Below are positions 1-64,000 of a stretch of DNA of 64,000 bases, in pieces. The notes beneath the pieces are model-generated. The model made no database searches. It was not told where the DNA came from and saw nothing but the letters and a program-made list of their open reading frames with translations. Source of the stretch: Synechococcus sp. CB0101 (GTDB lineage: Bacteria > Cyanobacteriota > Cyanobacteriia > PCC-6307 > Cyanobiaceae); assembly GCF_000179235.2 (NCBI RefSeq), contig NZ_CP039373.1, positions 248,032-312,031 of the forward strand, read 5' to 3'. A program made the translations under genes and the position numbers. Numbering within the stretch: the first letter of the stretch is position 1; every line of letters starts with the position of its first letter.

Positions 1-229
1 GTTGCGGGCGGAGGGGATTCCGCTGTTGGTGGGACCGTCGCGCAAGCGCTTTATCGGAGCGGTGCTCAACGAGCCACGGGCGAAGGCCCGGTTGTGGGGC
101 ACGGCAGCGGTGGTGGCGCAGTGCGTCTCAGCGGGTGTGGACGTGGTGCGTGTGCACGATGGCGGCCCGATCGTGCAGGTGGCGCGGATGGCGGATGCGC
201 TGTGGCGTTCAGGTCCCGTTAGCTGCTGA
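1..229 (+). CDS. folP: Dihydropteroate synthase, C-terminal part (cut by window edge)
   Basis: This is the last ~75 residues of dihydropteroate synthase, which joins p-aminobenzoate to the pterin pyrophosphate in cytoplasmic folate synthesis. The piece shows the GPSRKRFIG substrate-phosphate motif and the closing GVDVVRVHD strand; the RVHD end is typical of the family's last barrel strand. The frame is open to base 1, so the true start lies upstream of the window. The TGA at 227-229 overlaps by 11 bp the end of the opposite-strand GGDEF gene, so the two genes converge without room for a separate terminator. Confidence 0.9.
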   Translation, partial: LRAEGIPLLVGPSRKRFIGAVLNEPRAKARLWGTAAVVAQCVSAGVDVVRVHDGGPIVQVARMADALWRSGPVSC

Positions 230-2195
230 TCGGCGACGGCGCAGTCGCGATGCGCGGCTCCTCCATCTGTTTGGCGCGATACATGGCGGTATCGGCTGCT
301 TCCAGGAGGCCATCGGCATCGTCGGCGTGATCTGGCCAGCGCGCCACGCCGATGCTGGCGCTGATTCGGATGCCCTCGGGGAGTTCGGGCTGATCGTCGA
401 AGGGTTGTTGAAGCGCTTGGTTCAGCTTGCTGGCGATCAGTTGCAGTTGCTCCAGGGATGGTGCATCTGGAATCAACAGCACAAATTCATCCCCCCCTTG
501 ACGGCAGACGGTGTCGCTTTCACGCACACAGCTCTTCAATCGCTGGCCAACGGCCTGGAGCAGCACATCACCGGTTCCATGGCCATAGCGATCATTCACC
601 GGTTTGAATGCATCAAGATCGAGAAACAGAAGGCCAACCCCATGCCCCTGGCGTTTGGCCAACGCCAGGCTGAGATTCAACTCCTCAATTAAGAGAGCAC
701 GGTTGGCCAGGCCTGTGAGTGGATCATGGGTGGCCAGGTGACGCATTTGCTCCTGTTGGGTGTAGCGCTCACTCACATCACGCAAAAGTCCAACGAAATT
801 GGTGATCTGCTGCTGTGGATCTAAGACGGCTGTGATGGCGAGTTCATGGCGCATGATCTGGCCATTGCGATGGCGATTCCAGATTTCACCATTCCAATAC
901 CCCTTCTGGATAATGGCGCACCACATTTGCTCGTAAAAGCTACTTTCGTGGCGCCCGGAGCGCAGCAGATTTGTTTTTTGCCCCCGCGCCTCCAGTTCTG
1001 AATAGCCACTTAACTGGCTAAACGCTCCGTTCACTTGCAGGATCAAACCACTGGCATCGGTGACCACAATGCCAATGGGGCTGCTGTCGAACACCGTGCC
1101 CGCAAGAGCGCGTTCTTTGGACGCTTCAAGCTCTCGGGCCAGGGCTTGGCGCAGAGCTAAGTGGTTGTTTAACAACCCTTGGCTGATCAGGCCGGCCAGC
1201 GAACTGAGGCTGATCCCCAAGAAGGCCTGTAGCACGAGGCTTTGGGTCCAGCCGCTAGCACTGATCAATCGGTTGTCGAGCTGAATACCAATTTGCCAGG
1301 TTCGATTGGCAATCGTCACATCACGCCAGGTTGGGTGGGTGAGTCGATCACTGTTGGCTAGTTCAAGATTGTCAAATAGGAGATTGTCTGGGTTCTTGCG
1401 ATTGGTGTCATAGATCAAGACGCCCGCATCCTTTAACGCTGAGTGGCTCACGTTCGCCAGCGCCCCGTGGATCAGATCATCCATGCTTAGTGGTGAATAC
1501 GCCCATCCACGCAGCCTCCCGAAGCGTTCTTGGGGTGAGCTAAAGCTCACATTGGGATCTTTATAGATCGCTTGATACAGCAAGGCACCCACCTGGGGCC
1601 GTAGGGATGTTTCCTGCAGCAGTCGCACCGGTCCGCTCAGGGCTGGTTCGCCGTTGGATGCGGCCAGGTGCATCGCTTCACGGCGCGTGACCTGTGAATA
1701 CATGTCGAAGCCCAGCGCGCGTTGATTGCGCCAGTCGTTGGGCTCGAGATAGATGATTGCAGTGGTGAGTGCGCGAACACCCGGTGGTTTGATTTGAAAA
1801 TCGGGCAGGCCGTCGGCTCGAATGGTCTGCTCAAAGGCGGCGATGTTGTTATTCGGTACAACCGCGGCGAAGCCCACACCCTGAATGCCCTTGAGGGTGT
1901 TCCCTCCGCGGCTCAGGGTTTGATAGAAGGCCGAGAATTCCCTTCGGCTCACTTCACTGGAGGCGTTAAACAGCCCCACCACAGAATCGAGAACGGCGCT
2001 GTTGGTTTGCAGGCGCGTGCTGATGGCCTGCGTAATCTGACGGCCCAGTTCCAGCTCCAGGCGTTCGTGTTCCAGCTGATTCGCCTTGAGACAGCTCGAG
2101 CACCACAGCGTCGTTGCGAGCAGTCCAGAGCCCAGCACGAGCCAGGGCAGCGCCTTCAGGTTGAAGATCCTGCTGGAGAAGACGGGCACTCGCAT
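219..2195 (-). CDS. Membrane diguanylate cyclase (CHASE-PAS-GGDEF)
   Basis: Predicted to make cyclic di-GMP from two GTP at the inner membrane in response to an external ligand. Layout of the 658 residues: a first membrane segment at about 16-34, a periplasmic CHASE-type sensor at about 50-305, a second membrane segment at about 318-338, a PAS domain at about 362-475 and a GGDEF domain from about 485. The active-site GGDEF at 567-571 is intact. An RESD motif lies exactly five residues before it, which is the RxxD inhibitory I-site, so product feedback is likely. It follows the cellulose-synthase-like gene by 64 bp on the same strand. That gene has a c-di-GMP-binding PilZ domain, so this enzyme probably supplies its activator. 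The ligand of the CHASE domain is unknown. Confidence 0.88.
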   Translation of the reverse strand: MRVPVFSSRIFNLKALPWLVLGSGLLATTLWCSSCLKANQLEHERLELELGRQITQAISTRLQTNSAVLDSVVGLFNASSEVSRREFSAFYQTLSRGGNTLKGIQGVGFAAVVPNNNIAAFEQTIRADGLPDFQIKPPGVRALTTAIIYLEPNDWRNQRALGFDMYSQVTRREAMHLAASNGEPALSGPVRLLQETSLRPQVGALLYQAIYKDPNVSFSSPQERFGRLRGWAYSPLSMDDLIHGALANVSHSALKDAGVLIYDTNRKNPDNLLFDNLELANSDRLTHPTWRDVTIANRTWQIGIQLDNRLISASGWTQSLVLQAFLGISLSSLAGLISQGLLNNHLALRQALARELEASKERALAGTVFDSSPIGIVVTDASGLILQVNGAFSQLSGYSELEARGQKTNLLRSGRHESSFYEQMWCAIIQKGYWNGEIWNRHRNGQIMRHELAITAVLDPQQQITNFVGLLRDVSERYTQQEQMRHLATHDPLTGLANRALLIEELNLSLALAKRQGHGVGLLFLDLDAFKPVNDRYGHGTGDVLLQAVGQRLKSCVRESDTVCRQGGDEFVLLIPDAPSLEQLQLIASKLNQALQQPFDDQPELPEGIRISASIGVARWPDHADDADGLLEAADTAMYRAKQMEEPRIATAPSPISS

Positions 2196-2259
2196 GTCAG
2201 GAACCAGCGCCTCGTCTCAATCTAGGACTGTTCCACAGATTTGCCCACAGCTTCATGGC

Positions 2260-4227
2260 CTATCCGACCACATCTCGCCAGAGTTGTTCGAAGGTGCGTC
2301 TGAGCTGAACCCTCTGCGGTTGCTCGGCTGATTCAAATTCACCACTGAATGCATAGCCAATCAGCCCTTTTTGCTGTTCCAGGTTGAGTTCTGCAAATCT
2401 CATCACCCAGTCGTTGCGGTGGTTGCGCCAGAGGGCCTGCACTGGCACTTGGAGCCCATTGGCGAGTTCAAGGCGGGTGCAGTCTTCCCGTTCCCGAGAT
2501 GGGCCTGAATCGGCTGTGAAGCGCGCTCCACTCATGGAGAGATCGTCGAGGAGGCCTTCAATGATGGTTCCTGTTTCGGTGATCATTCGAGCAGGTTGTT
2601 GCACGTTGATGCGATGTTCTTGTCTCGGCTGCGGCCGCTCTTGAGACATCAACACGCACATCACCAGCAGGCTGACATTGATCGCACACCAGATCACTCC
2701 ATACAACGCCAGTTGCCAACCCACGCTGTTGGGTGCGCTGCTGAGGTCGAGAATGATCTGAAGCAGCACAACGATATTCAAGCCCAGCAGCGCGCAGCTG
2801 GGCAGAAAGGTTTGTTTGAAGAGAGCCTGTGTGAGATCCGAGTTGGCTGTGCCTTTGGGTGTCACGCTGAAGCCTTTGCTGTAGGGCCTCACCAACGACT
2901 GCAGCAGTTCTGGTAATAGGGCGAAGGCGCTGAACAGGCTCATCGCTTCGGTGAAGATCGGTAGGTAGAACGGCCGCATCAAGATGAACATGCAGCTGCT
3001 GACAGCCAGGATGAATGGCAGCTGGAAATCGAGAATTTCTTGCCCCTCGGTTGCTGGTAATGGCCCCACGCCCGTCATGAAAAAGATCAAGGGGATGAGC
3101 TGGAAAAAGATGCGCGATCCGTGCTGGATCATCCAGTAGAAGGGGAAAATGAGGATTTTGGTGATGAGGCTTAAGCCTTTTTCCTGGGCAATGATGTAAC
3201 CCACTTGGATATTGCCGCGCCCCCAGCGCTTGCGCTGCACAAAGAACGATTCCATGCTCTCCGCAGCCAGTCCCATGGTTGTGGCTTCCCGTAGATAAAT
3301 GGTTTTCCAGCCGCGCTTCACAAACGACACGGTTAAGAGGATGTCTTCTGTGATCGATGTGGTGGGAAAACCTCCGACAGCTCTCAGCGCTGCATTGCGA
3401 TGCATGCAACAGCTGCCGCAGCAGAAGGCCGCACCAACGGCATCGCGCCCCGGCATGATGATCTGGAAGAAGAAGGCCTGTTCACAACCCCAACTCCCGC
3501 TGATGTTCAAATTGTGTTGAATCGCATCGGGGTTGTAGAAGTTCTGCGGTGTTTGAACCGTGGCAATCGCAGGATCGTCGAAAAAACCAGCAAGGCGCCA
3601 CAGGCAGTTTTGATACGGGATGAAATCGGCATCGAGCAGCAGATTGAGGTCTCCATCGATGATGTTCAGCGCGTGGTTGATGTTGCCTGCTTTGGCGCCC
3701 TTACGATCCGATCGGATGATGTGGTGAGCCCCCACCTGCTCGCAACACTGCTGCAGCCAGGGCCTCTGGCCGTCATCCAGCACGTAGACCTTGAAGCGGG
3801 GATAGTCGAGTTGCAGTGCCGCCAGGATGGTTTTGGTCACCACCTCGGGGCCTTCGTTGTAGGTCGGGATCAGCACATCCACGCTGGGAATGGCGTCCTC
3901 TCCCTCGCGCGCATAGCGCTCGCGTAGGCGTTGTTCGGCCGCGTCTGCCTCGGCGCGTCGGTCGGTCAGCCAGGTGATCGTGACCAGAAACTGCACGTAT
4001 TCCAGGATCGCCAACATCTCCACCACCAGAACGGCGGCCATCCACCAACCCTCAGGGCTGGTGAAGAAAGAGCCGAATGGGAAATTGCCAATTCTCCAGT
4101 TCACATAGCGACCTGTGAACAAAGCGATCACCAGCACGAGCAGCACCCGCCGCTTGTTGCCTGCAGGCAGCAACAGCCCAAGGGCAGTGGGAATGGCGAG
4201 AGCTAGAAACGCGATCTCCAGACCCAT
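2260..4227 (-). CDS. Cellulose-synthase-like family 2 glycosyltransferase with PilZ domain
   Basis: Processive inner-membrane glycosyltransferase of the BcsA family that polymerises a beta-glucan (cellulose or a similar glycan) from a UDP-sugar and threads it through the membrane. All catalytic landmarks are present in the 655 residues: DDG at 151-153, DAD at 199-201, TED at 293-295 and QRKRW at 331-335. The FSVTPKG gating loop is at 453-459. Membrane helices flank the catalytic domain. The C-terminus is a PilZ domain with RQEHR at 535-539 and DLSMSGARF at 562-570, the two c-di-GMP-binding signatures. No bcsB, bcsC or bcsZ lies next to it; the upstream partner is a HlyD-like gene ending 5 bp before the start. 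Cyanobacterial XcsA-type systems use a HlyD/TolC route, so this is probably that type. The exact glycan cannot be read from sequence. Confidence 0.88.
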   Translation of the reverse strand: MGLEIAFLALAIPTALGLLLPAGNKRRVLLVLVIALFTGRYVNWRIGNFPFGSFFTSPEGWWMAAVLVVEMLAILEYVQFLVTITWLTDRRAEADAAEQRLRERYAREGEDAIPSVDVLIPTYNEGPEVVTKTILAALQLDYPRFKVYVLDDGQRPWLQQCCEQVGAHHIIRSDRKGAKAGNINHALNIIDGDLNLLLDADFIPYQNCLWRLAGFFDDPAIATVQTPQNFYNPDAIQHNLNISGSWGCEQAFFFQIIMPGRDAVGAAFCCGSCCMHRNAALRAVGGFPTTSITEDILLTVSFVKRGWKTIYLREATTMGLAAESMESFFVQRKRWGRGNIQVGYIIAQEKGLSLITKILIFPFYWMIQHGSRIFFQLIPLIFFMTGVGPLPATEGQEILDFQLPFILAVSSCMFILMRPFYLPIFTEAMSLFSAFALLPELLQSLVRPYSKGFSVTPKGTANSDLTQALFKQTFLPSCALLGLNIVVLLQIILDLSSAPNSVGWQLALYGVIWCAINVSLLVMCVLMSQERPQPRQEHRINVQQPARMITETGTIIEGLLDDLSMSGARFTADSGPSREREDCTRLELANGLQVPVQALWRNHRNDWVMRFAELNLEQQKGLIGYAFSGEFESAEQPQRVQLRRTFEQLWRDVVG

Positions 4228-4232
4228 GCGAA

Positions 4233-5381
4233 TCAGAGATCAACGCGGACCCGTTCCCCTAGCCGGCATTGCTGAGCCTTCAGGTCGTTGGGGTTGAGCT
4301 CGATCAGCACCCGACTGCGATCGGCGTGGGCGGGCCTGAACTTTGCGGCGCCAATGCTCTCGAGTCCGCTCAGGCTTTGCTCACCCCGGAGGCTCACAAT
4401 TTGGCCTGTGCTTCTTCGGCCGCTGAGCGGCCATTCAATTCGTACATCTTGTCCGAGCCGGAGATCTTTGAGTTTGCTTGCCTCAAATAACGCTTCCACC
4501 CGCATCTTGTTGCAGTTCACCGCCGTGAGCAATAGGTTGCCGTCATTCACTTCATCGCCCACGCTGGTCCGGCTCGTGAGAATCATTCCGGGGAACTGGG
4601 GCCTGTAGACGAAGGTTGATCGTTTCTGCGCTGCGGCAACCTCTTGCTGCAGTTGGTCGCGTTGATCCAGCAGTTCTTTACGACGGCTGGCCAGGCGATT
4701 CAACTCCACTTCCATGATTTCCATCCGGCGAGCGGATCGCCATGGAGTATCCATCAGCGTGTTGATTCCTGCGTTGGCTGATTGGAGCTCCAGTCTGAGA
4801 TTCTCCAGATCCTGGCGCTGATTGCCAACGCGCTGGGCCAGGCTGGTGGCCATGGTTTCGGAGCCGATCAGGGTGTCTTCATCCATGGCACCGGTCTTCA
4901 CCAGATCTCGATAGCGATTGGCCTGGCTCGCATACCGTCGCTGCTGAGCCTCGAGGTCTTGAAGTGTGCGTTCGGCCCGATCCACCTCGCTTTCAAGCCG
5001 AGCCACATTGATCTGCTTATAGCGTTGCAGTTCCTGAGTAACTGCATTGAGCTCCGCTTCGGTTTGGCGAAGTTTGAGCGTTGTACTGGCGAGCTTGGAG
5101 GCGTCGTTCCGGCTTGCCTGGATATCGAGCAGCATTTCACCCGCGCTGAATTGCTCGCCCGCCGTGAGGTTTTGCTGTTTAACAACGCCTTGAATTGGGC
5201 TATAAACACTCACAACATCGGCCGTTGTATAGGCCTCAATGGAGCGTTTCCGGAGCAGCACGGAGCCACCCGTGATCACAATCAAACCGGCGAGCCCACC
5301 ACCCGCCAACCGCCGCCACTGCTTCTCAGGAAGCTTGGCACTCACTCCTTCAATCCAGCCCTTCAGAGCTGTTGTTTCCAC
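4233..5381 (-). CDS. HlyD-family membrane fusion (periplasmic adaptor) protein
   Basis: Periplasmic adaptor that would link an inner-membrane exporter to an outer-membrane TolC-like channel. The 382 residues show one N-terminal membrane segment at about 27-44, a lipoyl-like half domain at about 60-90 (VYSPIQGVVKQQNLTAGE), a long helical coiled coil rich in Gln, Arg, Glu and Leu at about 95-265, a second lipoyl half, and a beta-barrel with VEALFEASKLKDLRLGQDVRIEWP. It is first in an operon with the cellulose-synthase-like gene and the diguanylate cyclase. This suggests that it carries the polysaccharide across the periplasm in place of BcsB/BcsC. No ABC or RND pump lies nearby. Confidence 0.85.
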   Translation of the reverse strand: METTALKGWIEGVSAKLPEKQWRRLAGGGLAGLIVITGGSVLLRKRSIEAYTTADVVSVYSPIQGVVKQQNLTAGEQFSAGEMLLDIQASRNDASKLASTTLKLRQTEAELNAVTQELQRYKQINVARLESEVDRAERTLQDLEAQQRRYASQANRYRDLVKTGAMDEDTLIGSETMATSLAQRVGNQRQDLENLRLELQSANAGINTLMDTPWRSARRMEIMEVELNRLASRRKELLDQRDQLQQEVAAAQKRSTFVYRPQFPGMILTSRTSVGDEVNDGNLLLTAVNCNKMRVEALFEASKLKDLRLGQDVRIEWPLSGRRSTGQIVSLRGEQSLSGLESIGAAKFRPAHADRSRVLIELNPNDLKAQQCRLGERVRVDL

Positions 5382-5455
5382 GCCAGCAGTATTTCGCCTG
5401 TGTAGCTAAGCGTGTTTTTGCTGCAGAGTGCAGCTTTGAAACAATTGGTCTCGGG

Positions 5456-5713
5456 CTACAGCGTTGCCGCCCCAAGGCTGGTGAGCACGCGCTTCCAGTA
5501 AGGCGTGGTGTACCAGTCGTTGAGTTGTTCATCCGTCAGGGTGAGCGTCATCAGCGCTTCCATCCGCAGCAGATCGGCCATGCTGAGTTGGAGCTGCAGC
5601 TTGGCGGCGAAGGCGATCACCTCATCTGGGCTACTGCAACGCGAAAGCTCCTGCTGAAGAAGGGTGTCGTCCTTCAGCAGGAGCTTGAGGCGCATGGCTT
5701 GGGCGGATGTCAT
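5456..5713 (-). CDS. Nif11-like small protein downstream of chlH
   Basis: An 85-residue protein starting at the ATG 5711-5713, 13 bp after the chlH stop, so it is probably co-transcribed with chlH. The pattern KDDTLLQQELSRCSSPDEVI followed by an Ala-rich helix and SMADLL matches the Nif11-like domain seen in nitrogen-fixation regions and in leader peptides of nitrile-hydratase-type RiPPs. There is no Gly-Gly or Gly-Ala cleavage site followed by a Cys/Ser/Thr-rich core; the protein ends with a helical stretch and SLGAATL. It therefore looks like a stand-alone domain rather than a RiPP precursor. Function unknown; the link to chlorophyll synthesis is by position only. Confidence 0.65.
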   Translation of the reverse strand: MTSAQAMRLKLLLKDDTLLQQELSRCSSPDEVIAFAAKLQLQLSMADLLRMEALMTLTLTDEQLNDWYTTPYWKRVLTSLGAATL

Positions 5714-5726
5714 GCGCCTGGGGGAT

Positions 5727-8700
5727 TCAGTTGGCGACGCCCTCGATCCGGTCTTCGATCTCCTGGTAGATCTCCTGCAGTTGCTGAATGTTCTCATCGG
5801 AGGTTTCCCAGTAACCGCGGCCATTCACCTCGAGCAGCGTGCCCACAATGCGGCGGAAGCTGTGGGGGTTCAGCTCCATCAACCGCTTTCGCATCTCTGG
5901 GTCGTTGATGAAGGTTTCGTTGGCTTCTTCGTACACGAAGTTGTCAACGGCGCCGCTGGTGGCGCTCCAACCCAGGGTGAAGTTGAGGCGCTTGGCCACT
6001 TCACGCACACCCTCGTAGCCCGAGTTGAGCATGCCCTCGTACCACTTGGGATTGAGCAGCTTCGTGCGGGAATCCAGGCGGATGGTTTCGCTCAGAGAGC
6101 GCACCTGGGCATTGGCGGTGGTGGTATCGGCGATGTAGCTCGCCGGTGCCTTGCCGTCGTCGCGCAGGCCCTGGATCAGCTTGGTGGGATCGCTGTCGAA
6201 GTAGTGGCTCACATCGGTGAGTGAGATCTCGGCTGAATCCAGGTTCTGGAAGGTCACATCGGCGGTCTTCATCACCGATTCGAACACCTCGCGTTTCTGG
6301 TTCATCTCGCCGGGGTTATCGGCGTTGAACGCGAAGGTCTTGCGGGAGAGATACATCTCCTGCAGTTCGTTCTCCTCTTCCCAGGTGCTGTTCTCCACCG
6401 CAAGGTTCACGTTGGAGCTGTAGCTGCCGCTGGCGTTCGAGAACACCCGTGTAGCGGCGTCACGCAAGGAGATGCCTTCCTTCTCCGCTTGCTCCTGGGA
6501 GTGCTTGCGCACGAAGTTCATCTCCAGGGGCTCATCGGCCTCGGCGGCCATCTTCACGCCCTGATCGATCAGGGCCATCTGGTTGATGAACAGGTCGCGG
6601 AACACGCCGCTGCAGTTCACCACCACGTCGATGCGAGGACGACCCAGTTCTTCCAGGGAGATCAGCTCCAGCTTGTTCACCCGGCCCAGGGAATCGGGTA
6701 CCGGCTTGACGCCGATGAACCAGAGGATCTGCGCGAGCGACTCGCCGTAGGTCTTGATGTTGTCGGTGCCCCAGAGCACACAGGCGATGGTTTCAGGCCA
6801 GGTGCCCTGCTCCTGTTTCTGCCGCTCGATCAGTTTGTCGACCACGCCCTTGGCCGCCGCGATGGCGGCTTTGGTGGGGATCGCCTGGGGATCAAGGGCG
6901 TGCAGGTTCTTGCCGCTGGGCAGCACACCGGGGTTGCGGATCGGGTCGCCGCCGGGGCCCGGCAGCACGTATTCACCATCGAGTGCCCGCAGCAGGCTCT
7001 GCATTTCCAGATCCGCGCACACCTGCTCGAGGCAGAACTGCAGGTAGCCGAACAGTTTGTCGAGCTCGGCCTGGTCCACATCCGGGAAACCGGCGCTACG
7101 GCAGGCACTCAGCCAGGGGCTGGGCAGCTTGAAGCCGAACTGCTCCAGCAGGTTGAAGAACCAGGCGAAGTTGCGGCGTAGGGTGACGCGCCCATCGCTG
7201 CCGGTCACGGCCTGCACCATGGCCCCCACGGCGGCCCGGGATGTCTCGGTAATGACGCGGTTGAGCTCCACATCGGCGAGCACACCGTCGTCATTGCCGG
7301 CATAGATGTCGGTGATGGTGCGGCCTTTGCTCTCGGCCAGCAGGGCCGGCAGGGAACGGATGCCGTCTTCCTCGCGCTCCAGGGCGGCGATGTTCACCAG
7401 CGTGGCGATCGCTTCCTCGGCGGTGGGGGGTTTGCCGATGGTGTGCAGGCCGCAGGGCAGCAGCCGGCTTTCGATCTCCATCAGCTGGCGGTACACCGCG
7501 CCGATCACGGCGTCGCGTGCATCGAGATCCAGCTCGGAGGCATCCACCTCCGGCAACTGCACGTCTTTGTCGAGGTTGCACTGGCGGGCCGTTTCCACCA
7601 CCGCATTCACGATCTGAATGCCGCGGGAGCTCTCACGCAGCTGCTGGTAGGAGCCCACCAGCTCGCCCAGCTCCTTCAGACCCTTGTAGAGACCAGCATT
7701 TTCAGCGGGCGGGGTGAGGTAGGAGATGGTTTCGGCATAGCCGCGCCGCTTGGCGATCGTGGCTTCCGAGGGGTTGTTGGCGGCGTAGTAGTAGAGGTTG
7801 GGCAGTGCGCCGATCAGTGAATCGGGGTAGCAGGTTTCGCTCATGCCCATCTGCTTGCCGGGCATGAACTCCAGCGAGCCATGGGTGCCGAAGTGAAGCA
7901 CCGCGTCGGCACCCCACACCTTCTCGAGGTAGGTGTAGTAGGCCGCGAAGCCGTGGTGCGGGCTGGCGCTGCGGGAGTAGAGCAGGCGCATCGGGTCGCC
8001 TTCGTAGCCGAAGGTGGGCTGCACGCCAACGAACACGTTGCCGAAGTGGCGGCCGAAGATCAGCAGGTTGGTGCCATCGGTGTTGAGGGTGCCGGGGGGT
8101 TTGCCCCAGTTCTCCTCCAGTCGCTCCGAATAGGGCGTGAGGCGTTCGTACTCCTCCACGCTCATGCGGTGGGCAATCGCCAGCTCCGGTGCACCTTCAA
8201 GCGCCTCGGGGTCCTGGAGCACCGCCTCCATCAGCGCCTTGGGCGTTGCGGGCAGATCGTTCACCTCGTAGCCCTTGGCGCGCATCTCCTCGAGCACCCG
8301 GTAGATCGAACCGAAAACGTCGAGGTAGGCCGCGGTGCCCACGTTGCCCTTGTCGGGCGGGAAGCTGAACACGGTGATCGCCAGCTTCTTCTCGCTGCGG
8401 GGCTTGACCCGCAATGAGGCCCAGCGGATGGCGCGCTCGGCGATGGCATCCACCCGGTCTTGAAGGGTGTGGGCCTTGCCGGTGGCATCGTCGCGGCCGC
8501 TCAGCACGATCGGTTCGATCGCACCATCGAGTTCGGGGATGGCGATTTGCAGGGCCACCTGCACCGGGTGCAGACCGAGATCGCTCTCCTCCCACTCCTG
8601 GGTGGTTTGGAACACCAGAGGCAGCGCCACCATGTAGGGGCGATTGAGCTTCTTCAGCACCTCGATCGCCTTGGGGTGGTCCTGGCGGGCAGGGCCGCCC

Positions 8701-9728
8701 ACCAGGGCGAAGCCCGTGAGCGACACCACGCCGTCCACCAGGGGCACGTCGGGGTTGATCGGGTCGTAGAAGAAGGCATTCACCGGCTTGGTGAAGTCGA
8801 GCCCGCCGCAGAACACCGGAATCACGGTGGCACCGCGATACTCCATTTCCTGGATTACGGCCACATAGTGGGCTTCATCGCCGGTGACGATGTGGCTGCG
8901 CTGCAGCACCAGGCCGATCACCGGGCCTTTGCGGGCTTTCTCTGAAAGATCTTTGCGGCTGGCGTTCCAGTTCAGGTATTCCTTCAGGTCCTCGAACATC
9001 GAGGGGGCCAGGGGGTGCCAGATGCCCAGATCGGGGAACACTTCCGGATCGGCCACCTGGAGCTCGGGCCGATCAGCTGCGGTGCGGGGGAACACGTATT
9101 TGTCCGCCAGCATCAGCAGGAAGTTCCGGAGGTTGTCCGGCGTGCCGCCCAGCCAGTACTGGAAGCTGAGCATGAAGGAGCGGGCGTCCTGCGCCTTCTC
9201 CACCGGCAGGTATTTGAGAACGGTGGGCAGCGTGTTGAGCAGCTTCAACATCGCGTCCTGGAAGCCGGCGCCGCCGGCCTCCTTCCGCTTCTTCATGAAG
9301 CCGGCAATGGCGCTCTTGCTCTGACCCAGCTGGGCCATCGAGAACGTGCCCAGCTTGTTGAGACGCATCACCTCCGGCATGGAGGGGAACACCACGGCGG
9401 CTTTGAGGCGATCGCGGTGGGGTGCCACGGCATCCACCACTTTCTGAGCCAGGTCTTCGATGAAGATCAGCGAGGCGATGAACACATCGGCCTCCGCCAC
9501 ATCGGCGCAGAAATCGGCGTAGTTCTGCGGGTCGCGCAGCTCCTCGATTAGGTAACCGCTCAGATCGATCGCCAGCGGACCGTTCTGATCGTTGAGGGAG
9601 GTGGCGGCCTGCGTGAGGGCGTTTTGATACTGAGGTTCCAGCACCACATACACGGCCTTCATCACCGCCCGGCCGTTCACCTCACCGGGGCTGACGCGGC
9701 GGGAGGCGGAGCGGACCTGCGTGAACAT
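5727..9728 (-). CDS. chlH: Magnesium chelatase subunit H
   Basis: The large porphyrin-binding subunit of magnesium chelatase. With ChlI and ChlD it inserts Mg2+ into protoporphyrin IX using ATP, the first committed step of chlorophyll synthesis. At 1333 residues it has the normal full length for ChlH. It shows the family's long central block, including [16 protein letters not shown] with the conserved His and Glu near the active site. I chose the ATG at 9726-9728 ([11 protein letters not shown]) because it matches the usual family start; an in-frame ATG lies six codons upstream. It is divergent from dapB across 123 bp and is followed by the Nif11-like gene. No chlI or chlD is in the window. 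Confidence 0.97.
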
Positions 9729-9792
9729 GCGCGCTGGATTGAGCAATGTGAAGGAGCCTACGTAGGCCGAGGCACCGCCGCGAGCGCTGATT

Positions 9793-9812
9793 CCAAGCTG
9801 TTACAGGCTTGG
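9793..9812. promoter_or_regulatory. Inverted repeat between divergent chlH and dapB
   Basis: CCAAGC and GCTTGG form six-base arms around TGTTACAG, and the centre CTGT-T-ACAG is itself palindromic. The site lies 39 bp before the dapB start and 64 bp before the chlH start. It could be an operator for either gene or a hairpin in a 5' leader. No assigned regulator; the call rests only on symmetry and position. Confidence 0.25.
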
Positions 9813-9851
9813 AGCGGGGCACCCATAGGCTCGGCCCGTTGCCTTAACGCC

Positions 9852-10709
9852 ATGACCACCAGCACAGCGCCCGCTCAGCCCATCTCCGTGGTGGTGGCTG
9901 GAGCCTTGGGGCGGATGGGTGCTGAGGTGGTGAAGGCCGTGACCGCAGCGCCGGACTGCCGTCTGGTGGGTGCTATCGACACCACAGCGGGCAAAGAGGG
10001 TGCAGATGTGGGCCTGGAGCTGGGGCTGGGTGAACTGGAGGTGGCGATCACCGCGGATTTCGAAGGCTGCCTCTGCCAGGCCAGCCAAGCGGTGCGCAAC
10101 GACGGACCCGGCGCTGGGGCGGTGCTGGTGGATTTCACGCATCCCTCCGTGGTGTACGAGCACACCCGCGGTGCGATTGCCTACGGCGTGCATCCGGTGA
10201 TCGGCACCACGGGCCTCAGCCCTGAGCAGCTGAATGATCTGGCCACCTTTGCCGACAAGGCCTCAGTGGGCGGCGCCGTGATTCCCAATTTCTCCGTGGG
10301 CATGGTGCTGCTGCAGCAGGCCGCAGCCGCCGCCGCCCGCTTCTACGACTTCGCCGAGCTCACCGAGCTGCATCACAACCGCAAGGCTGATGCCCCAAGC
10401 GGCACCTGCATCAAAACCGCTGAGCTGATGGAGGAACTGGGCAAGAGCTTTAACCCTCAGCAGGTGGAGGAGCACGAAACCCTGGCTGGTTGCCGCGGTG
10501 GTGAGCGCTCCAGTGGTCTGCGCCTGCATTCGATCCGCTTGCCCGGACTGGTGGCCCATCAAGAGGTGATGTTTGGCGCCCCCGGGGAGACCTACACCCT
10601 CCGCCACGACACGATTGATCGCTCGGCCTACATGCCCGGCGTGCTGCTCAGCGTGCGCAAGGTGCGGCAGCTCGGTGGGCTGGTGTATGGCCTTGAGCGC
10701 TTGCTCTGA
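9852..10709 (+). CDS. dapB: 4-hydroxy-tetrahydrodipicolinate reductase
   Basis: Cytoplasmic NAD(P)H-dependent reductase of the lysine and diaminopimelate pathway, acting on the product of DapA. The 285 residues open with the nucleotide-binding [13 protein letters not shown] loop. They continue with the IGTTG segment, the IPNFSVGM helix and the catalytic stretch [14 protein letters not shown], where the His pair, Lys and SGT loop bind the substrate. The ATG at 9852 gives a normal family length; an upstream open frame has no family similarity. It is divergent from chlH and followed at 26 bp by a membrane protein gene on the same strand. Confidence 0.96.
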
Positions 10710-10735
10710 AGCCGGATGGCTTCGACACTGGCCCC

Positions 10736-11383
10736 ATGCTGATCCCGCTTCGCCCCGGTGAGCTTCCGCGCCTGATCCCGGCGGTGGCCACCGGTCCCCA
10801 ATTCAATGCCTGCAGCGGCAGCCCCCAGAAGTTGCTGCAGCGCCTGTTCATCTCGGTGATCGGCGGCGTGATCACCTTGTTGATCAGCCAGACGCTGCTC
10901 TTCTCCAACCAGGCCGGCCCGATCTTCTTGGTGATCGGCTTTGTGTTTCTGCTCTACGTGCTCTGGGGGCCGATCGTGGAGGCCGGCCGCAAGAACGCCA
11001 CCCTGCGCCGCTACCCGGCGGCGGCCATCTTCGAAGGCGAGGTGGCCGACTACTACACCAAAGAACTGGTGGAGGGTCGCCAGGAAACCACCGACAAGCA
11101 GGGACGACTGGAGATGGTGGAAAACCGTCGCACCTGGCTCTGCCTGGAGCTCGAAGACGAAGACGGCTATCTGGGCAGCGTGCGTTTCCCCTACGACAAA
11201 AAGCACAAGCTGATCCGCCGCGGCATGGTGGTGCGCTGCCTGGTGCTGAGCGAGCGCAAAGACTTTTCCCGCATCGGTGCCCTCAGCGATGCCTGGCTGC
11301 CCCAGCCGAAGCTCTGGGTGGGCGAGTACCCCTACCTCCTACGGCCAGCCTTTGAGGAGCTCTGCCTCAAGCGGCTGCGCTGA
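10736..11383 (+). CDS. Conserved cyanobacterial membrane protein, function unknown
   Basis: A 215-residue protein with two close membrane helices at about 35-72 and a soluble C-terminal half rich in Arg, Glu and Tyr. The C-terminal part has a [19 protein letters not shown] segment that looks like a small beta-barrel fold, then [28 protein letters not shown] recognise the pattern as a conserved picocyanobacterial protein, sometimes loosely labelled as a transporter permease, but it lacks permease features. It follows dapB by 26 bp and is probably in the same transcript. No function is assigned. Confidence 0.75.
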
Positions 11384-11450
11384 AGCAGGTTTACGGCATG
11401 CAACAACGCGCAACATTGCGTTACACTTCATGCATTCGCCGGTAGCAGAC

Positions 11451-11696
11451 ATGACCCAAGCCAACACTCCCGTCATCCGCGGCGCCACCGTGACCGAGGA
11501 AGACGGCGGCCGCCTCAACGCCTTCGCTTCCGAACCCCGCATGCTGGTGGTGGAAGCCGAGAACGGCTGGGGTTTCCACGAGCGCGCCGAGAAGCTCAAC
11601 GGCCGCATGGCCATGCTCGGCTTCATTGCTCTGCTCGCCACTGAATTTGCCCTCGGCGGCGAATCCTTCACCCGCGGTCTGCTCGGCATCGGCTGA
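11451..11696 (+). CDS. High-light-inducible protein (HLIP, one-helix LHC-like)
   Basis: An 81-residue thylakoid protein of the HLIP/Scp family, which binds chlorophyll and carotenoid and protects photosystem II and chlorophyll synthesis enzymes under excess light. The signature is [23 protein letters not shown]: the Glu and Asn/Arg of [12 protein letters not shown] are the chlorophyll-ligand positions of the single membrane helix, followed by a short tail with [10 protein letters not shown] chose the ATG at 11451; an in-frame ATG at 11430 would add seven residues. The gene stands alone between short intergenic spaces and ends in a strong terminator, which fits a separately regulated stress transcript. 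Confidence 0.93.
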
Positions 11697-11730
11697 TCCA
11701 CGGCTTCGTTCTCGGGCCTCGGCCTGATCC

Positions 11731-11762
11731 AACCGCAGCACACAATCGTGCTGCGGTTTTTT
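11731..11762 (+). terminator. Rho-independent terminator of the HLIP gene
   Basis: Arms AACCGCAGCAC and GTGCTGCGGTT pair perfectly over 11 bp around a six-base loop (ACAATC) and run into a T tract ending at 11762. The site is 34 bp after the HLIP stop and just before the FAD hydroxylase start, so it separates the two transcripts. Confidence 0.9.
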
Positions 11763-11774
11763 AGTGCTCTGCCC

Positions 11775-12957
11775 ATGCGCCGCTCAGCCACCGTCACCAC
11801 TGCTGCGCCCCTGCGCGCCCGGGTGTTCGGGGCTGGCCCGACCGGTGCCCTAGCGGCCTTGGCGTTGGTTCGTGCGGGTTGGCAGGTGGAGCTGTGTGAT
11901 CCCCTGCCAGCTGCGGCCCTGCTCGATCGCAGCCGTGCCTATGCCCTCACCCACTCCAGCGCCGAGCTGCTGGAGCAGCTGGGGCTCTGGCCGTCGCTGC
12001 AGCGGCACCTGGCGCCGTTTCGACGCCTGGAACTGTGTGATCAGGCCCTGCTGCGGCGGGTGACCTTTCAAGGCAGTGACTTGCCCGGCTCCTCAGCCCG
12101 CAGCAGCGCTGACGCCGTCGGTTGGATCCTGCAGCACCGGCCCTTGATGGCCCTATTGCTGCAGGCCCTGGAAGGTGAGAGCGGCATCAGCCTGCGCCTG
12201 GCTGATCCCGCGGGCTGCACAACAGCAGAGGCAGTGGATCTGGAGGTGGCGGCGGATGGCCATCACTCCCCCCCGGCGCCGGACGGCCCGTATTCGCCAT
12301 TGGCATCGCCCCTACCGCCAGGGCTGCCTCACGGTGCAGGTGCGGCTGCGGGGCTCCGAAGCAGATCAGGCCTGGGAGTTGTTTCGCCCGGAGGGTCCGT
12401 TTGCTGTGTTGCCCCTCGGGGGGGATGCCTTCCAGTTGGTGTGGAGTGCGCCCCTGCCGCGGCTGCAGCAGTTGGAGCGGCTGGAGCCGGTGGCCTTTCT
12501 CGATGCCTTGAGCGCTGCCTTGCCGGAGCGGTTGCAGGCGGAGGTGCTGCTCGATCAGCCGCGCGCCTTCCCCGTGGCCCTGGAGTGGGCCTGGCCGTTG
12601 CAACGCCGAGGCCTGGTGTTGGTTGGTGAAGCGGCGCATCGCTCCCATCCGGTGGGCGGCCAGGGCCTCAACCTCTGCTGGCGTGATGTGGCGGTGTTGC
12701 AGCAGTTGGCGGGCCAGGTGCAGGCCGGCCGGCTTGCGGCGCGTCAGCTCCCGGGCCGCTACGCCGCTCGGCGCTGGCTGGATATCGCCTTGGTGCTCTT
12801 GGCCACCGATGCCTTGGTGCGCCTGTTCTCCAACCGCCAGCCGCTGCTGTTGCCCCTGCGGCGGCTCGGCCTGGCGCTGTTGGCCCGGGCGCCTTGGCTG
12901 CGTGCCCTCAGCTTGAGCGCCATGAGCGATGGCCCTTGCCGCTTGCGCTGGCCCTGA
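11775..12957 (+). pseudogene. UbiH-like FAD-dependent hydroxylase, frameshifted at a run of seven C
   Basis: A flavin monooxygenase of the UbiH/UbiF/VisC type. The N-terminal frame from ATG 11775 carries the FAD-binding loop VFGAGPTGALAALAL. The C-terminal frame, ending at 12957, carries GLVLVGEAAHRSHPVGGQGLN, the GD/GE-AAH flavin-ribityl motif. The two parts lie in different frames. Reading one C less in the CCCCCCC run at 12268-12274 joins them as ADGHHSPRRR...RPYRQGCLTVQV, which restores the expected DGxxSxxR motif. The cause is either a real frameshift (pseudogene or slipping tract) or a sequencing error in a homopolymer. Substrate unknown; quinone-ring hydroxylation is the family's usual role. 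Confidence 0.85.
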
Positions 12958-12987
12958 TCAGGATGGCGGCACGCCGCCGCGGGGGCC

Positions 12988-13203
12988 ATGGTGATCAGCA
13001 GCTCGCCGCAGCCGGCGCCCAATCCAGCGCTCCTGCGCTATCTGCGCCAGGAGCTGGGGGTCACCGACAACGCCCTGCAGCTGGGGCTCAAGCAAGCCGA
13101 TCAGGAGCAGGCTCCCTTGCCGGTGGTGCTGTGGCGCTTCGGCCTGATCACGCTGGAGCAGTTTGATCAGGTGCTCTCCTGGCAGGCCGCTTTGGATCCC
13201 TGA
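12988..13203 (+). CDS. DUF2949 family small protein
   Basis: A 71-residue cytoplasmic protein with the cyanobacterial DUF2949 pattern: an N-terminal helix LLRYLRQELGV, then LPVVLWRFGLITLEQFDQVLSW. The conserved LP-x-VLW-x-xGLITLEQLD core is clear. Length is normal for the family. It follows the FAD hydroxylase by 30 bp and converges with apt. No biochemical role is known to me. Confidence 0.75.
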   Translation: MVISSSPQPAPNPALLRYLRQELGVTDNALQLGLKQADQEQAPLPVVLWRFGLITLEQFDQVLSWQAALDP

Positions 13204-13220
13204 GGGAAGCGCAGCTGCGC

Positions 13221-13745
13221 TCAGTACACGATCAGCGATTCCACGGGCACCGCATCCGGCAGCTTGGCCTTGCCGCCCAGATCGGCCAGTTCCACGATGA
13301 AGGCAAAGCCGCAGAGTTCACCGCCCACGCGGTTCACCAGCTCGGCGCAGGCACCGGCCGTGCCGCCGGTGGCGAGCAGGTCGTCCACGATCAGCACCCG
13401 CGGGCCGTGCTCAAAGCCATCGGGGATGATTTCCAGCCGGTCGCTGCCGTACTCAAGGGTGTAATCCACCCCAATCACCTCGCCGGGCAACTTGCCGGGT
13501 TTGCGCACTGGGCTGAAGCCGATGTTGCGGGCGGTGGCCAGGGCGGTGCCCACGATGAAGCCGCGCGATTCGATGCCCACGATCAGATCGGGGGCGAGCC
13601 GGTCGCACACGTCGCCCATCTGGCGCATCACTTCCTGCCAGGCCAGCGGGCTGCGCATCAACGGGGTGATGTCACGAAACAGGATGCCCGGCTTGGGAAA
13701 GTCGGGGATGTCGCGCACCAGGCCACGCAGGTCAAGGGTGGTCAT
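13221..13745 (-). CDS. apt: Adenine phosphoribosyltransferase
   Basis: Purine-salvage enzyme that joins adenine to PRPP to give AMP. The 174 residues contain the N-terminal [17 protein letters not shown] segment typical of Apt, the adenine-side GIESRGFI loop, and the PRPP-binding [16 protein letters not shown] motif. The ATG at 13743-13745 is chosen because [16 protein letters not shown] is where family members begin; the longer frame upstream overlaps the divergent gene. It is divergent from the DUF3038 gene, with 39 bp between starts. Confidence 0.96.
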
Positions 13746-13784
13746 GGTCGACGGATCGGGTGCGCAGCTGGCAGTATCGCAGCC

Positions 13785-14321
13785 ATGGCTGATGCTCCTT
13801 TGCAACCCCAGCGCTCGCTCTCCAGGCGGGGTCTGGAGCGGCTCGATCTGTTGCTGCTCTCCGCTGAAGCGCTCGACCTCAACGGCGGCGAGGCGATGGT
13901 GTGGCTCAGCGAGGAGATGGGGCTCACCGATCTGTTTCCCAACCGGGTGGAGCTGTGGAAACGCCGTTGCAGCAATCCGCTGCGGCGCACCACCCGCCGC
14001 GACCCCATCAGCGAAGCCGAAGCCGATGGCCTGATCCGCATCCTCAATGCGCTGGCCGATCGGCTCTATCCGATGTTGCGCAGCCTGCTGTCTTCAGCGG
14101 AATCGCCTCAGCTGAGCGAACAGCGCTGGGCTCTGTTCCGCGGCCGGCTGCAGGAGCTGCTGCAGGAGCGTTTCAATCCACGCCGCGGTGGGGTGCAACG
14201 CCTGCTTGATCCGCAGGAAGGGCCTGAGCTCTGCCGTGAGCTGATCCAAACCATGGCCCTCAGCGCCGGCCCGGGCGGCTTTGCACGGCTGAAGGCCAGC
14301 TTGATGGACGCAGCGGCGTGA
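13785..14321 (+). CDS. DUF3038 domain protein
   Basis: A 178-residue, mostly helical soluble protein. The segments [21 protein letters not shown] and [22 protein letters not shown] match the cyanobacteria-only DUF3038 family. No catalytic motif or signal peptide is visible. It is followed 25 bp later by a DUF4335 gene on the same strand; these two families commonly sit together in cyanobacteria, which suggests a joint function. What they do is unknown. Confidence 0.78.
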
Positions 14322-14346
14322 TCCGCAGCACGACTCTCCCCCTGCG

Positions 14347-14943
14347 ATGAAACTCACCAGCCGCTACGAACAAACCAGCTGCCGGCTTGTGCTGGAAGGT
14401 CTGCCCGATCTCTCCGCCGGCCAGGGCAGCCAGACCATCGGCATCCTCACGGGCTTCAGCCTGGCGCTGGCGGGCAAGACCGAGCTCGAAGGCCAGCGCG
14501 ATCACCTGCAGGCCCTGCTCAATGTGGTGCTCCCCTACGCCCGCGATCTGATCAGCGGCGTGGCCCGGCCCCAGGGCTCAGCCGAGGTGCCCGTCGCCAT
14601 TCGCCCGCTGGAAGGCCACCACGAGTTGGAGCTGCGCAGCAGCCAGCCCGATACCCCACCCCTGCGCCTTCCCCTCGACGACGCTGAGCTGAGCGATCTG
14701 GTGCGTTGCCTCGATCGCCTGCAGCTCGATCCGCAGATCGCGGTGCCCCTTGAGTGGCCCGCGCCGCAACCGCTCCGGCGTTCGGAGCTGCGTCACCGGC
14801 TTCCCTTGGCCCGCCGTGTGGCGGCACCGCTCACCGGGATCGCAGCGCTGTTGGTGGCCGCTGGCCTGGCCTCCCTGCTGCCCACACCCAAGCCACCTGC
14901 CCCTGCACCGGCGGCGGTGAGCACGCCCACGCGCGGCGGTTGA
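14347..14943 (+). CDS. DUF4335 domain protein with C-terminal membrane helix
   Basis: A 198-residue protein. The N-terminus, LTSRYEQTSCRLVLEGLPDL, and the following beta-rich part match DUF4335, a family restricted to cyanobacteria. Around residues 160-180 there is one membrane helix (APLTGIAALLVAAGLASLL), followed by a short Pro/Ala-rich tail. It is probably anchored in a membrane with its main domain in the cytoplasm. It pairs with the DUF3038 gene just upstream. No function is known. Confidence 0.75.
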   Translation: MKLTSRYEQTSCRLVLEGLPDLSAGQGSQTIGILTGFSLALAGKTELEGQRDHLQALLNVVLPYARDLISGVARPQGSAEVPVAIRPLEGHHELELRSSQPDTPPLRLPLDDAELSDLVRCLDRLQLDPQIAVPLEWPAPQPLRRSELRHRLPLARRVAAPLTGIAALLVAAGLASLLPTPKPPAPAPAAVSTPTRGG

Positions 14944-14980
14944 CGCCACTCCATTCCCCACCACACTTGACCCGACCGCA

Positions 14981-15229
14981 ATGAGCGACTTGAGCTGGCC
15001 TGAACTGCGTCGTCGTGTGACCCGGCTGGGGGCCTGCCTCGATGTGGTGGTGCGCAGCGATCCGGAAGTGTGCGGGCTCAGCGGCGATCAGTTCCACCTC
15101 TCCCTGCACCACGGTGGCCAGGGTGATTGCAGCGTGGGTGATCTGAGCCTGGTGGATTGCCCGAACGAGCTGGTGCTGGTGGAGTTCGAGCGTTGGATGC
15201 GGGGAGCCGGATACCGGATCGAGTCATGA
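14981..15229 (+). CDS. Conserved hypothetical protein, 82 residues
   Basis: A small acidic soluble protein without signal peptide or membrane helix. It has an alternating beta-strand look (FHLSLHHGGQGDCSVGDLSLV) and ends in FERWMRGAGYRIES. Its TGA overlaps the ATG of the next gene (ATGA at 15226-15229), so the two are probably translated together. It opens an overlapping chain that ends with ppk2. I do not recognise the family. Confidence 0.65.
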   Translation: MSDLSWPELRRRVTRLGACLDVVVRSDPEVCGLSGDQFHLSLHHGGQGDCSVGDLSLVDCPNELVLVEFERWMRGAGYRIES

Positions 15230-15627
15230 GCCGTCGCCGCGGGCTGCAGGTGGTGCGGGGCGGTCGCAGCCAGGCTTCAGATCCAGCGCGGGCCGTGTTT
15301 CGCAAGCGCCGCCGCCCGCCACGGCCGCGTCTCATCCTGGAAGCCATGCTGCTGATGGCAGCGGGGGTGGGCTTGCTGGTGCTGCTGTTGCAGCTCCCCG
15401 AGTTGATCGACCTCGACAGCTTGCTGTTGATCAGCACGGCGATTGGCCACCTGATCGGTGGGCTCTCGCAGTTGTTGATGGGTGTGTTGCAGCTGCTGGC
15501 GGTGTTGGTGCTGGTGGGCTTGGCACTGTCGGCGCTGTTGCTCCTGGTGGCGGGCCTCGTGCGCCTGGTGCGGGCGTTGTTGCTTGCCGAGTCGCCCAAG
15601 GCCAAGAAGCCCCCCCTGCGGCGATGA
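15226..15627 (+). CDS. Conserved small membrane protein, basic N-terminus
   Basis: A 133-residue protein with a strongly basic first 40 residues (many Arg and Lys) followed by two Leu/Val/Ala-rich membrane segments at about 41-65 and 80-120. By the positive-inside rule the N-terminus stays in the cytoplasm. Start ATG overlaps the stop of the gene before, and its own TGA overlaps the ppk2 ATG (ATGA at 15624-15627). The tight coupling to ppk2 hints at a shared role, but no family function is recognised. Confidence 0.65.
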   Translation: MSRRRGLQVVRGGRSQASDPARAVFRKRRRPPRPRLILEAMLLMAAGVGLLVLLLQLPELIDLDSLLLISTAIGHLIGGLSQLLMGVLQLLAVLVLVGLALSALLLLVAGLVRLVRALLLAESPKAKKPPLRR

Positions 15628-16427
15628 ACGATGAGAGCACCGGCGGCTCCCGCTTGAAGCGCAAGCTCTACGAGCAGGAGCTGGCGCGGCTGCAGGTGGA
15701 GCTGGTGAAAATGCAGTACTGGGTGAAAGCCACGGGCTTTCGCCTGATGGTGCTGTTTGAAGGGCGCGATGCCGCCGGCAAGGGCGGCACGATCAAACGC
15801 ATCACCGAACCGCTCAATCCCCGCGGTTGCCGCGTGGTGGCCCTCGGAACTCCGAGCGATCAGCAGCGCAGCCAGTGGTATTTCCAGCGCTACGTGGAGC
15901 ACTTCCCCTCAGGCGGTGAGATCGTGCTGTTTGATCGCAGCTGGTACAACCGCGCCGGTGTGGAGCGGGTGATGGGCTTCTGCAGCGAGGCGGAGCTGCG
16001 GGAGTTTGAGCAGTCGTGTCCGGAATTTGAGCGGATGCTGGTGCGCTCCGGGATTGTGTTGCTCAAGTATTGGTTTTCGGTGAGCGATGCGGAGCAGGAG
16101 GCACGCTTTCAGGCCCGCATCGATGATCCGGCGCGCCGCTGGAAGCTCAGCCCGATGGATCTGCAGTCGCGCGATCGCTGGGTGGAGTTTTCCAAGGCCA
16201 AAGATGCGATGTTTGCCCGCACCAACATCCCCGAGGCCCCCTGGTTCACGGTGGAGGCCGACGACAAACGCAGAGCCCGGCTCAATTGCATCCGGCACCT
16301 GCTCAGCAAGGTGCCCTACGAAGACATGACACCGCCGGCTCAGAAGCTGCCACCGCGCCGGAGCGCCAAGGGCTACCAGCGGCCACCGATCAATGAGCAG
16401 TTCTTCGTGCCCAACTGCTACCCGTGA
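15624..16427 (+). CDS. ppk2: Polyphosphate kinase 2
   Basis: PPK2 transfers phosphate between polyphosphate and nucleotides, usually making NTP or NDP from polyphosphate. The 267 residues contain the Walker A loop FEGRDAAGKGGTIKRI, the basic lid region NPRGCRVVALGTPSDQQRSQWYFQRY, the Walker B-like segment FDRSWYNRAGVERVMGF, and the C-terminal lid with RRWKLSPMDLQSRDRW. Length and motifs fit the one-domain class I type. It is the last of three overlapping genes. Its 3' end overlaps by 10 bp the end of an opposite-strand micro-ORF. Confidence 0.95.
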   Translation: MNDESTGGSRLKRKLYEQELARLQVELVKMQYWVKATGFRLMVLFEGRDAAGKGGTIKRITEPLNPRGCRVVALGTPSDQQRSQWYFQRYVEHFPSGGEIVLFDRSWYNRAGVERVMGFCSEAELREFEQSCPEFERMLVRSGIVLLKYWFSVSDAEQEARFQARIDDPARRWKLSPMDLQSRDRWVEFSKAKDAMFARTNIPEAPWFTVEADDKRRARLNCIRHLLSKVPYEDMTPPAQKLPPRRSAKGYQRPPINEQFFVPNCYP

Positions 16428-16531
16428 AGCTGGCTGAACCACATGCCAGCCAGCTGCCAGCTCGACCACAGGAAGATGCCGAGGAACAGCCAGTTGAGCC
16501 AGGCCGGCCGCTTGTCGTTGTCGAAGATCAT
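16418..16531 (-). CDS. Micro-protein with one membrane helix, 37 residues
   Basis: Read directly from the minus strand: ATG at 16529-16531, TAG at 16418-16420. The peptide starts MIFDNDKRPAW and continues with a Trp/Leu/Phe-rich membrane helix (WLFLGIFLWSSWQLAGMWF). The charged N-terminus followed by a single helix resembles conserved small thylakoid or inner-membrane proteins. There is no strong ribosome site. It lies 34 bp after the next minus-strand gene and overlaps the end of ppk2 by 10 bp. Likely real from its composition, but function unknown. Confidence 0.5.
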   Translation of the reverse strand: MIFDNDKRPAWLNWLFLGIFLWSSWQLAGMWFSQLHG

Positions 16532-16564
16532 CGCGGGAGCTTAAGCGGCCTGGCCTGAGCTGGA

Positions 16565-16762
16565 TCAGGCGGCGCTGAGGCTGGCGCTGCGCTTCTGGCG
16601 CCTGAGCTCATGCAGCCCCTCGAGCTGGTTGTGCACCGCCACCAGTTGCTGGCGGATGTGCTCGGTGTGCTCAAGCTTGGCGAGGTTGAGCAGGATCGCC
16701 TCGATCTGGGCCTTGCTGTCGATCAGCACGCGGCAATCGGTCGTTCCGGGTTCGTAGGCCAT
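16565..16762 (-). CDS. Conserved hypothetical protein, 65 residues
   Basis: A small soluble helical protein starting at the ATG 16760-16762 (MAYEPGTTDCRVLIDSKAQ). The middle is a Leu/His/Gln-rich helix that could form a coiled coil (LAKLEHTEHIRQQLVAVHNQLEGLHELRR). The longer open frame upstream would run into the tRNA-Ser gene, so this start is preferred. No domain recognised. Confidence 0.5.
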   Translation of the reverse strand: MAYEPGTTDCRVLIDSKAQIEAILLNLAKLEHTEHIRQQLVAVHNQLEGLHELRRQKRSASLSAA

Positions 16763-16862
16763 ACAGGGGTGTGTACCGATCCCATGCAAACGCGCCGCAG
16801 GCGGCGGTGGTGTGTCAACGGCTGCAGTGCGCCTGGTTGTTAAGAGTTTCTGGATGCCAGAG

Positions 16863-16887
16863 GCCCCCGGCAGCAGGTGCCAGGGGC
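16863..16887 (-). other. Stable hairpin downstream of tRNA-Ser
   Basis: GCCCCCGGCA and TGCCAGGGGC form a 10-bp stem with one G-T pair and a five-base loop, 12 bp past the 3' end of the tRNA in its direction of transcription. No U tract follows, so it could be a weak terminator or a 3' processing stop. Confidence 0.35.
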
Positions 16888-16898
16888 GTTGGACAGAA

Positions 16899-16983
16899 CG
16901 GAGAGGGTGGGATTCGAACCCACGGAAGCTTTCACTTCGCCGGTTTTCAAGACCGGAGCCATCAACCACTCGACCACCTCTCC
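16899..16983 (-). tRNA. tRNA-Ser (anticodon UGA)
   Basis: The minus strand folds into a class II tRNA of 85 bases. The acceptor GGAGAGG pairs with CCTCTCC. The anticodon stem CCGGT/ACCGG encloses the loop CTTGAAA, giving TGA. There is a long variable arm, typical of serine tRNAs, and the T arm is GTGGGTTCGAATCCCAC. The discriminator base is G. The CCA end is not encoded. Confidence 0.97.
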
Positions 16984-17107
16984 AGCGGTCGGCCCAATGG
17001 ACCAATGAGAGTGTCTCACGCGCGGCAACCCCTTGAAAATCTCATTCAAGACTCATGAGATCGTGATTCAAGCTTGGGTTGGCGCCTCTCGGGTTGTCGT
17101 TGCTGCC

Positions 17108-17272
17108 ATGGCTGTTCTCTCCACCAACTTGCTGGCCTTGCGGACACGCGAGCTGGCGGATCTGATCGAAACCCTGCCGGTGAGCCTGGCGCCCGAGCTG
17201 CACTATGAGCGCTGCTGCGAGCTCCTCGAGCAGCTCGCCATTGCCCTCGATCTACTGGCTGATAGCCCCTGA
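17108..17272 (+). CDS. Small hypothetical protein, 54 residues
   Basis: A short helical acidic protein, MAVLSTNLLALRTRELADL..., with a regular Leu/Glu pattern and a pair of Cys in ERCCELLEQL. The ATG at 17108 is chosen; an in-frame ATG at 17033 would add 25 residues of unrelated look. Its end overlaps by 21 bp the end of the minus-strand secreted protein gene. Plausible but unproven; no family recognised. Confidence 0.4.
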   Translation: MAVLSTNLLALRTRELADLIETLPVSLAPELHYERCCELLEQLAIALDLLADSP

Positions 17273-17629
17273 GGCCAACGGGCATTGCTGTGCAGCCGCG
17301 TCGATCACCCGCTGCAGGTTGTCGCTGCGCTCCAGTTGCCAGCGAAAGGTTGCAAGCACCGTTTCTGCATGGGTGAGTGCTCCGAAGCAGCGAGGCTGGC
17401 GAATCCGTTGTGCGGCTCCTTCTTCCTGGCGGATCAGGGCCTGGAGTGCATCGCTGGCCTCGAGGCAGGCTTGTTGCTTGCGGGTTGTGCTGCAGCGATT
17501 CAAGGCCTCAAACGCTGTGCGTCGCACCTGGCCTTCGCTTTGGATGGCCTCACCGGCGGCCATGGCCGCTGGGACCTGAACAGCCAGAAGCAGCAGGAAC
17601 GCTGCCCTGATGTTTGAGGCAGATGGCAT
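17252..17629 (-). CDS. Secreted small hypothetical protein
   Basis: A 125-residue protein starting at ATG 17627-17629 with a typical signal peptide (SNIRAAFLLLLAVQVPAAMAAG, likely cut after AMA). The mature part of about 100 residues is helical and has four Cys (CSTTRKQQAC, PRCFGAL, QQCPLA), which could form two disulfides in the periplasm. No domain recognised. It is the last gene before the low-GC islet. Confidence 0.6.
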   Translation of the reverse strand: MPSASNIRAAFLLLLAVQVPAAMAAGEAIQSEGQVRRTAFEALNRCSTTRKQQACLEASDALQALIRQEEGAAQRIRQPRCFGALTHAETVLATFRWQLERSDNLQRVIDAAAQQCPLASGAISQ

Positions 17630-17933
17630 GGGGCTGATCTGGCTTATGACGTGAACAGGGGCCGAAGTGTTCAGTAGCAGTTTGGGGCAAGGGCTCTTGC
17701 GTTCAATGCGCCGAAAGGTGACGTGATGTCTCAATCGAATCTTCTTCCGCGCCTTACCGCAGGCATTCGGAGACTTAGTTTAGTTAAACAGGCAATAGAT
17801 TGTAAGTCAATGCGCCTATCGCTTGTGCTGGTGAAAGTAGAAGCAGGCTTTGTGTGCTGATGGTAAAGACTGCTGAACTGAGCATGTCTTGATGGTCTGG
17901 ATATGCTTTGCTTGGTTGGCCTGCTTCAAGAAT
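17630..17933. other. Intergenic stretch, AT-richer than neighbours
   Basis: About 300 bp without a convincing gene. Base composition turns clearly AT-richer from about 17,740 (for example TTAGTTTAGTTAAACAGG). A 43-codon frame from ATG 17726 shows no protein-like pattern. It probably holds the promoter of the secreted protein gene and the 3' region of the orphan gene at 17934-18377. Confidence 0.5.
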
Positions 17934-18377
17934 TTAGGCCATTGAGTCAGTTGCAAGCATGGCGAATGGACTTTCGTCTAGTTGCAGTGCAAACTCGTCT
18001 GATGCACCAGTTCGCGGGATCTTATTAAAACTAATGTTAATTTCTTCCATCGGAAGCTTCTCGTCTTCTTTGGCCTTGATCTTGACGCGCTTGGAGCCTG
18101 GATTCACAAACTCAAAGGTCTGGCTTCCAAAAGTATAGCTGGCGTTCTCATCGGCAGCGAAGCTGAAAGAGCCGATTAATTTGTCTCCCTTGGCTCGAAC
18201 GCGAAACTCCAAAGAGTTCCCATTGATGGTCTCTGCCTGCGAAAAAACTGTTTGGCCTCTTTTGCCACGAACCTTGCCAGAAAATGCGCCGATCACACCG
18301 GTAATAGAGTCAACTCCAATAAGGTCTACATTTAAAACGTAGGTTGCCAATGGCGAGAAATTATTCTGTGTCAACAT
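17934..18377 (-). CDS. Orphan hypothetical protein in a low-GC islet
   Basis: A 147-residue soluble protein (MLTQNNFSPLATYVLNVDL...). The sequence alternates short hydrophobic and polar stretches with many Gly, Lys and Phe (GDKLIGSFSFAADE, YTFGSQTFEFV), which suggests an all-beta fold. There is no signal peptide and no Cys. Its codon use is much AT-richer than surrounding genes, and long non-coding sequence flanks it on both sides, consistent with acquired DNA. I do not recognise a family and cannot give a function. Confidence 0.55.
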   Translation of the reverse strand: MLTQNNFSPLATYVLNVDLIGVDSITGVIGAFSGKVRGKRGQTVFSQAETINGNSLEFRVRAKGDKLIGSFSFAADENASYTFGSQTFEFVNPGSKRVKIKAKEDEKLPMEEINISFNKIPRTGASDEFALQLDESPFAMLATDSMA

Positions 18378-18403
18378 TAGGCCAGGCTCTGTTGACCGTC
18401 AAC
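18374..18403 (-). promoter_or_regulatory. Palindrome with promoter-like spacing before the orphan gene
   Basis: GTTGAC-C-GTCAAC at 18391-18403 is a perfect 6-bp palindrome just before the start of the 147-residue gene. On the minus strand it contains TTGACG, and a weak TAATGT follows after 17 bases, overlapping the ATG. Either an operator or a chance -35-like element; if it is a promoter, translation would have to begin at or after the annotated ATG. Confidence 0.25.
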
Positions 18404-18732
18404 CCACACGCTTGTCGTCTATGGGTGTGTTGTGTTGTGGGCCAATACTGACCTCTTGGAACCCAATTCTTCAGCATTATTTTGGTTTCTCTAGCGAAAA
18501 GACGCTCTGATGTGTTGGGCAGGTGTCTTTTCTTGAAGGGCGTTTGTGCATGGTTCCGTGTTGCAAGAGGGCCTCTCCGACTCTGCTGAACATCTTCGTG
18601 CGAACCGTCCATAAAGAAGGCCCGGGAGTAACCCGGGCTCTTTGGCTAGTGAATGCCGCGGCGACTGATATCGAGATTGCGTTGTCTTAGGGCTGGCCTG
18701 CGCTCATTGAATGCAAGCGTTCCTCTGGGGGT
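18378..18732. other. Intergenic region between orphan gene and nrdJ
   Basis: About 355 bp with no gene I can support. It contains the palindrome at 18391-18403 on one side and the nrdJ terminator at 18613-18638 on the other. An 83-codon minus-strand frame inside it lacks protein-like composition. Confidence 0.55.
18613..18638 (-). terminator. Likely rho-independent terminator of nrdJ
   Basis: On the minus strand GCCCGGG-TTACT-CCCGGGC makes a 7-bp GC stem with a five-base loop (18620-18638), followed by CTTCTTTA. The U stretch is short and broken. It lies about 95 bp past the nrdJ stop, in the correct direction. Confidence 0.6.
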
Positions 18733-21078
18733 TCATTTGTCGTTTGGCTTGGCCAAGGGCAGAAGGCACTTGTCAGAGTCGCAGCCAGCAGGGCCTGCCT
18801 CCATGAGTTCGCCACCGTCGTAGCGCTGCAGGGCTTCGAAGAAGTCGCTGGTGCGGCGGCGCCCTACCACCTCGCTTTGCAGTTGCTCGTAGGTGGCGTG
18901 ATCGATCGGTTCAAAGGGCAGGCGCGGGAAGGTGGCGTTGGCATCAAAGCGAGCCAACAGTGCAGCGGAGATGTAGCCCTGTCCGTTGTCGATCGCGGTG
19001 TGGATGGCATCCGTGAGGGGCTCAATCTCATGCTCCCGGAACTCCACCGTGGCGGAGGTGTTGTGGGCGGTGTAATGCTGCTGCACCTGCATGTAGAAGT
19101 CGAACTGCGCCATGGCGGAGAAGTTGTTGATCTCCACCGCATCGGCGCCGGGGATGTTGGCCCAGCTCACCTCGGTGGGGATCTCCACCAGCCATTCGGT
19201 GCAGCGCGGATCGAACGGATCGTTGAGCAGCCGGCCTTGCTCATCCTTGTCGGATTGTGAAGGCACGATGGTGTAGCCGTAGTCCATGCAGGCCAGGGCG
19301 ACGGGATCGTTCTTGCGGAACGTGATCCGGCGGATGAAGCGCTGAGCCTTGGGGGGGTGCCAGCCGGGGGAGGCACCGGTGAGCAGGCTCTTGGTGCCTG
19401 CCGGCTGCACGGTGGTGCAGCGATTCGGGCGGCGCAGGCCATGGCGATCGCAGTAGTCCCAAACCGCCTTGTTCACAATCGCCTTCCAACGGCTGAGGTA
19501 CTCCGCTTCCTTGGCTTTAAAAACTCGGCCCTCTTCGGTGTCGGGGCGGCCGGCTTCCCACCAGGTGAGCCAGGGCGTCCCGAAGGCATGCACGAAGAAA
19601 TCGAACAGACCGGTGAAGCTCACGCCAACAATCGGATCCCAGGCGCGGCTCTGGCGGTAGCGCTCCACTTCGAAGCGATGGTTGAGCAGGCAAGCCACGG
19701 CAAGACCGCCTGCGGTAAAGGCTTCTTCCTGGGCCACCAGATCGTCGGGGTCGATGCGGTTGAGGTGCACCTCGGCCAGGTTGCAGTGGAAATCGGCCCC
19801 GAGGATTTCGCCGCAGGGATTGAGGCCGTAGCGGCCGAGGCGGTGCTCCAGTTCAGCCGCGCTGATCTCGGGGTGATGGGTGGTTAACCAGCGGCCGGCT
19901 TCTTCACGGCCCTGGTCGCAATAGATCTCGATGAACTCAGCCCGCAGCTCCGGGGTGCTGAGTAGATCGGCATTGGAGCGGGCAATCGCTTCGGGTGCGA
20001 ACTGAATGGCGCCTTCGCCGGAATGGAACTGCTTGGTGACGGCTTCCAGCACAGTGGCCCGATCGGGACGGGTGTGGAACACCCGGGTGTGGTTCGCCAT
20101 GCGCAGGGCATCGCGCTCGGGGTCGATGCGCCAGTTGCCGTCGCTGTCCTGCTGCCAGAGGTTTTCCTTGGCGCCGGCGGCGGAATGATCCTCGGCGGCG
20201 AACTGACGCATGCCGGCGCTGCGGCGGATGTTGCCGGCCACGATCGTGACGGCCGCCTCATCGATCAGCAGGCAGCACTCCACCGAGGTCAGCTGGCGGC
20301 CCTGGGCTTTGCCCAGGATCTGGGCCACGCGGCCATAGAGGTCCTTCAGCTTGACCGGGTTGGCCATGCCACCGAAGCCCTTGAGGGTTTCGCCCACGGG
20401 GCGCACATCGGCGAGATCGACGTGGATCTCAATCGGTGCGGTGGCCACAAACCGCTCATCACTGCACAGCTCGAGCAGTAGCTGGTAGCTGTCGACCCAG
20501 CCGCGGCGGGTGTCGCCCACTTTGATGAACACCTGTTGGCCGTCGATGCGATGGCTGGTGTGTTCCTGGCGCTGGCCAGGCGGGGTGGCGCCAATGTCGC
20601 TCACCGACTTGATCGCCAGCTGGTTGCGCACCGCGGGCAGGCGGCTGATCAGGTGGGGCTCAATGATGGCGCCGGTGCCGCAGCCCATCATCGCCAGGTC
20701 CATCATCAGACCGAAGGCTTCCCAATCCACCAGGTTGGTGGAGGTGCAGTTGTAGGAGCCGGAGAAGTTTTCGCTCTGCTCGATCCAGGGGGTGCCGCCG
20801 ATCCACAGCCAACGGCCTGAGGGCAGCGCCTTCTGCTCGAGCTGCATGCGACGCAGCAGATCCACCTCGTCTTGATTGAGGTTGCCCAGCTTTTGCAGGC
20901 CGCCCAGGTTGCGCTCAGCCACTTGCTGCCAGCTTTCACGGCCGCTGGCGGTCTTGCGCGAATAGGTCCGGTAGAAGACCGGATTGGCCGCTGGGGCCGT
21001 GGCCGGGAAGTCAGGTCTGGGGGCCTTGAGGGCATCGCCCACAGGCGCGGTGCTTGGTCCAGGAACTGACAAGGTCAC
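18733..21078 (-). CDS. nrdJ: Adenosylcobalamin-dependent ribonucleoside-triphosphate reductase (class II)
   Basis: Monomeric class II reductase that turns NTPs into dNTPs using coenzyme B12, with no need for oxygen or a second subunit. Visible landmarks are the first active-site Cys in GSYNCTSTNLVDW, the MMGCGTGAIIEPHL loop, the finger-loop NPCGEILG with the thiyl-radical Cys, and a C-terminal Cys pair (GCDSDKC) for re-reduction. The start is set at GTG 21076-21078; a TTG 18 codons upstream (21132) is also possible. It is divergent from the MscS gene across about 136 bp. The strain must make or import a B12 form to use it. Confidence 0.94.
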   Translation of the reverse strand: MTLSVPGPSTAPVGDALKAPRPDFPATAPAANPVFYRTYSRKTASGRESWQQVAERNLGGLQKLGNLNQDEVDLLRRMQLEQKALPSGRWLWIGGTPWIEQSENFSGSYNCTSTNLVDWEAFGLMMDLAMMGCGTGAIIEPHLISRLPAVRNQLAIKSVSDIGATPPGQRQEHTSHRIDGQQVFIKVGDTRRGWVDSYQLLLELCSDERFVATAPIEIHVDLADVRPVGETLKGFGGMANPVKLKDLYGRVAQILGKAQGRQLTSVECCLLIDEAAVTIVAGNIRRSAGMRQFAAEDHSAAGAKENLWQQDSDGNWRIDPERDALRMANHTRVFHTRPDRATVLEAVTKQFHSGEGAIQFAPEAIARSNADLLSTPELRAEFIEIYCDQGREEAGRWLTTHHPEISAAELEHRLGRYGLNPCGEILGADFHCNLAEVHLNRIDPDDLVAQEEAFTAGGLAVACLLNHRFEVERYRQSRAWDPIVGVSFTGLFDFFVHAFGTPWLTWWEAGRPDTEEGRVFKAKEAEYLSRWKAIVNKAVWDYCDRHGLRRPNRCTTVQPAGTKSLLTGASPGWHPPKAQRFIRRITFRKNDPVALACMDYGYTIVPSQSDKDEQGRLLNDPFDPRCTEWLVEIPTEVSWANIPGADAVEINNFSAMAQFDFYMQVQQHYTAHNTSATVEFREHEIEPLTDAIHTAIDNGQGYISAALLARFDANATFPRLPFEPIDHATYEQLQSEVVGRRRTSDFFEALQRYDGGELMEAGPAGCDSDKCLLPLAKPNDK

Positions 21079-21214
21079 GTGCGGCGTTGACTCAGCGTGT
21101 CGGAACCATAACGCCACTGATGGGGTCTGCAAGCTGCCGTTGCCACCATTGGCGGTGGGGCGTGCTCCCGTGCAGCTCTGCCTGGGTTTTGGCAGATTGC
21201 GGGCACCGGTTCTG

Positions 21215-23422
21215 ATGGCTCTGGCGTCGATGCGTTCCTTTCATCGTCTGCGCAGGCGCTGGTTTGCGGCGCTCCTGGTGGCGGCTGCTGTGCTGACCCT
21301 TCAGGTCTTCGCGCCCCTGCAGGCTGCTCCGGCCCTGTCGTCGGTGGCGGCTCGGTCGCGCGCCACAGCCGCGCTGATCCCGATCGAGCAGCAACCCTTC
21401 TATGGGGAGTTGGAGCTCACGGCTAAGGCTTGGTCAGATGTGGTGCTGGATCAGGTGGTGGGCGGCAGCCCCCAGGCCACTCTCCTCAACTTCTACGCCG
21501 TGATGGCTGAGGTGGGGCATCGCTCGGAGCGGCTAGGCCGGTTGGGCCCATGGCATCAGGAGCGCCTAACGCCCGCTGAGCGCCAAGAGCAGATCGACGA
21601 CACCGAGCTGTTGTTTCGTTTGGCTGTGAAGGCGCTGGATGCCTCGGGCTTCCCAGCGAGCGTGCGCGTGGATATGGCAGAAGAAGCTGCCATTCAGCTC
21701 AAGCATGTGCTGGATTACGTCTTCACCCATAGCGCCAAGCCGATTCAGATCCCGGATGCCGCTGGGATGAAGTCGATCAATGACCTGCGCACCACGCCAA
21801 CAGAGTCTTGGCGCCTTCCAGGTACCGCGATCACGCTGACAGCTGAGGAAGACGGCGACCCTGATAACGAGGACTATCGCTTCTCCGTGCCAACGGTGAT
21901 GGCGATCGGCCAGATGTATCGCGAGATCCAGGGCTATCCCGTGGTGAAGCAGCCCTTCGCAACACCTGATTTCTTTAGTGATTTTGTCTATACACCTGGC
22001 TATCTCGTTCCGCCTGATTGGTATCTCGCGCTCCCGAAGACCCTGCGCCAAACCCTTGAGATTCCCTTTGGCGATCAAACCCTCTTTCAGATCGTTGCGG
22101 TGCTGATCAGCCTGCTGGTGTTTCTGGCGGTGCTGGTTTGGCTGGTGAGCCTGCTGTTGGAGACCTACCGCGAGAGTGCGACGAAAGGTGCCGGCCTCAG
22201 TGATTGGCAGCGTGATGCGCTCGCTTGGCGTCGGTTTCTGGTTGTGCTGCCACTGCTGCCGCTCACCCGGCTGGTGAAGCTCTTTGTTGACGATGTGGTG
22301 AATCTCACCGGTTTGCCGTTGGTGGTCGCCACCTACTTCTTTTTCATTATCTGGTACATCGCAGCCGGCTTTTTCTTCTTCTATCTGTTTGAAGCCTTAG
22401 GGCGTAGCAGTGCTGAGTTGGTGGTGCGCCTGCGCGGCGGTGGCTCAACACTTCAGCTGCAGCGGATCAATAATTTCGTGATGCCCCTGTGCCGGGCGAT
22501 TGGGGCGTTGGCGGCAATCGCTTTGGGCTATCGGCTGTTGATTGAATTGGGCCTGCCATCCAACACGGTGCTGGCCTTCTCGGCCGTGCCAGGCCTCGCC
22601 ATCGGTCTTGGTGCATCCAAGTTGCTCGGCAACTTGTTTGCTGGTCTTTCGATCCAGACCGATCGACCACTGCGGGTTGGCGAGTTTTGCCGGGTTGGCG
22701 ACAACCTCGGCTACATCACCAAAATTGGCTTGCGCTCCCTGGAGCTGCAAACCCTGGAAAGCCGCGTCACGATTCCGAATGCTGTGGCCGATGAGGCCAC
22801 GATCGTGAACTATTCACGTCGGGGCATGCGCAGTGATCTGCCACCGATGCAGGCGCTGGAGATGCGGATCCAGCTGGGTGAGACCTTTTCGCCGTATCAG
22901 CTGGAAGAGGTTCTCTTTCAAAGCCGGCGTTTTCTTGCCGGCGTGCCGTCGCTACTAGAGCCGCTGGTCTCGATCGATCGCCGCTCCGACGATGCCTGCT
23001 GCGCCTTGATCGTGGTGGCCATGGTGGAGCTGCATGGGTGGGAGGCCTATCTGGGCTTGCGCGAGCAATTGCTGGTGCATCTCGAGGAGCTGGTGGAGCG
23101 TGCTGAGCTCTCCGAGATCGCCCTGGGGCTTTCCTACGGCACAACGGCTGAGCAGCTCAAGCGCCTCCCCTCCTTGATGCAGCAGGTGGTGGAGGAAGAC
23201 CCTTCCCTGCAGTTTCACGCCTGCCGGCTGGAGCGGATCGGCGCCTTCAGCTACGACCATGTGCTGGAGTTCCGCTCCAGCCACCTCGATCACGATGACT
23301 TCGAGGAGAGCCTGCATGGCCTCAACCGCCGGATCATCGAGATCTTGGAGATCCATGGGATGGAGATTCCCTTCCCCACGCAGACCCTGATGCTCAACCC
23401 CGCCGATGCAACGCACCCCTGA
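21215..23422 (+). CDS. MscS-family mechanosensitive channel, large type
   Basis: Inner-membrane channel that opens on hypo-osmotic stretch or serves signalling. The 735 residues begin with a basic stretch and an export-like hydrophobic segment, then a periplasmic or membrane-side domain of about 250 residues. Membrane helices at about 295-330, 350-370, 385-410 and 440-465 lead to the pore helix LGASKLLGNLFAGL. After that comes the beta domain RPLRVGEFCRVGDNLGYITKIGLRS...VTIPNAVADEATIVNYSRR, the clear MscS signature, and a long cytoplasmic tail. Start ATG 21215; ATG 21230 is an alternative. It overlaps the next gene by 17 bp. Confidence 0.9.
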   Translation: MALASMRSFHRLRRRWFAALLVAAAVLTLQVFAPLQAAPALSSVAARSRATAALIPIEQQPFYGELELTAKAWSDVVLDQVVGGSPQATLLNFYAVMAEVGHRSERLGRLGPWHQERLTPAERQEQIDDTELLFRLAVKALDASGFPASVRVDMAEEAAIQLKHVLDYVFTHSAKPIQIPDAAGMKSINDLRTTPTESWRLPGTAITLTAEEDGDPDNEDYRFSVPTVMAIGQMYREIQGYPVVKQPFATPDFFSDFVYTPGYLVPPDWYLALPKTLRQTLEIPFGDQTLFQIVAVLISLLVFLAVLVWLVSLLLETYRESATKGAGLSDWQRDALAWRRFLVVLPLLPLTRLVKLFVDDVVNLTGLPLVVATYFFFIIWYIAAGFFFFYLFEALGRSSAELVVRLRGGGSTLQLQRINNFVMPLCRAIGALAAIALGYRLLIELGLPSNTVLAFSAVPGLAIGLGASKLLGNLFAGLSIQTDRPLRVGEFCRVGDNLGYITKIGLRSLELQTLESRVTIPNAVADEATIVNYSRRGMRSDLPPMQALEMRIQLGETFSPYQLEEVLFQSRRFLAGVPSLLEPLVSIDRRSDDACCALIVVAMVELHGWEAYLGLREQLLVHLEELVERAELSEIALGLSYGTTAEQLKRLPSLMQQVVEEDPSLQFHACRLERIGAFSYDHVLEFRSSHLDHDDFEESLHGLNRRIIEILEIHGMEIPFPTQTLMLNPADATHP

Positions 23423-24071
23423 GCCGGAATTGATGGATGGCGAGGAGCAGGCGCTCGCCTATGCCGCCGCTGATTTCAGCGCCGGTGATCAGGCTCTGAT
23501 CGAGCGCTTGCTGGAGCTGTTCCCGCAAGGCCTCGGTGAGGTGCTGTTGGATCTGGGCTGCGGTCCGGGCAACATCAGCTTTCTGCTGGCGCGGCAGTTC
23601 CCGGGCGCCCAGGTGGTTGGAGTCGATGGAGCGGCCGCCATGCTGAATCTGGCCGAGCAGGCCCTGGCCGGCGAGCCGGCATTGCAGCAGCGCCTGCGCT
23701 TTGAGCAGAGATGCCTGCCTGATCCGAGCTTGGCTGGTGGTTACAGCGCTCTGGTGAGCAACAGCCTGCTGCACCATCTTCATCATCCCCAGGTGCTTTG
23801 GCAGGCCGTGATTCAGCTAGCGAGCCCTGGTGCTCGTGTGTATGTGAAGGATCTGCGGCGGCCCGCTTCCCCGGAGGCGGCGATCGCTCTGCAACGCCGC
23901 TACCTGGCAGATGCGCCTCCTGTGCTTCAACGTGATTACCTCGCTTCACTGCACGCTGCCTTCACTCCTGAGGAGGTGCAGCAGCAGTTGCAGGAGGCTG
24001 GTTTGGCGGACCAGTTGCAGGTGGCGGCCCTAGAGGATCGCTATCTGGAGGTCTGGGGGCAGCTGCTCTGA
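23406..24071 (+). CDS. Class I SAM-dependent methyltransferase
   Basis: A 221-residue cytoplasmic enzyme with a Rossmann methyltransferase fold. Motif I is LLDLGCGPGNISFLLAR, followed by the acidic VVGVDGAAAML strand end, the SNSLLHHLHHP motif typical of UbiE-like members, and VYVKDLRRP. The substrate cannot be told from sequence. It starts 17 bp inside the end of the MscS gene and ends 12 bp before prfC, so all three may share a transcript. Confidence 0.85.
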   Translation: MQRTPEPELMDGEEQALAYAAADFSAGDQALIERLLELFPQGLGEVLLDLGCGPGNISFLLARQFPGAQVVGVDGAAAMLNLAEQALAGEPALQQRLRFEQRCLPDPSLAGGYSALVSNSLLHHLHHPQVLWQAVIQLASPGARVYVKDLRRPASPEAAIALQRRYLADAPPVLQRDYLASLHAAFTPEEVQQQLQEAGLADQLQVAALEDRYLEVWGQLL

Positions 24072-24083
24072 GAGGCTTGGCCG

Positions 24084-25730
24084 ATGACCAGCACCTCTGC
24101 TCCCGCCGCCACACCCGAGCTCCAGTCCCTGGCCGAAGCCGTGGCGCGGCGCCGCAATTTCGCGATCATTTCCCACCCCGACGCGGGTAAGACCACCCTC
24201 ACCGAGAAGCTGCTGCTCTACGGGGGTGCGATCCAGCAGGCCGGTGCCGTGAAGGCCAAGGGCGAGCAGCGCAAGGTGACCTCCGACTGGATGGAGCTCG
24301 AGAAGCAGCGCGGCATCTCGATTACCTCCACCGTGCTGCAGTTCGACTACAGCGGCAGCACGATCAACCTGCTGGATACCCCCGGCCACCAAGACTTCTC
24401 GGAAGACACCTACCGAACCCTCGCCGCCGCCGATAACGCGGTGATGCTCGAAGACGCGGCCAAAGGCCTGGAGCCGCAAACCCGCAAGTTGTTTGAGGTG
24501 TGCCGCATGCGGCGCATCCCCATCTTCACCTTCATCAACAAGATGGACCGGCCCGGGCGCGAGCCCCTGGAGCTGCTCGATGAGATCGAGCAGGAGTTGG
24601 GCTTGGCTTGCTGGCCGGTGAACTGGCCGATCGGCAGCGGCGATCGCTTCCGCGGCGTGATCGATCGCCGCAGCCATGACGTGATTCTGTTTTTGCGGGC
24701 CGAGCGCGGCCGCACCTCAGAAGAGAAGGTGCTGAGCGTGGAAGAAGCGCGCAGTAGTGGTGCGGTGGAGCCCGAGTTGCTGGATGCAGCGCTGGAGGAG
24801 CTGGAGCTGCTGGAGGCGGCTGGCAATGAGCTGGATCTTGAGCTGGTGCACGCCGGTGAGCTCAGCCCGGTGTTCTTCGGCTCGGCCATGACCAACTTCG
24901 GCGTGCGCCCGTTCCTCGATGCCTTCCTGGAGCTGGCTCAAAAGCCCATCCCCCGCAGCAGTAGCGCCGGCGAGATCGAGCCGGTGCGCCCGGGCTTCAG
25001 CGGCTTTGTGTTCAAACTCCAGGCCAACATGGACCCCCGCCACCGCGATCGCGTGGCGTTCGTGCGGGTGTGCAGCGGCAAGTTTGAGAAAGACATGACG
25101 GTGCAGCACGCGCGCACCGGCAAGACCATCCGCCTTTCACGGCCGCAAAAGTTGTTCGGCCAAGACCGTGAGGTGGTGGAAGACGCCTACCCCGGCGATG
25201 TGATCGGCCTCAACAACCCCGGGATGTTCGCCATCGGCGACACTTTGTATCTCGGCCCGAAGGTGGAATACGAGGGGATTCCTTGCTTCAGCCCGGAGAT
25301 CTTTGCCTGGCTGCGCAACCCCAACCCGTCGGCCTTCAAGAGCTTCCGGAAGGGGGTGAATGAGTTGCGGGAGGAAGGCGCCGTGCAGATCCTCTACGAC
25401 ACCGATCAGAGCAAACGCGATCCGATCTTGGCGGCGGTGGGGCAACTGCAGCTAGAGGTGGTGCAATACCGCCTCGAGAACGAATACGGCGTGCTGACCC
25501 GCCTTGAACCCCTGGGCTTCTCCGTGGCCCGCTGGGTGGTGGGTGGTTGGCCGGCCCTCGGGCAGGTGGGCCGCATCTTCAACTGCAAAACCGTGCGTGA
25601 TGCCTGGGACCGGCCGGTGCTGCTGTTCAAGAACGAGTGGAACCTCAACCAGCTGGGCGAGGACCATCCGGATCTGGAACTCAGTGCGGTGGCGCCGGTG
25701 GTGAGTGGGGTGGAACCGATCGCCCTCTGA
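24084..25730 (+). CDS. prfC: Peptide chain release factor 3
   Basis: Translational GTPase RF3, which removes RF1/RF2 from the ribosome after peptide release and helps translation quality control. The 548 residues show G1 [15 protein letters not shown], the switch region with GISITST, G3 [14 protein letters not shown], and G4 [10 protein letters not shown]. Typical RF3 domain II and III stretches follow ([18 protein letters not shown]). Length is normal. It sits downstream of the methyltransferase on the same strand. Confidence 0.97.
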
Positions 25731-25831
25731 CGGGCCCGCTTCAAGCCAGAGCCAGTGGCTCCCAAAGCCACGACAGCGCGATCGGGCCGCCAGAATCTTT
25801 ACGAAGAAAGGTCACAACGGCGGTTCTGGCG

Positions 25832-26068
25832 ATGGCGAGGCCCCTCTGGCTTGTACGACCCCGCAACGATGGGGGTTGCGATTACGTGAACTTCGTGCCC
25901 GGCCCCACGCCGGGTTCGGCGGCGGTGGAGATGCGCGAAGGCAGCCACTTGCCGCCGCAGATGCCGTTACTGAAGCGCCGCTGCTGGTTGCAGCGCGATG
26001 AAGCTGAGCTGCAGCGGCGGCTGCTTCAGCTCGAGGGCGGCTATCGCCACAGCGAGCCCCTGTTCTGA
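25832..26068 (+). CDS. Conserved picocyanobacterial small protein, 78 residues
   Basis: A soluble protein MARPLWLVRPRNDGGCDYVNFVP... with a Pro/Gly-rich centre and a basic helical end (LLKRRCWLQRDEAELQRRLLQLEGGY). The frame is open further upstream, but the ATG at 25832 is the first good start before conserved-looking sequence. It is separated from prfC by about 100 bp. No domain recognised; composition and position support a real gene. Confidence 0.55.
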   Translation: MARPLWLVRPRNDGGCDYVNFVPGPTPGSAAVEMREGSHLPPQMPLLKRRCWLQRDEAELQRRLLQLEGGYRHSEPLF

Positions 26069-26132
26069 GCCAAGGCTTCAGCCGCTTTCCCTCTCTAGGC
26101 TGGTGTGATCGCACTGCATCTTCAGCCGCGGC

Positions 26133-26837
26133 ATGACCCAGGGAACTGATCCATCCGGTGGCCCTGCCCAGCCCGGCTCGCTGAATCCCTACGAGCGGCT
26201 TGGCATCACCCCTGATGCCAGCTTCGACGCGGTGCAGGCCGCCAAGCAGGCGCGCCTGGCGGAAGTGGGCGAGGAGCCCATGGCCCGGGCGCGCATCGAA
26301 GCCGCTTACGACGCCGTGTTGATGGACCGGCTCAAGGAGCGTCAGCAGGGCAAGGTGAGCACCGCTGCCCTCAACGCCTCCCAACGCGAGGCCGCCAAAC
26401 CCGCCGCTGCCGCATCGGCTGCGAAGCCTTCGCTGCCCTCCTTGCCCAACCTCCCGGCGCTGCCCAGGCCTGCCCTCAAGCTCAGTGCCCCAGCGCTACC
26501 CACCGTGGCCCTGGCAGAGGGCCGTGAGCGCTGGTTTCCCCTAGCCGGTGGCGCGGTGTTGCTGGCGATGCTGCTGATCGCCCCCGCCGGTAATGCCGAG
26601 CTGGTGCTCGCATTTGCCACGGTGCTCACCGTGGTGAATCTGCAGCGCCGGCTCGGCCGGCTGCTGCCGGCAGTGGGCTGGAGCGTGCTGCTGCTCAGCC
26701 TCGGGCTGCTGCTGGGTGGGCTGTTGGTGAGCGCCATCGATCCCTCGCTGCCGCTCGGTTTGCCCCTGGCGTCGCCCCAGGTGCAGAGCCTGCCGGCCCT
26801 GCTGCTGTTGCTGCTCGGTGCCTTGCTGATCGCCTGA
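26133..26837 (+). CDS. CPP1-like membrane protein with J-like domain
   Basis: A 234-residue membrane protein. Residues about 15-70 (NPYERLGITPDASFDAVQAAKQARLAEV...RARIEAAYDAVLMDRL) form a J-like domain without HPD, as in CPP1, a plastid/cyanobacterial factor that stabilises protochlorophyllide oxidoreductase. A Pro/Ala-rich linker follows, then four membrane segments at about 132-150, 155-172, 178-200 and 215-233. If the CPP1 link holds, it is another chlorophyll-related gene in this window. It converges with hslO, with only 2 bp between the stops. Confidence 0.78.
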   Translation: MTQGTDPSGGPAQPGSLNPYERLGITPDASFDAVQAAKQARLAEVGEEPMARARIEAAYDAVLMDRLKERQQGKVSTAALNASQREAAKPAAAASAAKPSLPSLPNLPALPRPALKLSAPALPTVALAEGRERWFPLAGGAVLLAMLLIAPAGNAELVLAFATVLTVVNLQRRLGRLLPAVGWSVLLLSLGLLLGGLLVSAIDPSLPLGLPLASPQVQSLPALLLLLLGALLIA

Positions 26838-26839
26838 GC

Positions 26840-27754
26840 TCAGGCGGCGGCCAGTTCGTTAATCAGCTCCTGCAGCTCGCCGCTGCCCACCTCATAGATC
26901 TCATTGCAGAAGTGGCAGGTGAGCTCGGCTTTGCCGTCCTGCTGGAGCATCTCGCTGAGTTCGGTTTCACCCAGCAGCTTCAGCGCGTTCACGCTGCGCT
27001 TGCGGCTGCAGGGGCAGTGGAAGGTGATTTCCTGGGAGGCTTCGGCGTCGTCGAGCAGCTGGGGATCGAGGTCGGGGAAGATCTCGCGCAGCAGTGATTC
27101 CAGGTTGCCTTCGCAGGCAGCCAGTTTCTGGCTGAAGCCGCTGATTTCCTTGCAACGCTCCTCCAGCAGGGCCACCAGCGCCGGTTCACGGGCCGCTTTG
27201 GGAAGCACCTGCACCAGCACACCACCGGCATGCTTCAAGCCGGAGCTGTCGATCTGCTCACCCACGAACACCGCCGATGGGGTCTGCTCGGAGTGCAGCA
27301 GGTAGGAGGCCACGTCGTCGCCGATGCCGCCGCTCACCAATTCCACGGTGGAGCTGAACGGTTCTCCCTCCCCCAGATCACGAACCACATGCAGGTAGCC
27401 GGTGCCGGTGGCCTGCTTGAAGTCGAAATGGTGCAGCCCATCGGCTTCCTGCAGCAGATCGAGTTCCAGGCCAGGGTTACCCACATAGCCGCGCACGGTG
27501 CCGTCGCGGCCGGCATCCACCATCAGACCGCGCATCGGGCCATCGGAGGCGATGCGCAGATTCACCCGCCCATGGCGCACCTTCATCGAGCTGGCCAGCA
27601 GCAAGCCGGCGGTCATGGCGCGGCCCAGCAGCGCGGTAGTGAGATACGACAGCTGGTGGCGTCGCCGCGCATAGCGGGCCACGGTGCTGGTGCTCACTGC
27701 CACCAGGCGGATGCCACCGCCGGCCGCCGTTGCCCGCACCAACTGATCCGCCAT
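26840..27754 (-). CDS. hslO: Redox-regulated chaperone Hsp33
   Basis: Cytoplasmic holdase activated by oxidation: in reduced form four Cys bind zinc, and disulfides switch it on. The 304 residues contain the N-terminal core ([44 protein letters not shown]) and the C-terminal zinc cysteines CPCSRKR (CxC) and CHFC (CxxC). The start [11 protein letters not shown] at 27752-27754 gives the usual length. It would protect proteins from photooxidative stress. Convergent with the CPP1-like gene. Confidence 0.96.
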
Positions 27755-27808
27755 TGCCTGCTTGCCTGCGCCCGAAGTGGGCACTGTATTCAGCGCAGGG
27801 CGTTCGAT

Positions 27809-28465
27809 TCAGTGCAGGACGTGCTCGAGGGGCTGCAGCACGCCGGCCTGCAACCGATAGCGCTCCTCTGGTGCCACCCAGGCATCAAAGAGGTCGGGTT
27901 CGTGGGTCACCACCAACAGCACCCGCTCGCGCCCCAGCTCCGCCAGCAGCTCCAGGATTTCCCCTCGCACCGACCAATCCAGGCCCGCGGTGGGTTCATC
28001 CAGCAGCAGCACCTTGGGGTTGCGCAGCAGCTGCACCGCCAAGGCCAAGCGGCGTTGCTGGCCGCCGCTCAAGGCCTCTGGCGCCTGTTGCAGCGAGAGG
28101 CCATCGAGCCCCACCTGGTGCAACACCGCTTCGATTCGCTCAGACGGCACGCGGCGCTGGCCGAGCTTCAGCTCCTGCCCCACGCTGAGCCCCAGGAAAT
28201 GGCGTTCGGGGAATTGGAACAGCAAGCCGCACAGCCAGCGCCGTTGGCGGGCATTCAGCGCCTTCTCGTTCCAGCGGATCGAGCGACTCCCGCTGCCAGT
28301 GGGTTCAGCCAACCCGCAAATCAACTCCAGCAGGGTGGATTTACCGGAGCCGCTGCGCCCAGCCACCAGCGCCGGCTGCCCCACCTGCAGCTGTAGATCG
28401 AGGCCCCGCAGCACGGGCTCTGGGGCCGTGGCCGGGTGATAGTTCAGCGACCTCAGCTCAAGCAT
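27809..28465 (-). CDS. ABC transporter ATP-binding protein, CbiO/ECF-like
   Basis: A 218-residue ATPase with Walker A GRSGSGKST, a Q loop in LLFQFPERHFLGLSVGQEL, signature LSGGQQRR, Walker B VLLLDEPTAG and switch His THEPD. The QFPE-x-H-FL sequence after the Q loop is typical of energy-coupling-factor (CbiO-like) ATPases. No EcfT or substrate component lies nearby, so it must pair with proteins encoded elsewhere. The substrate is unknown. Start ATG 28463-28465, four codons after an alternative ATG. Confidence 0.85.
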   Translation of the reverse strand: MLELRSLNYHPATAPEPVLRGLDLQLQVGQPALVAGRSGSGKSTLLELICGLAEPTGSGSRSIRWNEKALNARQRRWLCGLLFQFPERHFLGLSVGQELKLGQRRVPSERIEAVLHQVGLDGLSLQQAPEALSGGQQRRLALAVQLLRNPKVLLLDEPTAGLDWSVRGEILELLAELGRERVLLVVTHEPDLFDAWVAPEERYRLQAGVLQPLEHVLH

Positions 28466-28536
28466 CGACGGCGGCATGGCCTGGCGGTGCCCCCAGCATG
28501 TTTGATGGAGTCAACGCTGCGCTGCGCCCTGCCCCG

Positions 28537-28998
28537 ATGGAGATCCGCTTTCGCGAATTCGATCCCTTCAACTGCTGGATCTGGCTGCGCTTCAGCAATG
28601 CCCCAGGCCAGGGGGAGCGGGGGTACATCGAAACGGCGTTCGACAGCTGGTTTTTCCTCGGCAAACTCGGTGGCTTCAACGCCGAAAACCTGCAGGTGCA
28701 GGAGGAGGGCGCTGAGCTGAGTGGCATGGCGTACGACGCCGAGACCGCCGCACGGGCGATGCCGGCCCTGATGCACAACATGGGCGAGATGGACTATCGC
28801 GGCGAGTGGGCTCGCTGCTGGCTGGATCTCGGCACCAGTGATGCCCTCGCCCTCGATGTGCTGATCAACACCTTGCGCCAGCTCGATACCGATGTGGTGG
28901 AGATCCAGGAGTTGCTGATCGGCGGCGTCAACGAGGACTGGCCCGTGGAGGACGATCCCGACAACCTGTTCACCAGCCTGCGCGACCCAGACGCCTGA
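28537..28998 (+). CDS. DUF3531 family protein
   Basis: A 153-residue acidic soluble protein starting MEIRFREFDPFNCWIWLRF, the conserved opening of the cyanobacterial/plant DUF3531 family. Later segments (FDSWFFLGKLGGFNAENLQV, NMGEMDYRGEWARCWLDLGT, ALDVLINTLRQL) also fit. An upstream in-frame ATG at 28498 is less likely. It is followed after 2 bp by rsmE and is probably co-transcribed with it. No biochemical role is known to me. Confidence 0.78.
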   Translation: MEIRFREFDPFNCWIWLRFSNAPGQGERGYIETAFDSWFFLGKLGGFNAENLQVQEEGAELSGMAYDAETAARAMPALMHNMGEMDYRGEWARCWLDLGTSDALALDVLINTLRQLDTDVVEIQELLIGGVNEDWPVEDDPDNLFTSLRDPDA

Positions 28999-29000
28999 CC

Positions 29001-29768
29001 ATGGCCCGCGAGTGCCGGCGTGTGCTGATCCCGCCAGTGCGGCTGCAGCAAGCCATGGCCGATGGCGTTTTAGGCCTCAGTGCGGAGCACAGCCGTTATC
29101 TCTGCAAGGTGCTGCGCTACGGCCCCGGTGACCGCTTCGCTGTGGTGGATGGCGCCGGCCATCTCTGGGAAGCCGAGTTGCTCGATCGCGAGCAGGCTCG
29201 GATGCTGCAGCCGCTGGCGCAACCCCTGCTCAGCCAGCCGCGGGATCAGCCGGCTGTGGTGCTGGCGGCTGCGGTGGTGAAGCGGGATTTTGAGCTGGTG
29301 GTGCGGATGGCGGTGGAGCTGGGCGTGGATCGGCTCGTGCCACTGCTCTGTGAGCGCACCGCCGTGCAGGGCCAGCTGCGGCCGGAGCGGTGGCAGAGCA
29401 TCGCGGAGGAGGCGGCCGAACAATGTGAGCGCCTCTGGTTGCCTCAGATCGATCCGCCGACACCCCTGACGGAGTTGCTCAGTACTGACGCAGCCACGGC
29501 TTCAGTGGCCGCGATGCGGTTGTGGGCGACCACACGGCAGGAGGGATTGCCGCTGTTGGTTGAGGCATTGGCCAGCTCGGCTGCCCAGCTCCCCGATCAG
29601 GTGTGGCTGGCCTGTGGGCCGGAGGGTGGTTGGAGCCCCGCTGAGGAGGAGCAGGCCCTGGGCTGTGGCTGGAGCCCCGTGCAGTTGGGCCCCACGATCC
29701 TGCGCAGCTCCACGGCTGCTGTGGCGGGTGCGGCTCTGATCAGCCACTGGCGCGCGGCCAGGGGCTGA
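29001..29768 (+). CDS. rsmE: 16S rRNA (uracil-1498-N3)-methyltransferase
   Basis: SPOUT-class methyltransferase that modifies U1498 of 16S rRNA using SAM. The 255 residues have the N-terminal PUA-like part (RVLIPPVRL...HSRYLCKVLRYGPGDRFAVVDG) and the knot region: VRMAVELGVDRLVPLLCERTAV, AEEAAEQCERLWLPQI, ACGPEGGWSPAEEE and LGPTILRSSTA. GPEGG and LRSSTA are the SAM-binding knot loops. Length is normal. It starts 2 bp after the DUF3531 gene. Confidence 0.95.
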   Translation: MARECRRVLIPPVRLQQAMADGVLGLSAEHSRYLCKVLRYGPGDRFAVVDGAGHLWEAELLDREQARMLQPLAQPLLSQPRDQPAVVLAAAVVKRDFELVVRMAVELGVDRLVPLLCERTAVQGQLRPERWQSIAEEAAEQCERLWLPQIDPPTPLTELLSTDAATASVAAMRLWATTRQEGLPLLVEALASSAAQLPDQVWLACGPEGGWSPAEEEQALGCGWSPVQLGPTILRSSTAAVAGAALISHWRAARG

Positions 29769-29774
29769 AGGCGA

Positions 29775-30167
29775 TCACTTCTTGCCGAACAATCCGCCGG
29801 CCATGCTGCGGAAGCCCGCCAGGTTGGCGCCACCACGGCGGCGGCGCATCGGCAGGGCACCACCGGCGGTGACGCACTCTGGGGCAAAGGTGGAAAGGGT
29901 GGCCGCGGGCTTGGCCGCTTGCTCGGCTGCTAGTTCAGCGGCGATGGCTTCGGCGGTGGTGAGCACCTTGCCGCCGGGGGCGGCAGCCGCGGGTGCAACC
30001 GGTTCGGCAGCTTCCGGTTTGGACTCAACCTTCAGCGCAGCGGTCGCTTTGGCCTTGGGCTTGTCGGCGGTCTTCTTGGGTTCAGCAACAGGGGCCACGG
30101 CGGCCGGCGCCGCGGGGGCCTTCTCATCGAGGTTGAGGAAGAAGCTGCCCTTGCGGTTGAACACCAT
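29775..30167 (-). CDS. Ala/Lys/Pro-rich hypothetical protein
   Basis: A 130-residue protein with a short N-terminal segment (MVFNRKGSFFLNLDEK), a long low-complexity Ala/Pro/Lys/Glu linker, and a C-terminal end rich in Arg and Gly (PMRRRRGGANLAGFRSMAGGLFGKK). The organisation suggests a disordered protein with two conserved ends, as seen in several picocyanobacterial proteins. Its end lies 6 bp from the convergent rsmE. No function assigned. Confidence 0.6.
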   Translation of the reverse strand: MVFNRKGSFFLNLDEKAPAAPAAVAPVAEPKKTADKPKAKATAALKVESKPEAAEPVAPAAAAPGGKVLTTAEAIAAELAAEQAAKPAATLSTFAPECVTAGGALPMRRRRGGANLAGFRSMAGGLFGKK

Positions 30168-30308
30168 GGCGCCGGTTCTGAGGCGGATGGCTGGATTATC
30201 CGCTGCCGGCGGGGCTTCAGGGCCGATCCCTTAGGGCAGTGCAACAGAAGGGCTGCGGTTGTGTTGTGCTGGGCCTGTGTTGCGTTGGCCGCTGCGGGCT
30301 TGCTGGGA

Positions 30309-31073
30309 ATGCTGGAGCTTCAGGTGTTGCTCAGTGCCGACCGTTTGCAGCACTGGGCGCTGGCCTTGCTGATCAATGCCGTTCTGATTGCTGCTGCCCA
30401 GTGGTTGCCGCTCCTCACCCGCGCCGGTTGGGTGCATGCCGGCATCCTGGGCACGCTGCTGCTGGGCAGCCTGGATTGGGCGGGGTGGTGGGCTGTGGTG
30501 CTCTATCTGGGCCTCGGTTCGCTGGTGACGCGGCTGGGTTTTCGCCGCAAGCAGGCCGATGGGCTGGCGGAGGCCCGCGGCGGCCGGAGGGGCCCCGAAA
30601 ACGTGTGGGGATCGGCCGCCACCGGTGCCGCCCTGGCGCTGCTCAGCCTGCTTCCCTCGGCGCCGGTCACCCTGCTGCGGCTTGGTTTTGCGGCCAGTTT
30701 CAGCGCCAAATTGGCCGACACCTTTGGCAGCGAGATCGGCAAGCGCTGGGGGCGTCGCACCGTGCTGATCACCACCCTGCGGCCGGTGCCTCCCGGCACC
30801 GAGGGAGCGATCTCCCTGGAGGGCACGGCCGCGAGCTTGCTGGGTAGTGGCCTGATGGCGCTCGTGATGCTGCAGCTTGGCCTGCTGCAGACCCCTCTGG
30901 CCTGGGGGGTGGTGACGCTGGTGGGTTTGCTGGCCACCCTGCTGGAGAGCCTGATCGGTGCGGGTGTGCAGCAGCGTTGCGCCTGGCTCAGCAATGAGCT
31001 GGTGAATGCTCTGCAAACCACCCTCGCCGCTGTGATCGCCATGGCAGCGGCGGAGTGGTTGGGCCTGGGGTGA
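30309..31073 (+). CDS. DUF92/VTE6-type membrane protein (putative phytyl-phosphate kinase family)
   Basis: A 254-residue protein with about seven membrane segments. The DUF92 signature is clear: GWVHAGILGTLLLGSLDWAG, LGSLVTRLGFRRKQADGLAE, RRGPENVWGSAATGA, and AASFSAKLADTFGSEIGKRWG followed by VPPGTEGAISLEGT. In plants VTE6 of this family phosphorylates phytyl phosphate, recycling phytol from chlorophyll into tocopherol or phylloquinone. That role is possible here but not proven. Start ATG 30309; a GTG at 30261 could extend the N-terminus. Confidence 0.87.
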   Translation: MLELQVLLSADRLQHWALALLINAVLIAAAQWLPLLTRAGWVHAGILGTLLLGSLDWAGWWAVVLYLGLGSLVTRLGFRRKQADGLAEARGGRRGPENVWGSAATGAALALLSLLPSAPVTLLRLGFAASFSAKLADTFGSEIGKRWGRRTVLITTLRPVPPGTEGAISLEGTAASLLGSGLMALVMLQLGLLQTPLAWGVVTLVGLLATLLESLIGAGVQQRCAWLSNELVNALQTTLAAVIAMAAAEWLGLG

Positions 31074-31076
31074 CCC

Positions 31077-31868
31077 TTAGCTGCCCATCAGGGGCGTCAG
31101 CTGCTGATGCAGCTCCTGCAGCAGCTGCTCGCAGCGCCGTTGCACCGCCTTGGGACTCAGGCCGCTGCCACTGGCCAGCTGCCGCCAGGTGTCCTGCCGC
31201 AGGAGCCGCCCCAGAATCCAGCGCCGTTGCCGCCGCTCCAGCCGGCGCAAGATGCGCCAGAGGTGGCGCCGTTGCTCCCAGCGGATCACCCGCGCGTAGT
31301 GATCGCCGGCCCTGCTGTCGCGCAGCTGCTCCACCAGGGGGGTGAGGTCGCCGTCGTCGTCAAGATGGGGCTGCTCCAGGCTGGCCAGCTGAAGGCTGCG
31401 CCGCCGCGCTAGGGCCAGTTGCCAGCGCTCGAGGCTGCAGCCCAGGGCCGTGGCGAGGGCGCCGGCACTGAGGGGGGCGAGCCCCTGCTGCTGTCGCTGC
31501 TTCTGAAGGGCTTGGCCGCGGCGATGCAGCTCCAGCAGGTGGTGGCTGCCGCTGATGGGGTGGGAGCGATCGCGCAGGTAGTGGCGGATGGCGCCGCGAA
31601 TCCAGGGCACAGCAGCCGTGCTCAGGCTGTGACCGCGGCCTGGATCAAAGCGCTCCACGGCTTTGATCAGCCCAAAACAGCCCTCCTGGGTGAGGTCGTC
31701 GAAGCTGTGGCCGCTGCGTTGTGATTCCTGGCGGGCCACCCGCCACACCAGCGGCAGGTTGGCGTGGATCACGGCATTGCGGTTGGCAGTTGTCCGGCAC
31801 TGTTGGTAGGCGGCCAGCAGTGCGGCATTGCGCTGGCTGAAGTCAGCGCGGGCGGTGAAGGTGTGCAT
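31077..31868 (-). CDS. Sigma-70 family alternative sigma factor
   Basis: A 263-residue RNA polymerase sigma factor. Region 2 is clear: NRNAVIHANLPLVWRVARQ, SFDDLTQEGCFGLIKAVERFDPGRG and HSLSTAAVPWIRGAIRHYLRDRS, covering core binding and -10 recognition. A region 3-like part and a helix-turn-helix region 4 (WRQLASGSGLSPKAVQRRCEQLLQEL) follow. Divergent region 4 and short length point to a specialised rather than the housekeeping factor. Its start lies about 115 bp after the SGNH hydrolase, with two hairpins between. Its stop lies 3 bp from the convergent DUF92 gene. The regulon is unknown. Confidence 0.85.
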   Translation of the reverse strand: MHTFTARADFSQRNAALLAAYQQCRTTANRNAVIHANLPLVWRVARQESQRSGHSFDDLTQEGCFGLIKAVERFDPGRGHSLSTAAVPWIRGAIRHYLRDRSHPISGSHHLLELHRRGQALQKQRQQQGLAPLSAGALATALGCSLERWQLALARRRSLQLASLEQPHLDDDGDLTPLVEQLRDSRAGDHYARVIRWEQRRHLWRILRRLERRQRRWILGRLLRQDTWRQLASGSGLSPKAVQRRCEQLLQELHQQLTPLMGS

Positions 31869-31920
31869 CGGGCCTGGGCAGTTGCGTGTTTTCACGCTCG
31901 CCGGCCGAGCTCATTTGGCG

Positions 31921-31960
31921 CTCCACCTGGCTGGTGGAGTTGGCCTCCCCCGTTTGGGGG
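31921..31960 (-). other. Two tandem hairpins between the SGNH hydrolase and sigma factor genes
   Basis: In the minus-strand reading direction, CCCCC-AAAC-GGGGG (31960-31947) is followed by CTCCACC-AGCCA-GGTGGAG (31939-31921). Both are perfect stems. No T tract follows, so they may be an attenuator, an RNA-stability element or a weak end to the phn transcript before the sigma gene. Confidence 0.45.
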
Positions 31961-31983
31961 ATGACGCTCTGCCGCGGCTGTGA

Positions 31984-32661
31984 TCAGGCGCTGACGCTGC
32001 CGACCGTGAGCGGTTGCAGGTCGGCCCATTGCAACAGGGCCGGCCAGTGCCGCACCCGCTCGTACACCTGGCGGTGCCCCTCGCTGTTGAGGTGTAACCC
32101 ATCGCTGCTCAGCCAGTGCAGCCAGTTGGGATCCTGCAGCAACCTCTCCAGCAGCGGCAGGAAGGGCACATCCGCTTCCAGGCAGGCTTCTTCCAGCAGG
32201 CCTTCGTAGCGGCGCACCTGCTCCAGGTGGTACCAGAGCACATCGGCGTAGGGCATCACCGCCTCATCCACCGGTGTGAGGCCCAGCACCAGCACCGGTG
32301 CCAGCGATTTGGCCTGTTGGAGCAGCTGCTGCACCCCGAACAGAAAGGCATCGGCATCGAGCTGGGGGCGTCCATCCGGCCGGCCCACCCGGGCGGTGTC
32401 GTTCAGACCCACCGCCAGCAAGATGCCCTGGGGGAGTTGCCGGCGCAGTTCGCCGCGGCAGCTCACCTCCTGTTGGAGCCGGGCGGCCACCCGCTCGAGC
32501 CCATCACCACGCACGCCGAGGGGGTAGAGCACTGGCCCCTGGGGGAGCCCCATCCAGTGGCGGCGCAGGCGTTCACACCAGCCGCCTTCCTCCGGATCCC
32601 CCCAGCCCACCACACCGCTGTCGCCCATCACGATCAGCTTGCGGGGAATCGGAAGGCTCAT
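31984..32661 (-). CDS. SGNH/GDSL-family hydrolase
   Basis: A 225-residue esterase-type enzyme. Block I is KLIVMGDSGVVGWG with the catalytic Ser of GDS. The Gly and Asn blocks follow (LAVGLNDTARVG, with Asn). The C-terminal block V is SSDGLHLNSEGHRQVYERV, with the Asp-x-x-His pair. There is no signal peptide, so it acts in the cytoplasm. Its ATG overlaps the stop of phnE (TGA/ATG overlap at 32658-32661), which ties it to the phosphonate uptake operon. The substrate is unknown; an ester released from imported phosphonates or lipids is possible. The longer frame upstream is only read-through opposite to nothing known. Confidence 0.85.
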   Translation of the reverse strand: MSLPIPRKLIVMGDSGVVGWGDPEEGGWCERLRRHWMGLPQGPVLYPLGVRGDGLERVAARLQQEVSCRGELRRQLPQGILLAVGLNDTARVGRPDGRPQLDADAFLFGVQQLLQQAKSLAPVLVLGLTPVDEAVMPYADVLWYHLEQVRRYEGLLEEACLEADVPFLPLLERLLQDPNWLHWLSSDGLHLNSEGHRQVYERVRHWPALLQWADLQPLTVGSVSA

Positions 32662-34199
32662 CGCTGCAGCAGCCGTTGGCGGGCGCGGTCGCTGAGATCT
32701 TCCCCCAGCAGGGTGAGCACTGCGTAGGCCGCCAGCAACAGCAGCAGTTGATCGAAAGCGAAGGCGCTGAGGCTCTGATTGAGCTGGCTGCCGAGGCCGG
32801 TGCCGGCCACCAGGCCCACCACCACGGTTTCCCGCAGGATCACATCGGCGCGATAGGCGCCATAGGCCAGGTAAGAGCGCGCCAAGGCGCTGAAGCGTCC
32901 GTACAGCAGCGCCAAACGCGGACCGACGCCGCTGCTGCTGAGGGCTTCCTGCCGTTGGGGCCCAGCTGCCTCGCTGCCCTCCAGTAGCAAGCGCCCCAGG
33001 ATGCCCAGGTTGTGAAAGCCGAGGGCCAACGCGGCTGTGATCAGCCCGGGCTTGAGCACGAACAGCAGCAGCAGGGCCGTGAGCGGCGGCGGCCACAGCC
33101 GCCCGATCGCCCAGATCAGTTGCAGTAAGCGCTGCCCCCAGGGCCAAGGCGCCACCAGCAACAGCAGCAGCGGCGCCACGCCCACCGCCAGCGCAGCCGC
33201 CAACAGGGTGAGCACCACGGTGTTGAAGATGAGCGCTGGCCAGGGCAAGGCCAGGGCTTCGCTCCAGCCGCCGGGGGCGATGGGGGGGAGCGGTTGCCAC
33301 TGCAGCAGCACAGACGGTTCGATCGCCAGGGCTTGCCCCACGCCGAACACCACCGGCACCAGCAGCAGCGCCGCCAGCACCAGTTCCCGGCCACGCCGCC
33401 CCACGCTGCTGGCCCGCAGGCTGAAGCGGCTGGGCATGCCCCAGCGCCGCCGCAGCCTGCCGATCACCGCCTCCAGCGCCAACATCACCCCAAGCAGCAG
33501 CCAGAGGCCGCTCCAGAGCTCGTGGAATTGCAGGGATTGCAAGGTGAGCAGCAGTTCATTGCCCAGGCCGCCCAGACCAAAAACCCCCAGCAAGGTGGCG
33601 CTGCGCAGGGCGCATTCGAGCCGGTAGCCGCCGTAGCTGATCAGCCCTGGGAGGAGCGGCGGTCCCATGGCGGTGAGCAAAGCTGCCGGCGGTGGGCTGC
33701 CTGCCGCCACAAGAGCCTGCAGGTTGCGCTCGCTGAGGCTGTCGAGCAGATCGCTCACCACCCGGGCCACCAGGGCTCCGTAGGGGATTGCAATCGCCAC
33801 AACCGCGATCACCGGCTGCAGACCGATCACCTGCAGCAGCAACAGACCCCAGATCAGTTCATGAATGGAGCGCGGGATGGCCAGCAAGCGGCGCAGCGCC
33901 TCCGCCGGCCAGCTGTGGCCAATCAGGGTGCGCCAGAGCAGCCGCGAGCTGGCCAAACCGCCGATCAGGCCGATCAGCAGGCTGGCGAACCAGCCCAGCA
34001 GAGCCATGCCGGCGGTGACCCCAAGCCCCCGCAGCAACGACGCCAGCACCACAGGATCCGTCGAGGGCTGCACGGCCGCGAGCAGAAACTGACCGATCAG
34101 ATCCCAGCCGCCCCCATGCATCACCCCTGGCAGGAGCAGCAGCACGGGGACCAGCACCAGGGCGGGCAACAGCAGCAGCAGCGGTGCGGCTGGTTTCAT
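32658..34199 (-). CDS. phnE: Phosphonate/phosphite ABC transporter permease, double length
   Basis: Inner-membrane permease of the PhnE type. At 513 residues it is about twice the normal length and contains two permease units in tandem. Each has several membrane helices and an EAA-like loop (first unit around ALVAAGSPPPAALLTAMGPPLLPGLISYGGYRLECALRSATLLG; second around ALSSSGVGPRLALLYGRF and DVILRETVVVGLVAGTGLG). One polypeptide would thus supply both halves of the channel. Start overlaps the phnC stop (ATGA at 34196-34199), and its stop overlaps the hydrolase start. Confidence 0.88.
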   Translation of the reverse strand: MKPAAPLLLLLPALVLVPVLLLLPGVMHGGGWDLIGQFLLAAVQPSTDPVVLASLLRGLGVTAGMALLGWFASLLIGLIGGLASSRLLWRTLIGHSWPAEALRRLLAIPRSIHELIWGLLLLQVIGLQPVIAVVAIAIPYGALVARVVSDLLDSLSERNLQALVAAGSPPPAALLTAMGPPLLPGLISYGGYRLECALRSATLLGVFGLGGLGNELLLTLQSLQFHELWSGLWLLLGVMLALEAVIGRLRRRWGMPSRFSLRASSVGRRGRELVLAALLLVPVVFGVGQALAIEPSVLLQWQPLPPIAPGGWSEALALPWPALIFNTVVLTLLAAALAVGVAPLLLLLVAPWPWGQRLLQLIWAIGRLWPPPLTALLLLFVLKPGLITAALALGFHNLGILGRLLLEGSEAAGPQRQEALSSSGVGPRLALLYGRFSALARSYLAYGAYRADVILRETVVVGLVAGTGLGSQLNQSLSAFAFDQLLLLLAAYAVLTLLGEDLSDRARQRLLQR

Positions 34200-34990
34200 C
34201 GGCTGCCGCTGGCTACGGGTACCCCGGCGTACAGAACCTCGAGCTCAGCGGCCTGCAGCTCGCTCACGGCTCGATCGAACTGGATGCGCCCCTGGCGCAG
34301 GCCAACCACCCGATCAAAGCCCTGCAACAGATCCGGGCGATGCAGGCTTAACAGCAGCGCTCTGGGAGCCGAGGTCTGGGCGATCAACAACTGCAGTAGG
34401 TCTTGGGCAAGGCGCGGATCGAGGCTGGCCAGGGGTTCATCCGCCAACAGCAGCAGCGGTTGCTGGCGCAGCAGGCGGGCAATCGCCACCCGTTGCCGTT
34501 GGCCGCCCGAGAGCTCGCCCACCGGTTGGTTGAGCAGCTGCGGCTCGAGATCCACCTGCCGGAGGGCTTCAGCGCAGGCCTCGCTTTCCAGGGGCAGGAG
34601 GAGGTTGAGCAGGGCGCGCGGCCAGCCCCACTGGGCCAGCCGACCGCAGTTGAGGTTCTGCTGCACACTCAGTTCTTCGATCAGGCGCAGGTCCTGCCAG
34701 AGGGTGCCGATGCGGGCCTGCTGGCGGCGCCGAGCCCGCTGGCTGTGGGCGCGCCCGGCGCCGCACCACCGCACCTCTCCCTCAGAGGGTTCGAGCAAGC
34801 CATTCGCCACCGCCAACAAGGTGCTTTTGCCGGCGCCGCTGGGGCCCAGCAGCGCCACCCGTTCGCCCGCCTCCAACCGCAGGTTGATGCCGTCCAGCCG
34901 GGGCTGCTGTCTCCCGGGTACCGCCACATTGCGCAGCTCCAGCACCGGTTCGCTGGGCAAGCTGCTGTGGGTTGGTCCTGGGGTCTTCAT
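34196..34990 (-). CDS. phnC: Phosphonate/phosphite ABC transporter ATP-binding protein
   Basis: The ATPase of the uptake system. The 264 residues have Walker A LLGPSGAGKST, Q loop TLWQDLRLIEELSV, signature LSGGQRQRVAIARLL, Walker B LLLLADEPLASLD and switch His LSLHRPDLL. Start ATG 34988-34990 is chosen; an upstream in-frame start at 35032 would overlap the micro-ORF. It lies between the two small membrane peptides and phnE in a tightly packed operon. Confidence 0.92.
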   Translation of the reverse strand: MKTPGPTHSSLPSEPVLELRNVAVPGRQQPRLDGINLRLEAGERVALLGPSGAGKSTLLAVANGLLEPSEGEVRWCGAGRAHSQRARRRQQARIGTLWQDLRLIEELSVQQNLNCGRLAQWGWPRALLNLLLPLESEACAEALRQVDLEPQLLNQPVGELSGGQRQRVAIARLLRQQPLLLLADEPLASLDPRLAQDLLQLLIAQTSAPRALLLSLHRPDLLQGFDRVVGLRQGRIQFDRAVSELQAAELEVLYAGVPVASGSR

Positions 34991-35031
34991 GACCTCCCAC
35001 TGTGCCTGGCGGGTCGATGCCGCCGTCTGCA

Positions 35032-35118
35032 CTAGAGCGAGCTGAAGCGGAACGCCAGCAGCGCCAGGATGAGCCCCACCAGCATCAGTTCAATGATGTC
35101 GGGGCCGCGGGGATTCAT
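35032..35118 (-). CDS. Membrane micro-protein, 28 residues, in the phn operon
   Basis: ATG at 35116-35118, TAG at 35032-35034. The peptide is MNPRGPDIIELMLVGLILALLAFRFSSL: a short polar start and one Leu-rich membrane helix. A strong ribosome site (GAGGAG) lies just upstream, and its ATG overlaps the TGA of the 76-residue gene before it, which indicates coupled translation. It sits between phnD and phnC, 41 bp before the phnC start. Function unknown; it may be an accessory subunit of the transporter or a coupling peptide. Confidence 0.6.
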   Translation of the reverse strand: MNPRGPDIIELMLVGLILALLAFRFSSL

Positions 35119-35345
35119 GAGCGCTTCTCCTCACCTTCGATCCGCTTGACCGAGGGCAGGGTCAGCGCCAAGACCAACAGAGGGATTTCCAGCCAGAGCA
35201 CGCCATTGCCCAGGGCGATCACGGCCAGATCGATGGCGGCCAGGGAGCGCAGGAACAACACCCACACGTCATCACCCTCACTGCAGCTGCGCTGCCAGAG
35301 CAGTAACCCGGCCACCACCAGCACCAGATCCAGCAGCAGTGTCAT
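35115..35345 (-). CDS. Small membrane protein, 76 residues, in the phn operon
   Basis: Two membrane segments: MTLLLDLVLVVAGLLLW near the start and a Leu/Ala/Val/Ile-rich stretch at about 33-62 (LAAIDLAVIALGNGVLWLEIPLLVLAL), with a charged C-terminus (VKRIEGEEKRS). It lies 60 bp after phnD and overlaps the 28-residue gene by ATGA. No family recognised. Position suggests a role in phosphonate uptake or its regulation, but this is inference. Confidence 0.6.
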   Translation of the reverse strand: MTLLLDLVLVVAGLLLWQRSCSEGDDVWVLFLRSLAAIDLAVIALGNGVLWLEIPLLVLALTLPSVKRIEGEEKRS

Positions 35346-35405
35346 CGGGAAGGGCGAGGCTCTCGCCCCTCGATTCTGCTGCCTGCTGGCAACCGCTGCC
35401 CGTGC

Positions 35406-36365
35406 TCAGCGGATCTGGCCGATCTGGCGACCTACCTGTTCGATCCGGCCGTAGGCGCTGGCCTTGGCCGCGGTGAACTGCTGAGCACCGAACAGGCTGA
35501 GGATCTGCTTCTGCTCTGGATTGCTCGGCCGCCAGCTCAGGATCGCTTTTTGGATCCGGTTGGTGAACCCTTTGCCAAAGCGTTTGTCGAGATCCGGCTG
35601 GGCAATCCAGTGGTAATCGGGATACCCCGGGGTTTTCCAGATCGCCATCACCTTGGAGCGGTTGGCTTTGCCGTTGTGCAGGCTCGCGCGCCACACCTGC
35701 TCATTCACCGCGCCGGCTTCGTAGGCGCCGCTCTGCACCAGGGCCACAGTGGCGTCATGGCTGCCGCTGAAGCCTGGAGCGCCGCCGGCGAACTGGTTGG
35801 GCTTCACACCGGCCTGGCCGAGGAAATACTGCGGCATCAAGCGGCCAGAGGTGGAGCTCTCCGAGCCGAAGGTGAAGCGCTTGCCCTTGAGTTGGCTGAG
35901 ACCGTTCACGGAGGTGACCGGCTTCAGCCCGCTTTTGGTGTTGGCGATGAAGATCGTGTGGAACGAGGCATCGATGTCGCGTTGGGCGAGCACCTTGGCG
36001 CCGGGCTTCTGCAGGCGCGCCTGTACGCCGGTGAGGCCGCCGAACCACACGAGATCGAGATTGCCGGTGCGGAAGGCGCTCACCGCCGCGGCGTAATTGG
36101 TCATGGGCACGTATTGCACCCGCACGCCGAGCTGTTTGCTCAATTCATTGGCCACGAGCCCGTAGAGCCGGTTCAGCTTCTCCGGCTGCTGATCGGGGAT
36201 GGCGCTGATGCGCAGCACCGGTTTGCTGCTCTGCTGCGCGTGAGCTGCCGGTAGGGGCAGCTGGGTGGGACTGAAGGTGGGGAGGGCCGCCGGGGCCAGG
36301 GCCAGGCCGATGCCGGCCAGCACGGCGGCCGAACGTTCTCGGCCGCGGATGGAAAACAGAACCAT
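35406..36365 (-). CDS. phnD: Phosphonate/phosphite-binding periplasmic protein
   Basis: Solute-binding protein of the PhnD/PtxB family that captures phosphonates, methylphosphonate or phosphite in the periplasm. The 319 residues begin with a signal peptide (VLAGIGLALAPAALPTFSP then AHAQQS). The mature part shows the family pattern: VLRISAIPDQQPEKLNRLYG, YVPMTNYAAAVSAFRTGNLDLVWFGGLTGVQARL, and FGSESSTSGRLMPQYFL. The exact ligand cannot be read from sequence; picocyanobacterial PhnD proteins are known to bind phosphite or methylphosphonate. First transporter gene of the operon. Confidence 0.93.
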   Translation of the reverse strand: MVLFSIRGRERSAAVLAGIGLALAPAALPTFSPTQLPLPAAHAQQSSKPVLRISAIPDQQPEKLNRLYGLVANELSKQLGVRVQYVPMTNYAAAVSAFRTGNLDLVWFGGLTGVQARLQKPGAKVLAQRDIDASFHTIFIANTKSGLKPVTSVNGLSQLKGKRFTFGSESSTSGRLMPQYFLGQAGVKPNQFAGGAPGFSGSHDATVALVQSGAYEAGAVNEQVWRASLHNGKANRSKVMAIWKTPGYPDYHWIAQPDLDKRFGKGFTNRIQKAILSWRPSNPEQKQILSLFGAQQFTAAKASAYGRIEQVGRQIGQIR

Positions 36366-36440
36366 GGGCAGGGGCGGGATTTCCGCCAGTGGTGCCTGCT
36401 GATTCTCTGCTTTAGGGGGAACAGCCTGGGCTGGATGGCC

Positions 36441-37634
36441 TCAGAGGCTCTGGATGAAGCGCTCCAGCCGATGCAGCCCCTCTTCGATGCTGCTGTTGGC
36501 GGCGGCGCAGGAGAGGCGAATGCAGCGGTCATCGCCGAAGGCCACCCCGGGCACCACCGCGAGCCCGTGCTCATCGAGCAGGCGGTTGCAGAAGGTCATC
36601 GAATCGAGGCCAGTGCTGCTCACATCTGGGAAGGCGTAGAAGGCGCCTTCCGGTGGAAGGAGTTGCAGCCCGGCGATGGCTTGGAGCCCATCGCTGAGCA
36701 GCTGCCGCCGTTCATTGAACCGCTCCGCCATGGCGTGCACGCAGTCGCGGGAGCCGCTGATCGCGGCGAGCGCCCCGAACTGGGCAAAGCTGCACACGTT
36801 GCTTGTGCTCTGGCTCTGCAAGGCAATCGCGGCTTTCACCACATCAGCGTTGCCGGCCAGCCAGCCGATGCGCCAACCGGTCATCGCCCAACCTTTGGCG
36901 AAGCCATTCACGCTGAACACCCGATCGGCGAGATCGGGAGCTACAGCCGCCAGGCTGTGGTGCGTGTGCCCTGGGGCCAGCAAAAACTCATAGATCTCGT
37001 CGCACACCACCGCCACCTGGGGATGGCGGCGCAGCACGGCGGCGATGGCCTCCAGCTCCTGGCGGCTCAGCACCATGCCGGTGGGGTTGCTGGGGCTATT
37101 GAGCACCAGCAGCTTGCTGGCTGGGGTGATGGCAGCTTCGAGTTGGGCTGGATCAAGGCGGAAGCCCTCGGCGGCGGAGCTGGGCAGCAACCGCACCGAG
37201 GCCCCCGCGAGGCGGGCGATTTCTGGGTAGCTCAGCCAATAGGGCGCGGGCAGCAGCAGCTCATCGCCCGGCCCCAGCAGCACCTGGAACAGGTTGTAGA
37301 GCGCTTGCTTGCCGCCGTTGGTCACCAGCACCTGCTCACTGCGGGTGGGCACCTGGTTTTCCTGGCTCAACTTGGCGGCGATCGCCTCCCGCAACGCTGG
37401 TTCGCCGGCGGCGGGGCCGTAGCGGGTCTGACCGCTGCGCAACGCCTCGGCTGCGGCCTCACAGATGAAGGCGGGGGTGTCGAAGTCGGGTTCGCCGGCG
37501 CTGAGGCTGCAAATGTTCTGGCCTTCGGCTTTAAGCGCCTTGGCTTTGGCAGCGATGGCCAGGGTGAGGGAAGGCTGAAGAGCCTCGGCCCGGGCGGACA
37601 GCGTCAGGGTGCGCTGAGAGGGCGGGCGCAGCAT
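36441..37634 (-). CDS. Class I/II aminotransferase (aspartate-type)
   Basis: PLP-dependent aminotransferase, probably aspartate (or aspartate/prephenate) aminotransferase. The 397 residues contain the N-terminal LSAGEPDFDTP motif, NSPSNPTGMVLS (cofactor-ring Asn), CDEIYEFL (Asp and Tyr), the Schiff-base Lys in SVNGFAKGWAMTGWRIGWL, and the substrate-carboxylate Arg in IRLSCA. Start ATG 37632-37634 gives the family length; an in-frame ATG at 37688 is possible. It lies 75 bp upstream of phnD on the same strand, so co-transcription is possible but not required. Confidence 0.9.
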   Translation of the reverse strand: MLRPPSQRTLTLSARAEALQPSLTLAIAAKAKALKAEGQNICSLSAGEPDFDTPAFICEAAAEALRSGQTRYGPAAGEPALREAIAAKLSQENQVPTRSEQVLVTNGGKQALYNLFQVLLGPGDELLLPAPYWLSYPEIARLAGASVRLLPSSAAEGFRLDPAQLEAAITPASKLLVLNSPSNPTGMVLSRQELEAIAAVLRRHPQVAVVCDEIYEFLLAPGHTHHSLAAVAPDLADRVFSVNGFAKGWAMTGWRIGWLAGNADVVKAAIALQSQSTSNVCSFAQFGALAAISGSRDCVHAMAERFNERRQLLSDGLQAIAGLQLLPPEGAFYAFPDVSSTGLDSMTFCNRLLDEHGLAVVPGVAFGDDRCIRLSCAAANSSIEEGLHRLERFIQSL

Positions 37635-37781
37635 CGGCGCAGCGACGAAAAGGGCAACGCCGCGGGGCTTTGCCGGTGTGATGTGCATCCTGCCGTATGC
37701 CGCATCCCCGCAAGCGTTCAGCGCACACTGTTTTGTGAGCGCCCTGCTGGATGGCGCAGCCCTGATGTGATTGGCTCCGCC

Positions 37782-38180
37782 ATGACAGATCCGCTGATCG
37801 ATGCACGGCCCGCCAGCTCAGCGGCTCTGGTGCTGGCGGCGGATGCCCCTCAAGCCTTAGCGGCTTTTTATGCCGCTTTGGTGGGCGCCTCCGCTGAGCC
37901 TGGCTTCAGTGCTTCCCACTGGCGGGTGCCGCTGCCTGAGCTGGGCTGGCTTGAGCTGTATCGCCCCAGTCGTCAGCGGCCGGTGGCGCCTGGTCGTGGC
38001 CGGCTCGCGGTTTGCCTGAAACGGCAGGGGGATGGCACGGACCTTGCGCAATGGCAGCAGCAGGCGCTGGCCCTGGGCGCGCAACGGCTGGAGGATCCGC
38101 GCCAGGAGCCCTTTGGCTCGGAGGTGTGGCTGCTCGATCCCGAGGGCAACGGGCTGTTGCTGTTGGTGGGCCGACCATAA
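37782..38180 (+). CDS. VOC/glyoxalase-like family protein
   Basis: A 132-residue protein with one glyoxalase/bleomycin-resistance-type beta-alpha-beta unit pair. The N-terminal half has ALVLAADAPQALAAFYAALVGA, and the C-terminal half ends in EVWLLDPEGNGLLLLVG, the common D-P-(E/D)-G-N end of VOC proteins. Metal ligands are not complete by eye. The substrate is unknown. It is followed after 10 bp by the uracil-DNA glycosylase gene. Confidence 0.78.
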   Translation: MTDPLIDARPASSAALVLAADAPQALAAFYAALVGASAEPGFSASHWRVPLPELGWLELYRPSRQRPVAPGRGRLAVCLKRQGDGTDLAQWQQQALALGAQRLEDPRQEPFGSEVWLLDPEGNGLLLLVGRP

Positions 38181-38190
38181 AGTCGCCGCC

Positions 38191-38835
38191 ATGACGATGT
38201 TTCCGCCCCAAGCCAGCCGCCTCTCCGCTGCCGAATTGGAGCAGGAGCTGGATCAGGTGGCCGCGGCGTGTGATGGCTGCCGCCGCTGCGGCCTGGGCCA
38301 CAGCCGCACCCAGGTGGTGGTGAGCCGCGGCAATCCCCGCGCACCGCTGATGGTGATTGGCGAGGGTCCTGGCGCTCAAGAAGATGAGCAGGGCAAGCCG
38401 TTTGTGGGCCGATCCGGCCAGCTGCTGGATCGCATGCTCGAGAGCGTGGGGATCGACAGCAATCGCGATGCCTACGTCTGCAACATCGTGAAGTGCCGCC
38501 CGCCGGAGAACCGCAAGCCCACGGGCCTGGAGATGGCGGCCTGCCGCCCCTGGCTTGATCAACAGATCCAGCTGGTGGATCCGCCGGTGATTCTCCTGGC
38601 CGGTGCCACGGCCGTGGAAGGTTTGCTGGGGATCAAGGGCGGCATCACCAAGTTGCGCGGCCAGTGGCGCAAGGGCGAAGGCGGCAGCCTGGAGGGCCGC
38701 TGGCTGATGCCGATCCTCCATCCCTCTTATTTGCTGCGCAACGCCTCGAAGGAGCGGGGATCACCGAAGTGGCTCACCTGGCACGACCTCCAAGACGTGC
38801 AGCGTCGCCTGGCCCAATTGACTGCTCCGCTGTGA
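38191..38835 (+). CDS. Uracil-DNA glycosylase, family 4 (4Fe-4S)
   Basis: DNA repair enzyme that removes uracil from DNA. The 214 residues show the N-terminal cluster cysteines [10 protein letters not shown], the active-site [41 protein letters not shown] with further cluster Cys (and ACRPWL), and the C-terminal HPSYLLRN loop. These fit family 4 rather than Ung. Start ATG 38191 follows the VOC gene by 10 bp. It is 43 bp upstream of ispG on the same strand. Confidence 0.94.
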
Positions 38836-38878
38836 CAGGCTTGCGCCAACTTCTTCGGCCCTAGCGCGCGCTGCTGCC

Positions 38879-40105
38879 ATGACCGCCTCTCTGGCTTCCG
38901 CTCCGGCAACTGAGGCAGCGAACAATCCCCGTTACGACACGGTGATCCGCCGCCGCAAAACCCGCAGCGTGCGGGTGGGCGATCTCTGGATGGGCAGCGA
39001 CCACCCGGTGGTGGTGCAGTCGATGATCAACGAGGACACCCTCGACATCGAAGGGGCTACGGCTGGGATTCGCCGCCTGCATGAAGCCGGCTGCGAGATC
39101 GTGCGGGTCACGGTGCCGTCGTTGGCCCATGCGAAGGCCATGGGCGAGATCCGCCAACGCTTGGAGAGCGCCTACAAGCCGGTGCCGCTGGTGGCGGATG
39201 TGCACCACAACGGCATGAAGATCGCCCTGGAAGTGGCGCAGCACGTCGACAAGGTGCGCATCAATCCAGGCCTGTTTGTGTTTGATAAGCCCGATCCCAA
39301 CCGCACTGAGTTTTCGGATGCGGAGATTGCAGCGATCGGCGATCGCATCACGGAAACGTTTGAGCCGCTGGTGAAGCTGCTGAAGGAGCAGGACAAGGCC
39401 CTGCGGATCGGCGTGAACCATGGCTCGCTGGCGGAGCGGATGCTGTTCCGTTACGGCGACACCCCCCTGGGCATGGTGGAGAGCGCCCTCGAGTTCATCC
39501 GCATCTGCGACCGGCTCGACTTCCACAACATCGTGATTTCGATGAAGGCGTCGCGGGCGCCGGTGATGCTGGCCGCCTACCGGATGATGGCGGATCGCAT
39601 GGATGCGGAAGGCTTCCACTACCCGCTGCACCTCGGGGTGACCGAAGCCGGCGATGGCGATTACGGCCGCATCAAGAGCACAGCCGGCATCGCCACCCTG
39701 CTCAGTGAAGGTCTCGGCGACACGATCCGGGTGTCGCTCACCGAGGCTCCTGAGAAGGAAATCCCGGTTTGCTACTCCATCCTCCAGGCCCTGGGCCTGC
39801 GCAAAACGATGGTGGAGTACGTGAGCTGCCCCAGCTGCGGCCGCACTCTGTTCAACCTGGAGGAGGTGCTCCACAAGGTGCGCAGTGCCACCGCCCATCT
39901 CACGGGCCTGGATATCGCCGTGATGGGCTGCATCGTGAATGGCCCCGGCGAGATGGCGGATGCCGATTACGGCTACGTGGGCAAGACACCAGGCGTGATT
40001 TCCCTCTACCGCGGTCGTGAGGAAATCCGCCGCGTGCCGGAGGCTGAAGGCGTTGATGCCCTGATCGCCCTGATCAAGGAGGACGGCCGCTGGGTGGATC
40101 CCTGA
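38879..40105 (+). CDS. ispG: (E)-4-hydroxy-3-methylbut-2-enyl-diphosphate synthase
   Basis: The second-last step of the MEP isoprenoid pathway, supplying carotenoids, phytol and quinones. In cyanobacteria it takes electrons from ferredoxin. The 408 residues contain the N-terminal TIM-barrel part ([27 protein letters not shown]) and the 4Fe-4S ligands CPSCGRTLF plus [10 protein letters not shown], including the conserved Glu. Length fits the cyanobacterial short form. It is followed by ctpA 76 bp later. Confidence 0.96.
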
Positions 40106-40181
40106 CGGATTCTCCGGTTTTCCCTCCTTCCACCCCACGATGTAGGGGCTAGCTTGAACGTATTGAAGGGCTCAGGAGCCG

Positions 40182-41528
40182 TTGATGGGCAGCATTCGGG
40201 GTAAGCGGGTCCTGGTGCTGGTGGGTCTGGGTGCACTGGGGGTGGTGGCGCTGCCGCCACTGCTCGGACCCAGCGCGGCGTCGTTGGTGAACGACAGCCC
40301 CAAGGAGGTGATTGATCAGACCTGGCAGATCGTTTTCCGCGATTACCTGGATATCAACGGCAAATACACGCCGGAGAAATGGCGCAGCCTGCGCCGCCAG
40401 GTGCTCTCGAAAACCTATGGCAGCTCCAAAGAGAGCTACGAGGCGATCCGCGGCATGCTCGCCAGCCTGGATGATCCCTACACGCGGTTCATGGATCCGC
40501 GTGAGTTCAAGGAGATGCAGATCGACACCTCCGGTGAGCTCACGGGGGTGGGAATTCAGCTGAGCCTCGATAAAGACACCAAGGAATTGGTGGTGGTGAG
40601 TCCGATTGAGGGTTCACCGGCCTCCAGGGCCGGGGTGATGCCGAAAGACGTGATCGTGTCGATCGACGGCAAGAGCACCAAGGGGATGTCGACCGAGGAC
40701 GCGGTGAAGCTGATCCGCGGCCAAGCCGGTTCCACCGTGACCCTGCAACTGCGCCGCGACGGCAAGCTCGTGGACACCCCGTTGGTGCGTGCCCGCATTG
40801 AGTTGCACGCTGTGGATAGCCAGGTGAATACCAGCGCCGATGGCACCCGCATCGGCTACATCCGCCTGAAGCAGTTCAACGCCAATGCCGCCAAGGACAT
40901 GGCGGATGCCCTCAAGAAGCTGGAGGGCGAGAACGTGCAGGGCTACGTCCTCGATCTGCGCAGCAATCCCGGTGGACTGCTGATGGCGAGCATCGCCATT
41001 GCCCGCCAATGGATGGACGAAGGCGTGATCGTGTCGACCAAAACGCGCGATGGCATTCAGGACACCAAGCGCGCCACGGGCCGTGCTCTGACCCAGCGCC
41101 CCCTGGTGGTGCTGGTGAATGAAGGTTCAGCCAGTGCCAGCGAAATTCTCTCCGGCGCCTTGCAGGACAACCACCGTGCTGTGGTGGTGGGTGAAAAGAC
41201 CTTCGGTAAGGGTCTGGTGCAATCGGTGCGCGGGCTCTCCGATGGCTCCGGCATGACCGTGACCATCGCCAAATACCTCACCCCGGATGGTCGTGACATC
41301 CACAAGCACGGCATTGATCCGGATGTGAGGGCCAAACTCACCGCCCAGGAAGCCCAGAAGCTGCGGCTCGAAGACCTGGGTACGAGTAAGGACAGTCAGT
41401 ACCGCGTTGCCGAATCCACCCTGCTCAAGCAGGTGAAGGCCAGCAATGGTGTCACCAAAGCGAAGCTCTACAACCCAGCGAGCGCCAATGTGCCGGCTGC
41501 GCTGAGCGGAGCTGGGAGCAGCCGCTGA
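40182..41528 (+). CDS. ctpA: C-terminal processing peptidase
   Basis: Periplasmic or lumenal serine protease of the tail-specific (S41) family; CtpA homologues trim the D1 protein of photosystem II. The 448 residues show an N-terminal export/anchor segment (VLVLVGLGALGVVALPPLLG), a PDZ domain at about 125-200 (GIQLSLDKDTKELVVVSPIEGSPASRAG), and the catalytic core with RSNPGG, NEGSASASEILSGAL (Ser) and GEKTFGKGLVQ (Lys). Cyanobacteria often have three paralogues; which one this is cannot be said. It follows ispG on the same strand. Confidence 0.93.
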   Translation: MMGSIRGKRVLVLVGLGALGVVALPPLLGPSAASLVNDSPKEVIDQTWQIVFRDYLDINGKYTPEKWRSLRRQVLSKTYGSSKESYEAIRGMLASLDDPYTRFMDPREFKEMQIDTSGELTGVGIQLSLDKDTKELVVVSPIEGSPASRAGVMPKDVIVSIDGKSTKGMSTEDAVKLIRGQAGSTVTLQLRRDGKLVDTPLVRARIELHAVDSQVNTSADGTRIGYIRLKQFNANAAKDMADALKKLEGENVQGYVLDLRSNPGGLLMASIAIARQWMDEGVIVSTKTRDGIQDTKRATGRALTQRPLVVLVNEGSASASEILSGALQDNHRAVVVGEKTFGKGLVQSVRGLSDGSGMTVTIAKYLTPDGRDIHKHGIDPDVRAKLTAQEAQKLRLEDLGTSKDSQYRVAESTLLKQVKASNGVTKAKLYNPASANVPAALSGAGSSR

Positions 41529-41562
41529 GGCGCTGCTTAATCATTCTCTCCGCGGTACTTCC

Positions 41563-41754
41563 TCAGGCGGCGCTGCCCACAGGCTGCATCAAGCCACCAC
41601 CAGGGGTGGAGTCATCGTCATCGTTGCCGGTGTCGCCTTGCAGCAGGGCGTAAACCCCCAGGGCGATCAGGCCCACCAGGGAGGAGATCAGGCTCAGGCC
41701 ACCGCTGCCGAAGCTGGAACCCAGATCGATCACCTCGCCCAGACCAGCGCCCAT
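41563..41754 (-). CDS. Small membrane protein, 63 residues
   Basis: MGAGLGEVIDLGSS... has one membrane segment at about 20-40 (LSLISSLVGLIALGVYALL) and an acidic, Asp-rich tail (GNDDDDSTPGGG). Function unknown. It lies between ctpA and mfd on the minus strand, and a strong inverted repeat sits 7-36 bp before its start. No ribosome site is obvious. Confidence 0.5.
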   Translation of the reverse strand: MGAGLGEVIDLGSSFGSGGLSLISSLVGLIALGVYALLQGDTGNDDDDSTPGGGLMQPVGSAA

Positions 41755-41760
41755 GAGAGC

Positions 41761-41790
41761 CCGTTACAGAAGTTCTCAAAATTGTAACGG
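41761..41790. promoter_or_regulatory. Perfect inverted repeat upstream of the 63-residue gene
   Basis: CCGTTACA and TGTAACGG face each other across 14 bp. On the minus strand the distal arm contains TACAAT, close to a -10 hexamer, so the repeat could be an operator overlapping the promoter of the small membrane gene. The regulator is not known. Confidence 0.4.
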
Positions 41791-41835
41791 ACTTTTGCGC
41801 ACCTGAGAGAGGGCGTCTCGCAGCCCGGGGCTGAA

Positions 41836-44800
41836 TCAGACGCTCAGCACCGCTTCGTTCTTGGCCTGGATCTGCTCGGCCCGTTGGGCATCGGTGAGCC
41901 CGTCGGCGCCGGGAATCTGTTCGGCCATTTGCTTGAGCCAGTTCATCAGCTCCTCCACTTGCTTCTCCATTGGCAGCACCCCCAGCCCCCGGGCCAGCAC
42001 TTTGGAGGTGGTGCCGGAACCGGCCTGGAACATCAACCGGCCGTGCAGGTGCTGGGGCAGCCCCTGGCGCAACAGCCGGAAGGCGGGCTCCTCCATCGGT
42101 GTTTCCAGGGCGATGTTGGGCTTCTCGGGTTTGATGCGTGAGAAGCCGCAGCGCTTGGCCAGCAGCTTCAGCTCCATCAGCTGCAGCAGTGAGATCACCG
42201 GTGCCGGGATGGCGCCATAGCGATCCACCCAGTCGGTGGCCAGTTGCAGCAGAGAATCGGGGCTTCCGCAGTCGGCCGCGGCGCGGTAGGCGGCCATCTT
42301 CTCGTCGTTGTCGGCGATCCAGTCGCCGGGGATGAAGGCGGTGATCGGCAGATCGATCTGGGTGTCGTCGACGGCGGGGATGTCTTGCCCCTGGATCTCC
42401 GCCAGGGATTCCTGCAGCATCTCCATGTAGAGGTCGAAGCCGATGGTTTCCATCTGGCCGCTCTGCTCCACCCCCAGCAGGTTGCCCACGCCGCGAATCT
42501 CCATGTCGCGCATGGCGAGTTGATAGCCGCTGCCGAGTTGGGCGAATTCCTGGATGGCCCGCAGCCGCTGCCGCGCTGCTTCGCTCAGTGATGCATCACC
42601 TGGATAGAACAACCAGGCATGGGCCTGGATGCCGCTGCGGCCCACCCGGCCCCGCAGCTGATACAGCTGGGCCAGGCCGAACTTGTGGGCGTCTTCGATC
42701 AGGATCGTGTTGACGCGCGGGATGTCGAGGCCGCTCTCCACGATCGTGGTGCAGAGCATCAGGTCGGCTTCGCCGGCGTTGAACGCCACCATGGCGCTCT
42801 CCAGTTCGCCTTCGGCCATCTGACCGTGGGCCACCAGGAGGCGTAGGCCCGGGACCATCAACCGCAACCCCTCAGCCACGTCTTCGATGCCTTCCACCCG
42901 CGGCACCACGTAGAAGATCTGGCCGCCGCGATCGAGCTCCTGGCGGATGGCGCTGCGCACCGCCTCCTCATCCAGGGCGGCGAGGTGGGTTTTGATCGGG
43001 CGGCGCAGGGGCGGCGGCGTGGTGATCAGGCTCATCTCCCGCACGCCGGAGAGGCTCATGTAGAGGGTGCGCGGGATCGGGGTTGCCGAGAGGGTCAACA
43101 CGTCGACGTCTTTGCGCAGCGCCTTGATCTTTTCCTTCTGGTTCACGCCGAAGCGCTGCTCCTCATCCACCACCAGCAGCCCGAGCTGCTTGAAGGCGGT
43201 GCCCTTGCCCAGCAGTTGGTGGGTGCCCACCACCACATCCACCGTGCCTTCCCCCAGGCCCTCCTGGATCGCCTTGCGTTCGCCGGCGGTGCGGAAGCGG
43301 TTGAGCAAGCTCACCTTGATCGGATAGGGCGCAAAGCGCTCCGAGAGAGAACGCCAGTGCTGCTGTGCCAGCACCGTGGTGGGGGCGAGCATCGCCACCT
43401 GCTTGCCGGCGGTGACGGCTTTGAAGATGGCGCGGATCGCCACTTCGGTTTTGCCGAAGCCCACATCGCCGCACACCAGCCGGTCCATCGGCTGGGGCTT
43501 TTCCATGTCGCGCTTCACATCGGCGATCGCCTTCAGCTGGTCGGGGGTGGGTTCGTAGGGGAACGACTCCTCCAGTTCGCTTTGCCAGGGACCATCGGCG
43601 GGGAAGCAAAAACCGGCGGCCTGGTGGCGTTCGGCGTAGAGCTTGACCAGATCGAGCGCCACCTTGCGCACGGCCTTGCGGGCCCGCTCCTTGGCCTTGC
43701 TCCAGGCCGTGCCGCCCATCCGGTTGAGATCGGGCGGTTGCTCGGTGGTGGCCCGGTAGCGGCCGAGGCTGCCGAGTTGATCGGCCGCCACCCGCAGTAG
43801 GCCGTCGGCGTATTGCACCACCAGGTAGTCGCGCGATTCGCCGCTGATCGCCAGCTTTTCGAGCTTGATGAACTTGCCGATGCCGTGGTTGCGGTGCACC
43901 ACGAAATCGCCGGGGCGCATCTTGTTGGGATCCACCGTGCGGCTGGCGGCCTTGCGGCGCCGGCGCACATAGCCCGTGGCGGTGAGCGATTGCTGCCCGA
44001 AGAATTCGCGGTCGGTGATCAGCGCCAGCTTCCAGGCCGGCAGCTGCAAGCCCTCGAGCTCAGCGGTGCCCTTGGTTTTGAGGGCCACGGGCGTGTTCTG
44101 CTCGATCAGCCGCTCGATCGAGGCCTGATCACCTGAGTTGGGTACGAACCGGGTGATGCAGTCGTGCTCTTCCAGCAGGGCCACGGCGCGGCTGGGCTGA
44201 GCCGACAGCAGCCACACCCGTGTCTTCTCGCGCTGCAGCCCTTTGATCAGCTCGGCCAGCTTGCCGAACTGATTGGGGTAGGCCGGCACCGGCCGGCTGG
44301 CTAGATCAAAGCTGTTGGGGTGGTTGTCGCTCTCGTGCAGCTCCGCCAGATCGAAGCCGGCAAAAGTCTCCGTGCTGCTCAGCGCCTGCTCGGGCGTGCG
44401 GTGCAGCACTGCCGGTAGCTCCACCCCGAGTTCGGCGCACACCTCAGCGTGGTGCTCGTTGGCATGGTCGAACCACTGCTGGCCGTGGGCGAGGCAGTGG
44501 CGCCGCTCATCCACGGCGATCAAGGTGTTCGCCGGCAGGTAACTGAGCAATGAGGCCGGTTCGCTCCAGGCCAGACCCATCAGCCGGCGCATTCCTTCGG
44601 GGGTGCCCCCTTCGAGTAGTTGCTCCAACGCTTCCGGGCTGAGCAGCTGATCCAGCCCATCGGGCATGCCGTCGCGCAGGGCATCGGCGATCAGCGGGCC
44701 ATAGCCGCTGGGGGTGAGACGCACCACCTCGATCGGATCCAGGGAGCGTTGGCTGGCGGGATCAAATTCCCGCAGCTTTTCCAGCTCTTCGCCGAAGAAC

Positions 44801-45393
44801 TCCAGGCGCACCGGCAGCTCGGCGCTCACCGGGAACACATCCACGATGTCGCCGCGGCGGCTCCAGCTGCCCTCCTGCTCAATGGAGGTGACGCGCTCGT
44901 AGCCCAGGCGTGTGAGCGTTTCGCCCAGCTCCTCGAGATCCACCGTGTCGCCCTTGCGCAGGCTCAGGCATTGGGCCTTCAGTGCCGCTGGCGGGGGCAG
45001 GTGCGGCTGGAGGGCCCGCTCGGTGGCCACGATCGCCATCGAGGCGGCCCGCTCTTCATCGAGGAGCTCGCTGAGCACCTGCAGCTGCCCCCAGGTGATC
45101 TCGCTGGTGGGATCAAACGGTTCGTAGGGGCTGCCCTCGCTGGTGGGATACAGCTGGGCGCTGCTCCAGCCCATCAGCTCCAACAGCGCCGCCCAGCGGC
45201 CCGCCTCCTCCAGGGTTGGCACCACCACCAGGAGTGGTGCCTCGGCGGCCGTGGCCAGGGCGCTGCTCACCAGGGCCCGCGCGCCTCGTCCCGCTCCGCT
45301 CATCCGCAACCGCTCGTCGCGCTGGCTGCGCTGCAGCACTTCGCCGGTGAGCGGAGCCTGCTGCAGCTGTCGCACCAGGGCGGTGAGGGGCAT
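41836..45393 (-). CDS. mfd: Transcription-repair coupling factor
   Basis: Large ATP-driven translocase that removes RNA polymerase stalled at DNA lesions and recruits UvrA. The 1185 residues show the UvrB-like N-terminal part (LYPTSEGSPYEPFDP), a CarD-type RNA-polymerase-binding domain (MRPGDFVVHRNHGIGKF), the helicase motifs CGDVGFGKTEVAIRA (Walker A), VVDEEQRFGVNQKEK (DEEQ) and LSATPIPRTLYMS, and RIEDAHKFGLAQLYQLRGRVGRSG-like motif VI followed by the C-terminal TRCF domain. Full family length. Start at ATG 45391-45393; a second ATG is three codons upstream. Confidence 0.96.
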   Translation of the reverse strand: MPLTALVRQLQQAPLTGEVLQRSQRDERLRMSGAGRGARALVSSALATAAEAPLLVVVPTLEEAGRWAALLELMGWSSAQLYPTSEGSPYEPFDPTSEITWGQLQVLSELLDEERAASMAIVATERALQPHLPPPAALKAQCLSLRKGDTVDLEELGETLTRLGYERVTSIEQEGSWSRRGDIVDVFPVSAELPVRLEFFGEELEKLREFDPASQRSLDPIEVVRLTPSGYGPLIADALRDGMPDGLDQLLSPEALEQLLEGGTPEGMRRLMGLAWSEPASLLSYLPANTLIAVDERRHCLAHGQQWFDHANEHHAEVCAELGVELPAVLHRTPEQALSSTETFAGFDLAELHESDNHPNSFDLASRPVPAYPNQFGKLAELIKGLQREKTRVWLLSAQPSRAVALLEEHDCITRFVPNSGDQASIERLIEQNTPVALKTKGTAELEGLQLPAWKLALITDREFFGQQSLTATGYVRRRRKAASRTVDPNKMRPGDFVVHRNHGIGKFIKLEKLAISGESRDYLVVQYADGLLRVAADQLGSLGRYRATTEQPPDLNRMGGTAWSKAKERARKAVRKVALDLVKLYAERHQAAGFCFPADGPWQSELEESFPYEPTPDQLKAIADVKRDMEKPQPMDRLVCGDVGFGKTEVAIRAIFKAVTAGKQVAMLAPTTVLAQQHWRSLSERFAPYPIKVSLLNRFRTAGERKAIQEGLGEGTVDVVVGTHQLLGKGTAFKQLGLLVVDEEQRFGVNQKEKIKALRKDVDVLTLSATPIPRTLYMSLSGVREMSLITTPPPLRRPIKTHLAALDEEAVRSAIRQELDRGGQIFYVVPRVEGIEDVAEGLRLMVPGLRLLVAHGQMAEGELESAMVAFNAGEADLMLCTTIVESGLDIPRVNTILIEDAHKFGLAQLYQLRGRVGRSGIQAHAWLFYPGDASLSEAARQRLRAIQEFAQLGSGYQLAMRDMEIRGVGNLLGVEQSGQMETIGFDLYMEMLQESLAEIQGQDIPAVDDTQIDLPITAFIPGDWIADNDEKMAAYRAAADCGSPDSLLQLATDWVDRYGAIPAPVISLLQLMELKLLAKRCGFSRIKPEKPNIALETPMEEPAFRLLRQGLPQHLHGRLMFQAGSGTTSKVLARGLGVLPMEKQVEELMNWLKQMAEQIPGADGLTDAQRAEQIQAKNEAVLSV

Positions 45394-45437
45394 GGAGCTC
45401 AATCGGCACAGCGGCCCATCCTCGCAAGAATGGGTGG

Positions 45438-46178
45438 ATGGCCAGCGCCCCTGACCGCTCCGGTTGCCTCATCAGGCTGCTGCCGCTAGTGCTGTTGCTG
45501 GCTGGCGGGGCTGTGCTCAGCCGGATGGCGGATGGGCCCAAGCGCCCGGCGCCAATGGCAACGCTGGGTCCTGCTGATTACCGGCTCACGCCCGAACGTG
45601 AGCCGGGATTGATGGCCCAGCTGGGCGCAGGCGATCAGGCCTGGGTCCCCCGGGCGGAACCGATCCTGGGCGGCGGTACCCGCTACGTCTACAAAAAACG
45701 GTCCGATGAGCAACCGCTGTCGCTGGAGCAAATCAAGGCGCTGATGCGCCATCCCCCCAGCTTTGCGGCGGAGCGATCGGCGATTCGTCTGTTGCTCAGC
45801 CAGATGCGCCAAGCCGGGGTGACGGTGCTGCTCGGGCCACCGCGCAAGCAAGGCGCCGCGGGGGAGTGGGATCCGGCCCGAGCTGTGTTGCGCATCCGCT
45901 CCGACATCCCGGCCAAGGGAAGCCGTGAATTCGCGCGGGTGCTCAACCATGAGGCAATCCATGTGGCGCAGAGCTGCCGCCAGGGATCGCTCACGGCTCA
46001 GCCCCAGCTGTTGGGCCTATCGCGGCGGGTGCAGGGGGCTGCGATACGGCATCTCCAGGAACCCCTCTACCGCAACAGCACGGCTTTGGAGCGGGCCCTG
46101 GAGGAAGAGGCCTATGCCAACCAAGACAACTTGCAGCTCGGCGTTCAGCTGATCAAGGCCCATTGCCGGTTGGCGTAG
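45438..46178 (+). CDS. Exported HExxH putative metallopeptidase
   Basis: A 246-residue protein with an N-terminal signal or anchor (LIRLLPLVLLLAGGAVLSRM). The central part holds FARVLNHEAIHVAQSC, in which HEAIH is a zinc-type HExxH motif. Later there is ALERALEEEAYANQDNL, where a Glu in EEEAYA may be the third ligand. This arrangement looks like a small extracytoplasmic metallopeptidase, though activity is not proven. It is divergent from mfd (44 bp) and overlaps by 26 bp the end of the convergent LigD-like gene. Confidence 0.75.
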   Translation: MASAPDRSGCLIRLLPLVLLLAGGAVLSRMADGPKRPAPMATLGPADYRLTPEREPGLMAQLGAGDQAWVPRAEPILGGGTRYVYKKRSDEQPLSLEQIKALMRHPPSFAAERSAIRLLLSQMRQAGVTVLLGPPRKQGAAGEWDPARAVLRIRSDIPAKGSREFARVLNHEAIHVAQSCRQGSLTAQPQLLGLSRRVQGAAIRHLQEPLYRNSTALERALEEEAYANQDNLQLGVQLIKAHCRLA

Positions 46179-46536
46179 GGCTCGCCTCCAACCTGCAGCG
46201 CCCGTTCGCCAGCCGTAAGCGCCCTTCCAGGGGGCCATCCAGAAACTCCAGCGCCACTGGGCCATCGGCTGCCGCGGGCAAGGCACCGGCGTAGTCGCCG
46301 TGGGCGATGCCGCGGGCCCAGCCCCTGTTGCCAGAAACAGCTGCACTGCGCGGCTCGAGCCACACCAGCCGATGGGGCGCCAGAGGCACCGCCTCCTGTT
46401 CAGCACCACCAGCAACGGGGATCTGGCCCAATCGCCAGGTTCGGCAGTGCTCGCCGTCTTCCAGCAGCAGGTCGTAATGACAGCCGTTGGGATCGTCTGG
46501 CGCGCCGGTGTGCTCGAGCAGGGCGTAGCGGGGCAT
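46153..46536 (-). CDS. Stand-alone LigD 3'-phosphoesterase-like protein
   Basis: A 127-residue protein. The opening MPRYALLEHTGAP...GCHYDLLLEDGEHCRTWRL resembles the LigD phosphoesterase domain, in which HYDLRLE is the core metal/phosphate motif. Here the family's separate first His (QKH) is represented by LLEH. The C-terminal half (ALEFLDGPLEGRLRLANG) also fits. Such short proteins occur without ligase or polymerase domains in several bacteria. Whether it cleans DNA 3' ends here is unknown. It starts 8 bp after the end of the 270-residue gene on the same strand. Confidence 0.68.
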   Translation of the reverse strand: MPRYALLEHTGAPDDPNGCHYDLLLEDGEHCRTWRLGQIPVAGGAEQEAVPLAPHRLVWLEPRSAAVSGNRGWARGIAHGDYAGALPAAADGPVALEFLDGPLEGRLRLANGRCRLEASPTPTGNGP

Positions 46537-46544
46537 GGGCTGGA

Positions 46545-47357
46545 TTACGCCGGGGCCGGGCTCATCAGCGCTTCCTCCAGCAGCATGTTGAACTGCAGCA
46601 ATTGCTCGTCGCTCAGTTGTTGCCGGCTGCTGAGCTGGAACTGCTGCTCCAGCAGTTGCCGGCCGCGGCTGGCATCCCATTGGAGGCTGCGCAGCAGCTG
46701 ATCGCACTGCTCCAGGAGGTCTTTGCGGCGTAGGGGCACAGGTGCGCTGCCCGTATCACAGCCGCTGGGCAGGTTGCGCAGGCAGCGCAGGTAGCTCACC
46801 AGATCCGCATAGGCGGTGAGGCGGTTGCGGCTGGGATGGCCGAAGGCCCGTTGCAGATATTGCCCCTCTTGATTGCGGTCCCAGCCAATGCGCTGCAGCT
46901 GCACATCCAGTTCGGCGAGTTCATCGCTCCAGTCGTCGGGATCAGCAGGGGGCTCCTGCGCTGGCGAAGCCATGGCAGGGGCCGTTGCCTCTGTTGCTTC
47001 TGTTGCCTCTGAGCGTGGTGCTGGATCTGGCTCGCTGGCGCTGAACAACGTGGCTTGTGGTGGCGGCTCAGAGGATTCGGGTTGCGTGCTCTCCGCGGTG
47101 GGTGCTGCTGCAGGTCGGATCACCGGGTGCCGCACCTGAGCAGCTGCCGATGCGGCTGGTTCGGAAGGGGGTGAAGCGTGGGTTCCCAGCCGTTCTTGCA
47201 GCCGTGTGATCGCGCGTTCTTCCGCTAGCTCGGCGCTGGCGGCTTCGCCGAGGGCGCTGCCCAGGCAGCTGTTGCCCTGCCAGGCGCTCACCTGCACCAC
47301 CCGTTGGCCGGGCTCGGCGTGCACCAGCCGCGCCTTCAGCACCGGAGGGGTCTGCAT
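46545..47357 (-). CDS. Conserved hypothetical protein with disordered middle
   Basis: A 270-residue protein with a folded N-terminal part of about 55 residues (LKARLVHAEPGQRVVQVSAWQGN...AELAEERAITRLQERL), a Pro/Ala/Ser/Glu-rich linker of about 80 residues, and a helical C-terminal domain of about 125 residues (WSDELAELDVQLQRIGWDRNQEGQYLQRAFGH..., LLRSLQWDASRGRQLLEQQF). The C-terminal part contains two similar W(D)-x-x-(Q/G)-x-x-(Y/L)L units, which look like an internal repeat. No function recognised. It is divergent from the TerC-family gene. Confidence 0.65.
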   Translation of the reverse strand: MQTPPVLKARLVHAEPGQRVVQVSAWQGNSCLGSALGEAASAELAEERAITRLQERLGTHASPPSEPAASAAAQVRHPVIRPAAAPTAESTQPESSEPPPQATLFSASEPDPAPRSEATEATEATAPAMASPAQEPPADPDDWSDELAELDVQLQRIGWDRNQEGQYLQRAFGHPSRNRLTAYADLVSYLRCLRNLPSGCDTGSAPVPLRRKDLLEQCDQLLRSLQWDASRGRQLLEQQFQLSSRQQLSDEQLLQFNMLLEEALMSPAPA

Positions 47358-47419
47358 CTGCGGAGTGGGTCGGCGAGCGTTTCTACACTGCCTGCTCCAG
47401 GAATCCTCTGCACGGCGCG

Positions 47420-48157
47420 ATGGAAGCGGAGTCGATTCCTTCTCTCTCACCACTGATCCAGGCGGCGGATCAATGGGGTGAATGGCTGCTGCTGCTGCCG
47501 CTGCTGGTGGCGCTTGAGGCCGTGCTCTCCGCCGATAACGCCATTGCCCTGGCGGCGATTTCCAGGCAGCTGCGCGATCCGCAACAGCAAAGTCAGGCCC
47601 TGAACTTTGGCCTGGGTCTAGCGCTGGTGTTCCGGTTGGCGTTGATCGCTGTGGCGCGTTGGGTGCTCGATTTCTGGCCCCTTCAGCTGCTCGCTTCGGC
47701 CTACCTGCTCTGGCTCTGCATCAGCAACCTGATGCCCGCCTCCTCCGCGGTTGCATCCGAAGTGGACGCAGACCACGCCCCCGAACCCGGTTCACCCCAT
47801 CACGATCGTGGTTTGGTTGCCGTGGTGGGCACCCTGGCCCTGACCGACCTCGCCTTTTCGCTCGACAGCGTTGCTGCAGCCGTCGCCGTGAGCGACAACC
47901 TCTGGCTTGTGATGGCGGGTGGGGTGATCGGCGTGGTGGCGTTGCGGCTCACCTCCGCGCTGTTTATCCGCTGGTTGGGTGTGTTTCGCCATCTCGAAAT
48001 GGCGGGCTACCTGGCGGTGGGCTTGGTGGGGATGCGCCTGCTGCTGCGCCTAGCGGCACCTGATCTGGTGCCGCCGGAGTGGGTGCTGCTGGCGGTGGTG
48101 GGCCTGCTGTTCCTCTGGGGGTTCTCCAGCCGCTACCCCACCCCTGAATCCAGCTGA
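47420..48157 (+). CDS. TerC-family integral membrane protein
   Basis: A 245-residue membrane protein with about seven helices. Two acidic membrane motifs define the family: ALEAVLSADNAIALAAI near the N-terminus and DLAFSLDSVAAAVAVS in the second half. TerC-family members (Alx, MeeF/MeeY and others) export manganese or help metal loading of exported proteins. A His/Asp-rich loop (DADHAPEPGSPHHDRG) lies between the halves. Manganese export would fit the two Gdt1-type genes at 60.6-61.4 kb. It starts 63 bp from the divergent 270-residue gene. Confidence 0.85.
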   Translation: MEAESIPSLSPLIQAADQWGEWLLLLPLLVALEAVLSADNAIALAAISRQLRDPQQQSQALNFGLGLALVFRLALIAVARWVLDFWPLQLLASAYLLWLCISNLMPASSAVASEVDADHAPEPGSPHHDRGLVAVVGTLALTDLAFSLDSVAAAVAVSDNLWLVMAGGVIGVVALRLTSALFIRWLGVFRHLEMAGYLAVGLVGMRLLLRLAAPDLVPPEWVLLAVVGLLFLWGFSSRYPTPESS

Positions 48158-48162
48158 ACGGC

Positions 48163-48513
48163 ATGCGTGTGGAACTGCGCCAGGCAGGCAGCAACCGCCT
48201 GCTCGAGAGGCTTGAGCTCGACGACATCCCCCAGCCCGGCCGCTGGCTGGTGGTGGAGGACCGCAGCTTTTTGGTGTTGCAGCGCCACCACCGCTATCAG
48301 TTGCGCAGCGGCCGCTACGAGCTCAGCTCCATTGCCCTGCAGGTGAAGGCCCAGAAGCAGCCGGCCGATGCCCGCTGGTGGCAGGGGCGCTGGGTGATCG
48401 GAGACCCCAGCTGCAGCTACAACGCCCGCAGCCCGCTGCTGCGATGCGCGGTGTTGCCGGAGGGGCCCTGTGAGCGCTGCGCCCACCACACGGCGATCGC
48501 ATCTGAGGTGTGA
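48163..48513 (+). CDS. DUF6464 family protein
   Basis: A 116-residue soluble protein with the C-terminal pattern GDPSCSYNARSPLLRCAVLPEGPCERCAHH, whose four spaced Cys and His are typical of the cyanobacterial DUF6464 family and may bind a metal. The N-terminal part is beta-rich (ELRQAGSNRLLERLELDDIPQPGRWLVVEDRSFLVLQ). It begins 5 bp after the TerC-family stop and ends 4 bp before the next gene. Function unknown. Confidence 0.75.
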   Translation: MRVELRQAGSNRLLERLELDDIPQPGRWLVVEDRSFLVLQRHHRYQLRSGRYELSSIALQVKAQKQPADARWWQGRWVIGDPSCSYNARSPLLRCAVLPEGPCERCAHHTAIASEV

Positions 48514-48517
48514 TCGC

Positions 48518-49222
48518 TTGGCACTGATCAGCTCGCTGCCCCGCCCTGAACAAGCCGACACCCCCTGGATTGGCCAGCTGGTGGCGGGCCATGGTGTGGC
48601 CTCCGGCCGGGCTGCGGATAGCCCCTATCCCGCCGGCACCATCAGCCTGCAGACCCCGTTGTTTGCGGCCGTAGGGATCGACTTGAGCCCATATCAGCCG
48701 GCCACCCTCAACCTGGATTTCAGCCCTGGCGAATGGCGGCTCCGTGATCCCGATCAGCGGGTTGAGCAGCTGCACTGGAGCGATCGCCATCCCCCGGAAA
48801 CCTTCTCCTTCTGGCGCTGCTGGCTGGAGCCCCTTGATGCGCGTCTTGCCGCTGTAGGAGCGCTGATCTATTACCCCCACCCGGAAACCAAGCAGGCCCA
48901 TCACCAGCCTGCTGGTTTGCTGGAGCTGCTGGCCCCACCGCTGGGCGCGTTGAGCCCGGGGGATCGGTTTCGCCTTTGGGTGGACGGACGGCGTTGCCGC
49001 CTGATCCAGCCCGCGCGCCTGCGGGCCCGGCTGCTGGAGTTTCTCAAGTTCCGCGTGCTGGCGGCCCAGGATGCGTTCTTCGCCGAGGGGGTGCAGGGTT
49101 TGCGCCCCTGGCTGCAGTTGCACTGGCCGGAAGCCTGCGACCTCAGCGACCACGATCTGGAGCTCACCCTCGAGCAAGCCCGCTTCCTCTACACCGAATC
49201 GAGCCCGCCACCCCGCCCGTAG
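48518..49222 (+). CDS. Conserved picocyanobacterial hypothetical protein
   Basis: A 234-residue soluble protein (ALISSLPRPEQADTPWIGQLVAGHGVASGRA...). It looks beta-rich, with conserved-looking blocks SPYPAGTISLQTP, YQPATLNLDFSPGEWRL and PETFSFWRCWLEP. The start is set at TTG 48518 with GAGG upstream; a GTG at 48470 would overlap the DUF6464 gene and add 16 unlike residues. No domain with known function recognised. Confidence 0.68.
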   Translation: MALISSLPRPEQADTPWIGQLVAGHGVASGRAADSPYPAGTISLQTPLFAAVGIDLSPYQPATLNLDFSPGEWRLRDPDQRVEQLHWSDRHPPETFSFWRCWLEPLDARLAAVGALIYYPHPETKQAHHQPAGLLELLAPPLGALSPGDRFRLWVDGRRCRLIQPARLRARLLEFLKFRVLAAQDAFFAEGVQGLRPWLQLHWPEACDLSDHDLELTLEQARFLYTESSPPPRP

Positions 49223-49383
49223 GGTGAGGTTCCAAGTGCCAGCTCCCTATCTCCTCCTCCACGCACCCAGCTCCGGGACAGGAGCAGCGCTCCGGACGAC
49301 CGTCGCAGCAGCGCATCAGGCGCCTCACACCTTCAGCCGCCGCTAGCGCCAGCCCTGCCATTCCGGCGCCCTCCGAGGAGGAG

Positions 49384-50661
49384 CTGAACAGCTCGCCCTT
49401 CGCCGCTCTTGGCCTAGGCCGGCCGATCGTGCAGGCGGTGTTGGAGAAGGGCTATACAAACCCCTCGCCGATTCAGACCCAGTGCATCCCGGCGGTGCTC
49501 GAGGGCCGCGATGTGATGGCGGCCGCCCAGACCGGTACGGGCAAAACAGCAGGCTTCACCCTGCCGATGTTGGAGCGGTTGCGCCACGGCCCCCACGCCC
49601 GCAACAACGTGGTGCGGGCCCTGGTGCTGACCCCCACCCGCGAGCTGGCGGCCCAGGTGGGCGAAAACGTGGCGGCCTATTCACGCCACCTCGATCTGCG
49701 CTCGGATGTGGTGTTTGGCGGGGTGAAGATCAATCCCCAGATGATGCGCTTACGTGGCGGCGCCGATGTGCTGGTGGCCACCCCCGGCCGGTTGATGGAT
49801 CTGGCTCAGCAGAACGCCGTGAAGCTCAACCGGGTGGAAATCCTGGTGCTGGATGAAGCCGATCGGATGCTCGATATGGGCTTCATCCGCGACATCCAGA
49901 AAATCCTGGCGCTGTTGCCGGCCAAGCGGCAGAACCTGCTGTTCTCCGCCACGTTCGAAGCATCGATCAAAAAGCTGGCCACCGGTTTGCTGCATAACCC
50001 GGTGCAGCTCCAGGCCACACCGGAGAACCGCACCGCCACCACGGTGGAGCATCTGCTTCATCCCTGTGACATGGCGCGCAAGCCGGATCTGCTCTGTCAC
50101 CTGATCAAGAGCAACGATTGGCAGCAGGTGCTGGTGTTCTCCCGCACCAAACACGGTGCGAATCGCATTGCCGATCGCCTCACGCAAGAGGGCATGGCGG
50201 CCGCGGCGATCCATGGCAACAAGAGCCAGGGGGCCCGCACCCGTGCCTTGGCCGGCTTCAAGAGCGGTGAGCTGCGGGTGCTGGTGGCCACCGATATCGC
50301 CGCTCGCGGCATCGACATTCACCAGCTCCCCCACGTGGTGAATCTGGATCTACCCAACCAGGCGGAGGACTATGTGCACCGCATTGGCCGCACCGGCCGT
50401 GCCGGTTGCAATGGCCATGCGGTGTCGCTGGTGGCGGCGGAAGAGCATGAGTTGTTGCGCGCGATCGAGCGTTTGATCGGCAACCCACTGCCCAAGCAGG
50501 AGGTACCGGGCTTCGAGCGCACCATCCACTCAGCGCCCCCCCTGGATCTCAGCGGTGGCCGTGGCCGCGGCGGCAGCAGCCGTGGCGGTGGCAACAGCCG
50601 CGCGGGTGGCGCCCGGACCGGGCGCGGACGCGCTCCTGCGGGGCGATCGGGCCAGCGTTGA
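49384..50661 (+). CDS. DEAD-box RNA helicase, probable CTG start
   Basis: ATP-dependent RNA helicase of about 425 residues. Motifs in order: Q motif with [10 protein letters not shown] and [18 protein letters not shown], Ia [50 protein letters not shown] and [12 protein letters not shown]. It ends in a Gly/Arg-rich tail. The Phe of the Q motif lies upstream of the first standard start codon (GTG 49429), and no in-frame ATG, GTG or TTG exists back to the TGA at 49225. CTG 49384, right after GAGGAGGAG, is the best start and gives [10 protein letters not shown]. Cyanobacterial homologues act in cold and redox responses. Confidence 0.88.
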
Positions 50662-50679
50662 GGCAGCCACCTCAGGGCG

Positions 50680-51462
50680 ATGGGTTTTGATCCACGGGAT
50701 TGGCCGACCGGCTCACGCGGGACGCGGCCGATCACCGGCAACCTGGATGCCTTGCTGCAGGAAAACGCTGCCCTCAAGCAGGAGGTGCTGCGGCTTCGCC
50801 GCTTGCTCGATCGTTATGAACGGCTTGAGCGCGAGCCAAGGGCGACGGCCAAGCCGGCTTGGGTCAGCGTTGACCAGGCGGCCGACTGGGCTCGCCTGCT
50901 GACGCAACAACCGGGCTGGACACAGCTGCGGGCTGGGGATGACCACACAGGGCTGCAGGGGTTGATTGCCCAGCTCAACCGCTCCAGCTTTCTGCCGCAG
51001 CTGAGCCTGGAGCAGCGTCTGGATCGCCTTGCCCCCGGGCTGGGGCGTGATCTGCAAGACGCCGTGCAGCGCCTCACCGGCAAGCAGCGCCTGGCCGTGT
51101 TGGCCGCCTTTGCTCTCTATGGCGTCAGCGCTCGCGAGTGGCTGGCCGATGAGCCGCGCCGGGTGGTGGCGGAGTTGCGTCAGCAGTGCCAGCGCCTGGA
51201 GCGCACCAGCCGAAGTCGCCGGCCCGGCAGCCGCACCCGAAGTGATCGAGGCAGCGCCGGTGAGAGCCATTCAGGGCCGCCCCCGGGCGCCGATCCCCGC
51301 CGCGCCGAGGCCTACCGGCAGTTGGGTTTGGCCTGGGGTGCATCGCGCGAGGCGATCAAGAAGGCCCACCGCCGTTTGGTGAAACAACACCATCCCGATG
51401 TGGGCGGTGAGGCTGAAGCCTTCCGCCGTGTGAACGACGCCTATCAGTTGCTGATGGCCTAG
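50680..51462 (+). CDS. J-domain protein with C-terminal DnaJ domain
   Basis: A 260-residue DnaK co-chaperone-like protein. The N-terminal half has a short coiled coil (LDALLQENAALKQEVLRLRRLLDRYERLERE) and a conserved helical middle. A basic, disordered linker follows. The J domain is at the very end (EAYRQLGLAWGASREAIKKAHRRLVKQHHPDVGG) with an intact HPD. Having J at the C-terminus is typical of a cyanobacterial group that probably targets DnaK to a specific partner. It follows the helicase by 18 bp and overlaps the end of fmt by 4 bp. Confidence 0.85.
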   Translation: MGFDPRDWPTGSRGTRPITGNLDALLQENAALKQEVLRLRRLLDRYERLEREPRATAKPAWVSVDQAADWARLLTQQPGWTQLRAGDDHTGLQGLIAQLNRSSFLPQLSLEQRLDRLAPGLGRDLQDAVQRLTGKQRLAVLAAFALYGVSAREWLADEPRRVVAELRQQCQRLERTSRSRRPGSRTRSDRGSAGESHSGPPPGADPRRAEAYRQLGLAWGASREAIKKAHRRLVKQHHPDVGGEAEAFRRVNDAYQLLMA

Positions 51463-52496
51463 CCCAGGCGATCGCCTGCCTGGGCCTGGAGTTGTTGCAG
51501 CAGTTGAGTACCGCTGGCGGCAGCCTTGCCCTCCAGCTGGGCTTCTCGCAGCAGCAGCGGGCAGCCGCTGCTGGCCACCACCACGCCGATTCCGGCCACC
51601 ACCTCCAGCACCGTGCCTGCGGAGGGGGCGTTCGCGTCCGGTGTGCTGCCGGGAGGGAGTCCCCACCGCTGCGCCAATTCAGCTGCTTCTGGGCTGAGCT
51701 CCGCCGCCAGACGCTGCACCAGCGGTTCCGTTACCAACACCTTGAGCCGCTTGCCCTGCCAGTTGCTGGTGGCACCTGGGTAGAGCCCCATCACTTTGCG
51801 ATGGATGCTGAGGGCGGATTGGTTCCAATCGATCTGGTGATCGTCTTTGGTGAGCATGCGGGCGTAGGTCATGCCCTCTTCGCGTTGCACCCGTACCCCG
51901 AGCCGCTGCAGCCGCTCAGCTTCAGGGCCCGGGCCGGCTGCTGCGATCAACGGCAATGCCTGCACCAGCAGCTCGCCCGTGAGCTCGGCCAGACGTTGGG
52001 CTAACTGGTAGGCGTTCTCCCGCAGCCCGATCGGGAGGGAGCGCTCCAAGAGCACCGGGCCCGTGTCGAGCCCCTCTTCCATCGCCATGATCCCAACACC
52101 GGTGGTGGCATCGCCCTCCAGCAGGCTCCATTGGATCGGGCCCGCTCCCCGCCAGCGCGGCAGTAGTGAGCCGTGGCCGTTCCAGCAGCCCAGGGGCGGT
52201 TGCTGGAGGATCTCCAGCGGCAGGATCTGACCAAAGGCTACCACCACGTAGACATCAGCGCCCAGATCGGCGAGCTGCCGTTGGCATTCAGGCTCTCGCC
52301 GAATCCGCTCGGGGGTGAACACCGGGATGCCCAGCTCCAGCGCCCGCGCTTTCACCGGTGAGGGCATCAGGGCTTTGCCTCGGCCCCGTCGCCGATCCGG
52401 TTGACTCACCACACCCACCAACTCGTGGCCGGCGGCGACGAGGGCATCCAGGCTGGCCACGGCATAAGCCGGGGTGCCCCAGAACAGAATCTTCAC
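51459..52496 (-). CDS. fmt: Methionyl-tRNA formyltransferase
   Basis: Adds a formyl group to initiator Met-tRNA using 10-formyl-tetrahydrofolate. The 345 residues show the N-terminal VKILFWGTPAYAVASLDAL, the catalytic N-x-H motif in WNGHGSLLPRWRGAGPIQW, the Asp in GLDTGPVLL, and the C-terminal tRNA-binding barrel. The start is GTG 52494-52496, chosen because it precedes the conserved first strand. The preceding ATG frame would run back into tldE. It lies 7 bp downstream of the tldE homologue, forming an operon tldD-tldE-fmt. Confidence 0.95.
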   Translation of the reverse strand: MKILFWGTPAYAVASLDALVAAGHELVGVVSQPDRRRGRGKALMPSPVKARALELGIPVFTPERIRREPECQRQLADLGADVYVVVAFGQILPLEILQQPPLGCWNGHGSLLPRWRGAGPIQWSLLEGDATTGVGIMAMEEGLDTGPVLLERSLPIGLRENAYQLAQRLAELTGELLVQALPLIAAAGPGPEAERLQRLGVRVQREEGMTYARMLTKDDHQIDWNQSALSIHRKVMGLYPGATSNWQGKRLKVLVTEPLVQRLAAELSPEAAELAQRWGLPPGSTPDANAPSAGTVLEVVAGIGVVVASSGCPLLLREAQLEGKAAASGTQLLQQLQAQAGDRLG

Positions 52497-52503
52497 GCCT
52501 CCC

Positions 52504-53889
52504 TCAGGCCTCGCCGGTGATCGAGAGGCCCTCCACCCACACCATCGGGCAGAGGCCATCAGGTGTGACTTTGGCGTCTCCTTCAAAGCCCACGATCGCC
52601 TTCAGCACCTGGCGGATATCGCCGGCCACGGTGGCCGCTTCGATCGAGCGGGGTTCTCCGTTCTGGATCAACCAGCCATCGAAGGGCAGGGAGAAGGAGC
52701 CTTGGCTGGCCTTCACGCCGGCGTGGAGTGCCGACAGCGAGTCGATCCAGACAATCGGCTCGCTTGCTTTGAAGCGATTCAGCCCGGCCTGACCGCCGTC
52801 GCTGCCGGGAGTGGTGCCAATCTCGAACCAGTCGGGGCCCACCGACACCTTGGCCCCCATGCCGGCGTGGCCCGTGGGGCTCACGCCAAAGGCTCGGGCG
52901 GTGGCTTCGGAGTGGAGGAAGTTCCGCAGCACGCCGCCTTCCAGCAGCGCCAGGCGCTTGGTGGGGGTGCCTTCGCCGTCGAACGCCGAGGCGCCGATGT
53001 TGCCGGGATGCAGGCCGTTGTCGTGGATATCGAGGAAGGGAACCGCCAGGGTTTCGCCGATCGAATCGCGGTTGCTGAGGCTTACGCCATCGAGCACGGC
53101 GCGAGCATTGAACAGACCACTGAAGGCGCCGATCAGATCGAGAAAGGCCTCGGGGCTGAACACACAGGTGTAGCGCCCGGTTTCAATCGGGGCGTAGTTG
53201 AGGTGGCTGATGGTGCGCTCGGCTGCCTCGTGGATGCAACCGGCCACGTCGAGATCACCGGCGCCATAGGCCAGGCGCACGGCTCCGGCGCTGCGTGGTT
53301 TGCGGCCGGCTTCCTCTGCCCGTGCGTAGAGATAAAGGCTGGCGGTGCTGAGCTGCTGCTGGCGGCAGGCGCCGTCGCTGTTGAGATAGATGCGCTCGCT
53401 GCTGCGCTCGGCTAGGCCGTTGTAGGGAATGGTGGCGATGGCGTCGTGGCTGGCCAATAGCTCTTGCTCGGCCCCCTTGAGCGTGTCGAGCAGCCGCAGG
53501 ATTCCCTGGGGCTGATGGATCGGTTGATCGAGGCTGGCGAGCGGCGCAGTCGCTAGGGGCGAGAAGGCGGGGATGTCGTCGGCGTTGCCGAAGGCACTCG
53601 CCTCTTTGGCACCGGTGAGGGCGCGCTCCAGGCCCGTGTCACTGAGGTCGGAGGTGCTGGTCACGCCCACGAGGCCGGCGTCGTTCCACACCCGCACGGT
53701 GATCGAGCTGCGCTGGGCACCCTTCATCTGTTTGGGTTCGCCGCGATCCACCTGAACGGAGATGTCGGTGGAGCAGGCGGCGCCGAGATCCCAGCGGCGG
53801 ATGCCGTTGCTGGCGGCGATGCTGGCCAGGCTGTTGCGCAGCTGTTCGGCGTTGAGGCCGTTGCCGCTGGTGGCTTGATGGCTGCTCAT
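52504..53889 (-). CDS. TldE/PmbA-type subunit of the TldD/E metalloprotease
   Basis: The 461-residue partner of TldD. TldD/TldE form a heterodimeric zinc protease that opens onto unfolded peptides, known from microcin B17 maturation and CcdA antidote turnover. The protein has the PmbA/TldD fold (SFSLPFDGWLI near the end, GNIGASAFDGEGTPTKRLALLEGGVLRNFLH in the middle) and no HExxxH, as expected for the non-catalytic subunit. Start ATG 53887-53889, two bases after the tldD stop, so translation is coupled. fmt follows. Confidence 0.9.
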   Translation of the reverse strand: MSSHQATSGNGLNAEQLRNSLASIAASNGIRRWDLGAACSTDISVQVDRGEPKQMKGAQRSSITVRVWNDAGLVGVTSTSDLSDTGLERALTGAKEASAFGNADDIPAFSPLATAPLASLDQPIHQPQGILRLLDTLKGAEQELLASHDAIATIPYNGLAERSSERIYLNSDGACRQQQLSTASLYLYARAEEAGRKPRSAGAVRLAYGAGDLDVAGCIHEAAERTISHLNYAPIETGRYTCVFSPEAFLDLIGAFSGLFNARAVLDGVSLSNRDSIGETLAVPFLDIHDNGLHPGNIGASAFDGEGTPTKRLALLEGGVLRNFLHSEATARAFGVSPTGHAGMGAKVSVGPDWFEIGTTPGSDGGQAGLNRFKASEPIVWIDSLSALHAGVKASQGSFSLPFDGWLIQNGEPRSIEAATVAGDIRQVLKAIVGFEGDAKVTPDGLCPMVWVEGLSITGEA

Positions 53890-53891
53890 GG

Positions 53892-55319
53892 TCAACGGCC
53901 TCCCACGGTGATCGAATCCACCTTGATGTGGGGTTGGCCCACGGTGACAAAAATGCTGCCGCTCACAGAGCCGCAGAAGCCGGCAGCGAGTTCGAGGTCG
54001 TTGGCGCACATGGAGATGCGCGGCATCACCTCCTTGGCTTCGCCGATCAAGGTGGCGCCCTTCACCGGCTTGGTGAGTTGGCCGTTCTCGATCAGGTACC
54101 CCTCCTCTACCGCGAAGTTGAACTGGCCGGTCGGGCCCACGCTGCCGCCGCCCATGGATTTGCAGTAGAGGCCCTTGTCCACCGAGGCGATTAGCTGCTC
54201 GGGCGTGTGCGGCCCGGCATCGATATAGGTGTTGCGCATGCGGCTGGCGGCCGCAAACGTGTGGCTCTGGCGGCGGCCGCTGCCGGTGCGGGCATGGCCG
54301 GTGCGCAGTTCACCGGCGCGGTCGCTGATGAAGCGCTGCAGCACGCCGTTCTGGATCAGCACCGTGCGTTGGGCTTCCATGCCCTCGTCGTCCATCGACA
54401 GGGAGCCAAAGGCGCCACCGGTGAGGCCTTCATCGATGGCGGTGACGGCCTCATGGGCAATCGACTCACCCACCCGTTCGGCGAAGGGGGTGGTGCCCCG
54501 TTCCACCTGGGTGGTTTCCAGCAGGTGGCCGCAGGCTTCATGGAAGATCACGCCACCGAAGCGGTTGGCGAGCACTGCCGGCATCTGGCCGGCTTCCACG
54601 TAGTCGGCATAGAGCATCGTGCCGGCACTGCCGCACACCTCCGCGGCAGACGCCGTGGCATCCCAGCGGCGCAGATCATCAGGTTGATCGGAGGTGCCGT
54701 AGCGACGGCCGACGCCGGCGCGGTGTTCACCATCGGCGGCCAGCACGTTTAGCCCCACCGATTGGTGCAGGCGAATGTCGCGGCCGAAGGTGCCATCGCT
54801 GGCTGCCACCAGCACCTCTTGCCAGTCGCGGGCATAGCTGCCGCGGCGCGCCTGCAGGTGGCTGCCCTGGCGCTGTAGTTGATCGGTGCCCTCCAGCAGG
54901 CGGGCGGTGGCCTCCTGGATCTGGGGGCAGCGCTGCAGCCAGTCACCCTTGCTGGCGGCGAAATCCCGCAGCGCCGGCAGACCGTCAAAGCTGCTGCGGC
55001 CGTTGGCACTGGTGGCCAAGCCGAGCATGCCCAGCGCTTGCTCGAGGGCGCGGCGCAGGCCGGCGGGGCTCAGGTCGTTGGTGCTCACGAAGCCATCGCG
55101 CTTGCCCAGGAACACCCGGATCCCGGCTCCCATGCCGAAGGCGGGGGTCACGCTGGTGATCGTGTCTTGCTCAGCCAGAACGCCGAGGTGATCGGTGCGC
55201 TCGAGGAACACTTCCACCAGATCGGCCCCGGCGGCACGGCCGCTGGCCAGCAGATCTTCCAGGGCTGGGCTCCAGTGGCTATCGAGGACGCCAGTGGTTG
55301 GCGGTGCTGCAGCGATCAC
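53892..55319 (-). CDS. tldD: TldD-type catalytic metalloprotease subunit
   Basis: The 475-residue catalytic subunit. It has [18 protein letters not shown], the HExxxH zinc motif of TldD, and a further Cys/Gly-rich end ([37 protein letters not shown]) that is typical of the family. Cytoplasmic, full length. It precedes the tldE homologue by 2 bp and is first in the tldD-tldE-fmt operon. The acsF terminator lies just upstream. Confidence 0.94.
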
Positions 55320-55375
55320 GCGGTTGCGGGTGGTGAGGGTGGAGCCCTACCGGGCTTGAAGCTGTTGATTTCCTA

Positions 55376-55409
55376 GCAAAAAGGCCCCAGCCACAGGGGC
55401 TGGGGCCTT
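55376..55409 (-). terminator. Rho-independent terminator of acsF
   Basis: On the minus strand AAGGCCCCAGCC and GGCTGGGGCCTT form a perfect 12-bp stem with a five-base loop, followed by a run of U. It lies 25 bp after the acsF stop. It also isolates the tldD operon from read-through. Confidence 0.93.
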
Positions 55410-55433
55410 CAGCGCAGAGGCAGGTTCGAGAGA

Positions 55434-56528
55434 TCAGCGCACGGCCGGCTGGAACTGCTCGCTGCGGATCGGGCTCATCAGGAAGAGCTTGGCCATCTCA
55501 GCGGCGTTGGCCACCCAGTAAGGCAGCTTGCGCAGCAGCTTCACCGGCGCAATGGCGTTGCTCGCGTCGGCGGCAGCCAGCTCGTTGTTGTTGCGCACCA
55601 GCTGCTCGAGACCCTCGTAAAACTTCGGATGGTCCACGTTGAGCACCACCGGGAAGACCCGAGCGGAGGTCTCGTTGGTTTTGGCGATCACGTACTTGTC
55701 GTACTCGCGGGCATCGAGGCCAAGGGCTTCGTAGAACTCCTTGCGGGCCACGTCGCGCACGTACATGGTGGCGAACACGGCCAGCAGGAAGAAGCGGCAC
55801 CACAGGCGGGCACGCAGGCCGGTCACGCTCTTGGGCTGTGCCTTCATCAGGGCGTCGAAGAAGTCGCCGTGGCGGTTCTCGTCCTGGCACCAGTTCTCGA
55901 AGAAACTGAAGATCGGGAAGATCTTGCTGTCAGGGTTCTTCTCGAGGTGGCGGAAGATGGCGATATAGCGCCAGTAGCCGATCTTCTCGCTCAGGTAGGT
56001 GGCGTAGAAGATGTATTCCGGCTTGAAGTAGGTATAGGCCTTGCTGGCGGTGAGGAAGCCGAGGTCGAGCTGCAGCCCGAAATCGCTCATCGCTTTGTTG
56101 AGGAAACCGGCATGGCGGGCCTCATCGCGGGCCATGTGGGCGAAACACTCGGCCAGCAGTGGGTTCTTCTCTTTGATGCGGCGGCTCAGCTCCTTGTAAA
56201 GCAAGAAGCCAGAGAACTCGGAGGTGCAGCTCTGCTCGAGAAACTCCACAAACACCCGGCGGGTGTCGGGATCGAGCTTGTCGGCGGCGCCTTCGAATTC
56301 TTCGTTGCGAACGAAGTGGTGGCGGTTGTAGTCCTTGCGGAATTCTTCGCAGATGGCCTCGAGCTCAGCCTCGTTGGGGCTGAGGTCCATGGCCGCCATG
56401 GCCTCGAAATCCGTGGTGTAGAAGCGCGGGGTGAGGATCGTGTCCTTCACCGGGTCTTTGATGGCCGGCGCGTCGGGTGTGCCGATGGCTGTTGCGGTAT
56501 CGGGCGTAGCAACGGCTGGAGGCACCAT
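55434..56528 (-). CDS. acsF: Mg-protoporphyrin IX monomethyl ester oxidative cyclase (aerobic)
   Basis: Di-iron enzyme that forms the fifth ring of chlorophyll from Mg-protoporphyrin monomethyl ester using O2. The 364 residues are full length after a Pro/Ala-rich start. Iron ligands are visible as Glu in [16 protein letters not shown] in [11 protein letters not shown], and DENRH in [12 protein letters not shown]. Further family blocks ([35 protein letters not shown]) are present. It ends at a strong terminator and starts 97 bp after the DUF2996 gene. With chlH at 5.7-9.7 kb this window holds two separated chlorophyll genes. Confidence 0.97.
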
Positions 56529-56625
56529 CGGGATGGGTCTACGGACGGAAGCTCCATCGTAGGGGGACCCGCGGTGGTGCTGAGGCTCAGCTTCACCAGC
56601 TGGAACTGAGCTTCTGGCGAGGGGC

Positions 56626-57057
56626 TTAGTTGGCCCCCAGCCACTTCTGGCCGTTCAGGCGTTGCACCAGACGCGACACCAGCAGCGCCAGGGTCATCTT
56701 CTTCTCGTCGATCAGGAACGACTCCAGGAGGCTGGGCTCGGCGCCGGCTTCGGCCACGGCAATGGTTTTGGCGGAGCTGATCGCATCGCTGGTGAAGCAC
56801 AGCCAGAAGCGGCGGGCCTGGGGGAGCTCGCCCACCACCATCCAGCAGGGGCTGCCCACCACGGGCATCGGCCCCTGCTCAAAGCGCAGCTCACAGGCAG
56901 GGCCGCCGTAGGCCTCGATCTCCTTGGCGATGGCCGGGATCAGCAGGTTGGGGACGAAGTCGGCAAAAGGCTTGTCCTCCGGTGCCGGGGGTTTGGCCGG
57001 CTTGGCGGGGGCCGCTTCAGCGGGCTTGGCCTGGGCTGGCTGGGCGGAATCGGTCAC
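56626..57057 (-). CDS. DUF2996 family protein
   Basis: A 143-residue soluble protein: a Lys/Pro/Ala-rich first 28 residues, then the DUF2996 domain ([49 protein letters not shown]..., [54 protein letters not shown]). The family is cyanobacterial/plastid, and I know no proven function beyond a link to photosynthesis genes. It lies upstream of acsF, on the same strand. Confidence 0.8.
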
Positions 57058-57097
57058 CGTCGCAGGCCTCGGGGAAGACGCAGGCGAACTTTAGAGA

Positions 57098-57628
57098 TCA
57101 CCAGTCCTCGCTGAGCGCGGTGTTCCAGTCGCTGTTGTCGTCTGTGGGGGCTGGGGCTTGGGCCGGTGCTGGGCTCTTGACGGCTTGGGTGCTGCCGGCC
57201 GCTGATGATCCCTTGCGGATCACCCGGAATGGAACCGACACCGTCGGTGCTGGTTCGCCGGCACTGCGAGCCGGGCCAGCCCAGGCAAACGGGCGCTGAG
57301 CGGAATCGCTGGTCGACCCATTGGAACGGGCTGGCTCGCTGCGCGATTCCTGCCAGTCGTCGCGTTCGTCATCGCTTCGCCGGCGCACCTGGCGGCGCGG
57401 TGCCACAGCTGCGACCTGACCTTGCAGGGCCAGGGCTGTGCCGCCAGCGCTCATCGCCGCCCCCAGGCCTGCGGCGGCGGCCAGCCAGCCGCCGAGGGGC
57501 CAGGCCGGTGAGCTCCAGGTGAGGAGCCGCACGCTCACGCCGGGTCTCGGGTTGATGGCCGACACCAGCAGCACCGCCAGCAGGGGGGAGAGCAGCGGAA
57601 CCAGCAGGAGGCGTTGCAGCACAGGCAC
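57098..57628 (-). CDS. Conserved membrane protein with disordered C-terminal half
   Basis: A 176-residue protein with two membrane segments at about 5-25 and 45-66 and a charged, Ser/Pro/Ala-rich tail ending in DDNSDWNTALSEDW, a Trp-containing end often seen in conserved picocyanobacterial proteins. The tail probably lies in the cytoplasm (RRQVRRRSDDERDD). No family function recognised. It starts 12 bp after the UbiX-like gene and precedes the DUF2996 gene. Confidence 0.6.
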   Translation of the reverse strand: MPVLQRLLLVPLLSPLLAVLLVSAINPRPGVSVRLLTWSSPAWPLGGWLAAAAGLGAAMSAGGTALALQGQVAAVAPRRQVRRRSDDERDDWQESRSEPARSNGSTSDSAQRPFAWAGPARSAGEPAPTVSVPFRVIRKGSSAAGSTQAVKSPAPAQAPAPTDDNSDWNTALSEDW

Positions 57629-57640
57629 AGGGGGCAGGGC

Positions 57641-58270
57641 TCAGGACTGGATCGGGCCGCTCCAGCGCTGCAGGTTGCCCAGGTCATAGCCGAGGCAATC
57701 GAACACCCGGATCACGAGAAAGTCCACCATCTCTTCAATGCTGGTGGGCTGGTGGTACCAGGCCGGCACGGGTGGCGCGATGCGGGCACCGGCTTCGGCC
57801 AGGGCCGTGAGGTTGCGGAGGTGCACCAGGTTCCAGGGGGTTTCTCGCGGGCAGATCACCAGCGGCCGCCCTTCCTTGAGGTGCACATCGGCGCAGCGTT
57901 CGAGCAGATCGGTGGCCACACCGGAGGCGATCCGGCCTACGGCGCCCATCGAGCAGGGCAGGATCACCATCCCCCGGGTGCGATAGCTGCCGCTGGCGAT
58001 GCCGGTGGCTTGATCGTTCCAGCGGTGGCAGCGCAGGGAGCCGCTCTCGCAGCCGGTGCGCTCGCGCCAGAAACGCTCCTGGGCGTCGGGTTCGCTCGGG
58101 ACCCGCACACCCAGCTCCGCTTGCCAGACGCCGATGGCACCGCGGCTCACCACCAGCTCGACCCGTTCCTCGGCCTGCAGCAACAACTGCAGGGCACGCT
58201 GGGCCAAGGGCTGGGCGCTCGCCCCCGAGACGGCCAACACAATCGGATCGTGCCCCTGAGGGTGGCTCAA
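57641..58270 (-). CDS. ubiX: UbiX-like flavin prenyltransferase, TTG start
   Basis: Makes prenylated FMN, the cofactor of UbiD-type decarboxylases used in quinone synthesis. The 209 residues show the FMN-binding opening (IVLAVSGASAQPLAQRALQLL), SYRTRGMVILPCSMGAVGRIASGVATDLL and the substrate phosphate part LVICPRETPWNLVHLRNL. The start is TTG 58268-58270 with GAGGAG seven bases upstream; the longer ATG frame would lie inside the RNase-like gene. It begins 4 bp after that gene. No ubiD lies in the window; it must be elsewhere. Confidence 0.87.
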   Translation of the reverse strand: MSHPQGHDPIVLAVSGASAQPLAQRALQLLLQAEERVELVVSRGAIGVWQAELGVRVPSEPDAQERFWRERTGCESGSLRCHRWNDQATGIASGSYRTRGMVILPCSMGAVGRIASGVATDLLERCADVHLKEGRPLVICPRETPWNLVHLRNLTALAEAGARIAPPVPAWYHQPTSIEEMVDFLVIRVFDCLGYDLGNLQRWSGPIQS

Positions 58271-58274
58271 GCGT

Positions 58275-60584
58275 TCACTCCTCGCCGGCGTCGCTGTCGT
58301 CAGCGCCGTTGTCGTCAGCACCGTGATCGCCGTCGCTATCGGGCACGTATTCCTCGTAGCCCTCGGGGAGCACCACCGCCAGATCGATCTGGTGACGCAG
58401 CACATCCACCTTTTGGATGGTCACCTCAACGGCATCTCCAAGCATGTAGGTGCGGCGGTTCTTGCGGCCCACCAGGCGGTTCTGGCGCGAGCGGTACTCG
58501 TACCAGTCGTCCTTGAGGGAGCTCACATGCACCAGGCCCTCCACCTGGGAGGGGGGCACCTCCACGAAGAAGCCGTAGCTCTGCACACCGCTGATCACGC
58601 CGGTCAGGGTCTGACCCACCAGCGGCTCGGCCTGGCGAGCCTGGGCCATGGCCAGGGCGTCGTTCTGCAGCTCGGCGGCGAAGCGGCAGCGCCCATTCAG
58701 ACGGTGCAACAGTGCCGTGCTGCGGCCCTCCTCGAGCGGTTGGATCTGGCTGGGGGGCATGAGCGGCCAGTCGATCAAGCCGTGGCTGCTGTCGCCGGCG
58801 ATGTCGACGCGGGTCTTGTGGCGCACCGATGGCCGGTCTTTGCCTTCGCTCAGCAGCAGGCTGAGCACGTGCTGGTTCCAGAGGTCGGCGTAGTGCAGGC
58901 CGGGGCAGCACCAGGGGGCCAGGGCGACGGGTTCACCCGCCACGGCATTGGCACCGGCCTCGCTGCTGAAGGTGACGGGCTTGAGCGGTTCGCGCAGTTG
59001 CTGCTGGAGTACACGGCAGCGATCGCTGCCGGCGAAGGCCTGAGCCAGTTCCTGGGCGGTGGCGTTGCCATCGGCAGACAGCTCCAGGGGAATCTCCAGG
59101 GCTAAGGCCGCCTTGGCCACATCGTTGAGGGCCTCCGTATCGGGGGCTGGATTCACGGCAAAGATCGCCGGCAGCTCGAGGGCGGCCAGGTGGCGTCCGA
59201 GGGCGCGATGGGCGGGGATCACCAGTTCCCGCAACAGGCCTGAGGGTTCGGTGGCTGGATCCAGCTGCACCAGCCAACCCTGGCGGCTTTCATCCGGTTC
59301 GGGAATGGCCAGATCGCCGAGATCGTCGATCGCCGGCATCGCCAGATCCAGATCGATCGAGCCGCTGGCCAGGCGTTGCTGACGCAACTGCTGGGCCAGG
59401 GCGATCAGTTGCTCCAGCAGGGGCAGCTGATCCTTGAGGGCTTTGAGGGCGGCTGGGGTGGTGCGGGCCTTCGGTTTGCGCTCAGCTAGGGCCTGCAGGG
59501 CCTTGGCATCCACAACGCCATCCACCTTGATGGTGCTGCGGCAGAAGCGGTAGTGCTCCAGCTGGCCTTCGGCGTTGAGGTCGAGCACCACCGAGAGCGC
59601 TGCCTCGCTGTTGCCGGGTTTGAAGGCGGCCGCTTTGGTGAGCGCAGGGGTGAGCAGCGGCAGCCAGCTGCTGCCGAGGCAGAGGGCTTCTGCCTGCTCG
59701 CGCAGGTGCAGGTCGAGGGCGCTGGCGAAGCCGAGGCGTTCAGCCACGGCAGGGGCATGCACCCACAGCCGCTGGCCGCTCTCGGTGCTCTCCAGCGACA
59801 CCGCCGGAAGGATCGGCGCTTCGGCGCTGCTCCACGGCTGCAGCAGCAGGGTGGGCAGGGCGGTGAGGTCGTCGCGCTCTTTGGCTTCGAGGCTCTTGAG
59901 GGTGGCTTTCGGTGCGGCCGGTTGATCGCGCAGCCCGTGCTTGGTGATCAGCAGGTCAAGATCGGCTTCTGGACCGGCATTCACAGGCAGGCTGCGGGCC
60001 ACATGTCCCTGGGAGGGCAGTTGCCCCACCGGGTAACGATCCACCTTCACCTCCACCACGGCTTCATCGGCCGGGGTGAGGTATTGGCTGTCGCTGGCGG
60101 GCAGCTCGATGCTGGCCAGCAGCCGATCATCGAGGGGAACCGCGAGCAGGCGCTCGTTCTGCTGCTCCACCTGAGCGAGCAGGCTGGTGGTGCTGCGCTC
60201 CAGGATGCATTGCACACCCCCTTCGGGTGAGCGGCGCCGGCCTCCTTCGCGGGTGATGCGCACCAGCACCCGGTCGCCATTCCAGGCGTGGTTGAGCTGG
60301 TTGTCGCGGATGTAGATGTCTTCGCCGCCGTCGTTCCGCAGGGCGAAGCAGAAGCCTTTGCTGCTGCAGCGCAGGCGGGCTTCGATCAGCCCTTCATCGT
60401 CGACGCGGCTGATGCCCGCATCGGTTTCTTCGAGCACGCCCACGCGCACCAGGGCGGTGAGGGCGATGCGCAGTTGTGCCTGATCGGCTTTGCTGCTGAG
60501 CCCCAGGGCCTTTTCCAGGGAGCTGAGGCTGCACTGCTCCTGGGCGGGCAGCTGGTCGATCAGGTCGGCGACCGTGAATTTCAT
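58275..60584 (-). CDS. RNase II/R-family protein lacking catalytic motifs, with S1 domain
   Basis: A 769-residue protein with the layout of RNase II/R: an N-terminal helix-turn-helix-like part, cold-shock-like domains (GFCFALRNDGGEDIYIRDNQLNHAWNGDRVLVRI), an RNB-like region at about 238-590, and an S1 domain at about 658-738 (TGVISGVQSYGFFVEVPPSQVEGLVHVSSL). The RNB active site is missing. Where family members have the four-Asp loop (D-x-D-FDDA type) after TALPT, this protein reads LLLQPWSSAEAPILPAVSLE. The later HFTSPIRRYADL motif reads PWCCPGLHYADL. It may bind RNA without degrading it. It begins 5 bp after the first Gdt1-type gene on the same strand. Confidence 0.85.
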   Translation of the reverse strand: MKFTVADLIDQLPAQEQCSLSSLEKALGLSSKADQAQLRIALTALVRVGVLEETDAGISRVDDEGLIEARLRCSSKGFCFALRNDGGEDIYIRDNQLNHAWNGDRVLVRITREGGRRRSPEGGVQCILERSTTSLLAQVEQQNERLLAVPLDDRLLASIELPASDSQYLTPADEAVVEVKVDRYPVGQLPSQGHVARSLPVNAGPEADLDLLITKHGLRDQPAAPKATLKSLEAKERDDLTALPTLLLQPWSSAEAPILPAVSLESTESGQRLWVHAPAVAERLGFASALDLHLREQAEALCLGSSWLPLLTPALTKAAAFKPGNSEAALSVVLDLNAEGQLEHYRFCRSTIKVDGVVDAKALQALAERKPKARTTPAALKALKDQLPLLEQLIALAQQLRQQRLASGSIDLDLAMPAIDDLGDLAIPEPDESRQGWLVQLDPATEPSGLLRELVIPAHRALGRHLAALELPAIFAVNPAPDTEALNDVAKAALALEIPLELSADGNATAQELAQAFAGSDRCRVLQQQLREPLKPVTFSSEAGANAVAGEPVALAPWCCPGLHYADLWNQHVLSLLLSEGKDRPSVRHKTRVDIAGDSSHGLIDWPLMPPSQIQPLEEGRSTALLHRLNGRCRFAAELQNDALAMAQARQAEPLVGQTLTGVISGVQSYGFFVEVPPSQVEGLVHVSSLKDDWYEYRSRQNRLVGRKNRRTYMLGDAVEVTIQKVDVLRHQIDLAVVLPEGYEEYVPDSDGDHGADDNGADDSDAGEE

Positions 60585-60589
60585 GATCT

Positions 60590-60988
60590 TCAGGGGGCAT
60601 CGGTGGCCATAACGCCCCGACGATCTGGGTGCCTGGTTCTGGAGACGGCCAACGCCCCCGGAACTGCACGAACTCCCAAATCTAGGATCGCGATCAATGC
60701 GTTGGCCTCGGTTTCGCTGCCGGCCTTCAGCAACAGGCGCGTGCCGATCACCAGGAATCCCACCGAGGCGGCCAACTGCAAGGCATCGGGGGGGATCACG
60801 GCGGAGAGGGATCCCCCCGCTCCGGCGCCCAGCAGGCTGGCGAGCACCAGCGCCGCTGAACTACCGGCAAACACCGCGCCGCTGCGGCTGGAGGTGCCGC
60901 TGATGGTCACGATCGCCAGCTGCGTTTTATCGCCCAGCTCCGCCAGGAAAACTGTGGCGAAGGTGGAGGCGAGAAGGGGCAATTCCAT
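60590..60988 (-). CDS. Half-size Gdt1/UPF0016 cation exchanger, copy 1
   Basis: A 132-residue membrane protein with about three helices and one copy of the family motif, FATVFLAELGDKTQLAIVTIS (E-x-GD-K-T). Full-size members (Mnx in cyanobacteria, PAM71 in plants) have two such units and move manganese or calcium into thylakoids or out of the cell. Here a second half-size gene lies 34 bp upstream on the same strand, so the two probably assemble as a heterodimer, as proposed for 'hemi' manganese exchangers. The C-terminal ~30 residues are extra and not membrane-like. The RNase-like gene follows after 5 bp. Confidence 0.85.
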   Translation of the reverse strand: MELPLLASTFATVFLAELGDKTQLAIVTISGTSSRSGAVFAGSSAALVLASLLGAGAGGSLSAVIPPDALQLAASVGFLVIGTRLLLKAGSETEANALIAILDLGVRAVPGALAVSRTRHPDRRGVMATDAP

Positions 60989-61022
60989 GGCTTAGGCGTG
61001 TTGGGGTAACGGCAGCAAACGA

Positions 61023-61376
61023 TCAGGAGAGGGGAAACATGCTCATGGCGGCCTGGCGGCCAAGCCACAGGCCCAGGCCGATCATCAGGATTCCGGCGAG
61101 GCGCTCCAGCTGTTGCGGCGGCAGCACCCGAGAGAGCCAACGGCCCAGCAGCACGCCCACCAGGCTGGAGCTGATCAGAGCGAGCGAGGCGCCCACAAAC
61201 ACCAGCACAGGCCTTCCGGATTCCGCGGAGAGCAGCAGTGCTGCCAACTGGGTTTTGTCGCCCAGTTCCGCCAGGAACACCGTGGTGAAGGTGGTGAGAA
61301 ACACCGCCCCAAAGCTGCCGGCTTTGTTGGCGTCGGTTGGTGTCTCGTTGCTGGGCGCGTCGCTGGGGTCGGCCAT
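61023..61376 (-). CDS. Half-size Gdt1/UPF0016 cation exchanger, copy 2
   Basis: A 117-residue membrane protein with a polar first 22 residues and three helices. Its single motif is FTTVFLAELGDKTQLAALLLS. Partner of the 132-residue copy just downstream; together they supply the two conserved E-x-GDKT sites. Family knowledge points to manganese or calcium export, which fits the nearby psb30 and the strong demand of photosystem II for manganese. It starts 26 bp after the Cys-cluster gene. Confidence 0.85.
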   Translation of the reverse strand: MADPSDAPSNETPTDANKAGSFGAVFLTTFTTVFLAELGDKTQLAALLLSAESGRPVLVFVGASLALISSSLVGVLLGRWLSRVLPPQQLERLAGILMIGLGLWLGRQAAMSMFPLS

Positions 61377-61402
61377 CGGCTGAGCGGAAGGTGGCGCGGA
61401 TT

Positions 61403-61765
61403 TCAGGGAGCCGGCTGGCGGATCGCCTGCTCGAAACGCTTCATCACCATGCCACGACCGCCGTGTTCGCAGCGGATCTGCTGCCGGCAGCAGGCGATGG
61501 CGAACGCATTGGCTTCATCGGGTTCCACACCGAAGAGCCCTGCGAGATTCTCCACACGGCAGAAGAAGGGCCGCTCCTCATAGATGCGGCAGCTGCTGGA
61601 GCCGGTGTCGTAGTGGATGCACCAGCCATCGGGGCCCACCATCTCCAGGTATTGCTGCTGCTGTTCGGGGTTGAGGGCATCTAGCGCTTCATTGCGTTCG
61701 CCAGGATCCAGCCGGCAGCACGACCCACAGCCGCTGATGCAGCGCCAGTGCAGCGTTTCGCTCAT
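61403..61765 (-). CDS. YkgJ-type cysteine-cluster protein
   Basis: A 120-residue soluble protein with the CxxCxxCC pattern (CISGCGSCCRLDP) and further Cys in WCIHYDTGSSSCRIYEERPFFCRV and ACCRQQIRCEH. The family (YkgJ/CxxCxxCC) probably binds zinc or an iron-sulfur cluster; exact function unknown. It heads a minus-strand cluster with the two Gdt1-type genes and is divergent from psb30 across 108 bp containing a strong inverted repeat. Confidence 0.85.
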   Translation of the reverse strand: MSETLHWRCISGCGSCCRLDPGERNEALDALNPEQQQQYLEMVGPDGWCIHYDTGSSSCRIYEERPFFCRVENLAGLFGVEPDEANAFAIACCRQQIRCEHGGRGMVMKRFEQAIRQPAP

Positions 61766-61772
61766 CGCTCAA

Positions 61773-61793
61773 GCTGTGACAACCCGTCACAGC
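61773..61793. promoter_or_regulatory. Perfect inverted repeat between the YkgJ-type gene and psb30
   Basis: GCTGTGAC and GTCACAGC face each other across five bases, 8 bp before the YkgJ-type start and 81 bp before psb30. The TGTGA/TCACA half-sites resemble CRP-family sites, but the spacing is one base longer than usual. It could be an operator for the cation-exchanger cluster. Confidence 0.4.
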
Positions 61794-61873
61794 AGCTTGC
61801 AGCAACGCCGCTTGCGCAGCGGTGGGCACCGTAATCTTGAGCACGACCGTTCTTGCTGCAGAGCCGCTCTCCC

Positions 61874-61981
61874 ATGGGAATCGATTTCCATCTGATCGCC
61901 AACTTTGCGGCCCTGTTCCTGATCACGATCGTCGGCCCCGCCGTGATCTTCATCCTCTTCTACCGCCGCGGCGCCCTCTGA
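61874..61981 (+). CDS. psb30: Photosystem II protein Psb30 (Ycf12)
   Basis: A 35-residue single-helix subunit of photosystem II, read directly from ATG 61874 to TGA 61981. The peptide [19 protein letters not shown] continues to [15 protein letters not shown], matching the conserved Psb30/Ycf12 sequence, including the FYRRGAL end. It stabilises PSII near PsbE/J and PsbK. The gene is alone and ends at a terminator. Confidence 0.96.
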
Positions 61982-62009
61982 TCGCACGCCGAGAAGCGCA
62001 TCGCTGCAC

Positions 62010-62039
62010 ACCCCAGGCCCAGGCGGGTCTGGGGTTTTT
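62010..62039 (+). terminator. Rho-independent terminator of psb30
   Basis: ACCCCAG pairs with CTGGGGT and an inner GCCC with GGGT, giving an 11-bp stem with one wobble pair and a four-base loop, then TTTTT. It lies 28 bp after the psb30 stop. Confidence 0.87.
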
Positions 62040-62051
62040 GCTGTGAAGCGA

Positions 62052-63980
62052 TCAGGCTGCCAAACCCATGGCCATAGCAGCGTCTTGCAGTAACGCCTGC
62101 ACGTAGGGATGGGTGCCTTGGGGGTGATCGCTGTTCACGGCGCAGCCGCCCATCGGATCCGGGAGTCCGCGCAGCTCCTCACCGGCTGCATTGCGAATCA
62201 CCAGCGCATCGCCCTCGCGGCTCACCCAGTAGCGGCGGTTGCAACGCTCCAGCACCAGACCATCCCCTGAGCTGGCCCGCAGCGCAGCGATCTCGAGCTG
62301 AAGTTGCTCGGTGCCATTCCAGCGATTCAGACGCAGCTGAAAGGCCACATCCACCTCCTTGGGTAGCTGCTGCTCGTCGTTGCCCCAACGCCAGGCGATG
62401 GCGCGGATCACCGCATCGCCCTGGCGCAAGGTGAGTTGCAGATGGCCGCCGCGCAGCAGCCGCTGCTGGCTGATGCGGCAGCGGCTGCTCCAGAACAGCG
62501 GTGCCGGATGGCCGCTGCCAAAGGGTTCAAGCCGCTGCAGTTGCTGCCAGAACTGGGGGGTGATCTCCTGAAGTTGCACCAGCGCTTCCGGTTCCACCAG
62601 CCGCAGGCCGCCCTGCTGCTGGAGCCAGGTCTCGGCCCGGGCATTGAGGCGCTCATGCAGGGCGGTGATCTGTTCGGCCCGCACCGTGAAGCCTCCGGCG
62701 GCTGGATGGCCGCCATGGCGCTCCAGCAGATCGCTGCAGGCCTGCAGCGCGGCATCCACTGCAAAGCCTCGGGGTGCCCGCACGGAGGCTCGCAGGCGGC
62801 CATCCCCTTCGGAGGCCAGCAGGGCCACCGGCAACCCGAAGGCATCCACCAGCCGGGCCGCCACGATGCCGATCACGCCGTGGTGCCAATGGCTCTGGGC
62901 CAGCAGCAGGAAGGGGCTGCGCTGATCGCCGTCGGCGTCCACCAGGGCGCGTGCCTCCGCTTCGATCGCATCGCAGAGGTCGCGGCGCTGGCGATTGAGC
63001 TGTTCGCATTGGCGAGCCAGTTCCAGGGCTTCTTTCTCATCGGCCGTGGTGAGCAGATCCACCACGAGCTGCGGATCCCCAAGCCGCCCCACCGCGTTGA
63101 TGCGGGGTGCGATCTGAAAGCCCACGGCACCGGCATCCACGGGGGCATCCTCGAGACCGGCCACCTGTTGCAGGGCCTGTAGACCCGCCAGCCCGCTGCG
63201 CTTGAGGCCCGGTAGGCCATCGATCAACCAACGCCGGTTCACCCCCTGCAGGGGAGCCATGTCGGCGATGGTGCCGATGCAGAACAGATCGCGGGCCATG
63301 GCCAGCCCCTGTTCGGAGCGGCAGTTGCGCGCCAGCGCCATGGCCAGCACGTAGGCCAGCCCCACTCCAGCCAGGCCGCGGTAAGGCGAGTGTTCAGGGG
63401 TGCAGGCCGGATGCAGCAGTGCCATCAGGGGCGGCAGCTCCTCCGGCAGGGTGTGGTGGTCGGTCACGACCACGTCCATCTCCAGGGCTTCGGCCCGCAA
63501 CAGGGCCTCGCGGGCGGCGACGCCGTTGTCCACCGTCACCAGCAGGCGAATGCCTTCTTCGGCCAGACGCTCCACCATCCCGGTGTTCAGGCCGTAGCCG
63601 TCGTCGAGCCGGCTGGGGATCTCCGCCTGGGGTTGGGCGCCGAGGTGACGCAGCACGCCCACCAGCAGCGCTGTGCTGGTCATGCCGTCGGCGTCGTAGT
63701 CGCCGCAGATCGCCAGGCGCTCGCCCTGTTTGCAGGCCAGGCGCAGGCGCTGCACCGCTTTGCCCAGATCGGGGAAATGGCGGCGCGGATCTGGCGCTGG
63801 CGCCGGCTCAAGCAAGGCTGCGATCGCCTCAGGATCGCCGTAGCCGCGTCGCTGCAGCACCGCCAGCAGTGGATCGCACAGCCCGCTGCTGCGCAGCTGG
63901 GGATCGATCTGAACCGGTGCCGGCAACTGCCAGCGCTGCTCGGAGGGTTGAGGGAGCAACGCCGGGGGGGCAGACCGCAT
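62052..63980 (-). CDS. recJ: Single-stranded-DNA-specific exonuclease RecJ
   Basis: 5'-3' single-strand DNA exonuclease of recombination and repair. The 642 residues show DHH-family motifs in order: ICGDYDADGMTSTALLV (motif I), VDNGVAAREALL (II), VVTDHHTLPEELPPLMALLHP (III, DHH), LAGVGLAYVLAMAL and SHWHHGVIGIVAARLVD (DHHA1-linked), and HGGHPAAGGFTV with a C-terminal OB-like part. The metal-binding Asp and His residues are intact. The ATG at 63978-63980 gives a usual length. It converges with psb30. Confidence 0.96.
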   Translation of the reverse strand: MRSAPPALLPQPSEQRWQLPAPVQIDPQLRSSGLCDPLLAVLQRRGYGDPEAIAALLEPAPAPDPRRHFPDLGKAVQRLRLACKQGERLAICGDYDADGMTSTALLVGVLRHLGAQPQAEIPSRLDDGYGLNTGMVERLAEEGIRLLVTVDNGVAAREALLRAEALEMDVVVTDHHTLPEELPPLMALLHPACTPEHSPYRGLAGVGLAYVLAMALARNCRSEQGLAMARDLFCIGTIADMAPLQGVNRRWLIDGLPGLKRSGLAGLQALQQVAGLEDAPVDAGAVGFQIAPRINAVGRLGDPQLVVDLLTTADEKEALELARQCEQLNRQRRDLCDAIEAEARALVDADGDQRSPFLLLAQSHWHHGVIGIVAARLVDAFGLPVALLASEGDGRLRASVRAPRGFAVDAALQACSDLLERHGGHPAAGGFTVRAEQITALHERLNARAETWLQQQGGLRLVEPEALVQLQEITPQFWQQLQRLEPFGSGHPAPLFWSSRCRISQQRLLRGGHLQLTLRQGDAVIRAIAWRWGNDEQQLPKEVDVAFQLRLNRWNGTEQLQLEIAALRASSGDGLVLERCNRRYWVSREGDALVIRNAAGEELRGLPDPMGGCAVNSDHPQGTHPYVQALLQDAAMAMGLAA

Positions 63981-64000
63981 CCATTGTGAGGGGCGCCGCC

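Follow-up and report, generated by a model that had tools for sequence, protein, structure and literature searches.

A probable bgsBA-type beta-glucan operon with a PilZ-bearing synthase and an adjoining sensor cyclase in the picocyanobacterium Synechococcus sp. CB0101

Compact adaptor-synthase layouts are already known from bgsBA of rhizobia (PMC9495663) and from XcsA/XcsB of cyanobacteria (PMC12430437); the review cited for the latter itself calls the XcsAB-TolC export model unproven. A 2021 review credited mixed-linkage (1,3;1,4)-beta-glucan to two bacterial species (PMC7997180), to which clostridia were added as producers in 2023 (PMC10374906). CrdS and BgsA are closely related synthases (PMC6821405), and BgsA of S. 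meliloti, which has no PilZ domain, binds c-di-GMP via another domain (PMC5567048). In the literature searched, with most subscription journals outside its reach, no cyanobacterial synthase of mixed-linkage glucan was described.

The locus described here lies in a 64,000-nucleotide stretch of the Synechococcus sp. CB0101 genome (the window; positions 248,032 to 312,031 of contig NZ_CP039373.1) and comprises three open frames, separated by 5 bp (adaptor to synthase) and 64 bp (synthase to cyclase). Open reading frames and Pfam matches agree with a preliminary description of this DNA on the three genes, their coordinates, minus strand and gaps (Table 1), and motif alignments and domain matches recovered the intact QRKRW, the PilZ motifs RQEHR and DLSMSG, and the CHASE-PAS-GGDEF architecture with an I-site that it had reported. 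The arrangement is not due to chance, as five further genomes of the genus show the genes in identical order, 3-5 bp lying between adaptor and synthase and 14-73 bp between synthase and cyclase; in one of them (G200), the adaptor frame reads differently at its end. The description of a sensor cyclase, PilZ synthase and adaptor in one tight same-strand cluster is supported. Adaptor, synthase and cyclase have a GC content of 56-57%, lower than that of chlH (63.5%) and of the window as a whole (65%). Promoter and terminator scans of the operon region scored barely above shuffled sequence, and an Rfam search returned no match.

Table 1. Features of the operon region, with positions in the window.
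Feature	Position	Strand	Evidence
CHASE-PAS-GGDEF diguanylate cyclase, 658 aa	219-2195	-	Pfam and 12-orthologue alignment; GGDEF and I-site RESD intact
GGDEF domain, cyclase residues 488-644	264-734	-	Pfam 2.6e-46
PAS domain, cyclase residues 368-474	774-1094	-	Pfam 1.8e-13
CHASE sensor domain, cyclase residues 81-274	1374-1955	-	Pfam E 7.6e-51
GT2 beta-glucan synthase (predicted), BgsA lineage, C-terminal PilZ, 655 aa	2260-4227	-	Pfam, trees, AU test, model
PilZ domain, synthase residues 533-627, RQEHR and DLSMSG	2347-2631	-	Pfam, motif alignment, model barrel
HlyD-type membrane-fusion adaptor (BgsB/XcsB-like), 382 aa, GTG start	4233-5381	-	Pfam HlyD_3 (3.3e-10) and HlyD_D23; same place in relatives
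Nif11-like small ORF, 85 aa, operon membership uncertain	5456-5713	-	Matches below curated cut-offs

The operon is real and conserved, yet patchy. Of the 25 genomes examined in the genus, 6 carry the module, each time with chlH on one side and a convergent folP-tpiA pair on the other. In G263, G236, G115, G269, G209 and G258, chlH and folP are adjacent with less than 70 bp between the matches, and in G299 about 700 bp separate them; the remaining genomes carry unrelated sequence past chlH or reach a contig end. LA31 (G064), like G193 and G181 from another genus, has only the cyclase at this site, so the coupling of the cyclase to adaptor and synthase is not fixed. The adaptor-synthase pair itself comes in two forms, one in CB0101, G200, G150 and G251 and the other in G281 and G165, lying apart by about 50% in the synthase and 40% in the adaptor. 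The G150 synthase is nearest that of CB0101 (80%, versus 52% for G281/G165), and its cyclase shares 81% identity with LA31, 74-75% with G165 and G281 and 71% with CB0101. The two histories therefore disagree, and parts of the operon must have been exchanged or replaced at the site. Its empty, cyclase-only and complete states amount to natural knock-outs in which attachment and aggregation can be compared.

The cyclase carries the I-site R558ESD561 five residues ahead of the GGDEF signature, and the RxSD and GGDEF residues are kept in all 12 aligned orthologues; with both GGDEF and RxxD signatures present, it is predicted to be an active diguanylate cyclase. Residues 38-249 match 6k62, a sensor chain of a histidine kinase with solved structure (E 1.2e-18), and the hydrophobic stretches flanking the CHASE domain lead us to expect it in the periplasm. 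The genome holds eight GGDEF loci (the operon's and seven others) and three EAL loci over the cut-off, which can share one c-di-GMP pool, and one further PilZ protein, adjoining urease genes. The cyclase and the adaptor-synthase pair might be mere neighbours: the cyclase would have occupied the chlH-folP site earlier and act on targets of its own, and the synthase would answer the global c-di-GMP pool. The cyclase-only sites, the split affinities of G150 and the seven other GGDEF loci favour this reading; we nevertheless consider it rather unlikely, as the cyclase follows the synthase by 14-73 bp on the same strand in six of six synthase genomes and is preceded by both of the divergent adaptor-synthase forms.

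The relationships of the synthase point outside the cyanobacteria. Among 300 genomes of the family, no more than six have a synthase of at least 50% identity, every one belonging to the window's genus, and the rest are at about 30%; among 244 genomes of the phylum, no other match exceeded 36%, short fragments aside. The best named match outside the genus (38.6% over 567 residues) is a synthase on S. meliloti pSymB (403,746-405,398 of NC_003078; PLSDB), with an HlyD gene before it and a divergent sensor cyclase alongside; from its position, HlyD neighbour and the literature it is taken to be bgsA. Elioraea and sphingomonad homologues show 36-39% identity. In three trees, the CB0101 group joined rhizobial BgsA (S. 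meliloti, Rhizobium) and the Elioraea and sphingomonad enzymes, with a support of 98 in a quick tree and 100/99 in both careful trees. R. phaseoli BgsA and S. meliloti BgsA (SmBgsA) fall inside the 100/99 clade, which excludes every cyanobacterial synthase as well as BcsA of E. coli and Cereibacter sphaeroides. The careful trees excluded a distant pair from G222 (synthase 29%, adaptor 26%) as a long branch, and a crd-like synthase from an Agrobacterium pAt plasmid was used in place of true CrdS. The cyanobacterial set included G388, which we take to be Thermosynechococcus elongatus BP-1, with its gene at 5.5-7.4 kb in the place of tll0007 (XcsA).

Grouping the CB0101 enzymes with the cyanobacterial synthases was rejected by the AU test (dlnL 74.6, p-AU 0.000222). 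Trees and test together make the operon bgsBA-like: judged by its sequence, the CB0101 synthase belongs to the BgsA lineage and not to the cyanobacterial or Bcs synthases. Within the BgsA clade, the CB0101 group is sister to the whole remainder, and a second alphaproteobacterial clade, which holds the crd-like pAt synthase, adjoins as sister. This nesting among alphaproteobacterial enzymes suggests transfer into the genus from an alphaproteobacterial-type source. We consider it probable that the locus is a bgsBA-type beta-glucan module, acquired by horizontal transfer and coupled with a sensor cyclase. Counted for the bgsBA-type module were the lower GC of the operon, intact motifs, the trees, the AU test, the kept gene order and the lack of BcsB and BcsC; counted against the reading were the adaptor tree, the PilZ-less rhizobial BgsA, the unlinked channel, cyclases without synthase and the seven other GGDEF loci.

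As in bgsBA (S. meliloti SMb20390-20391, Rhizobium etli), an HlyD-type gene directly precedes a c-di-GMP-related GT2 synthase of the same clade, neither system has BcsB or BcsC, and in S. meliloti, too, a sensor cyclase adjoins the pair. Unlike SmBgsA, the CB0101 synthase has a canonical PilZ domain; its cyclase is co-directional and downstream and not divergent, the synthases are only 38.6% identical and the adaptors 21%, and the host is a cyanobacterium.

The operon could instead make cellulose in the manner of the cyanobacterial XcsA-XcsB-TolC system, as the preliminary description in effect proposed, with a PilZ synthase for the polymer and an HlyD protein in place of BcsB and BcsC. It resembles XcsA-XcsB(-XcsC)-TolC of Thermosynechococcus vulcanus and Synechococcus elongatus in its PilZ synthase beside an HlyD-type adaptor, arranged as in Synpcc7942_1398/1399 (PMC12430437), its unlinked TolC-like channel and its cyanobacterial host; the fold is nearest BcsA, though this is expected of any family member, and the adaptor tree gives no decision between BgsB and XcsB. 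It differs in the clade of its synthase (AU p 0.0002), in lacking an adjoining endoglucanase gene and in having a cyclase. The trees, the AU test, an identity of 29-35% to cyanobacterial synthases versus 38.6% to S. meliloti BgsA, a score against NCBIfam CelA (TIGR03030) of 353 bits, far below the cut-off of 699, and the lack of a GH8 match make such a system unlikely. The plain cellulose reading was dropped with trees and test against it, and the term "cellulose-type" used in the preliminary description gives way to the BgsA lineage.

The GT2 domain of the synthase (Pfam Glyco_tranf_2_3, 1e-25) has intact catalytic motifs (D151-D152, D199AD201, S291ITED295 and Q331RKRW335) and the gating loop FSVTPKG, and its FCCGS and FFVQRxRW context is common to the BgsA-containing clade in the alignment. 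A 19-residue deletion after the DD motif has been named for CrdS and BgsA (PMC6821405); E. coli BcsA likewise showed no insertion at that place in our own alignment, so the deletion is not diagnostic. The AlphaFold2 model (mean pLDDT 86.8, pTM 0.85) has three N-terminal helices ahead of the GT domain and a six-stranded barrel at the C-terminus, and its best PDB matches, the top six, are BcsA structures (TM-score 0.83-0.89). The likeness to Bcs of E. coli and Rhodobacter sphaeroides thus covers the GT2 core, gating loop, PilZ and fold (TM-score up to 0.89); it does not extend to BcsB, BcsC and BcsZ, which CB0101 lacks, to the synthase clade or to the N-terminal helices, of which Bcs has four.

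The PilZ domain scores just above its Pfam cut-off (3.5e-5; 24.5 bits versus 22.5). Its motifs R535QEHR539 (RxxxR) and D562LSMSG567 (DxSxxG) lie in the six-stranded model barrel, and with RxxxR and (D/N)xSxxG both present, the synthase carries an intact PilZ domain and is a predicted c-di-GMP receptor. Judged by its spacing from QxxRW, E323, invariant across 25 sequences, is the counterpart of E371, the glutamate that takes part in gating in BcsA of R. sphaeroides. Pfam PilZ also exceeds the cut-off in the clade members L100, L101 and L105, and the motifs are retained in most of the clade; SmBgsA gave no Pfam PilZ match. The PilZ-less state therefore marks the rhizobial branch only, which is most simply read as an early presence of PilZ in the clade followed by its loss or replacement in rhizobial BgsA. 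With PilZ-bearing and PilZ-less enzymes side by side, the clade lends itself to testing how a glucan synthase had its c-di-GMP control rebuilt. Divergence of the domain within the genus is evident from G165, whose PilZ match falls under the cut-off.

Cellulose is not the default product, as the one characterised branch of the clade makes mixed-linkage beta-glucan. By analogy with that branch, the product may well be mixed-linkage (1,3;1,4)-beta-glucan or a close relative, an assignment that we make tentatively; cellulose is a less likely product, and (1,3)-glucan or others take the share that these two leave. The call is a long extrapolation because only the rhizobial branch is proven and the CB0101 group is sister to the remainder. 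A curdlan-like (1,3)-beta-glucan or another glycan is improbable: the kinship of CrdS and BgsA and a crdASC-like set (HlyD, synthase, unknown) on the pAt plasmid in the sister clade speak for it, and the position of the CB0101 enzyme on the BgsA side of the split (100/99, with the crd-like pAt synthase standing in for CrdS) speaks against it. Agrobacterium crdASC shares the GT2 synthase and HlyD-type gene, as seen in the crd-like pAt cluster, and differs in its sister-clade position, in having no reported PilZ and in a third gene absent from the CB0101 operon. RiGT2 of Romboutsia ilealis also bears PilZ and was shown to make mixed-linkage glucan (PMC10374906); unlike the CB0101 enzyme, it belongs to a Gram-positive lineage outside the present trees, and no effect of c-di-GMP on it was found.

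Among the nearer alphaproteobacterial loci, almost every synthase has an HlyD-type gene as its immediate neighbour, and so do some synthases in cyanobacteria. The CB0101 adaptor shares 21% identity with SmBgsB, and in its tree of long branches it is tied to neither BgsB nor XcsB over the other; by sequence, it is too diverged for assignment to either. Profile searches across the entire genome, a single contig of 2,789,616 bases, returned no match to BcsB, BCSC_C or GH8, so the locus indeed stands without bcsB, bcsC and bcsZ, as had been proposed, and no bcsB/bcsC set lies elsewhere. A GH16 lichenase likewise gave no match in the whole genome, and no endoglucanase gene lies beside the operon, GH8 and GH16 being the glucanase families searched genome-wide. 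The proposed search for a TolC partner yielded four TolC-like loci (nine domain matches), all unlinked to the operon and with no demonstrable link to it. With no linked outer-membrane channel, and with the seven other GGDEF and three EAL loci, "self-contained" overstates the case, and the compact layout proposed as a new alternative is one that XcsA/XcsB and bgsBA already have. The picocyanobacterial locus joins a bgsBA-type pair whose synthase bears PilZ to a sensor cyclase in cis; adaptor-synthase pairs without bcsB and bcsC were known before.

For the bgsBA-type module, we propose the following course. The CHASE domain would detect a periplasmic ligand and signal via PAS to GGDEF, whose c-di-GMP output would be subject to feedback through the I-site. 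Before c-di-GMP arrives, a salt bridge between R535 and E323, both present, would hold the gating loop shut, as in R. sphaeroides BcsA; binding of c-di-GMP to the RxxxR and DxSxxG motifs of PilZ would free the loop. The synthase would then polymerise UDP-glucose and push the chain through its own membrane channel, and the HlyD-type adaptor would convey it through the periplasm to a TolC-like channel encoded at an unlinked locus. The CHASE domain makes it plausible that an outside ligand controls the predicted glucan export.

If this is true, the (1,3;1,4)-beta-glucan pathway of rhizobia (clostridia use another enzyme) reaches oxygenic picoplankton, with direct consequences for the aggregation and sinking of picocyanobacterial cells; the operon would be more interesting than a cellulose operon if its product is confirmed, and of modest interest otherwise. 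The full proposal, a picocyanobacterial mixed-linkage beta-glucan under ligand-controlled c-di-GMP, made by a PilZ-bearing BgsA from an alphaproteobacterial-type source, the first such cyanobacterial glucan, with PilZ control ancestral to rhizobial BgsA, is speculative and, as a whole, doubtful.

Directly upstream of the adaptor lies a small Nif11-like frame that the preliminary description overlooked. It is kept at this place in six of six operon genomes and in the cyclase-only LA31.

The site between chlH and folP (loci L216-L236) is a hot spot of presence and absence within the genus, being either empty or occupied by the cyclase only, by the full operon or by other sequence. Where the full operon is found, its adaptor-synthase part occurs as two diverged forms. 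The Nif11-like ORF is conserved in each of the six genomes with the operon, as well as in Synechococcus sp. LA31. It scores 22.0 bits against Pfam Nif11 and 20.8 bits against TIGR03798, in both cases slightly under the cut-off.

Features in the window and at other loci
Feature	Location	Strand	Remark
Nif11-like ORF, 85 aa	window 5456-5713	-	between chlH and adaptor gene
Second BcsA-like synthase, 940 aa	L061 (G000:C1:2144000-2163000), 5631-8450	-	same genome as window (G000)
Stand-alone PilZ protein, 153 aa	L004 (G000:C1:1455000-1470000), 7188-7649	-	adjoins urease gene cluster
Distant HlyD-synthase pair	L060 (G222:C1:1337000-1356000), 9386-12575		another genus of the family

The second synthase of the window genome has no PilZ domain and falls in a cyanobacterial clade in which other genomes of the family are also represented. 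Besides the operon synthase, the stand-alone protein is the sole PilZ protein of this genome. Elsewhere in it (L062, G000:C1:172000-191000), a stretch of ~12 kb holds two GGDEF-EAL loci and one more GGDEF locus together with a TolC-like gene.

In the distant pair, a PilZ match was absent from the synthase. With a GC content of 32-36% versus 46-49% in its flanks, the pair looks like a low-GC island.
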